A model generated the notes under the pieces. That model was not told the origin of the DNA. It ran no database searches and saw only the letters and a program-made list of their open reading frames with translations. From positions 1,922,001 through 1,986,000 of the forward strand of contig NZ_JACCBJ010000001.1 in assembly GCF_013408745.1 (NCBI RefSeq): DNA of 64,000 nt, read 5' to 3'. This document shows positions 1-64,000 of this stretch, piece after piece; positions within the stretch are counted from its first letter, which is position 1, and every line of letters starts with the position of its first letter. Source of the stretch: Leifsonia soli. GTDB lineage: Bacteria > Actinomycetota > Actinomycetes > Actinomycetales > Microbacteriaceae. A program made the position numbers and the translations under genes.

Positions 1-536
1 GGCTCGAGATCCTCATCATCGACACCGGCGTGACGCACTCCCACGCCACCGGCGGCTACGCCGAGCGTCGCGCCTCGTGCGAAGAGGGCGCGCGCATCCT
101 GGGCGTCGAGGCGCTCCGGGATGTGTCGGTCGGCGACCTGGACCGCGCACGCGAACTGATGGACGACGTGACCTTCCGCCGCGTCCGCCACGTCGTCACC
201 GAGGACCAGCGTGTGCTCGACACCGTGCGCACCCTGCGCGAGCAGGGACCGGGCGCCATCGGCGGACTGCTGGACGCCTCCCACGTCTCCATGCGCGACG
301 ACTTCGAGATCTCGGTCCCGGAGCTCGACCTGGCGGTGGAGACCGCGCAGGCGAACGGCGCGATCGGCGCGCGGATGACCGGGGGCGGCTTCGGCGGCTC
401 GGCGATCGCCCTGGTGCCGACGGACGCCCTCAGCCGCGTGCTCGTCGCGCTCGACGGCGCGTTCGCCGAGCACGGCTTCGGCCAGCCCGACCTCTTCACC
501 GTGCAGGCGTCGGAGGGTGCGCGGCGCGAAAGCTGA
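1..536 (+). CDS. galK: Galactokinase, C-terminal part (5' end outside window)
   Basis: Phosphorylates galactose at C1 with ATP in the Leloir pathway; cytosolic GHMP-family kinase. The reading frame is already open at base 3 and runs to TGA at 534-536. The visible part starts in the galactokinase segment IDTGVTHSHATGGYAERR, which resembles the family's conserved region around residues 190-210, and contains the C-terminal GHMP glycine-rich motif RMTGGGFGGSAIAL. About 178 residues are visible, roughly the last 45% of a normal protein of about 390 residues. The first in-frame GTG at 30 is internal. The start, promoter and any gal partners lie upstream of the window. Confidence 0.93.
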   Translation, partial: LEILIIDTGVTHSHATGGYAERRASCEEGARILGVEALRDVSVGDLDRARELMDDVTFRRVRHVVTEDQRVLDTVRTLREQGPGAIGGLLDASHVSMRDDFEISVPELDLAVETAQANGAIGARMTGGGFGGSAIALVPTDALSRVLVALDGAFAEHGFGQPDLFTVQASEGARRES

Positions 537-591
537 CCGCATCCCGGGCCGGTTCACCTCCCGGTCACCCGCGGGTGCCACACTGTGACGC

Positions 592-1398
592 GTGAGTGGA
601 CAGGGAGTGAACGATCCGGTCGTCGTCTGGCTCGACGCGGACACCGTCCAGCTGCGGCAGCCCAAGACGTCGCACTGGGAGGCGCCGTTCCTCTACCTGC
701 TGTTCGGGCGGGAGCGGGCGCTGCTCATCGACACCGGGGCGACCGCCGACGAGGCGGTGTTCCCGCTGCGCACGACCGTCGAGGGCCTCATCGCGGAGTG
801 GCTGCGCCGCAACCCGGCTGTGTTCGTGCGGCCGTATCCCCTGGTCGTCGCCCACTCCCACGGGCACGGCGACCACATCGCGGGCGACGCGCTCCTGCGG
901 GACCGGCCGGGCACCACGGTCGTCGGCACCAGCCCCGCCGAGGTGATCGGGTTCTTCGGATTCCCGACCTGGCCGGACGCGACGGTCTCGTACGACCTCG
1001 GTCGCCGGGTCGTCGACGTCATCGGCGGGCCCGGGCACGAGCCGTCGGCCGTCGTGTTCTTCGACCGGCAGACGGGAATCCTGTTCACCGGGGACACCGT
1101 CCTGCCCGCCCGGCTGTACGTGCGCGACCTCGGGCAGTACAGGGCGACGATCGAGCGGCTGATCCGGTTCCGCGACGACCCGCCCGCGCCGGTGCGCGAG
1201 CTGCGCGGCGCGCACATCGAGATGTCGTCGGAGCCGGGCGTCGACTATCCGGCGGGGACGGTCGAGCAGCCGGACGAGGCTCCGCTGCCGCTGCGGCCGC
1301 GCATCCTCGACCGCGTGCTGGCCGCCCTCGGCGAGCTGCGCGGCGTGCCCGGCGAGCGCATCGTCGCGAAGCGCTTCATCGTCGTCGTCGACCGCTGA
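592..1398 (+). CDS. MBL-fold metallo-hydrolase
   Basis: Predicted zinc-dependent hydrolase of the metallo-beta-lactamase superfamily; the substrate cannot be told from sequence. The 268-residue protein shows a strand-turn LLIDTGA (about residues 45-50), the metal motif HSHGHGDH (H90, H92, D94, H95) and a later GHEPSAV and TGDTVLP, which supply further ligands. It starts with GTG at 592, with no strong ribosome site but a weak CACACT-like -10 just upstream, so a leaderless start is possible. It is followed by a large palindrome and faces ybaK convergently. Glyoxalase II-like or lactonase roles are both possible. Confidence 0.8.
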   Translation: MSGQGVNDPVVVWLDADTVQLRQPKTSHWEAPFLYLLFGRERALLIDTGATADEAVFPLRTTVEGLIAEWLRRNPAVFVRPYPLVVAHSHGHGDHIAGDALLRDRPGTTVVGTSPAEVIGFFGFPTWPDATVSYDLGRRVVDVIGGPGHEPSAVVFFDRQTGILFTGDTVLPARLYVRDLGQYRATIERLIRFRDDPPAPVRELRGAHIEMSSEPGVDYPAGTVEQPDEAPLPLRPRILDRVLAALGELRGVPGERIVAKRFIVVVDR

Positions 1399-1420
1399 CG
1401 CCCGTCCCCCGTCCCCCCGT

Positions 1421-1496
1421 CCCCACCGTCGAGTCCGCGATCTTTGCACGCCGCGGGGGCGTTTCGCGTGCAAAGTTCGCGGACTCGACGGTGGGG
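1421..1496. repeat. Palindromic element PE-1 (convergent gene boundary)
   Basis: Near-perfect inverted repeat: arm 1421-1451, loop 1452-1465, arm 1466-1496, 31 base pairs with one mismatch. Core arm words are CCGTCGAGTCCGCGA and TTTGCACGC. It exactly fills the gap between two converging genes, so it probably also works as a bidirectional terminator, although no T-tract follows. The arm sequence recurs at 2893, 22792 and 25051. Confidence 0.85.
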
Positions 1497-1994
1497 CTAG
1501 AGGAGGGGCGGCTCGACGGGGGTGGGCTCGCCGCCGGTGAGGCGGATGAGTTCGTCGAAGGTCGTCGGGAACACCGTGTGGGCGTGGCCGGCGGCCGCCC
1601 AGACCTCCGGGTAGTCCGCGAGCGCCACATCCACCACGGTGCGCAGCGGTTGCGGGTGGCCGACCGGCGCGACGCCGCCGATGGTCTGGCCGGTCGCCGC
1701 CTTGACGGTCTCCGCGTCGGCACGGCGGATGCGGCCGCCGAGCCGCTCGCCGAGGAACGCGGTGTCGACGCGGTGCGCGCCGGAGGTCATCACGAGGAGC
1801 GGCTCGCCGTCGATCGTGAAGACCAGCGAGTTCGCGATCGCGCCGACCTCGACGCCGAGCTCGGCCGCGGCGGACGCGGCCGTCGGGGTCGCCGACGCGA
1901 ACCAGCGCACCCGCGGCTCGACGCCCGCGGCGAGCAGCGCCGCCTCGACGCGTTCGACCGCGGGATGCGTCCGCTCGGCCGCGGCGTCGCTCAC
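1497..1994 (-). CDS. YbaK/EbsC-family aminoacyl-tRNA deacylase
   Basis: YbaK/ProX-like editing domain protein of 165 residues, expected to hydrolyse mischarged aminoacyl-tRNA (Cys-tRNA(Pro) in characterised YbaK). Family hallmarks visible are IANSLVF with [10 protein letters not shown], the glycine motif [13 protein letters not shown] and a terminal [14 protein letters not shown]. The GTG start at 1994 overlaps the folD stop by four bases (GTGA), so translation is probably coupled to folD. The exact tRNA specificity is not determined by these motifs. Confidence 0.87.
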
Positions 1995-2872
1995 AGCAGC
2001 TCCCGCTCCGCCGACTCGACGACGTTCTGCAGCAGCAGCGCGCGCGTCATCGGGCCGACGCCGCCCGGGTTCGGGGAGATCCAGGAGGCGACCTCGGCCA
2101 CATCCGGAGCCACATCGCCCGCGACGACGCTCTTGCCGGTCACCGGGTCCTCCACGCGGCTCACGCCGACGTCGAGCACGATGGCGCCCGGCTTGACGTT
2201 CGCCGCCGTGACGAGGCCGGCGACGCCCGCGGCGGCCACGATGATGTCGGCGCGGCGGAGGTGCGCGTCGAGGTCGCGCGTGCCGGTGTGGGTGAGGGTG
2301 ACGGTCGCGTTGTACTCGCGGCGGGTGAGCAGCGCGCCGATCGAGCGGCCGACGGTGACGCCGCGCCCGACGACCACCACATCCCTGCCGCGGATGTCGA
2401 TGCCGTGCCGCAGCATCAGCTCGATCACGCCGCGCGGCGTGCAGGGCAGCGGAGAGGTGATCGGCCGGTTGACGTTGAGGACCAGGCGGCCGAGGTTCGT
2501 CGGGTGCAGGCCGTCCGCATCCTTCGCCGGGTCGACGAGCTCGAGGATGGCGTCGGTGTCGAGGTGCCCGGGCAGCGGGAGCTGCACGATGAAGCCGGTG
2601 CAGTCGGGGTCGGCGTTCAGCTCCTCGACCACGGCCTCGAGCTCGGCCTGCGAGATGTCGGCGGGCAGGTCGCGGCGGATGGATGCGATGCCCACCTCCG
2701 CGCAGTCGCGGTGCTTGCCGGCGACGTACCACTGCGAGCCGGGGTCGTCGCCGACGAGGATCGTGCCGAGCCCCGGGACGACGCCCTGCTCACGCAGCGC
2801 GCTCACGCGCTCCTTCAGCTCCGCCTTGATCGCGGCGGCGGTCGCCTTCCCGTCCAGAATCTGTGCGGTCAC
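1991..2872 (-). CDS. folD: Bifunctional methylenetetrahydrofolate dehydrogenase/cyclohydrolase
   Basis: Interconverts 5,10-methylene-THF and 10-formyl-THF through methenyl-THF in the cytosol, supplying one-carbon units for purines and fMet. The 293-residue length is normal for FolD. The catalytic lysine motif appears as YVAGKHRDC (K53), followed by [15 protein letters not shown] and the KDADG motif; the Rossmann segment [18 protein letters not shown] binds NADP. It lies 97 bp downstream of glyA, separated by palindrome PE-2, and overlaps ybaK by four bases. Grouping with glyA makes sense, since GlyA makes the methylene-THF that FolD uses. Confidence 0.97.
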
Positions 2873-2892
2873 GGTGTCTCCTTGCGTTTCCT

Positions 2893-2958
2893 CCGTCGAG
2901 TACGCGAAAACTGCACGGCGAACGCCTCGCGAACGTGCAAAGTTCGCGTACTCGACGG
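2893..2958. repeat. Palindromic element PE-2 between glyA and folD
   Basis: Inverted repeat with arms 2893-2917 and 2934-2958 (25 bp each, three adjacent mismatches in the middle) and a 16-base loop. It shares the CCGTCGAGT, CGCGAA and TGCACG words with PE-1. Unlike PE-1 it lies between two genes of the same direction, so it could weaken read-through from glyA into folD. Confidence 0.8.
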
Positions 2959-2969
2959 GGGGGGTGGGG

Positions 2970-4295
2970 TCAGATGGAGGAGGGGAGCTCGACTTGGACG
3001 GCCTCGGCGCCGGAGGGCGTGAGGCCGGGGTAGAGCGGGAACGCGGCGGTCAGCGCGTCGACGCGAGCCCGCAGGGCGCGGGTGTCGGCGCCCGGACGCA
3101 GGGCCAGCGCGATGATGTCGGCCACCTCGGTGAACTCGGTGTCGCCGAAGCCGCGGGTCGCGAGCGCCGGGGTGCCGATCCGGAGACCGGAGGTCACCAT
3201 CGGCGGCCGCGGGTCGAACGGCACGGCGTTGCGGTTCACGGTGATGCCGACCTCGTGCAGCACGTCCTCCGCCTGCTGGCCGTCGAGCTCCGAGGTGCGC
3301 AAGTCGGCGAGCACGAGGTGCACGTCGGTGCCGCCCGTGAGCACGTCGACGCCGGCGGCGCGGGAGTCGTCGGCCGTCAGGCGCTCGGCGAGCAGCTTCG
3401 CGCCGCGGATGGTCCGCTCCTGGCGGTCTTTGAACTCCTCGGTGGCCGCCAGCTTGAACGCGGTCGCCTTCGCGGCGATCACGTGCATCAGCGGGCCGCC
3501 CTGCTGGCCGGGGAACACGTTCGAGTTGAGCTTCTTGGCGAGCTCGGTGTCGCGGCTCACGATGAAACCGGAGCGCGGTCCGCCGATGGTCTTGTGCACG
3601 GTCGAGCTGACCACGTCGGCGAAGGGCACGGGCGAGGGATGCAGCCCGGCGGCGACGAGACCGGCGAAATGCGCCATGTCGACCCACAGCTTCGCTCCGA
3701 CCTCGTCGGCGATCTCGCGGAACGCCGCGAAGTCGAGCTGGCGCGGGTAGGCCGACCAGCCGGCGATGATGACCTGCGGCTTGTGCTCGATGGCCTTGTC
3801 CCGCACGACGTTCATGTCGACGAGGAAGGTCTCCGGGTCGACGCCGTAGGAGACGGCGTTGTAGAGCTTGCCCGAGAAGTTGAGCTTCATCCCGTGGGTG
3901 AGGTGGCCGCCGTGGGCGAGCTCCAGACCGAGGATGGTGTCGCCCGGTGTCGCGATGGCGGAGAGCACTGCGGCGTTGGCCGAGGCGCCCGAGTGCGGCT
4001 GGACGTTGGCATACTCCGCGCCGAACAGGGCCTTGGCCCGGTCGATCGCCAGCTGCTCGGCGATGTCGACGTACTCGCAGCCGCCGTAGTAGCGGCGGCC
4101 CGGGTAGCCCTCCGCGTACTTGTTGGTGAGGACGGAGCCGACCGCTTCGAGCACCGCGCGCGGGACGAAGTTCTCGGAGGCGATCATCTCGAGGTAGTCG
4201 CGCTGGCGGCCGAGCTCGAGCTGCAGCACCTCCGCGATCTCGGGGTCGACCTCCGCCAGAGGGGCGGTGAACGTCGAGGGGAGGGTATCGGTCAT
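2970..4295 (-). CDS. glyA: Serine hydroxymethyltransferase
   Basis: PLP enzyme converting serine plus THF to glycine plus methylene-THF. The 441-residue protein starts at ATG 4295, eight bases after AAGGAGC. Seen in sequence: EMIASENF near residue 37, the substrate/PLP segment QPHSGASAN (about 99-107), [11 protein letters not shown], and the PLP lysine in STVHKTIGG (K235). It is the first gene after a ZTP riboswitch and is followed by folD and ybaK. The length is slightly above the usual 415-430 residues because of a short N-terminal extension. Confidence 0.97.
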
Positions 4296-4329
4296 TGCCG
4301 GCTCCTTCGTACAGGGATGGACCATTGCG

Positions 4330-4424
4330 TGGCGACCCAGGCGCGCGGCCGCATCCATCCGTGTTCTCGAGGTTCCGTGTCGCTCCCCGATGGTGACCAT
4401 CTGAGCGCCAGTCGCGACGGGCCA
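4330..4424 (-). promoter_or_regulatory. ZTP (pfl) riboswitch in the glyA leader
   Basis: On the minus strand the leader contains GTCGCGACTGGCG (4405-4419) and, about 60 bases later, CCGCGCGCCTGGGTCG (4333-4348). These match the two conserved halves of the ZTP/pfl aptamer (CGyGACUGGC and CCGCCUGGG) in the correct order and spacing, with the variable linker between. The class senses ZTP/ZMP, which build up when 10-formyl-THF is short, and typically switches on folate-cycle genes such as glyA and folD. The expression platform could not be assigned. Confidence 0.85.
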
Positions 4425-4559
4425 AGCATAGCAAAGCGCACGCCGGGCGGAACCCTTGCTCAACGCCGGACGCGCTGCGATACTCGCTGGTGGCCGACGC
4501 ACGCGGGGCGGGCGGAGTCGGTCTCCTCCGCTCTGCCCCGACCCGCAAGGGAGCCCACC

Positions 4560-6083
4560 GTGGTCGTGCCCCGCCCCGTTCTCACCCAGCCGTCGCCGGG
4601 CTCCCCCTTCGTGCTGGGGCCGACCGCCCGCATCAGCGTGGCCGGGCCGGGAGCGGACACCGTCGGACGCCTGCTGAGCGATGCGCTCGCCGGCGACTGC
4701 TCGCGCGACCTGCCGGTCGTCGCGGAGCCTCCCGCGTTCGGCGACATCGCCCTGGTGATCGCGCACGGCGAGGGGCCGCACGACGACGGGTCGGACAGTG
4801 CGGAAGGCTACACGCTGGAGGTCGCCGCCGAGGGCGTGCGGATCGGCGCCGCCACCCCGGCCGGTGCGTTCTGGGGCGTCCAGACCCTGCGTCAGCTGCT
4901 CCCGGCCGACGGCGACGGCGACGGCGACGGGCTGACGGTCGAGCAGGTCCGCATCCACGACCATCCCCGATACGCGTACCGCGGCGCGATGCTGGATGTC
5001 GCCCGCCACTTCTTCACGCCCGCCGAAGTGAAGCGGTTCATCGACGCGATCGTTCTGCTCAAGGTCAACCACCTGCACCTGCACCTGACGGACGACCAGG
5101 GGTGGCGCATCCACATCGAGTCGTGGCCGGAGCTGACCCGCATCGGCGGCTCGACCGGCAGCGACGGCAGCCGCGGCGGCTTCTACACGCAGGACGAGTT
5201 CCGCGACATCGTCGCCTACGCCGCCGAGCGGAACGTCACCGTCGTCCCCGAGCTCGACATGCCGGGGCATACGAACGCGGCGCTCGCGTCCTATCCCGTG
5301 CTCAACCCGGACGGCGTGGCCCGGCCGCTGTACACCGGGTCCGACGTCGGCTTCAGCACACTGCGGACGGGGGATGCGGTGACCCGGCGATTCGTGCGCG
5401 ATGTCGTCCGCGAAGTGGCCGCCCTGACACCCGGTCCGCTGCTCCACCTCGGCGGCGACGAGTGCCTGAGCACCGCGCCCGACGACTTCGTCGCGTTCGT
5501 CGAGGAGGCGGCCCACGTCGTCGCCGAGAACGGCAAGACGCCGGTCGGCTGGCACGAGATGGGCAAGGCGCACGGACTGCCCGCCGGGACCGTCGGGCAG
5601 TACTGGGACTTCACAACGCCGCGCGATCGCTCGGCCGAGTACGCCGTGTCCTTCGTCCGCGGCGGCGGGTCGCTCATCCTGTCGCCGTCGGACGCCGCCT
5701 ACCTCGACATCGTCTACGCCGAGGGCGACCCGATCGGCCAGGACTGGACCGGCAAGCCGACCACCCTGCGCGATGCGTTCGTGTGGGATCCGGCGCGGGT
5801 GATCCCCGGCGTCGGGGATGCGCACATCCTCGGCGTGGAGGCCGCCCTGTGGACCGAGACGGTCGGCACCATCGAGGAGGTCGAGGAGATGGTCCTCCCC
5901 CGGCTGGCCGCGGTCGCCGAGGTGGGCTGGTCGCCGGCACCGGCCGACACCGAGCCCGTCGAGGCCGCCCGCGATCTGGACGAGTTCGGCGCGCGCGTCG
6001 CCCGGCTCGCCGAGCACTGGGATGCGACAGGCACCCGGTACCGGCGCGTGCCGGACGTGCCGTGGCCGGAGCCCGTCGGCTGA
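4560..6083 (+). CDS. Beta-N-acetylhexosaminidase, GH20
   Basis: Removes terminal GlcNAc or GalNAc from oligosaccharides. The 507-residue protein starts at GTG 4560, six bases after AAGGGAG (4547-4553). Residues 1-135 look like the GH20b N-terminal domain. The catalytic barrel begins about residue 138 ([16 protein letters not shown]), followed by [12 protein letters not shown] and the catalytic Asp-Glu pair HLGGDEC (D300-E301). No signal peptide is evident, so it may act on imported oligosaccharides. A DGDGDGDG run (about 117-124), from a GACGGC microsatellite, sits in the domain linker. It lies between the folate operon and two amino-sugar operons, consistent with feeding them. Confidence 0.93.
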
Positions 6084-6146
6084 GCCGCCTCCCGGCACGG
6101 TCTCCCGGCAGGTCGCCCGGCAGCTCGCCCGCTGATCACGACCGGA

Positions 6147-7391
6147 TCAGGGGTAGCCGATGAACCAGAGCAGCACGATCGCCACCGGCTGCAGCGCGAT
6201 GCCGGCGATCAGCACCGCCTTCCGCGCCGTGCGATGGCGGGTGAGTCCCCGCGCCCCCGCCAATGGAGCAAGGGGCAGCAGCAGCCGGAACGTGCTCTGC
6301 TGCGGGAGGAACACCGCGAAGAGGTACAGGCCGTAACTCGCCGCGTAGGCGACGGTCTCCGTCCCGAGCGCCCGGACGGACGGCCGCGTCAGCACCCACG
6401 CGAACCCGGCCACGATCGCGAGGACGATCAGAGCGCCCAGGATGCTCAGGTAGCGCCAGCTGAGCAGGAACCACGGGGTCAGCGGGATGAACGCGACGGT
6501 GCCGATGAATCCCGTCCACCAGGAGAGCTCGGTGGCCACATAGGCATCGCCCGTTCCCGTCACCACGGCCGCGATGATCGGCCAGGCGAGGCCGGCCAGC
6601 GCCATCAGCCCGCCGGTCAGCAGCATCGTCAGGCGCTCCCGCGGCCGGAACGCGTCCGCGCCGCGCCGGACGAGCACCATCCGGACCACGAGGACGATCG
6701 CGAGCGCGAGCGGCAGGGCCAGCGCACCGGGCCGGGTGAACGCGGCGGCCACACCGAACGGCAGCATCAGCCAGTACTTCCGCTGGAGCATGGCCAGCAG
6801 CGCCGCGAACATGAGGAAGAAGAACATGCTCTCGGCGTAGGCGATCTGCAGCACGAACGAGAGCGGTCCGAAGCAGAAGAACGCCGTCGCCCAGAACGCG
6901 CTCGAGACGCCCGCCCGTGCTGCGACGAGCCGGAACAGCACGACGCTGGCGGCAGCCCCGAAGACCAAAGCGACGGCGAACCCGGCGGGATAGAAGCTCA
7001 GCCCGGTGAGGACCATCACGACCCGCACGACCATCGGGAACAGCGGAAGGAACGCCCAGGGATTCTGCTGCACGGAGCCGTCGCTGTCGCGCGGCAGGCT
7101 GGTGGGGTACCCCTGCTCGACGATCTGGCTGTAGTAGGAGCCGTCCCACGATCCCGAGAAGGTGAAGAACGTCGGGTTCATCCGCGGGCTCGCGTAGTCC
7201 CAGTGCGCCACGTTGGCGGTGATGAACAACGCCAGCATGAGGGTCGTCGTGAGCAGCCGCGAGACGGCGTACAGCACGAGCACGGCCGCCCACCAGGGCA
7301 CATCGCGGCCCGCGAACCGCAGCCGCCGCGGTACCGCCATCGGGCGGCCCAGAAGCTCCGGCCGCCTGGTGCTCGTGGTCCCCGCTGTCAT
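6147..7391 (-). CDS. PIG-V-like membrane mannosyltransferase
   Basis: Predicted polytopic glycosyltransferase of 414 residues, probably using a polyprenyl-phosphate sugar donor to glycosylate envelope polymers. The first helix (about residues 32-58) is followed by a loop with WDGSYYSQIVEQGYP, matching the acidic loop of PIG-V/GT-C enzymes, then QNPWAFLPLFPMVVR. About nine further hydrophobic segments run to the C-terminus, which ends in a helix and IGYP. The family assignment rests on the loop motif and topology; the acceptor is unknown. It is monocistronic and convergent with the GH20 gene. Confidence 0.75.
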   Translation of the reverse strand: MTAGTTSTRRPELLGRPMAVPRRLRFAGRDVPWWAAVLVLYAVSRLLTTTLMLALFITANVAHWDYASPRMNPTFFTFSGSWDGSYYSQIVEQGYPTSLPRDSDGSVQQNPWAFLPLFPMVVRVVMVLTGLSFYPAGFAVALVFGAAASVVLFRLVAARAGVSSAFWATAFFCFGPLSFVLQIAYAESMFFFLMFAALLAMLQRKYWLMLPFGVAAAFTRPGALALPLALAIVLVVRMVLVRRGADAFRPRERLTMLLTGGLMALAGLAWPIIAAVVTGTGDAYVATELSWWTGFIGTVAFIPLTPWFLLSWRYLSILGALIVLAIVAGFAWVLTRPSVRALGTETVAYAASYGLYLFAVFLPQQSTFRLLLPLAPLAGARGLTRHRTARKAVLIAGIALQPVAIVLLWFIGYP

Positions 7392-7501
7392 CGTCCCGTC
7401 CGTCGCCCGCCGATCCCCGACCGAGGACCGCCCCTTGGGATGGTACCCGCCGGAAACGGTCCTCCGGCAGCCGCCCGACGTCGCCTGAGAGAGTCCTCAT
7501 A

Positions 7502-7548
7502 CGGCGGGAGACGACCGCGTCGCGCCACACGCGCGGCGCCTCCCGCCG
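7502..7548 (-). terminator. Possible terminator of the first sugar ABC operon
   Basis: Inverted arms CGGCGGGAG (7502-7510) and CTCCCGCCG (7540-7548) flank a GC-rich loop just past the permease stop codon. There is no T-tract. Placement supports termination, but the 9-bp stem with a long loop is modest evidence. Confidence 0.35.
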
Positions 7549-7562
7549 GGTCCGGGGGTGCC

Positions 7563-8459
7563 CTACTTCACGCTGCCGGCGGTGAGTCCGCCGACGAGGC
7601 GCTTCTCGATGAGCATGAACAGGATGACGACCGGGATGACAGCGACCACCGAGACGGCGAAGACATACTGCCACGCCGCGTCGTACTGGCCGACGAACTT
7701 GGTGAGCGCCACCGAGAGCGGCTGGTTCGCATCCGTGGACAGGATCACGAGGCTGGCCGCGAACTCGTTCCACGACGCCACGAAGGTGTAGATGATCGCC
7801 GTGACGATGCCCGGCCAGACCAGCGGCAGCTGCACGCGGAACAGGACGGTCCACTTGCCTGCGCCGTCGAGCTGCGCCGCCTCGTCGACCTCCTTCGGCA
7901 CGCCCGCGAAGAAGCTGTGCATGATCCAGATCGCGAACGCGAGGTTGAAGGCGGCGTTGACGAGGATCATCGCCAGCCAGGTGTCGTTGATCCCGAGCGC
8001 CACCATCTCCTTGAAGAGACCCGTCGCGAGCACGGTCGGCTGGAGCATCTGGGTCACGATGACGAGGAACAGGAAGATCCCGCGGCCCGGGAAGCGGAAC
8101 CGCGCCGTGTAGTACGCAGCGGGAACGCAGACCAGCAGCACCAGCACCGTCGCGAACACGGAGATGACGATGGTGGAGATGAGGTTGTACGGCAGCGGCG
8201 TCTCGGGCGTCGACCACATCGTGAGGTAGTTCTCGGGATGCCACTGCTCGGGCAGGTAGGTCGGCGGGACGGCGAGGATGTTGTTCCTGCTCTTGAACGA
8301 GCCGATCAGCATGATCAGGTACGGCGCGATGAAGACCAGGGCGATCACGATGCCGGCGACGGTCTTCCCGGCGACGCGCCAGGAACCGCCGGCCGACCGG
8401 GGGCGGCGGCGGCGCGGCGTCGGCGCTCCGGCGAGGGCGACGGGGGCTGGCGCGGTCAC
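7563..8459 (-). CDS. Sugar ABC transporter permease, MalG type
   Basis: Inner-membrane half of a CUT1-type carbohydrate importer, 298 residues with about six helices. The cytoplasmic coupling loop reads DEAAQLDGAGKWTVLFRVQL, the EAA motif that docks the shared ATPase. The start is GTG 8459, overlapping the upstream permease stop by four bases, with AAGGAGG inside the preceding gene. No ATP-binding subunit is encoded nearby, so a housekeeping MsiK-like ATPase elsewhere is probably used, as is common in actinobacteria. Context points to an amino-sugar or oligosaccharide substrate. Confidence 0.93.
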   Translation of the reverse strand: MTAPAPVALAGAPTPRRRRPRSAGGSWRVAGKTVAGIVIALVFIAPYLIMLIGSFKSRNNILAVPPTYLPEQWHPENYLTMWSTPETPLPYNLISTIVISVFATVLVLLVCVPAAYYTARFRFPGRGIFLFLVIVTQMLQPTVLATGLFKEMVALGINDTWLAMILVNAAFNLAFAIWIMHSFFAGVPKEVDEAAQLDGAGKWTVLFRVQLPLVWPGIVTAIIYTFVASWNEFAASLVILSTDANQPLSVALTKFVGQYDAAWQYVFAVSVVAVIPVVILFMLIEKRLVGGLTAGSVK

Positions 8460-9412
8460 GAGACCTCCTTCATCGGCTTCACGACCCACAGGTAGATGCC
8501 GACGACGACGAGCACGATCAGGAAGTTGATCACGCTGAGGGCGCTGGACAGGTCGATGCGCTGTTCGTTCTGGAGCAGCTTGAACACGTAGGTGGTCGTC
8601 GTGTCCGCTTTGTATCCGGGGATGGACCCGGTCATCAGTTTCAGGATGGGCAGCGAGTTGAACACGTTGATGATGTTGATCAGCGCCGCGAGGGCGATCG
8701 CGCTCCGCAGGTTCGGGAGAGTGACGCTGAAGTAGGCGCGGAACGCTCCGGCGCCGTCCATCTTCGCCGCCTCGAGCATGTCGCCGGGGATCCCGGCCAG
8801 CCCGGCGAGGATCGTGTACGTCGTGAACGGCAGCGAGACGAACACCGCGATGCCGATCGACGAGATGAACGCCGGAACCGGCTCCTTCGTGAAGCCGAAG
8901 GGCTCGGCGAGCAGGTGGATGTCGACCAGGAACTTGTTGATGATCCCGTAGAACGGGTCGAGGCCGTAGACGAACACGGTCGTGGTCATCACCACGCTGG
9001 CGGCCCACGGGACGATGATCGCCATCCGCACCCAGCGCCGGCCGGGGAAGTTCTTGTCGAGGAACTGGGCCAGGGCGAGCGAGATCACCACGGTGATCAC
9101 GACCACCGAGACCACCCAGACCAGGGAGTTGAGCAGGATGCCGGGGAGCTCCGGCCGCGACAGCACCGTGATGTAGTTCTGCAGGCCGACCGATCCGTGG
9201 TCCACCCCGGCGATCGAGATCTTCCGGGTGGAGTTGTAGATCATGTAGCCGGCCGGGAACAGCACGACGCCGAAGATCAGGATGAGGGCGGGCAGCGTCC
9301 ACGGCACGGCGTGCCAGAGATCGGACGCCCCGCCGGTGGGCTTGGGGGACGCCCCGCGGCGGGGACGGCCGGTGGCCGCCCCCGCGCGGGTCGCTTCAGC
9401 GGTGCTGGTCAT
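8456..9412 (-). CDS. Sugar ABC transporter permease, MalF type
   Basis: Partner permease of 318 residues. ATG 9412 is chosen because the upstream in-frame codons contain no start. An N-terminal Pro/Gly/Arg-rich cytoplasmic tail is followed by TM1 (about residues 36-57, PWTLPALILIFGVVLFPAGY) and five more segments. The EAA loop is seen as LEAAKMDGAGAFRAYFSVTL. It begins six bases after the binding-protein stop and overlaps the MalG-type gene by four bases, a tight SBP-F-G operon. Confidence 0.93.
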   Translation of the reverse strand: MTSTAEATRAGAATGRPRRGASPKPTGGASDLWHAVPWTLPALILIFGVVLFPAGYMIYNSTRKISIAGVDHGSVGLQNYITVLSRPELPGILLNSLVWVVSVVVITVVISLALAQFLDKNFPGRRWVRMAIIVPWAASVVMTTTVFVYGLDPFYGIINKFLVDIHLLAEPFGFTKEPVPAFISSIGIAVFVSLPFTTYTILAGLAGIPGDMLEAAKMDGAGAFRAYFSVTLPNLRSAIALAALINIINVFNSLPILKLMTGSIPGYKADTTTTYVFKLLQNEQRIDLSSALSVINFLIVLVVVGIYLWVVKPMKEVS

Positions 9413-9417
9413 CCGGG

Positions 9418-10659
9418 TTACTGGCCGTCGGCCTTCGCCTGGATGGACTTCAGCAGGTCTTCGGGCTTGGCGCCCTGACCGAGCTGCCCGATCTGGCTCT
9501 GGATCGCGCCCTGCGCGGCCGACCAGTTCGGGTTGGTGGACGGGTAGAACTTGGCGTTCGGCAGCAGGTCGAGGAACGGCTTGATGGTCTCGTCCGAGCC
9601 CATCGCCTCCGCACCGGACTTGGTCGTCGGCAGGAAGCCTTCGGCCGTGACCCACTTGGTGTAGACGTCCTTCGAGTAGAAGTAGTCGAGGAACTTCTTG
9701 ATCGAGGCCGTCTTGTCGGTCTTGTTCTTGAACGCCATCAGGTGGTCCGCGACGCCGAGGGTGAACGGCGAGCCGTCCTTGGTCGGGATCGGCGCGATGC
9801 CGTACTGCAGCGACGGGTTCTTGTCCTTGATCTGACCGACGGTCGGCGGCAGGCCGACCTGCATGCCGAGCTGGCCCTGGATGAAGACGTTCAGCAGCGG
9901 GGTGCGGTTGGTCGAACCGGGGTTCGCCTCCGTGTAGCCCTGCGTGATGATCTTCTGCATCTCGGTGGCGCCTTCGACGTTCTCCGAGCTGTCGATGGTC
10001 AGCTTCTTGGCGTCGCCGTAGCCGCCGCCGGCCCCGTAGAACCAGAGCGCGGTCTCGGCCTGCGCCTCCTCGCTGCCGAGCGGCATGCCGTACGGCGTGA
10101 TCCCGGCGGCCTTCAGCTTGGCGGCCGCGTCCTCGAACTCGGCCCACGTCTTCGGCGGGGCGGAGATGCCGGCCTTGGAGAAGTCGTCCTTGTTGTAGAA
10201 CAGCGCGCGGGCGGACGCGATGAACGGGAGCCCGTACTGGGTGCCGTCGATGCTCGCGTTCTTCTTGAAGGCGTCCTGGAAGTCGTCGAGCGTCGCGGAG
10301 GAGACGATGTCCTTCGCCGGGTAGAGCAGGTCGTCGGCCGCGAAGCCGGCGAACGCGTCGATGTTCAGGATGTCGGGCTGCTTCTGCGCCTGGATCCGCG
10401 TCTTGATGACGTTGTTGATGTCGGTCCAGGATTCGACGTCGAGGTTGACCTTGATATCGCTGTTCTTGGCCTCGAAGTCCTTGATGATCTGCTGCCACTC
10501 GGTCTTGGTGTTGTCCGAGTAGCTGGCGACCATCAGGTCGAGCGTCTGCGCGCCGCCGGACGAGCCGCCGGACCCGCCGCTGAAGCCGCAGGAGGCGAGC
10601 GTCATGGTGGCGACCGCCGCGGTTGCGACCGCCGCTCCCCACCGCAGTGACTTCTTCAT
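9418..10659 (-). CDS. Sugar ABC transporter substrate-binding lipoprotein
   Basis: Extracytoplasmic family-1 solute-binding protein that delivers sugar to the permeases. The 413-residue protein has a lipoprotein signal with lipobox LASC near residue 24 and then a Gly/Ser linker. The mature part shows typical motifs such as NIDAFAG, GLPFIASARALFYNKDDF and LDYFYSKDVYTKW. I chose ATG 10659, preceded by GAGGAAG at good distance; an in-frame GTG at 10671 has a weaker site. A perfect palindrome lies about 90 bp upstream. It is divergent from the SIS-ROK-PfkB-aldolase genes, suggesting they handle its substrate. Confidence 0.94.
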   Translation of the reverse strand: MKKSLRWGAAVATAAVATMTLASCGFSGGSGGSSGGAQTLDLMVASYSDNTKTEWQQIIKDFEAKNSDIKVNLDVESWTDINNVIKTRIQAQKQPDILNIDAFAGFAADDLLYPAKDIVSSATLDDFQDAFKKNASIDGTQYGLPFIASARALFYNKDDFSKAGISAPPKTWAEFEDAAAKLKAAGITPYGMPLGSEEAQAETALWFYGAGGGYGDAKKLTIDSSENVEGATEMQKIITQGYTEANPGSTNRTPLLNVFIQGQLGMQVGLPPTVGQIKDKNPSLQYGIAPIPTKDGSPFTLGVADHLMAFKNKTDKTASIKKFLDYFYSKDVYTKWVTAEGFLPTTKSGAEAMGSDETIKPFLDLLPNAKFYPSTNPNWSAAQGAIQSQIGQLGQGAKPEDLLKSIQAKADGQ

Positions 10660-10747
10660 TGACTTCCTCACTTCTCAAAGGGAATACGCGAACCGTCACT
10701 GCCGATGGAACCTGCGCGACGATGCGTAGCTGTTGATGCTTAGTGAT

Positions 10748-10766
10748 TTGTTTCAGCTTGAAACAA
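10748..10766. promoter_or_regulatory. Candidate operator TTGTTTCA-N3-TGAAACAA
   Basis: Perfect 8+8 palindrome with a 3-base centre in the divergent gap between the binding-protein gene and the SIS gene. DeoR- or LacI-type repressors bind sites of this size. The DeoR-family protein encoded at 14750 is the nearest candidate, but this is inference. Confidence 0.6.
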
Positions 10767-10899
10767 GCACTTGCACTCAATGGATGATCGAAATCATGAC
10801 GCGTCAGCACCGTCCCGTCAAGAACAATGCACAAGATCGTTACACGGCGTTTACAGGATGGCGGCTCTCTCCGAGGTTCACCCCGTGAAACGATTGAAC

Positions 10900-10937
10900 A
10901 TGATCACTAGACAACCAGTTCGATCATCAGTGATCAT
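10900..10937. promoter_or_regulatory. Second inverted repeat ahead of the catabolic operon
   Basis: Arms ATGATCACT (10900-10908) and AGTGATCAT (10929-10937), nine perfect bases with a 20-base spacer, lie 55-93 bp upstream of the SIS gene start. A smaller ATGAT-N4-ATCAT repeat lies at 10784-10797. These could be sites for a second regulator or for a dimer-of-dimers repressor. The rest of this 333-bp gap shows no gene. Confidence 0.4.
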
Positions 10938-10992
10938 TGTTGCCAGACCTACACGCATTTCAGCAGCCGACGGCGCAGAACAGGAGCGATCA

Positions 10993-11901
10993 GTGACGCA
11001 CGCACCAACCGCAGGAGCCCACATGGAGGCCGAGCTGCGGTCGCAGCCGGAGACGTGGGCGACCGCGGCCGGACTGCGCGAGGAGCAGTCGCTTCTCCCC
11101 GCGGCCGGCGAGCGCATCGCCGTCGTCGGCTGCGGCACCTCGTGGTTCATGGCGCAGTCGTACGCGGCGCTGCGCGAGACCGCCGGGCACGGCGTCACCG
11201 ATGCGTTCGCCGCTTCCGAGGCGTTCGTCGACCGGGACTACGACGCCATCGTCGCCATCACGCGCTCGGGAACGACGACCGAGGTGCTCGAACTGCTCGA
11301 CGCGCTGCGCGGTTCCGGCAACCGGGCCCGCACCGTCGGCATCGTCGGCGACCCGGACACCCCGCTCGTCGGACTGGTGGATGTGGCCATCCGGCTGCCC
11401 TTCGCCGACGAGCAGTCCGTCGTGCAGACCCGGTTCGCCACCACGGCCCTCGCGCTCGTCCGCGCCTCGCTCGGCCACGATCTCTCCCCCGCGATCGACC
11501 AGGCCGCCGCGGCGATCGAGGAAGACCTCGATGATGAGCTCGTCACCGCGGATCAGTACAGCTTCCTCGGCGCGGGCTGGACGGTCGGGCTCGCCCACGA
11601 GGCGGCGCTCAAGATGCGCGAGGCGTCGCAGTCGTGGACGGAGTCGTATCCCGCCAAGGAGTACCGCCACGGACCGATCGCGATCGCCGCGCCCGGCCGG
11701 GTCACCTGGATGCTCGGCGAGGCGCCGGCCGGGCTGGCCGGTGACGTCGCCGCCACCGGGGCGCGCTTCGAGGACCGCCCGATCGACGGGATGGCCGACC
11801 TGGTGCGCGCGCAGCGGGTCGCTCTGGCCCGCGCCCGTCGCGCCGGACTCGACCCCGACAGCCCCCGCAACCTCACCCGATCGGTCATCCTCCCCTCGTG
11901 A
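10993..11901 (+). CDS. SIS-domain sugar-phosphate isomerase/deaminase (AgaS/NagB-II type)
   Basis: Two-domain SIS protein of 302 residues. Family members include GlmS isomerase domains, AgaS and NagB-II, which turn amino-sugar 6-phosphates into ketose 6-phosphate plus ammonia. Domain 1 carries VVGCGTSWFMAQS (about residues 38-50) and ITRSGTTTEVLELLD; domain 2 carries FLGAGWTVGLAHEAALKMREA and the GlmS-like YPAKEYRHGPIA. No glutaminase domain is present, which favours the deaminase role. GTG 10993 follows AGGAG by six bases. It is the first gene of an operon of six overlapping or closely spaced genes. Confidence 0.85.
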   Translation: MTHAPTAGAHMEAELRSQPETWATAAGLREEQSLLPAAGERIAVVGCGTSWFMAQSYAALRETAGHGVTDAFAASEAFVDRDYDAIVAITRSGTTTEVLELLDALRGSGNRARTVGIVGDPDTPLVGLVDVAIRLPFADEQSVVQTRFATTALALVRASLGHDLSPAIDQAAAAIEEDLDDELVTADQYSFLGAGWTVGLAHEAALKMREASQSWTESYPAKEYRHGPIAIAAPGRVTWMLGEAPAGLAGDVAATGARFEDRPIDGMADLVRAQRVALARARRAGLDPDSPRNLTRSVILPS

Positions 11902-12899
11902 CCGCAGAGCCCCTGACCCCGCTGCCGGCCGCCGCTCCGCTGGGAGACGGCGCACCGGTGCTCGCGTTCGACGTCGGAGGGACGGACACCAAGGCCGCCC
12001 TCGTGGATGCCGCCGGCCGGCTGGTGCAGGTGGTGCGCATCCCGACCCCGCACGCCGGCGATGCGACCGGCGACGCGGTGGTGGCGGCGATCGCCGCCGT
12101 CGCCGAACGGTTCCGGGCGGAGCACCCGGGCGTCGTTCCGCAGGCGGCCGGGCTGCTGGTGCCGGGCCACGTGGACGACGACGCCGGGGTCGGCATCTTC
12201 GCCGAGAACCTGGGCTGGCGCGACTTCCCGTTCCGCGACCGCGCTGAGGCCGCGCTCGGCGTCCCGGTGGCGTTCAGCCACGACGTCCGCGGCGCCGGCG
12301 AGGCGGAGCACCGGCTGGGCGCCGCCGCACCCTACCGCGACGTGGTCGTGATGGCGATCGGCACCGGCATCGCCGGGGCGATCTTCCTCGACGGCCGGCT
12401 GCACACCGGCGGCGGCCTGGCCGGCGAGATGGGCCACTCCCGGGTCGCCGACGGACCGCTCTGCGCCTGCGGCGGCATCGGCTGCCTCGAGGCCGTCGCG
12501 TCGGCCGCGGCCATCGCGCGGCGGTACAACGCGCTCACCGGTGCCGACGTTCCTGGTGCCCGGGAGGTGCTCGCCCTGGCGCAGTCCGGGGACGAGGCCG
12601 CCCGCGCGGTCTGGGACTCTGCGGTGGATGCGCTCGCGCTCGATCTCTCGCACACCGTCGCGCTGCTGGCGCCCGAGGCGGTGGTGATCGGCGGCGGACT
12701 GGCGCAGGCCGGCCCTGCGCTGTTCGAGCCGCTGGCGGAGAAGCTCGACGCCATCCTCACCTTCCACCGGCGCCCCGTGCTGCTGCCGGCGAGCATCGGC
12801 GAGAACGCCGGGCTGATCGGGGCGGCGCTGCGGGCGCGAGACCGCAGTGCCGGTTCGGCGGCGCGGTCGGTCGAGCCCAGCGCAGAGGTGGCGTCGTGA
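11898..12899 (+). CDS. ROK-family sugar kinase (amino-sugar operon 1)
   Basis: ATP-dependent hexose or N-acetylhexosamine kinase of 333 residues in the cytosol. The N-terminal phosphate loop is LAFDVGGTDTKAAL (about residues 22-35); GTGIAG, the ROK signature ending GGLAGEMGHSRV and the zinc motif CACGGIGCLE are all intact. GTG 11898 overlaps the SIS stop. In this setting it probably phosphorylates an imported N-acetylhexosamine (GalNAc or GlcNAc) at C6; glucose cannot be excluded. Confidence 0.88.
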   Translation: MTAEPLTPLPAAAPLGDGAPVLAFDVGGTDTKAALVDAAGRLVQVVRIPTPHAGDATGDAVVAAIAAVAERFRAEHPGVVPQAAGLLVPGHVDDDAGVGIFAENLGWRDFPFRDRAEAALGVPVAFSHDVRGAGEAEHRLGAAAPYRDVVVMAIGTGIAGAIFLDGRLHTGGGLAGEMGHSRVADGPLCACGGIGCLEAVASAAAIARRYNALTGADVPGAREVLALAQSGDEAARAVWDSAVDALALDLSHTVALLAPEAVVIGGGLAQAGPALFEPLAEKLDAILTFHRRPVLLPASIGENAGLIGAALRARDRSAGSAARSVEPSAEVAS

Positions 12900-13807
12900 T
12901 CCTCACCGTCACGCCGAACCCGGCGCTCGATCTCACGTACCGGGTGCCGCGGCTGCTCCCCGGCGAGACGCATCGCGCGGCCGCCCCGGCCGTCCGCGCC
13001 GGAGGCAAAGGGCTCAACGTCGCCCGCGTGCTGGCGCAGACCGGGAGCGCCGCATTCATCCTCACCACCGCGGGAGGCGCCCCCGGACTCCGGCTCGCCG
13101 ACGATCTGGAGGCGTCGCAGCTGCCCTCGGAGCTCGTGCCGGTCGCCGCGCCGACGCGCAGCAGCGTCGCCGTCTTCGACGAGTCGAGCGGCGAGACGAC
13201 GGTGATCAACGAGACCGGCGGCCCGCTCACCCCGGCCGAGTGGACGGCCCTGCACGACGCCGTCGACCGGCTCGTCGTTCCCGCGACCTGCGTCGTCGGG
13301 TCGGGCAGCCTCCCGCCGGATGCGCCGGACGACGTGTACGCCCGCCTGGCCGCCGCCGCCGACGCGCACGGACTGCCCAGCGTGATCGACGCGGTCGGGG
13401 CGCCGCTCGTCCGCGCGGCCGAGGCCGGCGCCTCCGTCGTGAAGCCGAACCGCCGCGAACTGGCCGAGACGACCGGCCTGGACGACCCGGTCGCCGGGGC
13501 GCGCGTGCTCCTCGACGCCGGAGCCGGGCTGGTCCTCGTCTCGCTCGGCGCCGAGGGCATGCTCGCGGTGCCGCCCGAAGGCGAGCCCGTCCACGCCCGC
13601 CTCGGAACGCCGCTGACGGGCAATGCCACCGGGGCCGGGGATGCGGCCGTCGCCGCGGTCGCGAGCCTGCTCGCCGCCGGTGTCTCCGATCCGTCCGCCC
13701 TGGTCCGCCGCGCCACCGCCTGGTCGGCCGCCGCCGTGCTCGCCCCGCTCGCCGGCGAGCTCGCGCCCGGCTTCCGGGACGTCGAGTCCCGGATCGAGAC
13801 CGGCTGA
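12896..13807 (+). CDS. PfkB-family ketohexose-phosphate kinase (1-PFK/tagatose-6-P kinase type)
   Basis: 303-residue ribokinase-fold kinase of the FruK/LacC subgroup. The opening ILTVTPNPALDLTY is the subgroup hallmark, with RAGGKGLNVARVL (about residues 38-50) for sugar binding and TGNATGAGDAAVAAV (about 241-255) carrying the catalytic Asp. The GTG start overlaps the ROK stop by four bases. With a SIS deaminase upstream and a class II aldolase downstream, the best reading is phosphorylation of tagatose-6-P (or fructose-6-P/1-P) to a bisphosphate. Confidence 0.87.
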   Translation: MILTVTPNPALDLTYRVPRLLPGETHRAAAPAVRAGGKGLNVARVLAQTGSAAFILTTAGGAPGLRLADDLEASQLPSELVPVAAPTRSSVAVFDESSGETTVINETGGPLTPAEWTALHDAVDRLVVPATCVVGSGSLPPDAPDDVYARLAAAADAHGLPSVIDAVGAPLVRAAEAGASVVKPNRRELAETTGLDDPVAGARVLLDAGAGLVLVSLGAEGMLAVPPEGEPVHARLGTPLTGNATGAGDAAVAAVASLLAAGVSDPSALVRRATAWSAAAVLAPLAGELAPGFRDVESRIETG

Positions 13808-13892
13808 GCCGGAGATCGCCCGCCGCCATCCCGCCGCCATCCTGCCGTCGTCCACCTCTTCGCCCATCAGCCACCATCCCGGAGCCGCCGCC

Positions 13893-14753
13893 ATGCCCCT
13901 CGTCCCCACCGCCGACCTGCTGCACGCGGCCGTCGGCCGCCGCACCGGGCTGGCCGCCTTCAACGTCATCCTGCTGGAGACCGCCGAGGCCCTCGTCGAC
14001 GCGGCCGAGCAGACCGGGCTCCCCGTCATCCTGCAGATCTCGCAGAACTGCGTCGCGTATCACGGCTCGCTCGACCCCATCGCATCGGCGACGCTCGCCC
14101 TGGCCAGGGAGTCGACCGCGCACGTGGCCGTGCACCTCGACCACGCGGAGGACGAGCAGCTCGCCCGACGCGCCGTCGAGAGCGGATTCGGCTCGGTGAT
14201 GTACGACGGCGCCGCCCTCGACTACGAGCACAACGTCGCCGCGACGGTGCGGGTGGTCGAGCACGCGCACGCCAACGACGTGCTGGTGGAGGCGGAGCTC
14301 GGCGAGATCGGCGGGAAGGACGGCGCCCACGCGCCCGGCGTCCGCACCGACCCGGACGAGGCCCGGCGCTTCGTCGAGGAGACCGGGGTCGACGCCCTCG
14401 CCGTCGCCGTCGGCAGCTCCCACGCCATGACCGAGCGGACCGCCTCCCTCGACCTCGACCTGATCGCCCGGCTGCGACACGCCGTACCGGTTCCGCTCGT
14501 CCTGCACGGCTCCAGCGGCGTCGCGGATGAGACGATCGAGGCGGCGATCCGCGCAGGGATCACCAAGGTCAACGTCTCCACCCACCTCAACCGGTTCTTC
14601 ACGGACGCGATCCGGGCGTACCTCGCCGCGCATCCCGACGTCGTGGATCCGCGGAAGTACGTGCGGGAGGGACGCTCCGCGGTGACCAGGGAAGCGGCAC
14701 GCCTGATGACCCTGTTCGATGTGGCAGGCGGAACGGAGAGCGCACAGCGATGA
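13893..14753 (+). CDS. Class II ketose-bisphosphate aldolase (GatY/KbaY-like)
   Basis: Zinc aldolase of 286 residues, expected to split tagatose- or fructose-1,6-bisphosphate into DHAP and glyceraldehyde-3-P. Zinc ligands are visible in VAVHLDHAED (about 80-89), HANDVLVEAELGEIGG, and PLVLHGSSG with INVST-like KVNVSTHLN for phosphate binding. ATG 13893 follows GGAG. It is separated from pfkB by 85 bp, the only sizable gap in the operon, and its stop overlaps the regulator start (ATGA). Substrate stereochemistry cannot be read from these motifs. Confidence 0.9.
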   Translation: MPLVPTADLLHAAVGRRTGLAAFNVILLETAEALVDAAEQTGLPVILQISQNCVAYHGSLDPIASATLALARESTAHVAVHLDHAEDEQLARRAVESGFGSVMYDGAALDYEHNVAATVRVVEHAHANDVLVEAELGEIGGKDGAHAPGVRTDPDEARRFVEETGVDALAVAVGSSHAMTERTASLDLDLIARLRHAVPVPLVLHGSSGVADETIEAAIRAGITKVNVSTHLNRFFTDAIRAYLAAHPDVVDPRKYVREGRSAVTREAARLMTLFDVAGGTESAQR

Positions 14754-15535
14754 ACAGAGCCGAACGGCTGAACGCCGTGCTCGACCTGCTGGCCGAGGCC
14801 GGCCAGATCGAGGTCGACGACATCGTGGCGAAGCTGGATGTGTCGGCGGCCACCGCGCGCCGCGACCTCGACGCGCTGGCCTCGCAGCAGCTGCTGACCC
14901 GCACCCGCGGCGGCGCGATCGGGCAGTCGGTCGCCTACGATCTGCCGATCCGCTACAAGCGCGAGCAGCACGCGCCCGAGAAGCTGCGGATCGCGCAGGC
15001 GGCGAGCGCCCTCGTCCCCCGCGGCGCCGTGGTCGGGTTGTGCGGCGGCACGACCAGCACCGCCGTCGCGACCGTGCTCGGGTCTCGCCCCGACCTCATG
15101 GAGCCCTCGCCGCATCCCAGCCTCACCGTCGTCACCAACGCCATCAACATCGCTGCGCAGCTGGTGATGCGACCGCAGATCAAGACCGTGATGACCGGCG
15201 GCGTCGTGCACGCGCGCTCCTACGAGCTCGTCGGCCCGTACAGCGACGTCGTGCTGGAGAAGATCACGATGGACATCGCCTTCATCGGCGTCAACGGCAT
15301 CGACCCGATCGTCGGAGCGACCGTGCACGACGAGGGCGAAGCGAGCGTCAACTCGCTGATGGCGCGGCGCGCGACCCGGGCCGTCGTGGTGGCCGATTCG
15401 TCCAAGATCGGCCGCAAGGCGTTCGCGACCCTGGGCGGCCCGAAGGTGCTGACGACGCTCATCACCGACGACGGCATCACCGACGAGCAACGGGCCGCGT
15501 TCGTCGAGCACGGCATGGAGGTGATCGTCGCGTGA
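14750..15535 (+). CDS. DeoR-family transcriptional regulator
   Basis: 261-residue sugar-phosphate-responsive repressor. The N-terminal winged helix spans about residues 5-57, with recognition region DVSAATARRDLDALASQ; the C-terminal DeoRC sensor domain has GLCGGTTSTAVA and ITNAINIA-like VVTNAINIAAQL, then FIGVNGI and VVADSSKIG. Its gene overlaps the aldolase (ATGA) and nagA (GTGA), so it is made with the enzymes it probably controls, in the manner of AgaR or GlpR. The palindrome at 10748 is a plausible target. Confidence 0.92.
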   Translation: MNRAERLNAVLDLLAEAGQIEVDDIVAKLDVSAATARRDLDALASQQLLTRTRGGAIGQSVAYDLPIRYKREQHAPEKLRIAQAASALVPRGAVVGLCGGTTSTAVATVLGSRPDLMEPSPHPSLTVVTNAINIAAQLVMRPQIKTVMTGGVVHARSYELVGPYSDVVLEKITMDIAFIGVNGIDPIVGATVHDEGEASVNSLMARRATRAVVVADSSKIGRKAFATLGGPKVLTTLITDDGITDEQRAAFVEHGMEVIVA

Positions 15536-16740
15536 GCGACGACCGGCTCATCCACTCGACGCGACTGATCCACTCGGCACGGCTGGTCGACGGCGGCACG
15601 GTGGTCGAGAACGGCTGGGTGCGCTTCGACGGCGACACCATCGGCGCGGTCGGCACCGGCGACGGGTGGCGCGACGAGCCCGGGGCGATGGATGCGGCGG
15701 GAACGGCGTCCTCGACCGTGACCGACGCGGCCGGGGCCTGGCTCACGCCCGGTTTCGTCGACATCCACGTGCACGGAGGCGGGGGCGCCTCTTTCGACGA
15801 CGGCCCGGACGCGATCGCCCGCGCCCTCGAGCTGCACCGCCGCCACGGCACCACCCGCTCGGTGCTGTCCCTGGTGACGGCGCCCGTTCCGGAGCTCGCC
15901 CGGCGCGTCCGGGAGGTGGCGGCGCTCACCGCGGCCGACCCGCGCATCCTCGGCTCGCACCTGGAGGGGCCGTTCCTCGACGTCGGCCACAAGGGCGCGC
16001 ACGACCCGGCGCTGCTCCGCCCGGCCACCCGCGCCGACATCGACCTGCTGGTGGAGGCCGCCGCCGGCACGCTCCGGCAGATCACCATCGCCCCGGAGCT
16101 GCCCGGCGGGATGGACGCGGTGCGCGCCTTCTCCGCCGCCGGTGCGGCCGTCGCGGTCGGCCACACCGCCGCCGACTACGATCAGGCGCTGGCCGCCTTC
16201 GACGCCGGGGCGAGCATCCTCACGCACGCGTTCAACGCCATGCCAGGACTGCACCACCGCGCGCCGGGGCCGGTCGCCGCCGCTGCCCGCACGCCCGGCG
16301 TCACGCTGGAGATCATCAACGACGGCGTCCACGTCCATCCCGAGATGGTCCGGATCGCGTTCGCCGCGGCACCGGGACGGATGGCACTGGTGACGGATGC
16401 GATGGCCGCGGCCGGCTCGGCCGACGGCGACTACATCCTCGGCTCGCTCGACGTCGAGGTGCGCGACGGCGTCGCCCGTCTCGCCGGCGGCGGCTCGATC
16501 GCCGGCTCGACCCTCACGCTCGACGACGCACTGCGCCGTGCGGTGCTCGAGGTCGGCATCCCCGTCGCGGAGGCGGTCCGCGCGCTCACCGAGACGCCGG
16601 CGGCCGCCGTCGGACGCGGCGGCGACCTCGGCCGTCTCCTCCCCGGCTACGCCGCCGACGCCGTGCTGCTCGACGCCGACTTCCGCGTCGTCCGGGTGTG
16701 GGCTGCCGGCGCGCCCGTCTCCACCTCCGTCACCGCCTGA
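15532..16740 (+). CDS. nagA: N-acetylhexosamine-6-phosphate deacetylase (operon 1)
   Basis: Metal-dependent amidohydrolase of 402 residues that removes acetate from GlcNAc-6-P or GalNAc-6-P. Seen: DIHVHGGGG (HxH, about residues 76-84), GSHLEGPFL with the metal-binding Glu, GHTAAD, HAFNAMPGLHHR and the catalytic Asp in VTDAMAAAG. GTG start overlaps the DeoR stop. A short in-frame duplication gives RLIHSTRLIHSARLV near the N-terminus. In the GalNAc reading this is AgaA. It is a paralogue of the gene at 21582. Confidence 0.93.
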   Translation: MSDDRLIHSTRLIHSARLVDGGTVVENGWVRFDGDTIGAVGTGDGWRDEPGAMDAAGTASSTVTDAAGAWLTPGFVDIHVHGGGGASFDDGPDAIARALELHRRHGTTRSVLSLVTAPVPELARRVREVAALTAADPRILGSHLEGPFLDVGHKGAHDPALLRPATRADIDLLVEAAAGTLRQITIAPELPGGMDAVRAFSAAGAAVAVGHTAADYDQALAAFDAGASILTHAFNAMPGLHHRAPGPVAAAARTPGVTLEIINDGVHVHPEMVRIAFAAAPGRMALVTDAMAAAGSADGDYILGSLDVEVRDGVARLAGGGSIAGSTLTLDDALRRAVLEVGIPVAEAVRALTETPAAAVGRGGDLGRLLPGYAADAVLLDADFRVVRVWAAGAPVSTSVTA

Positions 16741-16799
16741 TCCGTGGGGCGCGACATGCCGTCATCCCCGGCGGATGACGGCATGTTGCGACCCACGGA
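16741..16799. terminator. Bidirectional hairpin between nagA and MFS gene
   Basis: 27-bp stem (16741-16767 with 16773-16799, two mismatches) and a 5-base loop, filling the gap between convergent genes. No T-tract. The arm word ACATGCCGTCATCC differs from the PE family. Confidence 0.75.
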
Positions 16800-16804
16800 C
16801 GGCG

Positions 16805-18028
16805 TCAGGCGCGGGCGAGGGCGGTGCGGGACATGCGGCCGACGACCAGCACCAGGGCGACGGACACCACCAGCAGGCCGACGTACGCCCACGGCAGCAC
16901 CAGCAGGCCGCCCGCGTCGAAGATCAGCGACCCGACGAGCGCGCCCCCGCCGATCCCGACGTTGAAGGACGTCGTATACAGCGCGCTCGCGGTGTCGCGG
17001 AACGCCGGGGACGACGTGTGCAGCATCCGCGTCTGCAGCAGAGGAGGGAGGGCGCCGAAGGCGAGCCCCCAGAGGATGAACGCGATCAGGGCCAGCACGA
17101 TCTGCCCGGCCAGCACGGCGAGCGCCGCGACCGCGATCCCGGTCACGACGAGCGCGAGGATGAGCCCCAGCTGCGGCCGCGGGCCGAACACCGACCCGGC
17201 GAGCACCAGGCCGCCCGCCCCGGCGATGCCGTAGATGAACAGCAGGGCCCCGACGTTGCCCGCGGGAACGCCCATCGGCCCGGTCAGGAACGGCACGACG
17301 AACGTGTAGAACGCGTAGTGCCCGACCATGGTGACGGCCGCGATCACGCACACCATGACGACGAGCGGGATGGTGCGGTCGCGCGGACGCGGAACCGTGC
17401 GGTCGCGCTCGCGCCTCCGCTTGCCGTCCGCCTCCCGCTCGACCGCGGGCAGGAACTTCCAGATCACCACCGCGCCGACGACCATCAGGGCGGCCAGCAG
17501 ACCGAACGACAGCCGCCAGCCGAAGACATGCCCGGCGAACGTGCCGAGCGGCACACCGAGCACGAAGGCCAGCGTGCCCCCGCCGAGCGTGATGGAGACG
17601 GCCCGGCCGATCTGCTCCTTGGGGACGAGGTGACCGGCGTACGCGCCGACGATCGACCAGAACATCCCGTGCGCGACGCCCCCGAGCACGCGCGAGCCGA
17701 CCACGAACGCGTAGTCCGGCGCGATCGCGGTGAGCGCGTTCGACACGGCGAGCACGAGCAGGATGCCGATCAGCAGACCGTGGCGCGGCCAGCGCCGCGT
17801 CAGTGCCGTGAGCGGGGCACTGCTGACCACCACCGTGAAGGCGAACACCGTCACGAGCAGCCCGATCTGGGCCTCGCTCACCCCCAGGGATGCGCTCATG
17901 TCCGGCAGCAGACCAGTCGGGATCATCTCGCTGGTGACGGAGAGGAAGGTGGCCGCGGCGAGGGCGATCAGCCCGGTCCACGGGAATTTCGGCGCGATGC
18001 GCGCCGGAGTCGTCGAAGTGGCAGTCAT
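16805..18028 (-). CDS. MFS transporter, DHA1 (AraJ/YdhP-like) efflux type
   Basis: 407-residue, 12-helix major facilitator. Typical marks are SEMIPTGLLPDMSASLG in TM1-loop, the A-motif-like loop TALTRRWPRHGLL between TM2 and TM3, and a GGVAHGMFWSIVGAYAGHLVP stretch (TM4-5) characteristic of AraJ/CynX-like DHA1 members. A long basic loop (about residues 200-220, KRRRERDRTVPRPRDRT) separates the halves. Substrate unknown; drug or sugar efflux are both seen in the subgroup. It stands alone, convergent with nagA. Confidence 0.85.
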   Translation of the reverse strand: MTATSTTPARIAPKFPWTGLIALAAATFLSVTSEMIPTGLLPDMSASLGVSEAQIGLLVTVFAFTVVVSSAPLTALTRRWPRHGLLIGILLVLAVSNALTAIAPDYAFVVGSRVLGGVAHGMFWSIVGAYAGHLVPKEQIGRAVSITLGGGTLAFVLGVPLGTFAGHVFGWRLSFGLLAALMVVGAVVIWKFLPAVEREADGKRRRERDRTVPRPRDRTIPLVVMVCVIAAVTMVGHYAFYTFVVPFLTGPMGVPAGNVGALLFIYGIAGAGGLVLAGSVFGPRPQLGLILALVVTGIAVAALAVLAGQIVLALIAFILWGLAFGALPPLLQTRMLHTSSPAFRDTASALYTTSFNVGIGGGALVGSLIFDAGGLLVLPWAYVGLLVVSVALVLVVGRMSRTALARA

Positions 18029-18186
18029 ACGGATCTGTCCAACGGACGGCGTTCCCCGGCCATTCCGCCGCGAATGCGGGCCGCGGCGCCTGTGCCTGAA
18101 GCTGGCTGCCGGGAGGGGATGGCGGGTCGACTACGCGCCCATGTGCGCGCCCAGGGCCGTGCGGGAACCGCCGACCACCGACGATT

Positions 18187-18732
18187 CTACCGGAGGCCGC
18201 CGAGAATGGCAGTGCTGTCGGAGATCTCGATGAGCGGCGCGTACAGCGCCATCGCATCCAGGGCGCGCTGGTGATCGGCGTCGCTGAGACCGGCGCACGC
18301 GTCGGCCGCGACGCGGATGCGGACGCCGGCGTCCGCGGCTCCCAGTGCCGTGCTGAGCACGCAGCAGTCGGTGGAGACGCCGGCGAGCACCACATCCTGC
18401 GACCCGTCCAGCGCCTCCCGCAGCGCAGGACCCCACTTGCCGAACGTCGTCTCGGTCACCACCGGGTGCCCGGAGTCGCGGAACGAGAGCACCAGGTCGT
18501 AGATCGGATCGTCGGCCGGGACGAGCGCGAACGGCCACTGCTCGTAGTACGGCACCCAGGCGCCTTCCGGCCGCTCCGGCGCGACGAAGCGCGTGAACAC
18601 GACGCGGTCGAACGCGGGCACCATCCCGGCGATGACGGCCTCCGCCTCCGCGAAGCGCGGGGTGAACCACGGGCTCGCCGGGGCGCCGAACACCTGCTGC
18701 ATGTCGACGACCACGAGGGTCGGGCCGGTCAT
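18187..18732 (-). CDS. Isochorismatase-family cysteine hydrolase
   Basis: 181-residue hydrolase of the isochorismatase/nicotinamidase fold. The catalytic triad is visible as Asp in VVVDMQQVF (D10), Lys in TTFGKWG and Cys in AGVSTDCCVLST. ATG 18732 overlaps the stop of the upstream permease (ATGA), so the two are coupled. Pairing with an NCS1 nucleobase permease suggests hydrolysis of an amide from purine, pyrimidine or nicotinate-like metabolism; the true substrate is not determined. Confidence 0.85.
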   Translation of the reverse strand: MTGPTLVVVDMQQVFGAPASPWFTPRFAEAEAVIAGMVPAFDRVVFTRFVAPERPEGAWVPYYEQWPFALVPADDPIYDLVLSFRDSGHPVVTETTFGKWGPALREALDGSQDVVLAGVSTDCCVLSTALGAADAGVRIRVAADACAGLSDADHQRALDAMALYAPLIEISDSTAILGGLR

Positions 18733-20195
18733 CGCTCCTCCTGGCGGCGCACGGCGCCGCGGGAGAACAGCAGGGTGCCGAGGTATCCGATCACCAGCGC
18801 GACGAGCACGCCGAGGTTCGCGAACGCCCAGTCGCCCTGCTTGCCGCCGATCGGGCCGAGCAGGTAGCCCTGCCAGCTGAGCCACGACGCGGAGCCGTTG
18901 GTGACGAGCCCCCAGCCGATCGCGGTCCCGACCACGATGAGGGCGATCGGCAGCCAGCGCACGGCGCCGTAGCGCCCGCGGCGGTCGTAGAGCTCGGCCT
19001 CCGCGTAGTCGCGGCGGCGCAGCTGGATGTCGGCGATGAAGATGCCGCACCAGGCGGCGATCGGCACGCCCAGCGTGATGAGGAAGCCCTGGAACGGCCC
19101 GAGGAAGTCGGTGGCGAAGAACACGACGTAGACCGCCCCGGCGGTCATGATGACGCCGTCGATGCCCGCCGCGACGTAGCGCGGGACGCGGACGCCGACG
19201 CTGAGCAGCGCCAGGCCGGAGGAGTAGATGTCGAGCACCGCACCCCCGACCAGCCCGAGCACCGCGACGATGACGAAGGGCACCAGGAACCAGGTGGGGA
19301 GCAGCGACGCGAGCGCGCCGATCGGGTCGGCGGCGATGGCCTCGCTCAGCTTCGACGAGGAGCCGGCCAGCAGGATGCCGAAGATCAGCAGGACGACCGG
19401 AGCCAGCGACGAGCCGAAGGTCGTCCATCCCACGACTCCCCCGCTGCGGGCGCTGCGCGGCAGGTAGCGCGAGTAGTCCGCCGCCGCGTTCACCCAGCCG
19501 AGCCCGAAGCCGGTGAGCATGAAGACGAAGCCGCCGATCACGTGCGGCGCGTCCCCCGCCGGAAGCGCCGCCACGGCTCCCAGGTCGATGTGGTTCAGGA
19601 CCAGCAGGATGTACACGACGGTCAGCACGCCGGTCACGATCGTGATGATCATCTGCATACGCATGATCAGGGTGAAGCCGATCACGCCGCCCACGATGAC
19701 GAGCGCGACGACGACGATCAGCGCGACCAGCTTGGTGACGACCCCGCCCTCCCAGCCGAGCTGCTGGAACACGGTCGCGGTGGCGAGCGCCGCGAGCGAG
19801 ACCAGGACGGTCTCCCATCCGACCGTCAGCAGCCACGACAGCGCCGAGGGGAGGCGGTTGCCATCCACCCCGAACGTGGCCCGGCTGAGCACCATCGTCG
19901 GAGCGGAGCCGCGCTTGCCGGCGAGCGCGATCACGCCGCACAGCAGGAACGACGCGACGATGCCGATGACGCCGACGATCGTGGCCTGCCAGAACGAGAT
20001 GCCGAATCCGAGCAGGAACGAGCCGTAACTGAGGCCGAACACCGAGACGTTCGCGCCGAACCACGGCCAGAACAGGTCGCGCGGCCGTCCCTTGCGCTCG
20101 CTTTCGTGGATGGTGTTGAGCCCGTTCAGCTCCACGTCGAAAGCGGACGCCGCGCCCGTACGGGTATCGGGCGCATCCTCACCGGTGCTGGTCAT
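18729..20195 (-). CDS. NCS1-family nucleobase permease (CodB-like)
   Basis: 488-residue symporter of the purine/cytosine/allantoin permease family. After a hydrophilic N-terminus come about 12 helices. Family signs are GLSYGSFLLGFGISFWQA in TM1, GTRGSAPTMVLSRATFGVDGNRLPS-type motif (here KRGSAPTMVLSRATFG) after TM2, and WVNAAADYSRYLPR. The start ATG 20195 overlaps a TGCACC/GGTGCA palindrome. Divergent from purU and coupled to a cysteine hydrolase gene. Cytosine, uracil or another ring compound could be the substrate. Confidence 0.85.
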   Translation of the reverse strand: MTSTGEDAPDTRTGAASAFDVELNGLNTIHESERKGRPRDLFWPWFGANVSVFGLSYGSFLLGFGISFWQATIVGVIGIVASFLLCGVIALAGKRGSAPTMVLSRATFGVDGNRLPSALSWLLTVGWETVLVSLAALATATVFQQLGWEGGVVTKLVALIVVVALVIVGGVIGFTLIMRMQMIITIVTGVLTVVYILLVLNHIDLGAVAALPAGDAPHVIGGFVFMLTGFGLGWVNAAADYSRYLPRSARSGGVVGWTTFGSSLAPVVLLIFGILLAGSSSKLSEAIAADPIGALASLLPTWFLVPFVIVAVLGLVGGAVLDIYSSGLALLSVGVRVPRYVAAGIDGVIMTAGAVYVVFFATDFLGPFQGFLITLGVPIAAWCGIFIADIQLRRRDYAEAELYDRRGRYGAVRWLPIALIVVGTAIGWGLVTNGSASWLSWQGYLLGPIGGKQGDWAFANLGVLVALVIGYLGTLLFSRGAVRRQEER

Positions 20196-20212
20196 GCACC
20201 GATCGTGGTGCA
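20195..20212. promoter_or_regulatory. Possible operator TGCACC-N6-GGTGCA
   Basis: Six-base inverted arms around GATCGT directly at the start codon of the permease gene, in the divergent gap with purU. A repressor bound here would block the permease start. No regulator gene is adjacent. Confidence 0.3.
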
Positions 20213-20288
20213 CGCCGCCCCGCACGTCAACATCGACGCGCCCGGGGCTGCCGGGTGGGCCGCGGCCTGGGCTCATCACGCCGACCGC

Positions 20289-20294
20289 TACCCT
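20289..20294 (+). promoter_or_regulatory. -10 box TACCCT for leaderless purU
   Basis: TAnnnT hexamer six bases before GTG 20301. Transcription would begin at or next to the start codon. No ribosome site is present. Confidence 0.5.
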
Positions 20295-20300
20295 GAACGG

Positions 20301-21164
20301 GTGACCGACTCCTCCACGTCCAACCACTGGGTGCTCACCTTCAGCTGCTCCGACCGTCCAGGGATCGTGCACGCCGTCAGCGGCGCGATCGTCTCCGCAC
20401 GCGGCAACATCACCGAGAGCCAGCAGTTCGCGAGCACCGACACCGGCCGCTTCTTCATGCGGCTGCAGGTGGAGTCCGAGGCAGGACGCGACGAGTTCGA
20501 GCGCGCGCTCGCCCCGGTGGTCGAGGAGTTCGGGATGACGCACCGGGTCGACAACGTCGGCCGGCCGCTGCGGACGCTCGTGCTCGTGTCGAAGGCAGCG
20601 CACTGCCTCAACGACCTGCTGTTCCGGCAGCGCGCAGGTCAGCTGCCCGTCGAGATCCCGTTGGTGCTCTCCAACCACGACACCCTGCGCGACCTCGCCG
20701 GCTTCTACGGCGTCCCGTTCGAGTCGCGCACCGTGAGCGGCCCGGAGGCCAAGGCGGCGTTCGAGCAGCGCATCCTCGAGGCGGTCGAGGAGCACGACAT
20801 CGAGCTCGTGGTGCTCGCCCGCTACATGCAGATCCTCTCGCCGGAGCTGTGCGAGCGGCTGGCCGGACGCGCCATCAACATCCACCACTCCTTCCTCCCC
20901 GGGTTCAAGGGCGCCAACCCCTACCGCCAGGCGCACGCGCGCGGCGTGAAGCTGATCGGAGCGACCGCGCACTTCGTCACGAGCGACCTCGACGAGGGCC
21001 CCATCATCGAGCAGAACGTCGTGCGGGTGGACCACAGCAACACCGTGCAGGAGCTGGTCGCCATCGGGCAGGACGAGGAGAGCAGGACGCTGACGCAGGC
21101 CGTGAAGTGGTTCGCGGAGGACCGCGTGCTGCTCGACGGCGCGCGCACCATCATCTTCCGGTGA
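20301..21164 (+). CDS. purU: Formyltetrahydrofolate deformylase
   Basis: Hydrolyses 10-formyl-THF to THF and formate, balancing the one-carbon pool. The 287-residue protein has an N-terminal ACT domain (about 8-85; SCSDRPGIVHAVSGAI) and a formyltransferase-like C-terminal domain with catalytic motifs SNHDTLRDLA, LARYMQILSPEL, INIHHSFLPGFKGANPY and the HFVTSDLDEGPII segment holding the active-site Asp. GTG 20301 appears leaderless. Functionally related to the glyA/folD unit at 2-4 kb. Confidence 0.97.
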   Translation: MTDSSTSNHWVLTFSCSDRPGIVHAVSGAIVSARGNITESQQFASTDTGRFFMRLQVESEAGRDEFERALAPVVEEFGMTHRVDNVGRPLRTLVLVSKAAHCLNDLLFRQRAGQLPVEIPLVLSNHDTLRDLAGFYGVPFESRTVSGPEAKAAFEQRILEAVEEHDIELVVLARYMQILSPELCERLAGRAINIHHSFLPGFKGANPYRQAHARGVKLIGATAHFVTSDLDEGPIIEQNVVRVDHSNTVQELVAIGQDEESRTLTQAVKWFAEDRVLLDGARTIIFR

Positions 21165-21210
21165 GTTCGGCTGGGGAATCGCCCGCTGCCGCCGGGCCGC
21201 ACGGCCTCGG

Positions 21211-21216
21211 TAGACT
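21211..21216 (+). promoter_or_regulatory. -10 box TAGACT for a leaderless transcript
   Basis: Lies six bases before GTG 21223, favouring that codon over GTG 21220. Confidence 0.5.
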
Positions 21217-21222
21217 GCCGTG

Positions 21223-21585
21223 GTGACCTCCGCACCCGACCAGCACGCCCGGCTCACGGTGGGGCCGAACGACATCCTGCGCTTCGTCCTCGAACTGTTC
21301 GCCATCGTCTCGCTCGGCATCTGGGGCTTCCTCGCCTGGCCGCTCCCGTGGAACATCCTCGTCGGCATCGGCGCTCCGGTCGTCGCGATCCTGCTGTGGG
21401 CGCTGTTCCGGTCGCCGCGGGCCGTGCTGCACGTCGACCCCTTCGTGAAGGCGATCGTCGAGATCGTCGTGATGGGTTCGGCGGCGTTCGCCTGGTGGGA
21501 CCTCGGTCAGCCCCTCGTCGCCATCGTCTTCGCCGTCATCGCGACCATCAGCGGCGTGATCAACGGACGGCGCGAGTTCTCGTGA
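21223..21585 (+). CDS. YrdB/DUF2568-family membrane protein
   Basis: 120-residue protein of unknown function with four predicted helices: about residues 15-35 (FVLELFAIVSLGIWGFLAWP), 38-57, 66-85 and 87-106. The motifs LELFA, GAP and RSPRAVLHV resemble the YrdB/DUF2568 family. GTG 21223 is preferred because of the TAGACT box; an adjacent GTG at 21220 would add one residue. Its stop overlaps the second nagA by four bases, so it shares a transcript with a deacetylase, though no functional link is known. Confidence 0.75.
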   Translation: MTSAPDQHARLTVGPNDILRFVLELFAIVSLGIWGFLAWPLPWNILVGIGAPVVAILLWALFRSPRAVLHVDPFVKAIVEIVVMGSAAFAWWDLGQPLVAIVFAVIATISGVINGRREFS

Positions 21586-22778
21586 GCGGCCTCGTCATCC
21601 ACAGCGCCCGCAAGGTGGATGCGGAGGGGCTGGTCGACGACTTCTGGCTTGTCGCCGAAGGCGCGCACATCACCGCGACCGGCACCGGCGCGGGGTGGCG
21701 CGAGGCGGTGCGGAGCGGCACGGACGACGACGCGGCGGGCCTCGGCCCGTCCAGCACCGACGTGCAGGTCATCGACGCCCACGGCCACTGGCTGACGCCC
21801 GGCTTCATCGACCTGCACTGCCACGGCGGCGGCGGGCACCCCTACGACGACGGCATCGACCAGATGCGCGCTGCCCTCGCGACGCACCGCGCGCACGGCA
21901 CCACCCGGTCGCTGGTCTCGCACGTCGCGAACCCGCTGGCGTCGCTGCGCGAGAGCCTCGCGGTCGTCGCCGAGCTGACCGCGAGCGACCCGCTGGTGCT
22001 CGGATCGCACCTGGAGGGTCCCTTCCTCGCCGCCGAGCGGCGCGGCGCCCACGACGCACGATTCCTCCGCGACCCCGAGCCGGAGGCCGTGGAGGAACTC
22101 ATCGCCGCGGCCCGCGGGACGCTCCGGACGGCGACGATCGCACCGGAGCTGCCCAACGCGCTGGAGGCGATCGGCGTCCTGATCGAAGCGGACGTCGTGG
22201 TCGGCGTCGGGCACACCGCCGCCGGGTACGCCCAGACGGCCCGCGCCTTCGAAGTGGGCGCGCGGCTGCTGTCGCACGCGTTCAATGCGATGCCGGGCAT
22301 CCACCACCGCGCGCCCGGGCCCGTGATGGCCGCGATCGACCACCCCGAGGTGACGCTCGAGCTCATCCTCGACGGGCTGCACGTCGCCCCGACGGTCGGG
22401 GCACTGCTGTTCCGGGAGGCGCCGGGCCGTGTCGCGCTCGTGACCGATGCGATGGCCGCGGCCGGCGCCACGGACGGCGACTACCGTCTCGGCGGCCTCA
22501 ACGTCACCGTCCACGACGGGCTCGCCGTGCTCTCGGGCACCGACACGATCGCCGGATCCACCCTGACCCAGGATGTCGCCCTCCGGAACGCGGTCACGCT
22601 CGCCGGGCTCGATCCGGTCGTCGCGGTCGCCGCCCTCACGCGCACGCCCGCTCGGGTGCTCGGCGAGGGCCACCGCCTCGGGCGGCTGCACGCCGGCTAC
22701 GTCGCCGACGCGGTCCTCCTGGACCACGAGTGGAACGTCACCGCCGTCGTCGCCGACGGCGCCCCGCTCCCCCGCTGA
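21582..22778 (+). CDS. nagA: N-acetylglucosamine-6-phosphate deacetylase (second copy)
   Basis: 398-residue amidohydrolase, clearly paralogous to the protein at 15532. Motifs: DLHCHGGGG (HxH), GSHLEGPFL, GHTAAGY, HAFNAMPGIHHR and VTDAMAAAG. GTG 21582 overlaps the DUF2568 stop. It converges with the nagB operon across palindrome PE-3; because that operon lacks its own deacetylase, this gene is the likely supplier of GlcN-6-P for NagB. Confidence 0.93.
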   Translation: MSGLVIHSARKVDAEGLVDDFWLVAEGAHITATGTGAGWREAVRSGTDDDAAGLGPSSTDVQVIDAHGHWLTPGFIDLHCHGGGGHPYDDGIDQMRAALATHRAHGTTRSLVSHVANPLASLRESLAVVAELTASDPLVLGSHLEGPFLAAERRGAHDARFLRDPEPEAVEELIAAARGTLRTATIAPELPNALEAIGVLIEADVVVGVGHTAAGYAQTARAFEVGARLLSHAFNAMPGIHHRAPGPVMAAIDHPEVTLELILDGLHVAPTVGALLFREAPGRVALVTDAMAAAGATDGDYRLGGLNVTVHDGLAVLSGTDTIAGSTLTQDVALRNAVTLAGLDPVVAVAALTRTPARVLGEGHRLGRLHAGYVADAVLLDHEWNVTAVVADGAPLPR

Positions 22779-22791
22779 CCCGCCCGCCTCC

Positions 22792-22863
22792 CCGCCGTCG
22801 AGTACACGAACTCTGCACGCTCCGGCGGCGTGTCGTGTGCAGTCTGTGCGGACTCGACGGCGG
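22792..22863. repeat. Palindromic element PE-3 (degenerate) between nagA and nagB
   Basis: Arms 22792-22820 and 22835-22863, about 29 bp each with roughly seven mismatches. The outer CCGCCGTCGAGT/ACTCGACGGCGG part is perfect and the inner TGCACG part has drifted. Lies at a convergent gene boundary like PE-1. Confidence 0.7.
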
Positions 22864-22879
22864 TGCAGTCGGGGACGGG

Positions 22880-23665
22880 TCAGAGGGTCTGCCAGGAGGG
22901 CTTGTTCGCGTACGCGTAGCGGTAGTAGTCGAGGTTCTTCAGGCGCGACGCGGCCGCCTCATCCACCAGCACCGTCACGTGCGGGTGCAGCTGGATGGCC
23001 GAGCCGGGGTTCGAGGCCGACACCGGCCCCTCCACCGCACCCGCCAGGGCCTCCGCCTTGCCCTCGCCGAACGCGAGCAGCATCAGGTGCCTGGCGCGCA
23101 GGATGGTCGACAGCCCCTGCGTGATGCAGTGCATCGGCACATCGTCCTCCGAGGCGAAGAAGCGCGCGTTGTCCTTCCGCGTCTGCTCGGTCAGCGTCTT
23201 CACGCGGGTCACCGACGCGAACGACGAGCCGGGCTCGTTGAACCCGATGTGGCCGTCGGTCCCGATGCCGAGGAGCTGCACATCCACTCCGCCGGACTCG
23301 GCGATCGCCTTCTCGTAGTCGGCGCCGGCGTGCTCGATGCCGTCGAGCGACCCGTTCGGCACGTGGATGAGCGACGGCGTCAGCCCGAGCGGCTCGACGA
23401 CCTCGCGCGTGATGACCGCGCGGTACGACTCGGGATGCCCGGCCGGAAGCCCCACATACTCGTCGAGCGCATAGCCGCGCACATGGGACACGTCCACGCC
23501 GCGCTCCCGGATGCCGCGCTCCAGGGCCCGGTAGACCGCCAGCGGGGTGGATCCGGTGGCCAGCCCCAGCACCGCGTCGGGCTTGGCGGCGATCAGATCG
23601 AGGATGCTGCGCGCGGCGAGTTCACCCGCGGCGTCCTGGTCGCGGACGACGACGATTTCGGCCAT
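22880..23665 (-). CDS. nagB: Glucosamine-6-phosphate deaminase
   Basis: Converts GlcN-6-P to fructose-6-P and ammonia. The 261-residue protein has LGLATGSTPLAVYRAL (about 33-48), YALDEYVGL (catalytic D68) and GIGTDGHIGFNEPGSS (D137, H139, E144), each four residues before the E. coli NagB numbering. ATG 23665 shares one base with the ROK kinase stop (TGATG). It is the last gene of the chitobiose/GlcNAc operon and structurally unrelated to the SIS deaminase at 10993. Confidence 0.97.
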   Translation of the reverse strand: MAEIVVVRDQDAAGELAARSILDLIAAKPDAVLGLATGSTPLAVYRALERGIRERGVDVSHVRGYALDEYVGLPAGHPESYRAVITREVVEPLGLTPSLIHVPNGSLDGIEHAGADYEKAIAESGGVDVQLLGIGTDGHIGFNEPGSSFASVTRVKTLTEQTRKDNARFFASEDDVPMHCITQGLSTILRARHLMLLAFGEGKAEALAGAVEGPVSASNPGSAIQLHPHVTVLVDEAAASRLKNLDYYRYAYANKPSWQTL

Positions 23666-24561
23666 CAGTTCTCTCCTACGAGTGCCGCGCCCAGCGCGGC
23701 GACGGGGGTGTCTTCGGGGACGAGGCGCACCCTCCCGGGCAGGTCGAGCGACGCCAGGAACGGCGACGTGCGCTCCCAGTCGTGCAGCACCTCGTGGACC
23801 TCGCCCAGCAGGCGCTCCCCCAGGTGGCTCAGACCGCCGCCGATGACGACGGTGCCGACATCGACGGTGAGCACGAGGACGCGCACCGCGGAGGCGATGC
23901 CCGCAGCCAGCCTAGCCGTGATCGCCCGCGCGGCGGGGTCGCCTTCCGCCGCGGCGAGGAACAGCGCGCGCACGGGAAGCGGGTCGTCGGTCGGCCACTG
24001 GCGGGCGACGCCGGAGCCGCTCGCCACCGTCTCCAGGCAGCCGCGCTGACCGCAGGCGCAGAGCACGCCCTGCGGGTCGACGGGCAGATGGCCGATCTCG
24101 CCTGCGATGCCCGTGCTCCCGCGCCAGAGCCGGCCGTCGACGACGATGCCTGCGGCCATCCCCGTCCCGAGATTGAGGAACGCCATGGTGCCGGTCAGCC
24201 CGAGCAGGTGGTAGGCGCCGAGGGCGGCGGCCTTCACGTCGTTCTCGACGCGGACGCCGACGCCGAGCCGGCCGGCGAGCATCCCACCGAGCTCCAGCTG
24301 CTCGAGTCCGAGGTTGACCGCGTGCGCGACCTGCCCGGAGGCGGTGTCGACCATGCCGGGCACGCCGATCCCGATCGACTGGAAGCCGCCCGGTGCGAGC
24401 CCGGTGAGCTCGCCGATGCGCGCCACCGCCGCGACGGCGGTCTCGAGGACGGCGTCGTGCCCGAACCCGGTCGCCAGCCGCACCCTCTGTGTGAGCGCGC
24501 CGAGCTCATCGACGGCGACCGCGTCGGTCTTGGTGCCGCCGATGTCGATCCCGAGTCTCAC
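23665..24561 (-). CDS. ROK-family N-acetylhexosamine kinase (operon 2)
   Basis: 298-residue sugar kinase. Phosphate loop LGIDIGGTKTDAVAV at residues 3-17, the sugar-binding ENDVKAAALGAY, GTGMAAG and the intact ROK signature with zinc-binding CACGQRGCLE. GTG 24561 overlaps the GH3 stop by four bases. Sitting between a GH3 hexosaminidase and nagB, it most likely phosphorylates free GlcNAc released in the cytosol. Confidence 0.88.
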   Translation of the reverse strand: MRLGIDIGGTKTDAVAVDELGALTQRVRLATGFGHDAVLETAVAAVARIGELTGLAPGGFQSIGIGVPGMVDTASGQVAHAVNLGLEQLELGGMLAGRLGVGVRVENDVKAAALGAYHLLGLTGTMAFLNLGTGMAAGIVVDGRLWRGSTGIAGEIGHLPVDPQGVLCACGQRGCLETVASGSGVARQWPTDDPLPVRALFLAAAEGDPAARAITARLAAGIASAVRVLVLTVDVGTVVIGGGLSHLGERLLGEVHEVLHDWERTSPFLASLDLPGRVRLVPEDTPVAALGAALVGEN

Positions 24562-26177
24562 GTCCGGCGCCCGAGCAGCTCGAGCAGCGCGCGTCCGACC
24601 AGCCGGGATGCGCCGAAGGTCGCGATGTCGGCGTAGGCGCGGTCGTCGCTCGGCCAGCCCATGTCGACGACGAGCACGCGCTCGCGTTCGGCGCGCAGCC
24701 GGTCGATGGCGGCGCGGGCGAAGGCGTGCCGGTGGTTGTCCTTGCCGATGACGAGCACCGGCGACTGCGCCGCGAGCACGAGATCGGGATGGTCGCTCTC
24801 GGTGAACACGACGGCCGGGTTCGCGGTGAACGCGGCCGCCCACGGGCTGCCGGGGTCCGCCTCCCCCTCGGAGAACGGTCCCCAGGGGGCCGTCCCGACC
24901 GCGATGTTGGCTTCGGTGTCGATGCGGACGACCGAGTACCGCCCTCCGCCGTTCTCCCGCAGCCACGCCCGCGCGTGCTCGCTCACATCGAACGCCCGCT
25001 CGGCCGCCACCACGTCCGCCGCCCGCACCCCGTCCGCCGCGTCCGCATCCCCCACCGTCGAGTCCGCGAATTTTGTACGCTCATCCGCCGTGTCGCGTGC
25101 AAAATTCGCGGACTCGACGGTGGGCGGGAGGGAGCGCGCGAGGGCACGGACGCGGGCGGAGGCGTCGGCGATGCGGGATGCGGCGAGACGTCCCGTCGCG
25201 AGCGCGTCGGCGATGGCCCGCTCGATCGCGGCGAGCTCGTCGTCGGTGTTCTCGGTGCCGATGCAGAGCAGATCGCAGCCCGCGGCGAGCGCGAGCACGG
25301 CCGCCTCCGGGATGCCCCGGTCGCCGCTCGCGCCCCGCATGTCCAGCGCGTCGCTGACGACGACGCCGTCGAAGCCGAGCTCGCCGCGCAGCATCCCTCC
25401 GATGATCGCGGGGCTCAGCGTCGCCGGGAGCACCGCGTCCAGCTGCGGGAGCAGGATGTGCGAGGTCATCACCGCTCGTGCTCCTGCGTCGATCACGGCC
25501 CGGAAGGGCACGAGCTCCCGCTCGCGCAGCTGCTGCGGCGACAGGTCGACGACCGGCAGTTCGAGGTGCGAGTCGGTCCCTGTGTCGCCGTGCCCAGGGA
25601 AGTGCTTGGCGGCGACCGCGACGCCCGCGGACTGCAGCCCGCGGGTCCAGGCCGCGCCGTGCTCCGCGACGACCTCGGGCGACGAGCCGAAGCTCCGCAC
25701 GCCGATCACCGGGTTGTCCGGGTTGGAGTTGATGTCGATGTCCGGGGCGAAGTCGAGGTTCACGCCGGCCCGGCGCAGCTCCTCCCCGACCCGGCGCGCC
25801 ACGCGCTCCGTGTAGCCGGGGTCGCCCAGGCGGCCGAGGATCGCGTTCCCCGGGTACGGCGAACCGCTCCCGTAGTAGAGCCGCGTGACGTCGCCTCCCT
25901 CTTCGTCGATCGCGACGACGGCGTCCGGATTCGCGGCGTAGATCGCGTCCGTCAGAGCGCGCAACTGCTCCGCCGTCGCGATGTTCTGCCCGAACAGGCA
26001 CACCCCGCCGAGGCCGCCGCGCAGGCGTTCCTCGAGCCAGGCGGGCAGCGTCGTCCCGACGAACCCGGGCAGCAGCGTGGCGGCGATGCTGCGGCGGAGA
26101 TCCGGATCGACGGCGGCGATGCTGCGGCGGAGATCCGGATCGACGGCGGCGGTGTGGGCGACGGAGGCGCCGCTCAC
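24558..26177 (-). CDS. Beta-N-acetylhexosaminidase, GH3 (NagZ-like), carrying an in-frame palindrome
   Basis: 539-residue enzyme expected to release GlcNAc from chitobiose or muropeptide-type glycosides. The barrel domain (about 15-340) has GGVCLFGQNI, AIDEEGGDVTRL, the NagZ motif KHFPGHGDTGTDSH with the catalytic His, and SDALDMRGA with the nucleophile Asp. A C-terminal domain (about 380-539) follows. GTG 26177 overlaps the permease stop; no signal peptide is seen, so it acts in the cytosol. Two oddities: an 11-residue tandem duplication at the N-terminus and a palindromic element encoding residues about 352-376 in the domain linker. Confidence 0.9.
   Translation of the reverse strand: MSGASVAHTAAVDPDLRRSIAAVDPDLRRSIAATLLPGFVGTTLPAWLEERLRGGLGGVCLFGQNIATAEQLRALTDAIYAANPDAVVAIDEEGGDVTRLYYGSGSPYPGNAILGRLGDPGYTERVARRVGEELRRAGVNLDFAPDIDINSNPDNPVIGVRSFGSSPEVVAEHGAAWTRGLQSAGVAVAAKHFPGHGDTGTDSHLELPVVDLSPQQLRERELVPFRAVIDAGARAVMTSHILLPQLDAVLPATLSPAIIGGMLRGELGFDGVVVSDALDMRGASGDRGIPEAAVLALAAGCDLLCIGTENTDDELAAIERAIADALATGRLAASRIADASARVRALARSLPPTVESANFARDTADERTKFADSTVGDADAADGVRAADVVAAERAFDVSEHARAWLRENGGGRYSVVRIDTEANIAVGTAPWGPFSEGEADPGSPWAAAFTANPAVVFTESDHPDLVLAAQSPVLVIGKDNHRHAFARAAIDRLRAERERVLVVDMGWPSDDRAYADIATFGASRLVGRALLELLGRRT
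25051..25124. repeat. Palindromic element PE-4 inside the GH3 coding sequence
   Basis: Arms 25051-25080 and 25095-25124, 30 bp with one mismatch that would pair as G-U in RNA; 14-base loop. Arms are nearly identical to PE-1. It is read in frame by the GH3 gene and gives the peptide words PTVESANFARD and TKFADSTVG. Confidence 0.9.
26079..26144. repeat. 33-bp perfect tandem duplication in GH3 N-terminus
   Basis: Two identical 33-base units, 26079-26111 and 26112-26144, encode AVDPDLRRSIA twice. The length is a multiple of three, so the frame is kept. This is typical of recent slippage. Confidence 0.9.
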
Positions 26178-27073
26178 CCCTTCACCGCCCCGCTGACGAG
26201 GCCGCTGGTCATCCGGCCCTGCACGATGAGGAAGAAGATGATGACCGGGACGGCGACCAGCGTGGAGGCGGCCATGACCTGTCCCCAGTCGGTCGCCCTG
26301 GATGCGGACTGCTGGACGAACCCGCGCAGCCACAGCGGAAGCGTCGCGCTGCTCGACTGCGGCAGGATGACGAGCGCCACCGTGAACTCGTTCCACGCCT
26401 GCAGGAACGCGTACACACCGGACGCGACGAGCCCCGGGGCCAGCAGCGGGAAGGTGATCCGCAGGAAGGCCTGCGTGCGGCTGAGGCCGTCGACCATGGC
26501 GGCCTCCTCCAGGTCGGCCGGGATGCCGGCGACGAAGCCCCGCAGCATCCAGATCGTGAACGGCACGACGGCGGCGATGTAGAGGATGCTGACCCCGACG
26601 ACCGTGTTCAGCAGGCCCAGCGTGCCCATCAGCTTGTACTGGGCGATGAACAGGCCCTCGGCCGGAAGCATCTGGATCAGCAGCACCGCGAGCACGAAAG
26701 AGCGCCGACCGCGGAACTTGAAGCGGCTGATCGCGAGCGCCGCCAGGAAGGCGAACGCCAGGCAGCACACGACGGTGATGAGGGCGACGGCGACGCTCAT
26801 CCCGAGCGCGGGGAAGAACGTCCCTCCCTCGACGACCGCCGAGAAGTTGTCGAAGGAGCCGCCGAACGGCAGCCACGTCGGCGTGGAGTTCTGCAGGATG
26901 ACGTTCGGCAGCAGCGCCGAGTTCACCATCCAGTACACCGGGAACACCCACACCAGGGCGAGCACGACGGCGAGGGCGCCGAGCAGCACACGGGAGACGC
27001 GGATGCGGCGGCGGGGGCGGGGCCGGGGCCGCGCGGCGACGGCGGCGGGCCGGGTCGAGGTCGCGGTGGTCAC
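26174..27073 (-). CDS. Sugar ABC transporter permease, MalG type (operon 2)
   Basis: 299-residue permease with an Arg/Pro-rich N-terminus, TM1 at about residues 31-51 and five further helices. The EAA loop reads LEEAAMVDGLSRTQAFLRIT. GTG 27073 overlaps the MalF-type stop (GTGA) and the gene overlaps GH3 at its 3' end in the same way. Expected to import chitobiose or GlcNAc oligomers with the partner permease and binding protein. Confidence 0.93.
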   Translation of the reverse strand: MTTATSTRPAAVAARPRPRPRRRIRVSRVLLGALAVVLALVWVFPVYWMVNSALLPNVILQNSTPTWLPFGGSFDNFSAVVEGGTFFPALGMSVAVALITVVCCLAFAFLAALAISRFKFRGRRSFVLAVLLIQMLPAEGLFIAQYKLMGTLGLLNTVVGVSILYIAAVVPFTIWMLRGFVAGIPADLEEAAMVDGLSRTQAFLRITFPLLAPGLVASGVYAFLQAWNEFTVALVILPQSSSATLPLWLRGFVQQSASRATDWGQVMAASTLVAVPVIIFFLIVQGRMTSGLVSGAVKG

Positions 27074-28023
27074 GATTCGTCCTCCTTGAGCAGGGAGCGC
27101 ACGTAGAACCAGCTGAGCGCGACGGTGAGCACGAGCACGAAGACGCTGACGGCGCTCGCCATCGCGAAGTCGCTCGAGCCGACGCCGAGCTGGTAGATGT
27201 AGGTGCCGAGCAGGTTGGTCTCGCTGGCGATGGAGCCCTTGTCCTGCAGCAGCTTGATCTGCGCGAAAACGCGGAGATCCCAGATGATCTGGAGCAGCAG
27301 CACGATGCCGAGAACCGGTCGGATGATCGGCAGGATGATGTAGCGCAGCCGCTGCCAGCCGCGAGCGCCGTCCATCTGGGCCGCCTCGACGACCTCCGTG
27401 GAGACCTGGGTCAGCCCGGCGTAGACGGAGAACGCGACGAAGGGCACGCTCATCCACGTCACGATCACCATCGCGACGAAGAAGAACGACAGCGGGTTCT
27501 GCAGCCAGTTGTGGTCCTGGAAGTCGAGCCCCCACGAGGTGAGCACGTAGTTGACGACGCCGCGGCGCCAGTCGAACAGCCAGTTCCACACCGTCATGGC
27601 CGCGACGACCGGCATCGCCCAGGCGAGCAGCAGGGCGACCTGCAGGATGATGCGGACGACCTTGTTCACCGCGTTCATCAGGAGCGCCATGCCGACGCCG
27701 ATCACGACCGTGACGAAGGCCGTGACCAGGCAGAAGGCGATGGAACGGCCGACGACGACCCAGGTGTAGCCGTCGGAGAAGAGGGTGATGTAGTTCTCGA
27801 ACCAGACGAAGTCGGCTGGCTTGCCGAACTGCTGCGCCAGTCCGAAATGCTGCATCGAGGTGATCAGCTGCCACACGATCGGGTAGCCGAGCGCGAGCAG
27901 CAGGATGAGGATGGCCGGGAGCAGCAGCGAGTACGGCGTCAGCTTTCCGCGGCGGCGGCGCGGTGCGTCCCGGGCCGGGGCCGGCGGGGCCACGGCGATG
28001 CGGGTGTCTTCGGTGGCGGTCAC
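27070..28023 (-). CDS. Sugar ABC transporter permease, MalF type (operon 2)
   Basis: 317-residue permease. GTG 28023 is chosen because AAGGAGG lies eight bases upstream; the longer in-frame extension has no such site. TM1 spans about residues 31-52 (PYSLLLPAILILLLALGYPI); EAA loop VEAAQMDGARGWQRLRYIIL. A strong hairpin in the 94-bp gap upstream separates it from the binding-protein gene. Confidence 0.93.
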   Translation of the reverse strand: MTATEDTRIAVAPPAPARDAPRRRRGKLTPYSLLLPAILILLLALGYPIVWQLITSMQHFGLAQQFGKPADFVWFENYITLFSDGYTWVVVGRSIAFCLVTAFVTVVIGVGMALLMNAVNKVVRIILQVALLLAWAMPVVAAMTVWNWLFDWRRGVVNYVLTSWGLDFQDHNWLQNPLSFFFVAMVIVTWMSVPFVAFSVYAGLTQVSTEVVEAAQMDGARGWQRLRYIILPIIRPVLGIVLLLQIIWDLRVFAQIKLLQDKGSIASETNLLGTYIYQLGVGSSDFAMASAVSVFVLVLTVALSWFYVRSLLKEDES

Positions 28024-28064
28024 GTGCGGCCTCCTTCCGTGATTGTCATCGAGTCGACGCAACA

Positions 28065-28092
28065 CGCCGTGCCGGTGCGTCCCGGCACGGCG
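28065..28092 (-). terminator. Intercistronic hairpin between binding protein and permease genes
   Basis: Perfect 11-bp arms CGCCGTGCCGG (28065-28075) and CCGGCACGGCG (28082-28092) with a 6-base loop, no T-tract. In sugar ABC operons such structures limit read-through or protect the upstream mRNA, giving more binding protein than permease. Confidence 0.7.
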
Positions 28093-28117
28093 CGTCGCGT
28101 CAATCGGGTGGAGAGCG

Positions 28118-29467
28118 CTAGCTCTTGACGTTGAGCAGCGCGTCGATCTTCTTGTCGTACTCCTGCGCCAGCGCCTTCAGGTCGGAGGCGTCGCGGATCT
28201 TGGAGAAGAACTCCTCCATCACGTTGCCGGCCTCGACCGAGGCCCAGCCGGGAGCGGCCGGGGTCAGCTTCGAGTTGGATGCCGACTCGATGAGCGCCTT
28301 CGCGAACTGGTCGTCGCCGAGCGAGGAGGTGTACTTCTCGTTCGCCGGGCCCAGGCCGTTCTTGCCGAGCATCTCCTGGTACTCCTTGGAGAAGATGATC
28401 TTCAGGAGCGTCTTGGACAGGCCCGGCTCCTTGGTCTTCGCCGAGATGCCGATGTTGGAGCCGCCCGCGAACACGGGGGCCGGCTTGCCGTCGTTCCCCG
28501 GGAGGACGAACGTTCCGAAGGTGTTGTCGTTCCAGGTGCGCGTCGGCTTGCCGTCTGCGCCCGTTCCGAGGTCGCCGATCGACCAGTGCGCCCATCCCGG
28601 AGCCATGATGGTGGCCGCCGCGAGGGAGGTGTCGCCGCTCTTGTTGCCGTCGGCGTCGAGCGTCTGGTCGGTGTCGTTCAGGTAGATGTACTGGTTCGAG
28701 TCCTTGGCGTCGTTCGGCGCTTTGGAGGCGTTCTTGTACAGGTCCTGGAGCTGCTGGAGACCCTTCAGCGACTCCTCCGACTCGAGCGTGGCCTTCCACT
28801 TGTCGCCGTCCTTCGTGGCGATGTCCCCGCCGTTGGCGAAGATCCAGGAGATGCCGTCGCGCCAGTCCTGGCCGCCGAGGAAGAAGCCGGAGAAGTTGTC
28901 GATCCCCTTCGGGTTCTTCGCCGTGATCTCGGCCACGTCGGTGTTGAACTGGTCCAGGGTCGTCGGCACGCTCACGCCGGCGGCCTGGTAGATGTCCTTG
29001 CGGTAGAACATGTAGCGCGAGCCGAAGTAGTAGGGCAGCGTGTAGTTCTTGCCGTCCACCTTCCCGGCCTCGACGAAGGACTGCAGCAGGTCGCTCCCGC
29101 CGAGGTCCTTGTACATGTCGGAGATGTCGAGGAAGGCGCCGACGTTGGTGAAGGTGGGCGACTGGGTGTTGCCCATCTCGGTCACATCCGGGGTGTTGTT
29201 GGCGTCCGGGAGGGCCGTGGTGAGCTTGGTGACGATGTCTCCCCAGTCCTGCTGCTCGATCTTGAGGGTCGCTCCGGTCTCCTTGGCGAACTCCGTCTTG
29301 AGGTAGTCGCGGAGCTTGTCCGGGGTGTCGGAGCCGACGAGCCACAGGGTGACCGTCTTGCCCTTGCCGTCGGTGCTCGCGGCGGTCGAGCCTCCCGAGG
29401 CGCATCCGGCGAGCACGAGAGCGGAAGCCGTTGCCACAGCGGCGAGGCCGACGAGCTTTCTCTTCAT
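28118..29467 (-). CDS. Sugar ABC transporter substrate-binding lipoprotein (operon 2)
   Basis: 449-residue family-1 solute-binding protein. Signal peptide MKRKLVGLAAVATASALVL with lipobox LAGC (Cys22), then a Ser/Thr/Gly linker. The mature protein resembles NgcE/DasA-type binding proteins, with VTEMGNTQSPTF, YYFGSRYMFYRKDIY and many aromatic residues suited to stacking on sugar rings. ATG 29467 follows AAAGGAA. It lies 80 bp downstream of the ROK repressor in the same direction, likely in the same operon. Confidence 0.93.
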   Translation of the reverse strand: MKRKLVGLAAVATASALVLAGCASGGSTAASTDGKGKTVTLWLVGSDTPDKLRDYLKTEFAKETGATLKIEQQDWGDIVTKLTTALPDANNTPDVTEMGNTQSPTFTNVGAFLDISDMYKDLGGSDLLQSFVEAGKVDGKNYTLPYYFGSRYMFYRKDIYQAAGVSVPTTLDQFNTDVAEITAKNPKGIDNFSGFFLGGQDWRDGISWIFANGGDIATKDGDKWKATLESEESLKGLQQLQDLYKNASKAPNDAKDSNQYIYLNDTDQTLDADGNKSGDTSLAAATIMAPGWAHWSIGDLGTGADGKPTRTWNDNTFGTFVLPGNDGKPAPVFAGGSNIGISAKTKEPGLSKTLLKIIFSKEYQEMLGKNGLGPANEKYTSSLGDDQFAKALIESASNSKLTPAAPGWASVEAGNVMEEFFSKIRDASDLKALAQEYDKKIDALLNVKS

Positions 29468-29547
29468 TGCTGGTTCCTTTCGTAGTGGTCAGTGGCTGCG
29501 GGCGCAGCACACCGTCGGTGCAGGGGTCGAGTTCGGGTGGTGCTGTG

Positions 29548-30732
29548 TCAAGAGACCCCGAGTTGTCCGGAGAGGACGAGTACGGCCGCGCCGCGGAGGA
29601 CGATGTCCTGCCCCTGCGTGGTCATCCGGAGGGACAGGTCGGCATGGTTCTGAGCCATGGTCCGGTTCCGGAGCGTGTGGACGGTCGCCTCGGCCAAGGC
29701 GCCGTCGAGCAGTTCGGTCGGGCCGCTGAGCACGATCTCCGACAGGTTGAGGGCGCCGACGACGGGCGCGAGCGCGATGCCGAGCCGCTGGCCCGCTTCG
29801 CGCAGGATGGGCGTGGCGTCGGCGCCGGCGGCGTCGGCCTCCCGGATCCCGCGCTGCAGCTGCGGGACGCTGAGCCAGTGCTCCAGCACCTGGTCGCGGT
29901 TGTAGGTCGCATCCAGGCCCAGGTCGGTTCCGACCATGACCTGCCCGATCTCGCCGGCGGCGAAGTGACTCCCATAGACGAGGGCGCCGGCGACCAGGAG
30001 GCCCGCGCCGATTCCGTGACCGACGCGGATGAGCATCATGTCGCCCGCAGCGCCGCCGTACGTGTGCTCGGCGAGCGCCGCGGCGTTGGCGTCGTTCGCG
30101 ACGACGACCGCCAGCCCGGTGCGGTCGGCGAGACGTCGCTGCAGCGGGAGGTCGTCCCAGCCGAGGTTGGGCGCCGTCAGGATCGTGCCGGTCAGGTCGA
30201 CGACACCGGGCGAGCCGACACCCATTCCGAGCACGGGAGCGGTGGTGGAGGCGGTCAGCCGGTCGACGAGCGCGTCGACCTTCGCGGCCGCGGCCTCGCC
30301 TGTCGCGGACTCGCCGCCCTCGTCGTCGGCGAGCATGACCTCGGCCCGGGCGAGGATGCGCCCGTCGAGGTCCATCACCGCTCCGCGGAAGCGGTCGTGG
30401 TCGCTGAGGTCGATTCCGATGATCTGGTGCGCTGCACGGTCGATGTCGAGGAGGACGGCCGGCTTGCCCGGTCGCGCCGACTCCCGCTGCCCGAGTTCGA
30501 CGACGAGCCCCTCGGCGAGCAGGTCGGCGACCAGGTCGGACACCGTCACGCGGGTGAGCCCCGTCTCCCGCGCGAGGTCGGCGCGGCTGCGCTGTCCATC
30601 CCGGTACAGGGTCTGCAGAACGAGCGACCGGTTGTGGCTGCGGGCGTGCTCGGGGAGCACCTTGGCGCGCGGACGGAGCGCCCGTCCCGGTGCCAGTCCC
30701 CCGGTGCCGCTCTGCACCTCGGTCGTCGTCAT
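29548..30732 (-). CDS. ROK-family transcriptional repressor (NagC/XylR type)
   Basis: 394-residue regulator. The winged helix lies at about residues 33-85 (RADLARETGLTRVTVSDLVADLL), followed by a ROK domain with GVGSPGVVDLTGTILTAPNLGWDDLPL and VANDANAAALAEHTYG. The usual CxCGxxGCLE zinc motif is missing: after AAGEIGQVMV comes a stretch without cysteines. An inverted repeat two bases upstream of ATG 30732 implies autoregulation. As the first gene of the GlcNAc operon it probably controls it, with GlcNAc or its phosphate as inducer. Confidence 0.9.
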   Translation of the reverse strand: MTTTEVQSGTGGLAPGRALRPRAKVLPEHARSHNRSLVLQTLYRDGQRSRADLARETGLTRVTVSDLVADLLAEGLVVELGQRESARPGKPAVLLDIDRAAHQIIGIDLSDHDRFRGAVMDLDGRILARAEVMLADDEGGESATGEAAAAKVDALVDRLTASTTAPVLGMGVGSPGVVDLTGTILTAPNLGWDDLPLQRRLADRTGLAVVVANDANAAALAEHTYGGAAGDMMLIRVGHGIGAGLLVAGALVYGSHFAAGEIGQVMVGTDLGLDATYNRDQVLEHWLSVPQLQRGIREADAAGADATPILREAGQRLGIALAPVVGALNLSEIVLSGPTELLDGALAEATVHTLRNRTMAQNHADLSLRMTTQGQDIVLRGAAVLVLSGQLGVS

Positions 30733-30733
30733 G

Positions 30734-30758
30734 TTTGTTAGTAAAGCTTACGAACAAA
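30734..30758. promoter_or_regulatory. ROK-type operator ahead of the GlcNAc operon
   Basis: Imperfect palindrome with TTTGTTAGTAA and TTACGAACAAA halves, immediately before the repressor start. The TTTGTTnGTAA half-site matches known AT-rich ROK/XylR operators in actinobacteria and stands out against the GC-rich background. Confidence 0.7.
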
Positions 30759-30866
30759 TGAATTGCAAGAGACGAAACGAAGTCGTTACACAGACGCGTG
30801 AGCGCGCGTCGCGGCCGTCGCAGCCGGTCGGCCGTTCCGCGCACGGTTCGCCGGACGGCGGCGGGC

Positions 30867-30872
30867 TAGGCT
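30867..30872 (+). promoter_or_regulatory. -10 box TAGGCT for the SDR gene
   Basis: Six bases before ATG 30879, with no ribosome site; leaderless transcript likely. Confidence 0.5.
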
Positions 30873-30878
30873 CCCCCC

Positions 30879-31670
30879 ATGGTCGCAGAAGCCGCCCCCG
30901 CCCCCGCCCGCACCCCGTTCGCGCTCACCGGATCGCGCGCGCTCGTCACCGCCGCCAGCCGCGGCCTCGGGCGTGAGATCGCGCTCGAGCTCGCCGGCCA
31001 GGGCGCCGACGTCGTGCTGGGCGTCCGCGATCCCGACGGCTCCGCCGGGCTGCTCGAGGAGCTGCGCGCCTTCGGCGTCGATGCTGCCGCGATCCGGATG
31101 GACGTGCTCGACCTGGCCGCCTGCCGCGCGGCCATCGACGCGGTCACCGAGCAGCGCGGTCCCATCGACATCCTGGTCAACAACGCCGGCGGCGGGATCG
31201 ACGCACCGGCTCTCGAGGTCACCGAGGAGGCCTTCGATCACGTCTGGCAGCTCAACACCCGCTCGACGTTCTTCCTGTCGCAGCACGTCGCGAAGAGCAT
31301 GCGCGAGAACGGAGGCGGCGCGATCGTGAACGTCGCGTCGCAGGCCGGGCTCGTGGCGCTGCCCGGCGAAGCGTCCTACTGTGCGGCGAAGGCCGCCGTC
31401 GTCCACCTGACCCGCTGCCTGGCCGTCGAGTGGGGACAGTACGGCATCCGCGTCAACGCCGTCGCGCCCACCTTCATCGAGACCGACGGCACGTCCGCCG
31501 CGCTCTCCGACGACGCGTTCCGTGCCGACACCGTCGAGCGCATCGCCGCCCTCCACCGCATCGGGGAGCCGCGGGAGGTGTCCGGTGCCGTAGCGTTCCT
31601 CGCGTCGCCCTCTGCATCCCTCATCACCGGTCAGACCCTGGCGATCGACGGCGGCTGGACCGCCCGCTGA
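30879..31670 (+). CDS. Short-chain dehydrogenase/reductase
   Basis: 263-residue classical SDR. Cofactor motif TAASRGLGREIA (TGxxxGxG variant, about residues 24-36), NNAGGG, the catalytic Ser in NVASQAG and YxxxK as YCAAKAA, and the C-terminal LITGQTLAIDGGW. The Asp/Arg pattern after strand 2 (VRDPDG) does not settle NAD versus NADP. A 3-oxoacyl-ACP reductase-like or sugar/polyol dehydrogenase role is possible. It stands divergent from the ROK repressor. Confidence 0.88.
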   Translation: MVAEAAPAPARTPFALTGSRALVTAASRGLGREIALELAGQGADVVLGVRDPDGSAGLLEELRAFGVDAAAIRMDVLDLAACRAAIDAVTEQRGPIDILVNNAGGGIDAPALEVTEEAFDHVWQLNTRSTFFLSQHVAKSMRENGGGAIVNVASQAGLVALPGEASYCAAKAAVVHLTRCLAVEWGQYGIRVNAVAPTFIETDGTSAALSDDAFRADTVERIAALHRIGEPREVSGAVAFLASPSASLITGQTLAIDGGWTAR

Positions 31671-31689
31671 CCCGCGCCACCCCTTAACG

Positions 31690-31742
31690 ATTCGTGCCGA
31701 ATGCGCGCCATTCGTCACGAACGGCGCGCATTCGGCACGAAT
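31690..31742. terminator. Bidirectional hairpin between SDR gene and icd
   Basis: Perfect 20-bp arms (31690-31709 and 31723-31742) with a 13-base loop, filling a convergent junction. Arm words ATTCGTGCCGAATGCGCGCC. No T-tract. Confidence 0.8.
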
Positions 31743-31754
31743 GCGGAGCGGGGA

Positions 31755-32969
31755 TCAGGCCAGGCGCGCCTTCAGGTTCTCGCTGATGGCGTCCAGGAAC
31801 TCCTCGGTGGTGAGGAACTTCTGCTCGGGACCGACGAGGAGCGCGAGGTCCTTCGTCATCTTGCCCTCCTCGACCGTCTTCACCACGACGTCCTCGAGGG
31901 TGTGCGTGAAGTCGATGAGGTCCTGGTTGCCGTCGAGCTTGCCGCGGTGCGCGAGGCCGCGCGTCCAGGCGAAGATCGAGGCGATCGGGTTGGTCGAGGT
32001 CGGCTTGCCCTGCTGGTACTGGCGGTAGTGGCGCGTGACGGTGCCGTGCGCGGCCTCCGCCTCGACGACCTTGCCGTCCGGCGTGGTCAGGACCGAGGTC
32101 ATCAGACCCAGCGAGCCGAAGCCCTGCGCGACGGTGTCGGACTGCACGTCGCCGTCGTAGTTCTTGCAGGCCCAGACGTAGCCGCCCTCCCACTTGAGGC
32201 TGGAGGCGACCATGTCGTCGATGAGGCGGTGCTCGTAGGTGAGGCCGGCCGCGTCGAACTTCTCCTTGTACTCGGTGTCGAAGACCTCCTGGAACAGGTC
32301 CTTGAACCGGCCGTCGTAGGCCTTCAGGATCGTGTTCTTGGTCGACAGGTAGACCGGGTACTGGCGGTCGAGACCGTAGTTGAACGACGCGCGGGCGAAG
32401 TCGCGGATGGACTCGTCCTGGTTATACATCGCCATCGCCACACCCGCGCCGGGGGCCTGGTAGACCTCGAAGCTCTGCGCCTCCCCGCCGCCGTTCGGCT
32501 GGAAGCTGATGGTGAGGGTACCCGGGCCGTCGAAGGTGAAGTCGGTCGCGCGGTACTGGTCGCCGAAGGCGTGACGGCCGATGATGATCGGCTTGTTCCA
32601 GCCCGGGACGAGCCGCGGGATGTTGGAGATGATGATCGGCTCACGGAAGACGACACCGCCGAGGATGTTGCGGATGGTGCCGTTCGGGCTCTTCCACATC
32701 TTCTTCAGGCCGAACTCCTCGACGCGGGCCTCGTCGGGGGTAATGGTCGCGCACTTCACGCCGACGCCGTGCTTCTGGATGGCGTGAGCCGCGTCGATGG
32801 TGATCTGGTCGTCGGTCTCGTCGCGCTTCTGGATGCCGAGGTCGTAGTACTCGAGGTTCACATCGAGGTACGGGTGGATGAGAGAGTCTTTGATGGCCTT
32901 CCAGATGATGCGTGTCATCTCGTCGCCGTCGAGTTCGACGACCGTTCCGTCAACCTTGATCTTGTCCAT
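31755..32969 (-). CDS. icd: NADP-dependent isocitrate dehydrogenase (eukaryotic-type)
   Basis: 404-residue TCA-cycle enzyme converting isocitrate to 2-oxoglutarate and CO2. It has the subfamily hallmarks [10 protein letters not shown] at the N-terminus, [57 protein letters not shown] with metal-binding Asp residues, and [12 protein letters not shown] for NADP. ATG 32969 follows AGGAGAA. A TATCTTGAC-N-type palindrome lies 59-76 bp upstream, and a related one precedes sucC. Confidence 0.97.
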
Positions 32970-33027
32970 GGTTCTCCTGGGGTGTCTGCCGTTTTACGCC
33001 GACGACAGCTTACCCGAGCGCGACAAC

Positions 33028-33045
33028 TATCTTGACATCGAGACA
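33028..33045. promoter_or_regulatory. Candidate operator TATCTTGACATCGAGACA upstream of icd
   Basis: Imperfect 18-base palindrome (six of nine positions pair). It resembles the site at 55360 upstream of sucC, which reads TATCTCGGCGTCGAGCTA on the minus strand. A shared regulator of TCA genes is inferred. Confidence 0.45.
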
Positions 33046-33103
33046 TTTTCTCTCGGCAGACGGTCGGCCGCCGCGCGACTATGCTGCGGTCGCCCGCGCA
33101 CGT

Positions 33104-33109
33104 TACCCT
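33104..33109 (+). promoter_or_regulatory. -10 box TACCCT for the GNAT gene
   Basis: Six bases before ATG 33116 with no ribosome site; this decides the start over upstream in-frame codons. Confidence 0.5.
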
Positions 33110-33115
33110 TTCGTC

Positions 33116-33568
33116 ATGGCTGAGTTGAGACTGGAAGAGTTGAGCGCGCGAACCGTGATCGCGGCGAACGCGCTCACGCTGAAGCCGGGCCAGGAGCAGT
33201 TCATCGCTCCGGTCTCCTACTCGGCCGCGGCCGCGGTCGCCGATCCGAACACCTCGTGGCAGCGCGTCGTGCTCGACGGCGACGAAGTCGTCGGCTTCAT
33301 CATGGGCAACTTCGACCCGAACGCCGAGCACGAGGAGTTCAAGGCGATCCTCTGGCGCATCAATGTCGACGCCGACGACCAGGGCCGCGGGATCGGCACG
33401 TTCGCCGTCCGCGCGCTGGCCGATGAGGCGCGCGCCCGCGGGCACCAGCGCCTCTACGTGATCTGGGAGTCGGGCGAGCTCGGACCGGAGCAGTTCTTCC
33501 TGCGCAGCGGCTTCCAGCCGATCGGCGAGACGCAGTACGGCGAGACGATCGGTGCCCTCGAACTCTGA
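33116..33568 (+). CDS. GNAT-family N-acetyltransferase
   Basis: 150-residue acetyl-CoA-dependent acetyltransferase. The acetyl-CoA loop is seen as VDADDQGRGIGTFAVRAL (motif A, Q/RxxGxG/A) and the C-terminal part FFLRSGFQPIGE gives motif B. The order and the phrase WRINVDADDQGRGIG resemble the spermidine/polyamine acetyltransferase group (BltD/PaiA-like), but the substrate is uncertain. The start at 33116 is supported by the leaderless box. Overlaps the alkyltransferase-like gene by 17 bases. Confidence 0.82.
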   Translation: MAELRLEELSARTVIAANALTLKPGQEQFIAPVSYSAAAAVADPNTSWQRVVLDGDEVVGFIMGNFDPNAEHEEFKAILWRINVDADDQGRGIGTFAVRALADEARARGHQRLYVIWESGELGPEQFFLRSGFQPIGETQYGETIGALEL

Positions 33569-33935
33569 CCGCGGGCCTTCTGACGAGGGACCCGCCCCGG
33601 ACGACGGGGAGAGCGCATCCTTCGTCGAGCGGGTGCTCGACGTCGTCGACGCGATCCCTCCCGGACACGTCATGACCTACGGGGATGTGGCGGCCGCCCT
33701 GGGCTCCCGCGCCGCGCGCATGGTCGGGCAGGTGATGGCGTACTACGGCTCCGACGTGCCGTGGTGGCGCGTGGTGCGGGCGAGCGGGCATCCCGCCGTC
33801 CACCACGAGCACATCGCGCTGCAGCACTACCGCGCGGAGGGCACACCCCTGCTGGGCGGTGGGACGACGCCGTACCGGGTAGATTTACGAGCGGCCCGCT
33901 ACGACGACGCGCGGAATCATCCCTCCGACCGATGA
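33552..33935 (+). CDS. Alkyltransferase-like (ATL) DNA-binding protein
   Basis: 127-residue protein of the MGMT/ATL family. It has the winged-helix part PPGHVMTYGDVAAALGSRAARMVGQVM, but the methyl-acceptor motif PCHRV is replaced by PWWRV (W71 in place of Cys). Characterised ATL proteins bind O6-alkylguanine without removing it and call in nucleotide excision repair. GTG 33552 lies within the GNAT gene, so the two are translated together. Confidence 0.88.
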   Translation: MPSNSDRGPSDEGPAPDDGESASFVERVLDVVDAIPPGHVMTYGDVAAALGSRAARMVGQVMAYYGSDVPWWRVVRASGHPAVHHEHIALQHYRAEGTPLLGGGTTPYRVDLRAARYDDARNHPSDR

Positions 33936-33996
33936 ACCATTCAGTTCCGTAGTGTTCACTCGTAGGAGATCCTTGTCACCTTCCTCTGGAGCTGCC

Positions 33997-34419
33997 GTGC
34001 CCCGCATCCGAACCGTCGGAGTCCTCGCGACGACGTCCGCCCTGGCGTTGGCCCTGTCGGGCTGCTCGGTGCTGACGGCGTTCGAACCTCACGTGGACTC
34101 GGCGATCTGGGACACCGCGAAGGAGATGAAGGCGTCGAACACCGCGCTCATCGGCTCCCCGACGTTCGTCCCGGACGACGCGACGATCATCCGCGTCGAC
34201 TACGACACCACGAACGGCTCGGCGATCATGACCTATTCGTCCAAGACCCTGTTGGCGCCGAACGTGTGCTCAGGCAACGTCGCGACGCCGAAGCCTCCGA
34301 TCGAGGACAGCTGGTGGCCGGTCCAGGGCATCCCGCCGCAGGCCTCCAAGTGCCCCAACGGATGGGCCGCCTTCGCCATCGGCGAGCAGGTCTGGGCCGT
34401 GAAGTCGCCGGCGAAGTAG
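33997..34419 (+). CDS. Predicted lipoprotein, function unknown
   Basis: 140-residue protein with a signal peptide (RIRTVGVLATTSALALALSGC) and lipobox LSGC. The mature region has two later cysteines (NVCSGN and SKCPNG) that may form a disulfide, and no recognised domain. GTG 33997 follows GGAG by five bases; TTG 33973 (after AGGAG) and GTG 33952 are in-frame alternatives. It lies downstream of the ATL gene and convergent with the PiT unit. Confidence 0.7.
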   Translation: MPRIRTVGVLATTSALALALSGCSVLTAFEPHVDSAIWDTAKEMKASNTALIGSPTFVPDDATIIRVDYDTTNGSAIMTYSSKTLLAPNVCSGNVATPKPPIEDSWWPVQGIPPQASKCPNGWAAFAIGEQVWAVKSPAK

Positions 34420-34452
34420 GCCGGCCCCCGCGCCACTGCGGCTGCGGGTGAC

Positions 34453-34758
34453 TCAGTGGAACTGCGGGACGATGAGCCAGATCCCGAACAGCACCGCCGC
34501 GCCCGCGACGGCGAAGCCGACGGCCGCTCCGACCGTCGCGACCACCGGGCGTCGCGTCGTCCGGACGGCCACCGCTCCCCCGGCGTCGTCGGGCGGAGCG
34601 CCGACCGCCAGCAGCCGGAGCGCCACCGCGTAACCGATGACGACCACCGTGGTCGCGGCGAACGCGACAAGCAGCACCACCACGAACGAGCCCCAGTCGA
34701 CGCCGAGGAAGGACCCCTCCGGCGCCGCCGCATGCAGGATCGGCTGTCGCATCCTCAT
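34453..34758 (-). CDS. Small two-helix membrane protein downstream of pit
   Basis: 101-residue protein with predicted helices at about residues 23-49 and 73-97, joined by a hydrophilic loop containing TTRRP. ATG 34758 overlaps the pit stop by four bases, so it is translationally coupled to the phosphate transporter. No family recognised. It could be an accessory of PiT, but only context supports that. Confidence 0.7.
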   Translation of the reverse strand: MRMRQPILHAAAPEGSFLGVDWGSFVVVLLVAFAATTVVVIGYAVALRLLAVGAPPDDAGGAVAVRTTRRPVVATVGAAVGFAVAGAAVLFGIWLIVPQFH

Positions 34759-35930
34759 CCCTCCTGTCCGGCGCCGACGGAGGCCGTCGAGCGCGCGCCG
34801 GCGGCGTCACGCCCGGTGTCGCCGCCCTCGTTGACGTTGTGGCGGGTGACCGGGTTGCGCCGGGACAGCGCGTACAGCCCGAGACCCGCGATGAGCCCGA
34901 CCACGGCGACGCCGATGAGCCCAGCGATGCTGGCGGAGGCGATCCACGCCGCCAGACCGCCGACGAGCGCCGCGGCGGGAAGCGTCACCACCCAGGCCGT
35001 CGCGATGCGGCCGACGACGCCCCAGCGCACCGAGGCGAGCTTCCTGCCCAGCCCGCTGCCGACGACGGCTCCCGACGTGACCTGCGTGGTGGAGAGCGCG
35101 AAGCCGAGGTGCGACGAGACGAGGATGGTCGCCGCCGACGACGTCTCGGCTGCGAACCCCTGCGGCGCCTTCACGTCGGTGATCCGTTTGCCGACCGTCC
35201 GCATGATCCGCCAGCCGCCGAGGTAGGTGCCGAGCGCGATGGCGAGGCCGCAGGAGACGATCACCCAGAGCGGCGGAGCGCTCCCGGAGCCCAGGTAGCC
35301 GGCCGCGATCAGGGTCAGGGTGATGACCCCCATGGTCTTCTGGGCGTCGTTCGTGCCGTGTGCGAGCGAGACGAGGGAGGCGGACACGGTCTGGCCGTGC
35401 CGGAATCCGGTCTCCGCCCCGTGCACCCGCGCGTTGCGCGTGATGCGGTAGGCGGCGAAGGTGGCCACCAGGGCGACGCCGCCGGCCACCAGCGGCGACA
35501 GCAGCGCGGGCACGATGACCTTGCTCAGCAGCACGCCCCAGTCCACGGCGCCGAAGCCCGCGCCGATCACCGCTGCACCGATCAGGCCGCCGAACAGCGC
35601 GTGCGTCGAGCTCGACGGGAGGCCGAAGTACCAGGTGACCAGGTTCCACAGCACCGCGCCGACCAGCCCGGCGAAGATCATCGTCGGGGTGATGTCGACA
35701 CCCGACGACCCCTCTTTGATGACGCCGCCGGAGATGGTCTGGGCGACAGCGGTCGACAGGAAGGCGCCGACCAGATTCAGCACGGCCGAGATGAGGACGG
35801 CCGTCCGGGGTCTGAGGGCGCCGGTGGCGACGGAGGTCGCCATCGCGTTCGCGGTGTCGTGGAAGCCGTTCGTGAAGTCGAAGACGAGGGCGACGACGAT
35901 CACGGCGACGACCGTGACGATGATGTCCAT
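34755..35930 (-). CDS. pit: PiT-family inorganic phosphate transporter
   Basis: 391-residue low-affinity phosphate (or metal-phosphate) symporter with about ten helices. The two inverted PiT signatures are present: DFTNGFHDTANAMATSVATG near the N-terminus and SLAHGTNDAQKTMGVITL in the second half. ATG 35930 follows GGAAGGAA. A PHO-box-like direct repeat lies 67-88 bp upstream. A response regulator/kinase operon is encoded just upstream in the same direction. Confidence 0.95.
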   Translation of the reverse strand: MDIIVTVVAVIVVALVFDFTNGFHDTANAMATSVATGALRPRTAVLISAVLNLVGAFLSTAVAQTISGGVIKEGSSGVDITPTMIFAGLVGAVLWNLVTWYFGLPSSSTHALFGGLIGAAVIGAGFGAVDWGVLLSKVIVPALLSPLVAGGVALVATFAAYRITRNARVHGAETGFRHGQTVSASLVSLAHGTNDAQKTMGVITLTLIAAGYLGSGSAPPLWVIVSCGLAIALGTYLGGWRIMRTVGKRITDVKAPQGFAAETSSAATILVSSHLGFALSTTQVTSGAVVGSGLGRKLASVRWGVVGRIATAWVVTLPAAALVGGLAAWIASASIAGLIGVAVVGLIAGLGLYALSRRNPVTRHNVNEGGDTGRDAAGARSTASVGAGQEG

Positions 35931-35996
35931 CGGCGTTCCTTCCGGTGAGGCGGGCGCGCGCTGCGTCCATCCCCTGAGTACGCCGATCCCCGGCCG

Positions 35997-36018
35997 CGTT
36001 CGTGAACGGGGGATGAAT
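35997..36018 (-). promoter_or_regulatory. PHO-box-like direct repeat upstream of pit
   Basis: On the minus strand ATTCATCCCCC is followed directly by GTTCACGAACG, an 11-base-spaced repeat of the (G/A)TTCAYC type bound by PhoP in streptomycetes and relatives. The match of both units and the phosphate context support it; no phoP gene is in the window. Confidence 0.5.
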
Positions 36019-36023
36019 TCTGG

Positions 36024-37859
36024 TCAGGGAGTCTGCACCGGGATGGTCAGCTCGATGATGGTGCCGAGCCCCTCGACCGAGCGCACCTCCGCCCGGCCGG
36101 ACACGGCCTCCACCCGGTCGCGCAGCCCCTCCAGACCGCCGCCCGGCTCGATGCGGGCGCCGCCCTGGCCGTCGTCCTTGACGATGACCGTGACGGTCGA
36201 GTCGGAGCGCGTCACGCTGACCGTGCAGGTGCGCGCCCGCGCGTGCTTCGCCGCATTGGCGAGGGCCTCGGAGATGCAGTAGTAGATCGTCTCTTCGACG
36301 ACCTCGGGCAGCCGCTCGGCGATGTCGACGTGGACCTCGACGGGCACGTGGCTCCGGAGTCCCAGCTCGTCGATCGCCGAACGGAGGTCGCCGTCGGTGA
36401 GCACCGTCGGGTGGATGCCGCGGGCGAGCTCCCGCAGCTCGCGCAGGGCGTCGGCGAGCTGACCGGACGCGCGCTGCAGGTCCTCCGCGAGCTCCTGGTC
36501 GCCGTGCGCCTCGGCCTTCGCCGTAGCGATGCGCAGGCTGATGGCCAGCGACACGAGCTGCTGCTGGCTGCCGTCGTGCAGGTCGCGTTCCAGTCGCCTG
36601 CGGGCCAGGTAGCCTTCCTCGACGATGCGCAGACGGGACTCGCGGAGCTCCTGGATGGTGTGCTCCAGCCTCCCGCGCAGCCGGTCGTTGTCGACCGACA
36701 GCAGCAGGGCGGAGGACACGGCATCGAGCAGGCGGTCGTCCTGGCTGAGCGCGACATCGTGCTCGATCAGGGCGATCGGTCCCTGGTCCGAGTCGATCGC
36801 GAGCACCGACCGCCCCGGCCGGTCGGCCGGGCCCGCCTCGGGCATCGGCCTCCCGTCGCTGGTCTGGTAGCTCTGCAGCGGTTCATCCCACCAGAACACG
36901 CGCAGCGAGCCGTCGTGCAGCATCCGGGCGAGGCTCGACTCCCACAGCCCGCGGTCGACCTTGTCGCGCGCGACGATGACGAGGTCGGCCATCCGCGAGC
37001 GCAGACCCCGCGCGTAGAGCACGCCTCCGACGAAGGCCGGAGGGATGAGCGCGATCGCCACCGGCGGGACGAACTGCAACCAGCCGCCGTCCCAGCCGAA
37101 CGCGAAGCTCAGCGAGTCCTGCACGGTGCCGTAGCACCACAGCAGGATGGCGAGCGGCATCACGAATGCCACGCGGCGCGCCGGGAGCGAGCTGGTGAAC
37201 CAGCGCGCGATCAGCCGGGCCGCGACGGTGAGCATGAGCGCGAGCCCGACGAACCGCCACGCGAGTCCCAGCCAGTAGTCGGCCGAGTCGCTCGGAAGAG
37301 CCGCGTACGGGTTCATCGCGCAGCCGCATTCGGCGGGGACGGGCGAGGAGAAGAGCAGGGTACCTCCGAGGCGCACGGCGAAGGCGATGGAGATGGCGAG
37401 CAGGATGGCCCGGTCGAAGCGCGCCGCCAGGCGTCCGGTCGGGTAGCAGAGCACGAGCAGACCGACGAACACCGCCCACAAGTCCGTCGCCCCTTGAACC
37501 CACGGCCAGACCCAGCCCCACGGCCGGAGCAGTGGATACCAGGCGCCCGCCGACCAGAAGAATGCGGCGCCGACCATGAGCCAGCCGGGGATCGGGCTCC
37601 GCACGATGCGCCAGGCGATGACCGCGCAGACCACATAGACGACCGCGACGGAGACGAAGACGATGGCCCACCCGACTCCCGACGGCCGCGGTCCGTAGTC
37701 GCCGGTGATCGCGCTCATCACCTGCGCGGTGACGTTGGAAGCGATCGTCACCGTGACGGCCAGCGCGCGCAGGATCAGCCGTGCCGCCCCCGGGCGTGCG
37801 GGCCTCGCATCCACGCCGCCGACCGCGGCCTCCGGACGCGCGGTGTGCGCGACATCCAT
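36024..37859 (-). CDS. Sensor histidine kinase, HisKA_3 (NarL-system) type
   Basis: 611-residue membrane kinase. Residues about 25-290 hold eight or so helices in two blocks, then a GAF-like region (about 300-400), the dimerisation/phosphoacceptor motif RRRLERDLHDGSQQQLVSL with the phospho-His, and an HATPase_c domain with EALANAAKHARA (N box) and DDGQGG. The signal is unknown. ATG 37859 lies four bases after the NarL-type regulator stop, giving a three-gene operon RR-RR-HK. Confidence 0.92.
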   Translation of the reverse strand: MDVAHTARPEAAVGGVDARPARPGAARLILRALAVTVTIASNVTAQVMSAITGDYGPRPSGVGWAIVFVSVAVVYVVCAVIAWRIVRSPIPGWLMVGAAFFWSAGAWYPLLRPWGWVWPWVQGATDLWAVFVGLLVLCYPTGRLAARFDRAILLAISIAFAVRLGGTLLFSSPVPAECGCAMNPYAALPSDSADYWLGLAWRFVGLALMLTVAARLIARWFTSSLPARRVAFVMPLAILLWCYGTVQDSLSFAFGWDGGWLQFVPPVAIALIPPAFVGGVLYARGLRSRMADLVIVARDKVDRGLWESSLARMLHDGSLRVFWWDEPLQSYQTSDGRPMPEAGPADRPGRSVLAIDSDQGPIALIEHDVALSQDDRLLDAVSSALLLSVDNDRLRGRLEHTIQELRESRLRIVEEGYLARRRLERDLHDGSQQQLVSLAISLRIATAKAEAHGDQELAEDLQRASGQLADALRELRELARGIHPTVLTDGDLRSAIDELGLRSHVPVEVHVDIAERLPEVVEETIYYCISEALANAAKHARARTCTVSVTRSDSTVTVIVKDDGQGGARIEPGGGLEGLRDRVEAVSGRAEVRSVEGLGTIIELTIPVQTP

Positions 37860-37863
37860 GGGC

Positions 37864-38547
37864 TCAGGAGTCCCGGCCGAGGAAGCGCAGCACCGCGAGC
37901 ACCCGGCGGTGACCCTCGGCGGAGTCCTCCACGCCCAGCTTCGCCATGATGTGCCCGATGTGCGACTCGACGGTGCGCAGGCTGAGGTGCAATTCGGTCG
38001 CGATGCCGACGTTCGATCGTCCTTCGGCCATCAGCCGCAGCACGTCGCGCTCCCGCGAGGACAGCGCTTCGACCGTCGCCTCCGACGAGCGCGCGGTGAC
38101 GAGGAGCTGCACGACTTCGGGGTCGACGACGGAGCCGCCGCGCGCGACGGTCCGGACCGCGGTGACGAGGGTGTCCGCGTCGGCGACGCGGTCCTTCAGC
38201 AGGTACCCGGTGCCGCTGCCGGCGCTCATCGCCCGGATCGCGTACGACGCCGTGGTGTACATGGAGAGCAGCAGGATGCCGGCACGGGAGCCGTCGGCGC
38301 GCAAGCGTTCGAGCGCTCGCAGCCCCTCATCCGTGTGAGTGGGCGGCATCTTGATGTCGAGGACGATCGCGTCGACGTCCCCGTCGGACCCGACGGCGCG
38401 CAGGAGTTCCTCGGCGGTGTCCACCGAGGCGACGACCTCCATACCGCCCGCGCGCAGGATCTGTCCGATCCCCTCGCGCAGCAGGACTGCATCGTCGGCG
38501 ACGGCCACTCTGAGCGCGCGAGACTCGACAGTCTGTCCCCCGCTCAC
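37864..38547 (-). CDS. NarL/LuxR-family response regulator
   Basis: 227-residue regulator. Receiver domain at about 12-130 with acidic pair D18-D19, phospho-acceptor in VLDIKMP and Lys in GYLLKD; LuxR-type HTH at about 160-220 (LSSRERDVLRLMAEGRSNVGIATEL, then LSLRTVESHIGHIMAKLGV). GTG 38547. It is the cognate partner of the kinase 4 bp downstream. Confidence 0.93.
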   Translation of the reverse strand: MSGGQTVESRALRVAVADDAVLLREGIGQILRAGGMEVVASVDTAEELLRAVGSDGDVDAIVLDIKMPPTHTDEGLRALERLRADGSRAGILLLSMYTTASYAIRAMSAGSGTGYLLKDRVADADTLVTAVRTVARGGSVVDPEVVQLLVTARSSEATVEALSSRERDVLRLMAEGRSNVGIATELHLSLRTVESHIGHIMAKLGVEDSAEGHRRVLAVLRFLGRDS

Positions 38548-38551
38548 GCGC

Positions 38552-38899
38552 TTACCTTAGCAGGGTGCGGATCGCCTCACCGGTCAGCTCGTCCTTGTTG
38601 ATGAATCCCTCCGCACCGCTATCGGCGACGCGTCGTCCGTAGTCGGTCGCGGACCGGCTCGAGGTGAGCACGACGGCGGCTCCGGTCGCCCGCATCGCCG
38701 GCACGATGTCGAAGCCGCTGGCGTCGGGCAGGCCGATGTCGAGCAGCACGACGTCGGGGGCGAGACGGCGGCTCAGCTCGATGCCGCCGGCCGCGGTCGC
38801 ACTGTCGCCGACCACCATGAAGCTCTCCAGGCGGAGCAGCTCCGCCGCCTGTTCGCGGAACCGCTCGTGGTCGTCGACGATCACAACGCGGAGGTACAT
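38552..38899 (-). CDS. Stand-alone receiver-domain response regulator
   Basis: 115-residue CheY-like protein with no output domain. The phosphorylation site is intact: D9-D10, D54 in VVLLDIGLPD, T79/S80 and K102. ATG 38899 is chosen since the receiver begins at once (MYLRVVIVDDHERF) and the longer frame upstream adds unrelated sequence. It is the first gene of the RR-RR-HK operon and may act as a phosphate sink or competitor for the kinase. Confidence 0.85.
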   Translation of the reverse strand: MYLRVVIVDDHERFREQAAELLRLESFMVVGDSATAAGGIELSRRLAPDVVLLDIGLPDASGFDIVPAMRATGAAVVLTSSRSATDYGRRVADSGAEGFINKDELTGEAIRTLLR

Positions 38900-39078
38900 G
38901 GCACCATCATCTCCGCACGCACCCCGAGGTTCATCCGTGCTTCCACGCAATCGGAATGAGGTGACCCCCCGGATGTGGGCCATCAGGGGCAGGACCAGGA
39001 TGTGAGACAACCTCATCGACCCGAACGATGGGGTCGCCCGCCGCAGAGCGGGCCGCAGTTCCACCCGAGGAGATGGCG

Positions 39079-40131
39079 ATGTCCACCGCGACCCGAACCG
39101 CCGACCCGACCGGCACCGCTGCCGTCCTCACGGACGCGGCGACCGGGGCGGTCGCGGTGGACGGCCGTCCCTCCGGGCGCGGGCGGCGCGGTGGCCCCGA
39201 ACTGCCCGTCGTCGTCATCGACCTGGCGCGCGCTGCCCGCCGCTTCCGCGACCTGCGCGAGGCGTTCCCCTGGGTGGACGTGCACTACGACGTCAGCGCG
39301 CTCGCGCATCCTGCTCTGCTCGGCACCATCTCGGCGGAGGGCGCCGGCTTCACGATCACGCACGAAGCGGCCCTCCCCGCCCTGCGCCGGGTGGATGCCG
39401 ACCTCGGCCGGGTGCTGCATGCGACTCCCGGCGCCCGCTGGCTGCAGCGGCGCTCCGCCTGGGCGGCCGGCGTCCGGCTGTTCGTCGTCGATGACCCGTA
39501 CGACCTCGATACCTTCGTGTCCGCTCCGGCCGGAACGGCCGTGCTGCTGCGGGTCGACCCGGGCATCGCCGTTCCCGTCGCGCGACATGCGTCGGCTCTC
39601 GGAGTACAGGTGGCCGGGCTGTCGCTCCCCGTCGCCGCCGCGACGGGCGCATCCGACCTCGTCGCGCTGCTGCAGCGCGCCGTGCGGGCGAGCAGCGACG
39701 TCGCGGCGGCCACGGGCCGCCGCCTGGAACTCCTCGACCTCGGCGACACCTTCTCGGACGGCACCGCGATCCGCCCGGCGGAATGGCCGGCGCTGGCCCG
39801 CACCGTCCGCTCGCTCGTCGCGCCGGCGACATCCCGCACCACCGTGCTGGCGACGGCCGGGCGCGCGCTGGTGAGCGACTGCATCACCGTCTCCGCCGGT
39901 GGCGGCGAGCACTACGCGGACGGCGCGACGGCGAGCGCCTGCATCGACGCGGGCTGCGAGGTGGTCGTGCTGCGCGAGGGGATGCGCGACGGCATCCTGT
40001 CGCGCCTGCCCCTCTTCCGCACGGCACCGGCCCGCGAAGGCGCCACGATGCGCCGCACTCCGCACGCCCGCGGCGGCCACCGCACGCTGCGTCCCTCCCG
40101 GGCGCGTTCGACCTGGTCCCCGGCCGGCTGA
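39079..40131 (+). CDS. Fold-type III PLP decarboxylase/racemase-like protein lacking PLP residues
   Basis: 350-residue protein with the barrel pattern of ornithine/diaminopimelate decarboxylases: FPWVDVHYDVSALAHPALL (about 63-81), GAGFTITHEAAL, RVLHATPGA, VAGLSLPVA and ELLDLGDTFSDG. The key residues are changed: the YAVK lysine aligns with Ser73, the HVGSG histidine with Pro184, GGGFPG with GDTFSD and EPGR with TAGR. It is thus predicted not to bind PLP. ATG 39079 follows GAGGAG. Divergent from the two-component operon. A sensor, binding or regulatory role is possible; unknown. Confidence 0.75.
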   Translation: MSTATRTADPTGTAAVLTDAATGAVAVDGRPSGRGRRGGPELPVVVIDLARAARRFRDLREAFPWVDVHYDVSALAHPALLGTISAEGAGFTITHEAALPALRRVDADLGRVLHATPGARWLQRRSAWAAGVRLFVVDDPYDLDTFVSAPAGTAVLLRVDPGIAVPVARHASALGVQVAGLSLPVAAATGASDLVALLQRAVRASSDVAAATGRRLELLDLGDTFSDGTAIRPAEWPALARTVRSLVAPATSRTTVLATAGRALVSDCITVSAGGGEHYADGATASACIDAGCEVVVLREGMRDGILSRLPLFRTAPAREGATMRRTPHARGGHRTLRPSRARSTWSPAG

Positions 40132-40161
40132 TCCAACCCCTCCCCGGCCGGAGAGCGGCGA

Positions 40162-40192
40162 CGGGGACCACGGGAGCCTCCCGTGGTCCCCG
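40162..40192. terminator. Hairpin terminator after the decarboxylase-like gene
   Basis: Perfect 14-bp arms (40162-40175 and 40179-40192), 3-base loop, at a convergent junction. Shares the core GGGGACCACGGG with the hairpin at 41555. Confidence 0.8.
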
Positions 40193-40212
40193 CCGGAAAT
40201 GGCTGCCGGTCG

Positions 40213-40455
40213 TCAGGAGTTATTGGCCGCACGAGACTCCCTGTTCTTGAGCAGCTTCCCAGAACGAGATCGGCGAAGTCGCTGCCCTGAGAAGTACAGG
40301 CCCGGCCAAAGCAGGCCGCCAATAAGCGTCCACGTGAAAGACGTAGCGAGCGCAACCTGTAAAGCAACAAAGGCCGCGCCTGAAAGCAACCCGACGACGA
40401 AGTCCTCTACAAGGTAATAGAGCGGAGACTTCGCGGCATCAGCATTTGACGTCAT
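40213..40455 (-). CDS. Small two-helix membrane protein, immunity-like candidate
   Basis: 80-residue protein with helices at about 17-38 and 41-57 and a very basic tail (GQRLRRSRSGKLLKNRESR). ATG 40455 lies inside the 3' end of the secreted-protein gene, a 17-base overlap in another frame, which ties their translation together. Base composition is clearly lower in GC than the surroundings. Not recognised. Its partner is a secreted protein with a cysteine-rich hydrophobic tail, so an immunity role is inferred from arrangement only. Confidence 0.6.
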   Translation of the reverse strand: MTSNADAAKSPLYYLVEDFVVGLLSGAAFVALQVALATSFTWTLIGGLLWPGLYFSGQRLRRSRSGKLLKNRESRAANNS

Positions 40456-41371
40456 AGATCAACCCCGGTCCTACGTAGGGAAAATTCAACTGCATGCAGC
40501 GACCGGCTTTGGCGGCATTCCGCGCGGCAGTCGCCACGATATGCAGTCCGATCGCTGCAATCCCGCCGCAGACGGCAGCACCGGCAACGCCCCCGGCTAT
40601 CGCACATGCAAAGCTCAGAGCCTGGGCATCACTAGTGAAATCTGCCATATGCCTTGTTTCCGATTTGTTGTACGTAATCGTGCGCCCCCACCACAACCAC
40701 GTCACTGACGGGTCCGCTACAACAGGAAAAACCGTGGTGGCGGCGAAATCGATCACCTGTGTCAGCGCGCTTCCTTGTACCTCGTAGTGAGTCAGGACAG
40801 CGTTGCCGTTGGCGTCCTTCGCCCACGGGGCGGCGACGGCGAGCGACGGTACTCCGTCTGGCGTCACGACCGAAGCAGACCCGTCCTCGTTGAGCTGGAG
40901 GTGCTGGCCTGCCGGCACACTGATCGGGTAGTCATACCGCTTCGGTGCGGAAGCGTCCTCGATCACGGTGTTGATCTGCACGTTGCCGTCCCTTTGGACG
41001 ACCGGGACAGTGGTCGAGCCGTTGTTGTTGTCGTACGACACGACACCCGATTTCTGCACACTCGCGTCACCAGCGTTCCGCGCGAACGGCAGGCCGATCG
41101 ACACCACTTGCGAGCCGCTGCCGAGGGAGATACCTGCAGCCGGATCAACCGGCACCGTCACATCGGTACCAGCAATGGCCGCCGCCACCGCGTCCGTTCC
41201 TGTATCGGTTGTGGGCACCGACGCAGCGTTCGCGACAGTGTCCGGCGACGCCGCAGCAACTGCCGCCATCGGATCTGTCTCAGCAGCGTTCGCGGGCGTC
41301 ACTCCCACCAACGCCACACCAACGGCGCATGCAATCGCAATTCCGGCCGAAATGAGCTTTCGCACATCCAT
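40439..41371 (-). CDS. Secreted protein with C-terminal Cys-rich hydrophobic module; toxin/bacteriocin-like candidate
   Basis: 310-residue protein of unknown function. A Sec signal peptide (residues 1-29, ending ANA) is followed by an Ala/Thr-rich stretch, a beta-rich middle domain (about 80-215) ending in TVFPVVADPS, and an 86-residue tail. The tail holds all mature-protein cysteines (C256, C268, C292, C310, the last being the terminal residue) and a Gly/Ala-rich hydrophobic helix pair. ATG 41371 is preceded by AGGAAAGGGA. Lower GC than its neighbours suggests transfer. The operator-like GTTCAG-N2-CTGAAC lies 21 bp upstream. Confidence 0.65.
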   Translation of the reverse strand: MDVRKLISAGIAIACAVGVALVGVTPANAAETDPMAAVAAASPDTVANAASVPTTDTGTDAVAAAIAGTDVTVPVDPAAGISLGSGSQVVSIGLPFARNAGDASVQKSGVVSYDNNNGSTTVPVVQRDGNVQINTVIEDASAPKRYDYPISVPAGQHLQLNEDGSASVVTPDGVPSLAVAAPWAKDANGNAVLTHYEVQGSALTQVIDFAATTVFPVVADPSVTWLWWGRTITYNKSETRHMADFTSDAQALSFACAIAGGVAGAAVCGGIAAIGLHIVATAARNAAKAGRCMQLNFPYVGPGLIYDVKC

Positions 41372-41391
41372 AAACGTCGTCCCTTTCCTCG

Positions 41392-41405
41392 TTCAGCACT
41401 GAACG
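41392..41405. promoter_or_regulatory. Palindrome GTTCAGCACTGAAC upstream of the secreted-protein gene
   Basis: Six-base perfect arms with a two-base centre, just upstream of the ribosome site. Could bind an XRE- or TetR-type repressor; none is encoded nearby. Confidence 0.4.
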
Positions 41406-41554
41406 GCGACGACATATGTCCTCTACCCGGAGGAAGCCGGCGAGGTCGAAGCAGTCATCGACACGGAGAGAAAATCCCCCACCCGTTAAGACGCACTCGT
41501 GCTCCGAACATGACGCTGCTCGTCGCCAACCGGGACAGCCCTCCCCTAACGTGC

Positions 41555-41590
41555 GGAGGGGACCACGGGACCTTCCCCGTGGTCCCCTCC
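41555..41590. terminator. Hairpin terminator after the ABC exporter operon
   Basis: Perfect 15-bp arms (41555-41569 and 41576-41590) with a 6-base loop, just beyond the exporter stop. Its core matches the hairpin at 40162. The rest of the 238-bp gap 41372-41609 holds only the palindrome at 41392. Confidence 0.8.
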
Positions 41591-41609
41591 GGACCCGCGA
41601 CCGCGGCCG

Positions 41610-43424
41610 CTACACGAGCGAGTCGCGCCAGGCGGCGTGCAGCTGGGCGAAGCGGCCGGTGCCCGCGATCAGATCGTCGGGCGTGCCGTCCTCGACCACA
41701 CGGCCGTGCTCCATGACGAGCACCCGGTCGGCGATCGCGACCGTCGACAGACGGTGCGCGATGATCACGGCCGTCCGGTCGGCGAGCAGCGTCTGCAGCG
41801 CCTCCTGCACCAGGCGCTCGCTCGGGATGTCGAGCGAGCTCGTCGCCTCGTCCAGGATGAGCACGGCCGGGTCCGCGAGGAACGCCCGGGCGAACGAGAT
41901 CAGCTGACGCTGACCGGCGGAGACGCGGCCGCCGCGCTTGTTCACGTCGGTGTCGTACCCGTTGGGCAGACCCTCGATGAACTCGTGCGCGCCGACGGCC
42001 TCCGCCGCCCGCACGATCTCGTCGCGCGTCGCATCCGGCTTGCCCAGGGCGATGTTGTCGGCGACGGAGCCGCTGAACAGGTACGCCTCCTGCGTCACCA
42101 TCACGATCGCCCTGCGGAGATCCTTCGGGTGCAGGTCGCGCAGGTCGACGCCGTCCAGCTTCACCGCGCCCGCCGTCGGGTCGTAGAAGCGCGAGATCAG
42201 CTTCGCGAGCGTCGACTTGCCCGCGCCGGTCGAACCGACCAGCGCGACCGTCTGCCCTGCCGGGATGTCGAGCGTGAACTCCGGCAGGATGACGCGGTCC
42301 TTCTTGTAGGCGAACGACACCTCGTCGAAGCTCACGTGCCCCTGCGCCGACCACAGGTCGACCGGCCGCACCGGATCCGGAACGCTGGGCTCCTCCTCCA
42401 GGACGCCGGAGATCTTCTCCAGCGCCGCGGCGGCCGACTGGTAGGAGTTGTAGAACATCGCCATCTCCTCCATCGGGTCGAAGAAGCGCCGCGTGTACAG
42501 GAGCACCGCGAGCAGCACGCCGATCGCAAGCTGGCCGTCGGCGACGCGGAAGCCGCCCACCAGCAGCACGACGCCGACCGTCACGTTGCCGATCATCACG
42601 AGGCCGGGGTCGAAGATCCCGAACAGCTGGATGACGCGGGCGTTCACGTCGCGGTACTCCTCGACCAGACCGCCGAAGTCCTTCTCGTTGCGCTTCTCCT
42701 TGCGGAACGCCTTGACCGCACGGATGCCGGTCATGGTCTCCACGAAGTGCACGATCAGCTTCGCCGACGCCACCCGCGAGATGCGGAACAGCACCTGCGA
42801 GCGCTTCTGGAACCACCGCGTCAGCAGGTACAGCGGCACCAGCGACACCAGCAGCACGACACCGCTCACCCAGTCGATCGAGAACAGCGCGATCGCGATG
42901 AACAGCATGTACAGGAAGCCCTGGACCAGCTGGTTGATGCCCGAGTCGAGCAGCTCCCGGATGGAGTCCAGGTCGCTCGTCTGGCGCGAGATGATCCGGC
43001 CGGAGGTGTACGACTCGTGGAACTCCAGCGACAGCTTCTGCGTGTGCAGGAACACCCGCTTGCGCAGGTCGAGCAGGATGGCCTGGCTGATCCGCGCACT
43101 CAGCACCGTGTACCAGGCGATGAGCGCGGCGCCGATGACGCCGGTGACCAGGTAGGCGGCACCGGCGGCTGCCAGCGGGAACCAGTCCTGCTTCAGCAGC
43201 GCCGGGAGGCCGTTGTCGATGCCGAAAGCGATGATGGCGGGGCCGGCCACCTGGGCGGCCGTGCTCACGACGACCACGACGGCCGTCAGCGCGAGCCGCA
43301 CCCGCAGCGGGTGCAGCAGGGAGCCCAGCAGGCGCAGCGAACGGCGCCGGACCTGCCTGCTCTCCTCCTTGCTGAGGTCGTTGCGCTCCTCGCCTTCGAC
43401 ACCCAGGACGGTCGTGGTGCTCAC
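41610..43424 (-). CDS. ABC exporter half-transporter B (consensus Walker B)
   Basis: 604-residue TMD-NBD fusion. Six helices span about residues 35-330; the nucleotide domain has Walker [11 protein letters not shown]-loop VTQEAYLF, signature VSAGQRQL (in place of LSGGQ), Walker [13 protein letters not shown] with catalytic Glu, and H-loop AHRLST. GTG 43424 overlaps the partner gene by four bases. It pairs with the upstream half as a heterodimer of the BmrCD/TM287-288 kind, exporting drugs, lipids or peptides. Confidence 0.92.
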
Positions 43425-45295
43425 AGGTTCACCTCCTCGAGGATCTCTTCGTTCTGTTCGTCCTCCAGGCTGGAGATGACGAAGCGGTAGTGCTCGCTGG
43501 TCGCGAGCAGGTCGTGGTGGGTCCCCACCGCGGTGATGCGGCCGTCCTCCAGCAGCGCCACCCGGTCGGCGAGCATCACCGTGGACGGCCGGTGCGCGAC
43601 GATGAGGGCCGTCGTGGATGCGAGCACCCGGCGCAGCGCGGCCTCGACGAGCGCCTCGGTGTCGACGTCGAGCGCCGACAGCGGGTCGTCGAGCACCAGG
43701 ATGCTGGGGTTCGCGGCGACGGCACGCGCGAGGGCGAGCCGCTGGCGCTGGCCTCCGGACAGGCTGAGCCCCTCCTCGCCGACCTTCGTCTCGACGCCCT
43801 CCGGCAGATCGTAGACGAAGCCCGCCTGAGCCACCTCGAGGGCCTCGGTCAGCACGCGCTCGGCCTCCGCCGAGGCGGGATCGAGGTCGTCGCGGCCGAG
43901 CAGGACGTTGTCGCGCACGGACGCCGAGAACAGCGTCGCATCCTCGAACGCCATGGCGATCGCCTTGCGCAGGTCGTAGCGGGTCAGGTCGCGCACATCC
44001 ACGCCGTCCACCTTCACCGCGCCGCCGGTCACGTCGTAGAGACGCGTCGTCAGCGCTGTGAGCGTCGACTTGCCCGAACCGGTCAGGCCCACCAGCGCCA
44101 TCGTCTCGCCCGGACGGACGGTCAGACGGACGCCGTCGAGAAGGTCGGGGAAGCGCTCCGGCGAGTCCTGGTACCGGAAGTGCACGTCGTCGAAGACGAG
44201 CTCGCCCCGCGGCTCCGCGATGCGCTGGGGCTCGGCCGGATCGGTGATGGCGTTGACCTCGTCCATCACGTCGAAGTAGCGGTCCGCCGCCGTGCGCGTG
44301 TCGAAGGTCATCGACAGCAGGAAGCCGATCGACTCCACCGGGAAACGCAACACGGTCGCCGTGGCGAAGAAGGCGACGAGCTCGCCCACCGACAGCTGAC
44401 CCTGAGCGGACAGCCAGACGCCGACGACCAGGCAGATGCCGAACGCGACATCCGGCACCAGCAGCAGCCACAGCCAGATGCCGGCGATGGCCTTCGCCTT
44501 CTCGATCTCGGTGCCGCGCAGTTCCTCCGCGCGCGACTCGAAGGTCTTCAGGGCGTGCTTTCCGCGTCCGAATGCCTTCAGCACGCGGATGCCGTGCACC
44601 GACTCCTCCACCGCCGTCGCCAGGTCACCGGCCTGGTCCTGGCTGCGCCGGGCGATCACCGAGTACTTGTTCTCGAACACGAACCCGTAGATCCAGAGCG
44701 GGATGGAGCACACCAGGAAGATGAGCCCGAGGATCCAGTTCCACCCGATCAGGATCGCGAACCCGACCACGATGGTGACGACGTTGACCACCAGCAGCAC
44801 GATGCCGAAGGACAGCCACCGGCGGATCATGCTGAGGTCGCTCACCGCGCGCGACAGCAGCTGGCCGCTCGGCCAGCGGTCGTGGAAGGCGACGGGCAGG
44901 TCCTGCAGCTGCGCGTACAGCGCGTTGCGCATCTTGGCCTCGACGTGCGTCCCCGGGGTCAGCACGAACCAGCGCCGCAGCGAGATGAACACCGCTTCGG
45001 CAGCGCCCAGCCCGACCACGAGCAGCGCGGCGGGCCACACGGCCGACGGGTCGCCCGTCGACAGCGGGCCGTCGACCAGCCAGCGCAGCACCTGCGGGAT
45101 GCTCAGCGCGACCAGGCTGGCGAACAGCGCGGCCACCATGCCGAGCACGATGCGGGGCGCGGCGGACTTCGCGTACGGGAGGATGCGCAGCAGGATGCGC
45201 GCGGTGCTCTTCCGCTTCGCGGCGGTCTTCGGAGTCCGAGTGTTCGGAGTCTGTGTGTTCGGAGTCTGTGTGTTCGGAGTCTGGGCGACAGACAT
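43421..45295 (-). CDS. ABC exporter half-transporter A (degenerate catalytic site)
   Basis: 624-residue TMD-NBD fusion. The N-terminal tail is built of TPNTQ repeats (residues about 6-22). Six helices follow, then Walker [10 protein letters not shown], signature LSGGQRQR and Walker [13 protein letters not shown], where the catalytic Glu is Asp. Such a non-cleaving site is normal for one half of heterodimeric exporters. The start ATG 45295 has no clear ribosome site. Whether the nearby Cys-tailed protein is a cargo is unknown. Confidence 0.92.
45240..45284. repeat. Three 15-bp tandem repeats in the exporter 5' end
   Basis: Units 45240-45254, 45255-45269 and 45270-45284 (the last with one change) encode TPNTQ copies on the minus strand. 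A degenerate fourth unit lies at 45225-45239. Confidence 0.9.
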
Positions 45296-45462
45296 GGATG
45301 ATCCGTTTTCTGTGAGTGTCCGACGTCATGGAGCCGGCGGCGAGCACGCGGAGGAGTCGCCGAAGACACGCCGACGATGGCGGGTCTTGTGATGGGGATG
45401 CGAGGAGCGCCCGCGGACGCTCCCGGTGTCGTGCGCCGCGGCGCGCGGCGAAGGGCGGGGAG

Positions 45463-45549
45463 CTACCGCCCGGACGGTCGGGCGTCGGCCGCGAGGGCGG
45501 CGACGAACCCGGGCACGGTGATCTTTCGTGCGGTCTCGATCGTCGTCAT
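45463..45549 (-). CDS. Possible 28-residue small protein or leader peptide before the ABC exporter
   Basis: ATG 45549 to TAG 45463 encodes MTTIETARKITVPGFVAALA plus eight residues ending in SGR. GGGAGGA lies four to five bases upstream of the ATG, a good ribosome site, and TTGCGT with a 17-base gap to ATAAGC (about 45612-45633) could be its promoter. It precedes the exporter operon by 167 bp, which otherwise holds nothing I recognise. It may be a regulatory leader or simply chance. Confidence 0.35.
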   Translation of the reverse strand: MTTIETARKITVPGFVAALAADARPSGR

Positions 45550-45670
45550 GGCGTCCTCCCAGCCTCGATGTACACGTCCGTTGTGCCGCGACAAGGCAGC
45601 CCTACAGCTTATGCCCAGGTTCACAGGAAACGCAATACCCCGTCGAGACGTGAGTCGTTGCGGGAAATCG

Positions 45671-45703
45671 CGTCGAGTGGTGACGTGATGTCACCACTCG
45701 ACG
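45671..45703. terminator. Hairpin terminator after the dimethylargininase-fusion gene
   Basis: Perfect 14-bp arms CGTCGAGTGGTGAC (45671-45684) and its complement (45690-45703), loop GTGAT. No T-tract. The outer CGTCGAG resembles the PE family ends. Confidence 0.75.
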
Positions 45704-45711
45704 GGAGGGGG

Positions 45712-46950
45712 TCAGCGGATGCGGACCGAGAGGCAGGTGACGCAGCCCTCGAGCTTCTCGAACTCGGAGATGTCGACCTGGACGACCGTGTAGCCGAGGT
45801 CCTCGACGAGCGCCACCGACTGCGGGGCGGAGGACGACATCAGCACGGTGTCGTCGGAGAGCACGACGACCGCGGTGCCGTGGGCCTCGGGCACCGGGAG
45901 GAAGCGCTCGAAGACGCGCGTGTCGTCCACGATCGGCTCGTAGCCGATCACGGTTCCGTCGGGCAGGGCGGTCACGGCCGTCTTGAGGTGCAGTGCCTTG
46001 GTGACCGGCACGGCGACGACGGTGTACCCGAGCGGCGCCGCGATGGCACGGAGCTGGCGGATGCCCTCCGCGTTCGTGCGTCCGCCGCGGCCGACATAGA
46101 CGGTCGAGCCGACCTTGAGCACGTCGCCGCCCTCGAGCGTCCCCGGCGCCTCGATGCGCTCCAGGTGCAGCCCCTGGGCGCGCAGCGCGGCCTCGGTGCC
46201 GACGACCTCCGCGCGGCGGGACTCCGCGCCGGGCAGGGTGATCACAGCGGTGTCGCCCAGGACGACGGCGGTGTCCTCCACGAACACCGAGTCGGCCAGC
46301 GTGTCGGCGCTCGCCACCTCGACGGTCTGCCAGCCGGCCGCGGACAGTGCGGCGACGTAGGCGTCCCACTGCGCGTCCGCGCGCTCCGCATCCACCGGCT
46401 GACGGTCGATGTGGGTGACCAGGCCCTCGGCGAGGTTGCCGGCGGGGATGCGGACGAGCGCGACCTTGCGGTCGGTCTCGAACCGGCTGCGGGTGCCCTC
46501 GACGATGCGGAACAGCCAGCGGCCGAAGGTCGGGGTGAGCGCGGTGATGGCGACGGCGTAGAGCAGGTTGATCCCCAGCAGGGTGCCGAGCACCGCGACG
46601 ATCAGATCGCCGGTGAGCGGCGAGCCCGCCGAACCGGAGCTCCCCGCCGTCGCCGTGAGAAGCGTCCCGACCGCAGGCGCGAGCACACCGGTCAGCACGC
46701 CCGCGATCAGTGCCGTCCACCACCGGTCGAAGGCACCGACGAAGCCTGCGATCCAGAGCAGCACGAAGGCGATGACGCTGGTCAGCGAGAAGTAGTTGCT
46801 GACGGCGACGATCAACGCCCCCGACGGGGCCGACGACCCGGCGAGGCTCCCCACGTAGAACGCGGCGATCATCGCCGCGTGAACGACGAGGACCACCACG
46901 AGGGCAGCGACAAGGGATGCGATGAGCCGGCGGCCCCAGGAAGACGTCAT
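45712..46950 (-). CDS. Membrane-anchored dimethylarginine dimethylaminohydrolase-like protein
   Basis: 412-residue fusion. Residues about 1-150 form four helices; residues about 160-412 are a guanidino-group-modifying (DDAH) domain with EGGDVLKVG, RTNAEGIRQL, the catalytic His in TKALHLKTAVTAL and the C-terminal catalytic Cys in GCVTCLSVRI (Cys406). DDAH enzymes hydrolyse methylated arginine to citrulline and amine. ATG 46950 lies seven bases after TAGGTT, so it is probably leaderless; an in-frame TTG nine bases earlier is not needed. Function of the membrane half is unknown. Confidence 0.85.
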   Translation of the reverse strand: MTSSWGRRLIASLVAALVVVLVVHAAMIAAFYVGSLAGSSAPSGALIVAVSNYFSLTSVIAFVLLWIAGFVGAFDRWWTALIAGVLTGVLAPAVGTLLTATAGSSGSAGSPLTGDLIVAVLGTLLGINLLYAVAITALTPTFGRWLFRIVEGTRSRFETDRKVALVRIPAGNLAEGLVTHIDRQPVDAERADAQWDAYVAALSAAGWQTVEVASADTLADSVFVEDTAVVLGDTAVITLPGAESRRAEVVGTEAALRAQGLHLERIEAPGTLEGGDVLKVGSTVYVGRGGRTNAEGIRQLRAIAAPLGYTVVAVPVTKALHLKTAVTALPDGTVIGYEPIVDDTRVFERFLPVPEAHGTAVVVLSDDTVLMSSSAPQSVALVEDLGYTVVQVDISEFEKLEGCVTCLSVRIR

Positions 46951-46957
46951 GGGATCC

Positions 46958-46963
46958 AACCTA
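46958..46963 (-). promoter_or_regulatory. -10 box TAGGTT for the dimethylargininase fusion
   Basis: Seven bases upstream of ATG 46950 on the minus strand. Confidence 0.45.
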
Positions 46964-46974
46964 GCGGAGCGCTG

Positions 46975-48030
46975 CTATGCGTTCGCTGGCTCCCGGAGCC
47001 GGCCGAGCGCGAGCTCGTCCGCCGCCTGCAGCGTGGTGATGCCGCGCTGGTCGGCCGCGCGGAAGATCTCGGCGACCGTGTCGCCGATCCGCTCGACTCG
47101 CTCCTGCGTCGCCTCGGCCGTCACGCCGGGCTCGCCCGCCATCGACAGGAAGATCACACCACCCGCGTTGACGACGAAATCGGGGGCCCAGAGGATGCCG
47201 CGCTCGGCCAGGCGCTCCGCTCCGGAGCGGTGCGCGAGCTGGTTGTTCGCGGGACCGACGACGGCCGCGACCCGCAGCTCGTCGATCACCCGGTCGGTCA
47301 GCACGCCGCCGACACCGGCGGGGACGAACACGTCGCCCTCGACACGGTGGGCGTCCTCCGGCTCCACCCACGTGGCTCCGAGGGCGTCGGCGAGAGCGCG
47401 CTTCGCGGGGTTCACGTCGGTCACCGTCAGCACGGCTCCCTCACTGGCGAGACGCATCGCGATGAGCGACCCGACATGGCCGAGTCCGAGCACGATGACG
47501 TGGCGGCCGGCGACATCCCGGCTGCCGAACGCCCGCTCCATGGTGGCCTGCAGGCTGGCGTATACGCCCGCCGCGGTCGCATCGCTGGGCTCGCCGACAC
47601 CGCCCTCCGACGGCGGGAGGCCGCAGACGTGGGCGGTGCGCGTCGCGACGACGGACATGTCCTCCGCGCTCGTGCCGACATCCTCCGCCGTCATGTAGCT
47701 GCCGCCGAGCGTCTCGACCGCGTCGCCGAGATCGAGCATGGCCTCGTAACGCTCGGTCGGCGTGAGCACCGTGCCCCGCGGCACGTAGACGACGGCCTTG
47801 CCGCCGCCGCGGTTGAGGCCCGCAGCGGCGTTCTTGAGCGTCATGCCCTCGGCCAGCCGAAGCGAGTCGGCGACCGCCTCCTGCCAGGAGTCGTAGGTCC
47901 AGACCCGGCAGCCGCCGAGGGCGGGGCCGAGGACGGTGGAGTGGACCGCGATGCTGATGGTGAGGCCGCTCCGCCTCCCCTTCACGACGTGCAGTGTTTC
48001 GTGCGGCAGGTCTGCGGGCAGGACGGACAT
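46975..48030 (-). CDS. Glu/Leu/Phe/Val dehydrogenase family enzyme
   Basis: 351-residue amino acid dehydrogenase of the leucine/valine type, deaminating a branched-chain or aromatic amino acid with NAD. Motifs: GPALGGCRVW, KNAAAGLNRGGGKAVV with the catalytic Lys, TAEDVGTS, Rossmann segment VIVLGLGHVGSLIA (about 175-188) and GPANNQLA near the end. ATG 48030 follows GAGGAG. The short length matches Val/Leu dehydrogenases rather than GDH. Gap to the next gene upstream is 104 bp with nothing notable. Confidence 0.9.
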   Translation of the reverse strand: MSVLPADLPHETLHVVKGRRSGLTISIAVHSTVLGPALGGCRVWTYDSWQEAVADSLRLAEGMTLKNAAAGLNRGGGKAVVYVPRGTVLTPTERYEAMLDLGDAVETLGGSYMTAEDVGTSAEDMSVVATRTAHVCGLPPSEGGVGEPSDATAAGVYASLQATMERAFGSRDVAGRHVIVLGLGHVGSLIAMRLASEGAVLTVTDVNPAKRALADALGATWVEPEDAHRVEGDVFVPAGVGGVLTDRVIDELRVAAVVGPANNQLAHRSGAERLAERGILWAPDFVVNAGGVIFLSMAGEPGVTAEATQERVERIGDTVAEIFRAADQRGITTLQAADELALGRLREPANA

Positions 48031-48134
48031 CGGTGTCTCCTCGTGGGATCGCGGTGAAAAGGTGTGACGGTCTTGTGGACCGTCGTCCATTCTCCCGCGA
48101 CCCGGCCGCGGAGGCAACGTCGCCGCGCGTTCTC

Positions 48135-49715
48135 CTAGTGGAAGAAGTGGCGCTCGCCCGTGAAGTACATGGTCACGCCGGCCGCCTTCGCCGCCGCGAT
48201 CACGTCCTCGTCGCGGATGCTGCCGCCCGGCTGCACGATCGCCCGCACACCGGCGTCGATCAGGATCTGCGGGCCGTCGGCGAACGGGAAGAACGCGTCG
48301 GAGGCCGCGACGGACCCGACCGCGCGCTCTCCCGCCCGGCTCACCGCCAGGGTGCACGAGTCGACGCGGTTGACCTGGCCCATCCCGACCCCGACGGACG
48401 CGCCGTCGTGGGCGAGCAGGATGGCGTTCGACTTCACCGCGCGGCACGCCTTCCACGCGAACTCGAGATCGGCGCGGGTCGCAGCGTCCGCCTCCTCGCC
48501 GGCCACCAGCGTCCATCCGGCGGACGAGAACTCATCGAACCGATCCGAGTCCTGCACGAGCACGCCACCCGAGATCTGGCGGAACTCGGTCAGCGCCCGG
48601 GCGTACCCCTCGGGCAGCTGCAGGATGCGGAGGTTCTTCTTCGTCTGCAGAAGCTCCAGCGCCTCCGGCTCGTAGGCCGGGGCGATGAGCACCTCGGTGA
48701 AGATCCCCTTCACGGTCTCGGCCATGGCGAGCGTGACCGTGCGGTTGGCCGCGATGACCCCGCCGTACGCCGACACCGGGTCGCACTCGTGCGCCTTGCG
48801 GTGCGCTTCGGCGATGTCGTCCGCCACCGCGATCCCGCACGGGTTCGCGTGCTTGATGATGGCGACGGCCGGCTCGCGGAAGTCGTAGGCACTGCGCAGC
48901 GCGGCGTCCGCATCCACGTAGTTGTTGTACGACATCTCCTTGCCGCCGAGCTGGGTCGCCTGGGCGATGCCGGTGCCCTTCGGGTCGGCGTAGAGAGCGG
49001 CCGCCTGGTGGGAGTTCTCGCCGTAGCGGAGGGTCTGCTTGAGCTCGGCCCGCGCCTCCCAGCGCTCGGGGAAGTCGTCCGTGGAGGGGGCGTCACCGGC
49101 GAACCAGGCGGCGACGGCGCCGTCGTAGGCGGCCGTGTGCGCGAAGGCCTTCGACGCGAGCTCACGGCGCTGGTCGAAGGTCGTTCCGCCCGCGGCGACC
49201 GCCGCGACGATGCCGTCGTAGTCGGAGGGCGACACCACGATCGCCACGTTCGCGTGGTTCTTCGCGGCGGCGCGGACCATCGCCGGGCCGCCGATGTCGA
49301 TCTGCTCGACGACATCGTTCCCGACCGCTCCGGAGGCCACCGTCTCGACGAAGGGGTACAGGTTGACGACGACGAGCTCGAACGGCTCGATGCCGAGGTC
49401 CTTGAGCTGCTCCTCATGCGACGCCAGGCGCAGATCGGCGAGCAGGCCGGAGTGGATGGCCGGGTGGAGCGTCTTCACGCGCCCGTCGAGCGACTCCGGG
49501 AAGCCGGTGACGCTCGCGACATCGGTCACCTCGTGGCCCGCATCGCGGATGGTCTGCGCCGTCGAGCCGGTCGAGACGATCTCGACGCCCGCCGCGGCGA
49601 GCGCCCCGGCCAGGTCGAGCAGACCGGTCTTGTCGCTGACCGAGATCAGGGCGCGACGGATCGGGACGATGTCCCGCTCGCGGTACAGGCTGGCGTCGTG
49701 ACGGGGTCCGCTCAT
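48135..49715 (-). CDS. purH: Bifunctional AICAR formyltransferase/IMP cyclohydrolase
   Basis: 526-residue enzyme for the last two steps of IMP synthesis. The N-terminal MGS-like cyclohydrolase domain (about 15-160) has [20 protein letters not shown] and [13 protein letters not shown]; the C-terminal AICAR transformylase domain has [12 protein letters not shown], the catalytic KHANPCG motif and [12 protein letters not shown] 49715 overlaps purN (ATGA). It uses 10-formyl-THF, the product of the FolD step. Confidence 0.98.
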
Positions 49716-50305
49716 GCTCGGGCAAGCTCCTCGAGGTCGATGTGTCCGTTGGCGATGTCGAGCACGGCGTCGATGAGCAGCCGTCGCTCCACGGGTTTGA
49801 TGCGCTCGTGGAGGGCGGCCTCGGTGTCGCCCGGCTCCACCTCCACGCGCTCCTGGCTGATGATGGGGCCGGCGTCCACACCGTTGTCGACGACGATCAG
49901 GCTGGCGCCGGTCTGGGTCACGCCGGCGGCGAGGGCGTCGCGAACCGCGTGAGCGCCCGGGAACTCCGGCAGGTACGCCGGGTGGGTGTTGATCAGCCAC
50001 GGCGAGAGCGCCTCGACCACGCGCGGCGGAACCAGGCGCATGAAGCCGGACAGGATGGTCAGGTCGGGCTCCCACTGCCGGATCTGCTCGAGCAGGGCGT
50101 CGCCCCACTCCTCGCGGCTCGGGTACGAGGTGAAGGGCACCGTGAAGGTCGGGATGCCGAAGCGCTCCGCGTGCTCCAGGCCGTCCGCATCCCGGTCGGC
50201 GCCGACGGCCACAACGCGGGCGGGGAACTCGGCGTCCTCCGACGCCTCCAGCAGGGCACGCAGGTTGGAGCCGCCACCGGAGATCAGCACCACGATCGAG
50301 AGCAC
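49712..50305 (-). CDS. purN: Phosphoribosylglycinamide formyltransferase
   Basis: 197-residue enzyme transferring a formyl group from 10-formyl-THF to GAR in purine synthesis. Seen: [14 protein letters not shown] (residues 6-19), [10 protein letters not shown] and the catalytic cluster [16 protein letters not shown] with Asn-His, then the Asp in [13 protein letters not shown] 50305 has TAGGCT six bases upstream and no ribosome site, so it seems leaderless. Overlaps purH by four bases. Confidence 0.97.
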
Positions 50306-50311
50306 GCCACC

Positions 50312-50317
50312 AGCCTA
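50312..50317 (-). promoter_or_regulatory. -10 box TAGGCT for leaderless purN-purH
   Basis: Six bases before GTG 50305 on the minus strand. Confidence 0.5.
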
Positions 50318-50340
50318 GCGGCGCTCGGCGACCGCCTCGG

Positions 50341-51642
50341 TCACCGCCGGCCGCGCCCGGCCGCCGCCAACCCGATCGCCGAGGCGACCGCGACCTCCGC
50401 CGCCGCGAGTCCGGCGACGATCCACGGGTTCGGGCCGACGTCGTGCAGCCTTCCCGGACCGAGGGCGCCGGACGACCACCACGCCAGCAGCCCGAGCTGG
50501 ATGCCCGCGACCGCGCCGATCCCCACGGCGATCAGCAGGAGCGCCCGCAGACCGTCCAGTCCGCGCACGGCCGTGCGGGAGCGGACGAGGACCCCGGAGA
50601 CGAAGCCCGCAAGGATCGGGACGACCACGCCGACGAGCCCGAAGCTCCAGCCGCCGGCCGGGATGATGCCGAAGATCGGGAGCCCGGGCACCGGCCCCAG
50701 CGCTGTGCCGATCGGACTCACAGACGACCCCGTGCCGAGGGCGAATCCGGGCCCGACCAGCCAGGACGCCATCCACACGACCACGTTCGGGATGACGGCG
50801 AGCTGTCCGATGGTCAGCGCAGCACCGCCGGCGACACCGGTCTGGAGCTGCTCGTACAGGCTGATGATCGATCCGTAGTTGCCGAAGATGAGGAGCGCGA
50901 CGACGAGTGCGGCGACGCCGATCACGATGGCGGTCGCCGCCGTCCCCGCCCGCAGGGCGGCACCCGCTCCGGTGCGCAGCGCGCCGGGGATCGGTGCGGT
51001 CGCCGTCCGCAGCACCGCGAGGACGGCCGGTGCGGCCGTCCGTCCGGACGTCGGGCCGCCGGAGCCGCCGTCGAAGGCGCCGGTCGCATCCCTGTCATCC
51101 GGGGACGACCGCGGAGTCTCGGAGAAAGCTCCTCCGCGCAGCGCCGCGAACCCGAAACCGGCCGCGATTCCGACCCCGTACACGAACGGCGGGAGGACGA
51201 TGCCCTGCCAGATCGACGACTGCACCATCGGGGAACCCGCGGTCAGGACGACCAGGGTCGAGATCACGGCGAAGGTCACGAGCGCGCTGAGGGCGCCGAC
51301 GAGACGCTGATCCGTCTCCGCCGCGCGCATCCCTGTCCGCACGCCCAGCCCGGCGGTGAGCGCGGCGAACCCCAGCAACGCGATCGTCACCTGGAACGGC
51401 ACGGCCGCGCCGGGAAGCCCGAGCTGCGCGACCGTCTGCGGGTCGAGCGAGACGGTCAGGTTCACGCCGTGTCCGACCAGCCAGACATCGGCGGCCGAAC
51501 GCCACACCACGGTGAAGTCGGCGCCCAGCTGATACTGCGCCGCCCAGAGGATGGTGATGGGGACGAGGCAGATCCCGATGCCGATGGCGGCGACGATGAG
51601 CGCTTCCAGCGCGGCGAGCAGGGCGACGGTTGTGCGACTCAT
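50341..51642 (-). CDS. DUF6350-family polytopic membrane protein
   Basis: 433-residue protein with about ten predicted helices and a hydrophilic Gly/Ser/Asp-rich loop near residues 170-200. Its place beside purN and its topology fit the actinobacterial DUF6350 family, whose corynebacterial relative has been linked to cell division; function here is not established. ATG 51642 has TAGGCT ten bases upstream. It is 36 bp from purN and in the same direction. Confidence 0.75.
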
Positions 51643-51697
51643 GACCGAACGGAGCCTACCGGCGCGCAGACGGCTCAGGCCGCCGACACTTCGGCGC

Positions 51698-53083
51698 TCA
51701 GGAGACCGTGACGACCGGCGTCTCGTCGTCGGTCGTCTCCGGCGCGGTGATGGCCGGTCGTTGCACGAGCTCGAGCACCGCGACCACGAGCGCTGCGAGC
51801 ACCAGGGTCCAGATGACCAGCGCGGGCGTCAACGGGCGGACGAACAGCACGACCGCCGCGGCGATCACCGCCACCGCGGCCCGCAGCAGCGTGCGCTGGG
51901 CGTACATCCACTCCCCCGCCCTGCCCGTCGTGATGCCGTGGCTCTCCGCGGACGCACGGACCCAGGAGACCCCCGCGCCGAAGAAGCCACGCAGCCGCCG
52001 GGGAACGGCGAACGGACCGGAGAACCACCCGACGACCGCGACCGCGATGGCGAGCACCAGCACGGCGACCGCGGTCGCGATCATCGCGTCCGTCACGGTC
52101 GAATACAAGGTCTGCGCCAGCCCGGACGGCACCAGCGACGGAGACACCGAGGAGACGAACACGATCCGCCCGATGCCGATCGCCGCCAGAGTGATTCCCA
52201 TGGCGAGGGCGAGTGCGACCGCTGCCCAGACGAGCGCGAGAGCGCGTCGACGCGCCACGACGACACCGAGTGCGAGCAGGGCGATCGCGACCCAGGGCAG
52301 CCATGCGCCGGCGGCGACAGCCAGCCCGTAGAACAGCTGCAGTGTCGGGATGGAGGAGTTCTGGGCGACCGTGATCGTGCGATCCACCGACGGGATCTGC
52401 GCGGCGAAGCTGACGCCCTGCTCCACCAGCAGCTGTTTCACGCGGTCGATGATCGGGCCGAGTTGGATGCCGACCGAGCCGTCCGAGCCGACGGTGATCG
52501 CCGCATTCGGGTCGTTCTGCATGGTCGCGATCAGCTGGTCGTGACTCGTCCGGAGCGCCTGCTGCCAGACCTGTGCGAACGCCTCGGAGGCCACGAATCG
52601 CTGGACGGTCGACTGCAGCAGCGACACGATGCCCTGAGCCAGCGGCCCCTTCAGCGACTCCAGCGCCTTGGTGGCGACCGGGCCGGTGCCGAGGCCCGTG
52701 ATGCCGTCGATCACCTGGGAGGTGAGCTGGTCGATGTCGACGTTGTCCTGCACAGCCTTCACGGCCTCATCGGTGACGAACGCCTGCACGCCCGGGTCGT
52801 GGGCGAGCGGGGCGTACGTCGCGACGAACGAGTCCGTGTCCGTCAGCTGCACCTTCGCCCACGAGGCGATCACGGCGACGGGCGCGAGGATCGCGCCAAT
52901 GACGATCAGGACCGTCGCGAGCAGCGTCCACGCCCAGCTGCGCTGCCGCTTCACCGGCTCCGGCCGAGGGATCGGCACGGTGTCGCCGTCGGCCGTCGGC
53001 TCAGCGCTCCTGCGGAGGGCGGCGTTCTCCTCCTCCAGAGCGGCGATGCGCTGCAAGAGCTCGGTGTTCGTCGGACGAGCCAT
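51698..53083 (-). CDS. Membrane protein with N-terminal coiled coil, function unknown
   Basis: 461-residue protein. ATG 53083 is preceded by AAGGAGG at seven bases. A short leucine-zipper-like coil (ELLQRIAALEEENAALRR, residues about 6-23) and a Pro-rich linker precede TM1 (about 50-72). An extracytoplasmic helical domain (about 75-245) has conserved-looking DTDSFVATYAPLAHDPGVQAF, followed by five or six helices and an acidic tail. No recognised family. Same direction as DUF6350 with a 55-bp gap. Confidence 0.75.
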   Translation of the reverse strand: MARPTNTELLQRIAALEEENAALRRSAEPTADGDTVPIPRPEPVKRQRSWAWTLLATVLIVIGAILAPVAVIASWAKVQLTDTDSFVATYAPLAHDPGVQAFVTDEAVKAVQDNVDIDQLTSQVIDGITGLGTGPVATKALESLKGPLAQGIVSLLQSTVQRFVASEAFAQVWQQALRTSHDQLIATMQNDPNAAITVGSDGSVGIQLGPIIDRVKQLLVEQGVSFAAQIPSVDRTITVAQNSSIPTLQLFYGLAVAAGAWLPWVAIALLALGVVVARRRALALVWAAVALALAMGITLAAIGIGRIVFVSSVSPSLVPSGLAQTLYSTVTDAMIATAVAVLVLAIAVAVVGWFSGPFAVPRRLRGFFGAGVSWVRASAESHGITTGRAGEWMYAQRTLLRAAVAVIAAAVVLFVRPLTPALVIWTLVLAALVVAVLELVQRPAITAPETTDDETPVVTVS

Positions 53084-53166
53084 CGGCGCCTCCTTCCGGC
53101 ACGGTGCGCTCACTGTAGCGCCGGGGCCGCGGTGTGCGGCAGGGAGTATCTGACCGGGTACGACGA

Positions 53167-53193
53167 AGGCCGGGACCGCAGTGGTCCCGGCCT
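53167..53193. terminator. Hairpin terminator of sucCD
   Basis: Perfect 11-bp arms AGGCCGGGACC (53167-53177) and GGTCCCGGCCT (53183-53193), loop GCAGT, just past the sucD stop. Confidence 0.8.
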
Positions 53194-53215
53194 CCGGTGT
53201 CCGTGCGTCGCGCGC

Positions 53216-54103
53216 TCAGAGCGCGGCGTAGACCTCGCGGAGCAGTTCGGCGGTCTCGGACGGCGTCTTGCCGACCTTCACGCCGGCGGCCTCCAGGGCC
53301 TCCTTCTTGGCCTGCGCGGTGCCGGCGGAGCCCGACACGATGGCGCCGGCGTGGCCCATGGTCTTGCCCTCGGGAGCCGTGAAGCCCGCGACGTAGCCGA
53401 CGACCGGCTTGGTCACGTTCGCCTTGATGAAGTCGGCGGCGCGCTCCTCGGCGTCGCCGCCGATCTCGCCGATCATCACGATCGCCTTCGTCTCCGGGTC
53501 GGCCTCGAATGCGGCGAGCGCGTCGATGTGGGTCGTGCCGATGACGGGGTCGCCGCCGATGCCGATCGCGGTCGAGAAGCCGAGGTCGCGCAGCTCGTAC
53601 ATCATCTGGTACGTCAGCGTTCCCGACTTCGAGACGAGCCCGATCGGGCCCTTGCCGGTGATGGTCGCCGGGGTGATGCCGACCAGCGACTCGCCCGGCG
53701 TGATGATGCCGGGGCAGTTCGGGCCGATGATCCGGGTCTTGTTGCCCTTCTCCTTGGCGTAGGCCCACGCCTCCGCCGAGTCCTGCACCGGGATGCCCTC
53801 GGTGATCACGACGAGCAGCGGGATCTCGGCGTCGATCGCCTCGACCATCGCGTCCTTCGCGAACGCCGGCGGGACGAAGATGATCGACACGTCGGCGCCG
53901 GTCTTCTCGATGGCCTCGACGACCGTCCCGAAGACGGGGAGCTCGACGTCGCCGTGGGTGACGGTCGTCCCGGCCTTGCGGGCGTTGACGCCGCCCACGA
54001 CCTGCGTGCCGGCCTTCAGCATCAGCGCGGTGTGCTTGGTGCCCTCGCCGCCGGTGATGCCCTGGACGATGACCTTGGAGTCCTTGTTGAGGAAGATAGA
54101 CAT
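53216..54103 (-). CDS. sucD: Succinyl-CoA synthetase, alpha subunit
   Basis: 295-residue subunit binding CoA and carrying the phospho-histidine. Seen: [19 protein letters not shown] (CoA domain), [33 protein letters not shown] and the phospho-His in [13 protein letters not shown] 54103, 17 bp after sucC. Together they interconvert succinyl-CoA and succinate with substrate-level phosphorylation. Confidence 0.98.
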
Positions 54104-54120
54104 TCTCGTTCGTCCTTCGC

Positions 54121-55284
54121 TTACTTCGCGGCCAGCTCGGCGGCCTTGTCGGCGCCCTCGTCCATGGTGAGCGCGAGGGTCACCAGCGGGTGGGCGGCCT
54201 CGGTCAGGATGCGGCGTCCCTCGTCGACGTTGTTGCCGTCGAGACGGACGACCAGCGGCTTGTTGGCCTCGTCGCCGAGGATCTCCAGCGCCTTCACGAT
54301 GCCGTTGGCCACCGCGTCGCACGCGGTGATGCCGCCGAAGACGTTCACGAACACGCTCTTCACCTGCGGGTCGTTCAGGATGACGTCCAGGCCCGCCGCC
54401 ATGACCTCGGCGGATGCGCCGCCGCCGATGTCGAGGAAGTTGGCCGGCTTGACGCCCTTGTGCTTCTCGCCCGCGTAGGCGACGACATCCAGCGTCGACA
54501 TGACCAGTCCCGCGCCGTTGCCGATGATGCCCACCTGGCCGTCGAGCTTGACGTAGTTCAGGTTCGCCGCCTTGGCCTTGGCCTCCAGCGGGTCGGCCGC
54601 GTCCTTGTCCTCGAGGGCCTCGTGGTCGGGGTGACGGAAGTCGGCGTTCTCATCGAGCGAGACCTTGCCGTCGAGCGCGATGATGTCGCCCTCCTCGGTG
54701 AGGACGAGCGGGTTGACCTCCACCAGGGTCGCGTCCTCGCCGGTGTAGACCTCGTACAGCTTCACGAAGACGTCGGCGACCTTCTCGACGAGCTCATCGG
54801 GGAAGCCTGCGGCCTGGGCGATCTCGACGGCCTTGGCGTGGTCGATGCCACCGCGCGGGTCGACCTCGACGCGAGCGAGCGCCTCCGGCTTCTCGACCGC
54901 GAGCTGCTCGATCTCCATGCCGCCCTCGACGCTGGTCAGCGACAGGTACGAGCGGTTGGCGCGGTCGAGGAGCACCGAGAAGTAGAACTCGCGCGCGATC
55001 CGGGCGCCGCCCGCGACCATGACGCGACGGACCACGTGGCCCTTGATGTCCAGACCCAGGATGGCCTTTGCGGCCTCCTCCGCCTCGTCCGGGTTCTTGG
55101 CGACCTTGACGCCGCCCGCCTTCCCGCGGCCGCCGGTCTTCACCTGCGCCTTGACGACGGTGACGCCGCCCAGCTTCTCGGCCGCTGCGCGCACCTCCTC
55201 CGGAGTGTCCGCGACGATGCCCGGAAGGACCGGGACCCCGTACTTCTCGAACAGGTCTCTGGCCTGGTACTCGTATAGATCCAC
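54121..55284 (-). CDS. sucC: Succinyl-CoA synthetase, beta subunit
   Basis: 387-residue ATP-grasp subunit. Seen: [19 protein letters not shown] at the start, [18 protein letters not shown] for nucleotide binding, [12 protein letters not shown] with Mg ligands and [11 protein letters not shown] followed by GGGASAE. ATG 55284. A TATCTCG-N4-CGAGCTA palindrome lies 76-93 bp upstream, similar to the one upstream of icd. Confidence 0.98.
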
Positions 55285-55359
55285 GGTTATCCAATCCGCT
55301 GATTGCCCGGTGCGCTCGTGGCTGCCGGCTGATTTCTCTCTGGCGGTCCGACGCGAGAA

Positions 55360-55377
55360 TAGCTCGACGCCGAGATA
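55360..55377. promoter_or_regulatory. Candidate operator upstream of sucC, related to the icd site
   Basis: 18-base palindrome TAGCTCGACGCCGAGATA (plus strand), seven of nine positions paired. Compares well with TATCTTGACATCGAGACA at 33028. The remaining 233-bp gap 55285-55517 shows no gene. Confidence 0.45.
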
Positions 55378-55517
55378 ATTTCGCCACGCAGAATCGTAGT
55401 CCCTCCGCCTGAACGAGCCGAAACCGGGAATGTGCTCACAGCGGCAGAGAAGCCTGCGTTCTCCACCGATCGGGCTGAAGCGGTCCTCTCGCCCGGCCTC
55501 CCGGCGACCGTGGATGC

Positions 55518-57116
55518 ATGACGTATCGACCTCTCACTCTGATCACCGTGGTGAGCCTCGCCGGGCTCGCCGTCTTCTTGGGCGTCCTGCAGAGCCTGTT
55601 CACTCCGACGGCGGCTCGCGCGCTGACGGGCGACGGCCACGGCCCGGGCTACCTGTCCTCGGACGGCTGGTGGCTCGGCGCCTACCATTTCGACGACGGA
55701 GCCCTCGGCTTCTGCCTCCATCCCGGCAAGAAAGCGCCGACCGGCATCGGCTACCGGTATGCGGACGCCTCCGAGGTCGGCGGGTGGACACCGGAGCAGT
55801 CCGCGGTCTTCGCGTACATCGCTCGGACCTGGGCCGGAAGCGGTGACCGCATGACGGCCGCTGCAGGCCAGCTGGCGACCTGGATGCACGCTGGGCTGCC
55901 CGAGGCAGAGGCCCGGGATCGGGCGCGCCGGGCGGGCGCGGACGCCGATGCGGTCTACGCGCGAGCGCTCGAGATGGTGGCAGAAGCGAGCAGTCGCGCG
56001 TCGACGGGTGTTCGCGCCGCCGTCGTCGTCGAGCTCGCGGAGACAGGACCCGGCCGCGTGCGGGTCGAGCTGACCGTCGATCGCATCACCGGCCCCGAAC
56101 TGCTGCCTGCCGGCGCCCACCCCGTCTCGGTGACGCTCGACGGAGCGGACTTCGACGACGGCGGGAGCACGGCGACCATCCGCTCGGGGACCGACGTGGC
56201 GATCCGGCCGACCGGAACGGAGGCGAGCGTCGCCGTGAGCGCCGCCGCGACGGCGGGGGATCTCCCCTACGGCAACCGCATCACCGTCGCCCTCCCGACG
56301 ACGGATGCGCAGGCCGTGCTGATCGCGCAGCCGTCCACGGCGAGCGCTCGGGCCGAGGCGCACGTGACCGGTCCGTCCCCTCTGCCCTTCCAGCCGCGGG
56401 TGGGCACGCAGACGTCTCTGGCCGAGGCGCATCCTGGCGCAGACATCGCCGACCACCTCACCGTGAGCGTCGACGCGGGCGACGGCCTGCTGCCGACCTG
56501 GGGAGTGCGTTCCGGCGATGACGGCTTCACCCCCGTCGCGGCGGTCGTCGAGAGCACGCTGCACGGGCCGTTCGCCGACCCGATCGTGCGCACCGCCGGC
56601 CCGCCGGACGGATCGCCCACCGTCTGCACCGTCGAGACGGTGATCGACGGAGTGGGCGAGTACACCACACCGACGTGCACGCTTCCGGCCGACGGCTACT
56701 ACGTCTGGACGGAGCGGATCGACCCGGCCCGCACCGAAACCGAGGGCGGCGGCATGCGCCTGCGTCCCTGGACCTCCGAGTTCGGGATCGCGACCGAGAT
56801 CACCAGGGCCACGACCCCGGCCATCCCACTCTTGGACGCTGGACCCGCCCTCGCGCAGACGCGGCTCGCCGACACCGGCGCCGACACACTGCCGCCCGCA
56901 CTCTGGGGGTCGGGAGCCGGCGCGGCCGGAGTGCTGCTGATGGTCGCCGGGCGGGTGCGCGCCCGGCGGGCGCGCCGGCCTCGCGGGCGGCGCGCGGCGC
57001 TGGAGGGAGCTTTCCTCGATCCGGCGGCGATCGGCCGTCCCGGTCGACGGCCGCGCGTCACCGGCCGACAGAATCTCCGGCCACGACGCGCCCGCTCGAC
57101 CTGGGTCGCGCGGTGA
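55518..57116 (+). CDS. Cell-surface protein with thioester-like N-terminal domain and LAxTG sorting motif
   Basis: 532-residue predicted surface protein. A signal-anchor (about 7-30) precedes a domain with GFCLHPGK (Cys66) and [13 protein letters not shown] (Gln118), resembling the Cys and TQxA parts of thioester (TQXA) adhesin domains. Beta-rich repeats follow. Near the C-terminus LADTG precedes a hydrophobic helix ([17 protein letters not shown]) and Arg-rich residues, the pattern of a class E sortase substrate. The tail after the helix is unusually long (about 55 residues). No sortase gene is in the window. Not otherwise recognised. Confidence 0.65.
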
Positions 57117-57173
57117 GCGGCGCACAGGCGCGGCTCTCCGCTCCCTTGCAGGCCGCGGCGACAGGATGGCCGG

Positions 57174-58019
57174 GTGCGCAGGAACCCCCGCAACAGGCCG
57201 GTCGAGGCCGAGGACATCGTGTCCGAGGCACTGACCCTTGCGGGCGGAGGCCGGGCGCTTCTGCTGCAGATCGCGAATCCCGCGGTCGGGTGGGGCGTCG
57301 CGGAGCACAGCGACTTCGCCTCGCGGTTGATGGACCGGTTCGACGGCACGATGCTCTACCTCACGGCGACGATGTTCGGCTCCCCGGCGGAGCGCGCGGC
57401 CATGAGGAGGGTCGTGAACCGGGCCCACGCGCCCGTCCGCGCGGAGGGAACGCCGGGCGGCCCGGCCTACAACGCCTACGACCCGGAGCTCCAGCTCTGG
57501 GTGGCCGCCACCCTGTACCAGACGGTGATGGACCTGCACCGGCGTGTGTTCGGTCCGCTGACACCGGCGCAGGAGGACCGCGCGTACGACGAGCTCTCGC
57601 GGGCGCTGTCCAACCTGCAGCTCACGCCCGATCGGTGGCCGAGTGGACGCCTGGCTTTCGACACCTACTGGGAGCGGATGGTCGCATCCCTCCGGGTGGA
57701 CGACGATGTGCGGGCGGTGTCCCGCCAGATCCTCTTCCCGCGGAGGGTCCCGTGGTGGCTGCGTCCGACGCTGCCTCTCGTCCGTCTCGTCACCGGGGGT
57801 CTCCTCCCCGGTCCTGTGCGGCAGGAGTTCGGGATCGCCTGGGACGACCGGCGGCAGCGCCGGTTCGACCGGGCGATCCGCTGGACGGCTGCGGTGTATC
57901 CGCGGCTGCCGCTCCGGCTGCGACACCTCCCGCGCGAGCGCTATCGGGCGAAGCTCCGGCGAGCCGTGCGCGCGGACCACGTCGGCGGCGGTGCGCCGCG
58001 GCCGTCCGGGGAGCGCTAG
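57174..58019 (+). CDS. MpaB/Lcp-like oxygenase family protein (DUF2236)
   Basis: 281-residue heme-protein candidate. Family signs are GGRALLLQIANPAVGWGVAEHSDF, RLMDRFDGTMLYLTATMFG and RVVNRAHAPVRAEGTPGG with the conserved His, then YNAYDPELQLWVAATLYQ. Related proteins include latex-clearing oxygenase and mycophenolic acid MpaB; the substrate here is unknown. GTG 57174 has CAGGAT six bases upstream. Its TAG stop shares bases with the stop of the opposing FUSC gene. Confidence 0.82.
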   Translation: MRRNPRNRPVEAEDIVSEALTLAGGGRALLLQIANPAVGWGVAEHSDFASRLMDRFDGTMLYLTATMFGSPAERAAMRRVVNRAHAPVRAEGTPGGPAYNAYDPELQLWVAATLYQTVMDLHRRVFGPLTPAQEDRAYDELSRALSNLQLTPDRWPSGRLAFDTYWERMVASLRVDDDVRAVSRQILFPRRVPWWLRPTLPLVRLVTGGLLPGPVRQEFGIAWDDRRQRRFDRAIRWTAAVYPRLPLRLRHLPRERYRAKLRRAVRADHVGGGAPRPSGER

Positions 58020-59080
58020 GCGGCGAGCCCTCGGCGACGCTCGGCGACGCGCGCGAGCAGCACCAGCGCGATGCCGACGCCCGCGCCGAGGACGGTCTCC
58101 AGCACACGGTCGACCACCAGGACGTTCAAGGGCGTCGGGCTCGCCAGGTGCGAGACCGACAGCGCCAGCGGCGTGATGAACACCAGAGCGGCGCCGTAGT
58201 GCCGCGCGACCAGGATCTCCGCGAAGAACTGGCACACCACGATGACGCAGATCACCACGAGGGCGGGAGGCGACCAGACGAGGAGCAGAGCAGTGACGGC
58301 GATGCCGACCACCGTCCCCACGATCCTGTGCACGGACCGCGAGATCGAATGGGCTGCGCGGGCCGGAGGGATCACGGCCACCAGGCTCACCACGGCCCAG
58401 TACGCGTGTCCGAGGCCGAAGCTCAGAGCCACCCCGCCGGCGATCAGCACCCCCACGACGTTCTGGGCGACCGTGAGCCAGACGCGCGGATCACGGACCG
58501 CGCCGATATCGACGCCCGGACGCCGGCGGAGCTCGGTCACGAACCCGGATCGGGCGAGCGGGCCGCGGGAGATCCCCGGGATGCGACGGAGGACCCACCC
58601 GGACATCGTCAGAGCCCAGGCGAACGCCGCCGTCGCGGCAGCCAGGCCGATGCGAGGAATGGCGTCCGCGGCCGGCGTCGGGACGGCGGCACAGACCAGC
58701 AGCGCGAACACGAAGAACAGGGCCTGCGGCGGCACCATCTGGAAGATCGTGACGAACAGGGTCCCGCCGCCGACGACCACGACGAGCGCGACCGCCAGCA
58801 GAGCGAGCGGTTCGCCGAGCACAGCGAGCCACACCCCGGCCGAGATGCTCAGCAGGAGCGCGACGGCCGCGACCGTGAGCGTCCGCACGCGCACCCGATA
58901 CGGCTCGTTCCTTCCATAGAGAGCGGTGAACGCGCCGAATGTCGCGTATGCGGTCAGATCGAGACGACCGGCCGCGAACAGCAGGAACAGCGGAACGGCG
59001 ACCGCGACGGCCGCCCGCATACCCACCTCGAGGTTGCGCGGCGCCCAGCCCTTCCGCTCTGCCGGGGCGGCCGCCGTCAC
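58016..59080 (-). CDS. FUSC-family membrane protein
   Basis: 354-residue protein with two blocks of helices (about 20-160 and 205-345) typical of the FUSC/aromatic acid exporter superfamily; the pattern AAVAVAVPLFLLFAAGRLDL, FGAFTALYGRNEPY and RSVHRIVGTVVGIA is characteristic. GTG 59080 overlaps the pcrA stop by four bases. Likely exports an organic acid or similar; substrate unknown. Ends at 58016 in a CTAG shared with the convergent gene. Confidence 0.85.
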   Translation of the reverse strand: MTAAAPAERKGWAPRNLEVGMRAAVAVAVPLFLLFAAGRLDLTAYATFGAFTALYGRNEPYRVRVRTLTVAAVALLLSISAGVWLAVLGEPLALLAVALVVVVGGGTLFVTIFQMVPPQALFFVFALLVCAAVPTPAADAIPRIGLAAATAAFAWALTMSGWVLRRIPGISRGPLARSGFVTELRRRPGVDIGAVRDPRVWLTVAQNVVGVLIAGGVALSFGLGHAYWAVVSLVAVIPPARAAHSISRSVHRIVGTVVGIAVTALLLVWSPPALVVICVIVVCQFFAEILVARHYGAALVFITPLALSVSHLASPTPLNVLVVDRVLETVLGAGVGIALVLLARVAERRRGLAA

Positions 59081-61623
59081 AGCTTGTCGATCGGGGCGAT
59101 CTTGATGAGGAGCTTCTTCGCGCCCACCTTGTCGAACTGCACGTGCGCGACGCGCTTCGCGCCCTGCCCCGTCACCTGGGTGACGCGGCCCTCGCCGAAA
59201 TCGGCGTGGCGGATGCGGTCGCCGGGGGCGAGCTCCAGGTCGCCGTTGTCGCGGACCTTGCCCGTGACGCGGTTGGGCCACTCGGCCTTCGGCCGCTCCT
59301 GGCGGAACGTCGACGACGAGAGCGGGTCGTTCCAGCCGGTGCCACCCGAGCCCGCTCCGAGGCCGGGACGCCGGGCGTTGAGCGCGCGCGACTGCGTGCC
59401 GCCGCGGCCGTTCGCCGACCCCGGCGACTGGCGCCAGTCGATGAGGTCTGCGGGGATCTCTTGCAGGTAACGGCTCGGCATGGCGACCGCGGTCTCGCCG
59501 AACTGCGCGCGCGTCATCGCCAACGACAGGAACAGGCGCTTCTTGGCGCGCGTGATCCCCACGTAGAACAGGCGTCGCTCCTCCGCAGGACCGCCCGGCT
59601 CGTTCGCCGACATCCGGTGCGGCAGCAGATCCTCCTCGATACCGGTGAGGAACACGGCGTCGTACTCCAGACCCTTCGCCGTGTGCAGCGTCATCAGCGA
59701 CACCGAGCCGCTCGAGTCGTCGATCTCGTCCGCGGCCGCGACGAGGGACACCTCGGTGAGGAAGTCGACCAGCGTGCCGTCCGGGTTGTTGCGCGCGAAC
59801 TCCCGGGTCACAGCGACGAGCTCGTCCACGTTCTCGGCTCGCGCCTCGTCCTGCGGATCGCGGCTGTTGCGCAGCACGTCGAGGTAGCCGCTCCCGTCGA
59901 GGAGGAAGGTCAGGATGTCCGCGACCGGCGAGACACCGGCGGGGTTCGACGGATCGATCTTGGCCGCCGCCTCGTCCAGCAGGTTCGACAGCTGCAGGAT
60001 CGCGTTCGTCACCTTCGGGCCGAGACCGAGCGAGCCGGCATCGCGCATGGCCGCGCGGAACGTGAGTCCGTTGTCCTCCGCATAGCTCGCCAGCTGCGTC
60101 TCCGTCGCCGGGCCGATTCCACGCTTCGGGGTGTTCAGGATGCGGCGGAGCGCCAGCATGTCGCTCGGGTTCGCCACCGTGATCAGGTACGCCATCGCGT
60201 CCTTGATCTCCGCGCGCTCGTAGAACTTCGTGCCGCCCATCACCTTGTACGGCAGGGCGGAGCGGATGAAGATCTCCTCCAGCGCACGGGTCTGGGCGTT
60301 GGTCCGGTAGAAGACCGCGATGTCCTTGTAGTCCATCCCGGCGCTGTGCAGCTTCTCGATCTCGTCGGCGACGAACTGCGCCTCGTCGTGTCCCGAGTAC
60401 CCGGTGTAGCCGACGATCTTCTCGCCGTCGCCGACCGCGGTCCAGAGCTTCTTGTCCTTGCGGTCGAAGTTGTTGGCGATGACGGCGTTCGCGGCGCTCA
60501 AGATGTTCTGCGTCGAGCGGTAGTTCTGCTCGAGCAGGACCACCTTGGCGCCGGGGAAGTCGCGCTCGAACTCGACGATGTTGCGGATGTCGGCCCCGCG
60601 GAACGCGTAGATCGACTGGTCCGAGTCGCCGACCACCGTGAGCGAGGCGCTCGGGATGACGCCGGCGGCGTCGCGCAGCGGGCCGACGTTGCGGCCGTGC
60701 GCCTCCAGCTCGTCGGCGATGTCCGGCGCGACCGGCATCGTGAGCTCGCGGATCAGCGAGTACTGCGCGTGGTTGGTGTCCTGGTACTCGTCGACCAGGA
60801 TGTGGCGGAAGCGGCTCTGGTACAGCGCCGCGACCCGTGGGAAGGCGCGGAACAGGAAGACCGTCTCGGCGATCAGGTCGTCGAAGTCGAACGCGTTCGC
60901 GCGCCGGAGCTCCCGCGTGTACTGGCGGAAGATCTCGAGGAACATGACCTCCTGCGGGTCGCTCAGGTTGGCCGAGCGCGCGTGGGTCTCCAGGTCGGTC
61001 AGCTCGTTCTTCAGCTTCGAGATGCGGTTCGCCGCGCTCCCGACGGTGAAGCCGAGCGTGTCGGCGTCGAGCTCCTTGATGATGCGCTTCAGCAGCGCCC
61101 GGGAATCGCCGGAGTCGTAGATGGTGAAGCTCGGCGTCTTGCCGATCGTCTCGGCCTCGCGACGGAGGATGCGGACGCACGCCGAGTGGAACGTGGAGAT
61201 CCACATGCCCTGCGCCTTGCCGCCGAGGAGCTGCTCGACGCGCTCGCGCATCTCGTTGGCGGCCTTGTTGGTGAACGTGATCGCCAGGATCTCGCTCGGC
61301 CACGCCTCACGGCTCTCGATCAGGCCGGCGATGCGGCGCGTCAGGACACTGGTCTTGCCCGAGCCGGCGCCCGCGACGATCAACAGGGCCTGGCCGCGGT
61401 ATTCCGCGGCTTCGCGCTGCTGCGGGTTGAGGCCGTCGAACAGGCGCTCGCTCGGGCCACGCCACGGGCCGGGGCCGCCCGCGCCCGCCGATCCGCGCGA
61501 GCCCCGCCCGCCCGCGCGGGCACCGGCGGTCGCCTCGATGTCTGTGCCGTCGCCCTGCCACCCGTCCAGGATGATCGGGACGGAGGAAGGGGTGGTCTGC
61601 GGGGCGTCGGGAAGGCTCGTCAT
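59077..61623 (-). CDS. pcrA: ATP-dependent DNA helicase PcrA/UvrD
   Basis: 848-residue SF1A helicase for DNA repair and replication-fork maintenance. Seven helicase motifs are visible, including LNPQQREAA (Q motif), LIVAGAGSGKTSVL (Walker A), DEYQDTN (motif II), GDSDQSIYAFRGAD, LEQNYRSTQNIL and VSLMTLHTAKGLEYDAVF with ITRAKKRL. A Gly/Arg-rich N-terminal extension of about 60 residues and a C-terminal Tudor-like tail (LAPGDRIRHADFGEGRVTQV) are typical of actinobacterial PcrA. ATG 61623 has TAAAAT eleven bases upstream. Confidence 0.97.
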   Translation of the reverse strand: MTSLPDAPQTTPSSVPIILDGWQGDGTDIEATAGARAGGRGSRGSAGAGGPGPWRGPSERLFDGLNPQQREAAEYRGQALLIVAGAGSGKTSVLTRRIAGLIESREAWPSEILAITFTNKAANEMRERVEQLLGGKAQGMWISTFHSACVRILRREAETIGKTPSFTIYDSGDSRALLKRIIKELDADTLGFTVGSAANRISKLKNELTDLETHARSANLSDPQEVMFLEIFRQYTRELRRANAFDFDDLIAETVFLFRAFPRVAALYQSRFRHILVDEYQDTNHAQYSLIRELTMPVAPDIADELEAHGRNVGPLRDAAGVIPSASLTVVGDSDQSIYAFRGADIRNIVEFERDFPGAKVVLLEQNYRSTQNILSAANAVIANNFDRKDKKLWTAVGDGEKIVGYTGYSGHDEAQFVADEIEKLHSAGMDYKDIAVFYRTNAQTRALEEIFIRSALPYKVMGGTKFYERAEIKDAMAYLITVANPSDMLALRRILNTPKRGIGPATETQLASYAEDNGLTFRAAMRDAGSLGLGPKVTNAILQLSNLLDEAAAKIDPSNPAGVSPVADILTFLLDGSGYLDVLRNSRDPQDEARAENVDELVAVTREFARNNPDGTLVDFLTEVSLVAAADEIDDSSGSVSLMTLHTAKGLEYDAVFLTGIEEDLLPHRMSANEPGGPAEERRLFYVGITRAKKRLFLSLAMTRAQFGETAVAMPSRYLQEIPADLIDWRQSPGSANGRGGTQSRALNARRPGLGAGSGGTGWNDPLSSSTFRQERPKAEWPNRVTGKVRDNGDLELAPGDRIRHADFGEGRVTQVTGQGAKRVAHVQFDKVGAKKLLIKIAPIDKL

Positions 61624-61673
61624 GTCTGCAGTCGATTTTAGTCGCTGCCACCGTCATTCGGTCGCGAGCGCGG

Positions 61674-62756
61674 TCAGCGGCCGTCGCGGACGGCGACGGC
61701 CAGGTCGGGATGGTCGGCGAACACGCCGTCCACCCCGGAGTGCAGCAGGATCGAGAAGTGGCGCCGCCAGTCCCCCCAGGCCGCATCGGCGCCGGTGCCG
61801 CCGGCGGCGACGGTGCGGAACTCGGCGGGCAGCATGGCGTTCTCCGGGCGGAGCGTCCAGCAGAACACAGCGAGGCCCGCCGAGTGGGCGAGATCGACGA
61901 GGTCCGAAGTGACGGCGCCGACGTCGGCCGCGTCGTCCTCGCCGAACAGTGCCATGGACACGGAGCCGGACGACAGCACCAGGGAGGTCTCGACGCTGAT
62001 GCCGTCCACCCGGTCGGCCGCCGAGGGAGCCGCCGAACCGAGCGCGTACAGGCCGCGCAGGCTGAGATCGCTGTCGTAGCCGGGCGCCGACGAACCGAGC
62101 GCGGCGACGCGGTCCGCCGGCGCGCCCGCGTCCTCCAGCAGGTACACCCGGCGCCCACGGAATCCGCGGTCGTGCAGCTTCACCAGCACGGTGCGCTCGA
62201 AGCTCTCCACCACCACTCCGGCGCGATCGGTCCAGCCCGCGTCCGCCAGATCGCGCAGCAGGAGCTCATCCAGCGGATACCCCGCCGCCTCGAAGTACGT
62301 CGCGTGCTTCAGCTCGGCCACGAGCCCGGGCGGCCGCGCAGAGCCCTCGCCCGCGCGGTCGATCAGATCGAGCAGGTCGCGGAGGCGGAGCAGCGGGTAG
62401 TGGCCGTCGAAGGTGGAGCTGTGCTGCCTCAAGCCCGGGATGCGCTCCCGCGCGCGCAGGGTCGACAGCTCGTCCCACGTGAAGTCCTCCGTGAACCAGC
62501 CGGTCTGCGCGACCCCGTCGACCTCCTTCGTCGTCCGGCGGTCGGCGAACTCCGCGCGGTCCGCGACATCCGTCGTGCCGGAGATCTCGTTCTCGTGCCG
62601 GAGGACGAGCACACCGTCCTTCGTCGCGACGATGTCGGGTTCGACGGCATCCGCGCCGAGCTGGAACGCCAGCTCGTACGAGCCCTGCGTGTGCTCCGGC
62701 CGGTACCCCGGTGCTCCGCGGTGGCCGATGACCACCGGAGCCGTTCGCGCGCGCAT
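61674..62756 (-). CDS. Glycerophosphodiester phosphodiesterase
   Basis: 360-residue GDPD-family enzyme hydrolysing glycerophosphodiesters to glycerol-3-phosphate and an alcohol. Active-site motifs: IGHRGAPGYRPEHTQGSY (HR...E), GADAVEPDIVATKDGVLVLRHEN (E-D and second His), ELKHATYF. It has no signal peptide. ATG 62756 has TAGGAT six bases upstream, a leaderless arrangement. GlpQ-like length, including the inserted loop after residue 60. Confidence 0.92.
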   Translation of the reverse strand: MRARTAPVVIGHRGAPGYRPEHTQGSYELAFQLGADAVEPDIVATKDGVLVLRHENEISGTTDVADRAEFADRRTTKEVDGVAQTGWFTEDFTWDELSTLRARERIPGLRQHSSTFDGHYPLLRLRDLLDLIDRAGEGSARPPGLVAELKHATYFEAAGYPLDELLLRDLADAGWTDRAGVVVESFERTVLVKLHDRGFRGRRVYLLEDAGAPADRVAALGSSAPGYDSDLSLRGLYALGSAAPSAADRVDGISVETSLVLSSGSVSMALFGEDDAADVGAVTSDLVDLAHSAGLAVFCWTLRPENAMLPAEFRTVAAGGTGADAAWGDWRRHFSILLHSGVDGVFADHPDLAVAVRDGR

Positions 62757-62762
62757 GGCCCG

Positions 62763-62768
62763 ATCCTA
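62763..62768 (-). promoter_or_regulatory. -10 box TAGGAT for the GDPD gene
   Basis: Six bases before ATG 62756 on the minus strand. Confidence 0.5.
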
Positions 62769-62841
62769 GCCCGGAGGACGCGGTCCACCCCGGGCAGCGA
62801 CATGCCGCGCCGCGGCCACCTCGGAGTGCCAGAATCGACGG

Positions 62842-63438
62842 GTGTCCGCCGATTCCAGCACGGCTCCCGCGCCCCGCGATCCCGCCGGGCCGGGTGCCGG
62901 CGCGCCCGGCCGCGGCGGCTGGACGGAACCCGCCTCCCTGCTCCCGCTCCGCTGGGGCGCGTACCGCCCCCGTCTGGTCGCGGGGCTCGCGATGCTCGTC
63001 GCCGGGACCGCATGCGTGCTCGGGACCACGACGTACAGCCTCACCCTCCTCCTCATCGGGTCTCTCATGCAGCCCGCTGGGTGGGCCGTGCTCCCGTCGA
63101 CGATCGGCCGCCGGGTCGCGGTGCCGCTGCCCGTGCTCGGGTTCACGTGGCTCATGCTCGGCGGCTCGGGCTTCGCCTGGTGCTACGCGGTCGTCCTCGC
63201 GGCCTGGCTGCTCGTCCGCCTCCGACCGCTCCCGTCGTTCGCCGTGCTCCTCCTCCCGGCCGCCTGGAGCGCCCTCCTCCCCCTGTTCGTCCACGACTAC
63301 GAGCACGGCTGGATCACGATCGTCACGAGCACGGCGGTCATCGTCGGGGCCGCCTGGCTGGCGAAATGGATCGCGATCCGATTCGATTCATGGCAATCTG
63401 TCAGAACTCTCAGAAAAGAACCCCGTAGATTTGACTGA
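62842..63438 (+). CDS. Polytopic membrane protein, function unknown
   Basis: 198-residue protein. A Pro/Gly/Ala-rich cytoplasmic N-terminus (about 1-40) is followed by about five helices (residues 45-62, 67-85, 92-108, 112-130, 135-175) and a basic tail. GTG 62842 has CAGAAT seven bases upstream. Not recognised. Divergent from the GDPD gene. Confidence 0.7.
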   Translation: MSADSSTAPAPRDPAGPGAGAPGRGGWTEPASLLPLRWGAYRPRLVAGLAMLVAGTACVLGTTTYSLTLLLIGSLMQPAGWAVLPSTIGRRVAVPLPVLGFTWLMLGGSGFAWCYAVVLAAWLLVRLRPLPSFAVLLLPAAWSALLPLFVHDYEHGWITIVTSTAVIVGAAWLAKWIAIRFDSWQSVRTLRKEPRRFD

Positions 63439-63478
63439 AGACGACCGGTAACCGGTCCACCCATAGAACGAGGAGCTC

Positions 63479-64000
63479 ATGGCACTCAACAACCCGGCCT
63501 TCTCTACGAACCCGGCGTTCTCCCCCAACGGTCAGGCGGCGACCGTCTCCGCCGAGAAGCTGGAGCAGATGTACCAGTCGCCGTCGGCGACGGCCGTGGA
63601 CACCGACCGGATGACGGTCGAAGACACCATCACCAAGACGGCGATCTGCTTCGTCCTCCTGCTCGCGGGCGCCGGCGTCGGCTGGTTCGTCCCCGTTCTC
63701 GCCATCCCCGCCGCGATCGTCGGCTTCGTGCTGGCGCTCGTCAACATCTTCAAGCGCAAGCCCTCCCCCGGCCTCATCCTCGGATACTCGGCCGCGCAGG
63801 GCATCTTCCTCGGGGCCATCTCGATGTTCTTCGAGTCGCAGTGGTCGGGCATCGTCATCCAGGCGGTCATCGCGACGTTCGCCGTCGTGGGCGTCACCCT
63901 GGCGCTCTTCGCCTCGGGCAAGATCCGCGCCTCGGCGAAGGCCACGAAGATCTTCCTCATCGCGATGTTCGGCTACCTCGCCTACTCGCTGGTCAACCTG
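63479..64000 (+). CDS. Bax inhibitor-1/YccA family membrane protein, 5' part
   Basis: First 174 residues of a BI-1-like integral membrane protein that runs off the window. ATG 63479 follows AGGAG. An Asn/Pro-rich start (NNPAFSTNPAFSP) and a cytoplasmic segment precede helices at about 52-72, 75-91, 98-117, 122-142 and 156 onward; GLILGYSAAQGIFLGAIS is typical of actinobacterial members. Members act as ion channels or protease regulators; role here unknown. Confidence 0.85.
   Translation, partial: MALNNPAFSTNPAFSPNGQAATVSAEKLEQMYQSPSATAVDTDRMTVEDTITKTAICFVLLLAGAGVGWFVPVLAIPAAIVGFVLALVNIFKRKPSPGLILGYSAAQGIFLGAISMFFESQWSGIVIQAVIATFAVVGVTLALFASGKIRASAKATKIFLIAMFGYLAYSLVNL

Follow-up and report, generated by a model that had tools for sequence, protein, structure and literature searches.

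A two-gene cassette on the minus strand of Leifsonia soli DNA (40213..41371 of the 64,000-nucleotide stretch analyzed here, hereafter the window) probably encodes a prepro-bacteriocin of the closticin 574 type together with its immunity protein. We hold this toxin-immunity assignment, which draws on comparison of homologous loci, with good confidence. The C-terminal tail of the larger protein is probably cut off to attack rivals, and the small membrane protein probably protects the producer. Prepro-bacteriocins with an immunity protein and polymorphic toxins are both known kinds of system. What is new, as far as our literature search goes, is a closticin-type carrier shared by many tails with tail-linked partners in Actinobacteria, a combination of which the search found no description. 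An earlier sequence-only reading had proposed a precursor whose Cys-rich toxin tail can be released, coupled to an immunity protein. The comparative evidence favors that proposal; toxicity, the cut site, the disulfides, the membrane target, and immunity are inferred.

The gene pair and its base composition

The larger gene (40439..41371, minus strand, ATG start) was delineated from its ORF, its homologues, and the carrier HMM, and encodes a 310-aa prepro-bacteriocin-like protein consisting of a signal peptide, a carrier domain, and a Cys-containing tail. The predicted immunity gene (40213..40455, minus strand, ATG start) encodes an 80-aa basic membrane protein and is supported by its ORF and by relatives that directly follow toxins, or what remains of them, with the same class of tail. 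Both minus-strand ORFs of the previously described cassette were recovered, the 80-aa ORF beginning 17 bases inside the first gene; since the pair is kept in relatives, it is not a product of chance. The GC content of the cassette is indeed lower than that of the whole window (0.610 versus 0.706), a value reached by 0.08% of equal-sized windows, and falls to 0.576 in the tail and partner. A 16-bp perfect palindrome (41390..41405), located 18 bases upstream of the toxin start, is a possible operator; it was absent upstream of the related loci scanned (the first 70 of 96 segments, only those with a start candidate).

The Sec-type signal peptide attributed to the first protein spans residues 1-29 (41285..41371, minus strand), as read by eye, with a predicted cut after ANA. 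It is followed by the carrier (pro) domain, a beta-sandwich ending in FPVVADP (residues 30-221; 40709..41284, minus strand), and by the tail, a predicted toxin placed by alignment and models (residues 222-310; 40442..40708, minus strand). The tail, given earlier as 86 residues, measures 89-90 aa depending on the boundary. The cysteine count was correct: of the five cysteines, one belongs to the signal peptide and the others (Cys 256, 268, 292, and 310, the last being the C-terminal residue) to the tail, and the middle domain is Cys-free. The partner had been described as a two-helix membrane protein; a simple hydropathy scan detected one TM segment, and a two-helix topology is plausible.

The carrier domain and its homologues

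The middle domain was modeled as all-beta, in agreement with the beta-rich domain expected from the sequence, with blocks of 10 residues at pLDDT 89-98. A protein search that scored 7,999 candidates returned 164 homologues with E<=1e-3. Among the 120 matches listed of these 164, the named ones came mostly from Leifsonia and Cryobacterium, and 114 of the 120 carried an [FY]PVVADP-like border. The homologues align well before this border and, behind it, fall into groups without BLAST connection. Nine carrier residues (Trp183, Ala184, Asp186, Gly189, Thr194, Gln205, Pro216, Asp220, and Pro221) were invariant in all 36 chosen rows of the carrier alignment. The last two sit at the carrier-tail border (40709..40714, minus strand) and form the cleavage point that we propose for the 310-aa protein.

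The Pfam scan of the window protein matched 0 families. Two candidate assignments were rejected accordingly. A type VII secreted effector of the WXG100/LXG type did not fit, as the WXG/LXG helical N-terminal domain had no Pfam match and the N-terminal domain is all-beta; membership of DUF2599 (PF10783) was likewise rejected, the C-terminal domain of that name not being found by the scan. Among the 46 carrier proteins chosen for Pfam analysis, weak carrier-side matches to surface-protein models were obtained, such as the surface repeat CFSR in three proteins (best E 9e-5); we count these against the toxin reading.

Polymorphism of the tails

BLAST comparison of 113 tails longer than 50 aa yielded 8 groups, and addition of the genome loci raised this number to 16 by single linkage, one of which is the out-of-frame tail of a disrupted locus (L006). 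One constant N-terminal part is therefore joined to about 15 unrelated tail groups, the arrangement that characterizes polymorphic toxins. The window's own group is the largest. Possible toxin-type domains occur in a few of the other classes. The Pfam scans, which took in the 46 chosen carrier proteins and 34 of 84 partners, matched DUF2599 in 14 of the 46 proteins, DUF4258 in 2 (just under the cut-off), and EndoU in 1 (weak), and the record of a Rhodococcus plasmid annotates a TNT domain in a protein with a carrier score of 93 bits; no such domain was assigned to the window's tail. The DUF4258 and EndoU tail classes are, we take it, ribonuclease toxins. A plasmid record of Clavibacter capsici is annotated with DUF4258 followed by DUF2283; this is apparently one of our two DUF4258 loci (L104) again and not an independent case.

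At seven loci (L074, L075, L076, L079, L093, L014, and L057), the gene behind a DUF2599-group tail belongs to a lipoprotein-like family and does not encode a small multi-TM protein; this would be in keeping with a target that lies outside the membrane. Two loci (L062 and L064) have very short tails of 45-48 aa, and their partners are soluble and helical-looking, unlike the membrane partners elsewhere.

The window's tail was modeled as a beta-hairpin, four short helices, and a second beta-hairpin. The structure prediction and family searches that had been suggested for it matched no known enzyme or structural domain (no hit in Pfam, NCBIfam, or PDB). In the tail alignment, which comprises 23 of the 27 locus tails of the window's group, the four cysteines are invariant in 23/23 sequences and a Glu-Thr pair is nearly so. 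Two of the four tails left out (that of L082 and the first of L089) contain two cysteines only, so the four-Cys pattern is not valid for the whole single-linkage group.

Association of tails with partner genes

We searched downstream of the carrier genes for ORFs on the same strand that start -60 to +150 bases from the carrier stop and encode 45-250 aa with a TM segment. The 109 segments were reduced to 96 by skipping L002-L005 (duplicates of L006/L007) and segments identical over the last 200 residues, and two of the 96 had less than 400 nt downstream, leaving 94 with room. Such an ORF was flagged behind 80 of the 94 carrier genes, a count that includes one spurious ORF (L045), but behind only 7 of 81 control genes; these controls, taken from the same loci, were long frames picked by codon-position GC and not gene-caller output. 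Partners with two or more TM segments numbered 63 behind carrier genes versus 3 behind controls. Close pairs were kept (e.g., L024/L026, L030/L031, L033/L034, and L075/L076), so the 94 genes are not independent. Hand reading raised the number with a plausible partner to 87 of 94. Regular absence of a partner among homologues, which would have spoken against a coupled immunity protein, was not found.

Several of the partners read by hand are of other kinds. The two loci with DUF4258 tails (L045 and L104) have soluble partners related to each other, that of L104 matching DUF2283, the one significant Pfam family among the 34 of 84 partners scanned, where other matches were weak. Other soluble ORFs serve as partners at L062, L064, L095, and L098; the partner at L017 is a lipoprotein-like ORF, and that at L011 is a 4-TM protein encoded farther downstream. 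The few tails resembling cytoplasmic nucleases are accordingly paired with soluble partners and most others with membrane or lipoprotein-like ones, a match of partner type to tail type that would be anticipated for partners located at the tail's site of action. No partner was visible for four intact loci (L027, L053, L054, and L101), which counts against the toxin-immunity reading, or for two disrupted ones (L035, represented by two segments, and L055).

Partner similarity follows the tail and hardly the carrier. In a set of 82 loci with a partner and a tail of at least 40 aa, which includes the out-of-frame tail of L006 and the spurious partner ORF of L045, the partial Mantel correlation of partner with tail given the carrier was 0.30, with 0 of 2000 permutations as high, whereas that of partner with carrier given the tail was 0.08 (3,317 pairs, after 4 near-identical pairs were left out of 3,321). 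Related partners were found in 62 of 327 tail-related pairs versus 10 of 2,990 tail-unrelated pairs, three of these ten involving the L006 tail. The 265 of 327 tail-related pairs with no detectable partner match set a limit to this comparison, in which partners are short and tail groups broad. Relatives of the 80-aa partner itself occur at six places in 4 of the 28 genomes of the genus (the window's own included); five follow either a toxin gene or a toxin remnant that still has parts of the carrier, and at the sixth (in G797) all that precedes the partner is the end of a tail of the window's class. These patterns link the partners to the toxin domain and suggest that they would protect the producer.

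Disrupted copies

The host genome contains two further copies of the cassette, both disrupted. One (L006) carries the out-of-frame tail, of another class, followed by an open gene for a 78-aa membrane partner from a different family. In the other (L007), much of the toxin is gone, but an open partner related to that of the window is retained. Two more loci (L068 and L011) resemble these in having a damaged toxin and a kept partner, so that the partner was kept at 4 of the 6 disrupted carrier loci seen. Open partners behind damaged toxins are the outcome that selection for immunity would give, in a count that is small and possibly affected by sequencing errors.

Genomic distribution and insertion site

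The presence of the carrier family is patchy. Its profile matched 84 of 398 genomes of the family Microbacteriaceae (39 of 85 genera) and 19 of 28 genomes of the genus; across the phylum, the carrier profile matched 18 of 396 genomes (the window's genome is included in each of these counts). Named matches outside the family include proteins of Streptomyces, Kitasatospora, and Micromonospora. Matches were also obtained in 22 plasmid records and in 4 phage records, the latter representing two phages with two records each. Two small genomes of the genus, G790 (2.7 Mb) and G805 (2.6 Mb), contain 5 and 8 carrier matches, respectively, some of those in G805 with stops.

The cassette is flanked on one side by a convergent gene (39028-40131) whose product has a pyridoxal-dependent decarboxylase domain, and on the other by ABC exporters. 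Both flanking genes are neighbors in 23 of the 28 genomes of the genus. In 16 of these 23, the flank matches are 70-324 bp apart (110 bp in G267), corresponding to an empty site; in the remaining 7, including the window's genome, they are 1.5-2.6 kb apart. Four empty sites examined (L162, L163, L166, and L167) have one strong hairpin between the flanking genes. In the window the hairpin occurs twice, just past the 3' side of the cassette (40163..40191) and on its 5' side (41558..41587), and the rest of the genome contains no further copy of the exact pattern. In G385, and also in G800, a pair of such hairpins encloses other genes; the second copy in G800 is a BLAST match not found by the hairpin scan. 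The large gene that occupies the site in G796, G793, G360, and G792 was read as encoding a surface protein. Recent arrival had been proposed from base composition; to the low GC content the relatives add an empty site, and the empty sites together with the hairpin duplicated around cargo support a horizontal arrival of the cassette at what may be an insertion hotspot.

The hairpin-flanked site was recorded in the window and in L156, L157, L162, L163, L166, and L167. The cargo in G800 and G385 looks effector-type, with a WXG100-like helical protein and a TM protein in the former and a lipase-like protein and a lipoprotein in the latter (Pfam matches weak).

Relation to closticin and other known systems

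Neither protein family had been recognized from the sequence; the carrier has now been matched to a protein of Paenibacillus phage BN12 annotated as a putative closticin (AUS03578.1), with 116.8 bits over HMM positions 95-218 and 40% identity over residues 137-228. As in the window, the homologous carrier of the phage protein ends in ADP and a membrane-protein gene lies directly behind it, in the phage encoding 120 aa with three predicted TM segments. Several facts stand against the closticin reading. The phage protein as annotated has 219 aa, with no signal peptide and with the beginning of the carrier missing; the HMM of the window's tail class scored -1.3 bits against it, i.e., no detectable likeness; and the cassette contains no protease gene. 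The closticin group differs further from the window in that the window's host belongs to Actinobacteria and its tail has four conserved cysteines. The profile of six actinobacterial tails (L018, L033, L034, L085, L110, and L111) reached E 0.02 against the phage tail, below the inclusion threshold. With the phage protein as query, 7 of 22 plasmid records, all from Streptomyces, gave matches that extended over 92% of its length and took in the tail.

According to the accessible text of PMC10888436, closticin 574, a bacteriocin of Clostridium tyrobutyricum, is made as a 309-aa pre-protein with a probable 27-aa signal and is cut outside the cell to an 82-aa bacteriocin. Pre-protein length is thus nearly identical to the 310 aa of the window protein, and the C-terminal peptides of the two have 82-90 aa. 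In the same text, the forward primer of a closticin-like gene (the CLB primer) starts the predicted mature peptide at Pro-Asp-Trp; taken with the carrier's invariant Asp-Pro, this would place the cut between Asp220 and Pro221. It also counts against the closticin reading that a closticin-574-like mature peptide from Bacillus, made cell-free, is reported there as inactive on two indicators. The comparison with closticin 574 runs through its phage namesake and the accessible published description. By sequence, the window protein would be closticin-type in its carrier and not a closticin in its tail.

Polymorphic toxin systems (Zhang et al., 2012), as described in the accessible text, combine a constant trafficking part, swappable tails, partners, and disrupted toxins accompanied by partners, as observed here, although the present carrier is small and Sec-secreted; the first 300,000 of the 357,715 characters of that paper (PMC3482391) contain no mention of closticin, DUF4258, or DUF2283. 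A phage-borne counterpart is orf64/orf65 of Microbacterium phage Min1, annotated as hypothetical, in which the carrier scores 120.6 bits and the same tail class 46.9 bits, and the partner has 61 aa with one TM segment. These phage-encoded genes lie a few genes from a probable holin gene (L139, 2755-3811), making Min1 a possible mobile source of such cassettes. The Streptomyces umbrella toxins are likewise secreted actinobacterial antibacterial proteins; their description in the accessible text of PMC11062931 as protein complexes or particles sets them apart, and the Pfam scans of the window protein and the 46 carrier proteins gave nothing pointing to them.

Proposed function and alternative explanations

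In the mechanism that we propose, the 310-aa protein would be exported by Sec, and its beta-sandwich carrier would hold the 90-aa tail inactive or present it. An extracellular protease would then cut at or near the invariant Asp-Pro to release the tail; for a cut exactly at Asp-Pro we see about an even chance. The disulfide-stapled, mostly helical tail may attack the envelope of related Gram-positive bacteria, most likely the membrane, a target that we favor slightly, and the overlapping 80-aa membrane protein would protect the producer.

The tail could instead stay attached: the full-length protein would act by contact, its beta-sandwich binding to a sugar in the target's cell wall and its tail serving as effector. 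The carrier fold does resemble beta-sandwich domains of sugar-active enzymes, and several matches in the phylum search placed part of the carrier within very long open frames of distant members, far from any C-terminus. With the reported cutting of closticin 574 (PMC10888436, accessible text) and the invariant Asp-Pro at the border set against this, we consider an unreleased tail unlikely. More improbable still is a non-antagonistic role, in which the secreted protein would serve the envelope or housekeeping, its membrane partner would resemble a chaperone, and the tails would vary by relaxed or surface-antigen evolution. This reading would accommodate the few weak matches to surface-protein models, the sandwich fold is neutral on toxicity, and toxicity in the actinobacterial family is itself deduced; it fits poorly with the toxin-type tail annotations (weak for DUF4258, by record for TNT), the tail-linked partners, the partners kept behind damaged toxins, and the patchy presence with an empty site in relatives.

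If the two genes instead formed an addiction pair, of the toxin-antitoxin or phage type, that acts within the producer itself, this would account for the small overlapping genes and for relatives on two phages, and DUF4258-DUF2283 pairs look like toxin-antitoxin pairs. However, the Sec-type signal and the conserved cysteines point outside the cell, the partner is encoded second, and the carrier is shared with a phage-encoded putative closticin; we regard such a pair as very improbable.

A released bacteriocin with an immunity protein thus remains our preferred reading. We extend it only tentatively, and with more doubt than conviction, to the idea that the closticin carrier marks a broad, unrecognized class of protease-released polymorphic bacteriocins across Firmicutes and Actinobacteria, all cut at Asp-Pro; each tail would be traded together with its cognate immunity gene, and cassettes would land in chromosomal terminator hotspots, where the terminator hairpin would be duplicated. 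If true, the preferred reading would connect a large, uncharacterized actinobacterial family with a bacteriocin originally described from Clostridium and would predict both immunity genes and a common cut site. Dozens of tail-partner pairs would then be candidates for narrow-spectrum antibacterials, and DUF2599, so far without a known function, would gain a testable role as a toxin tail.
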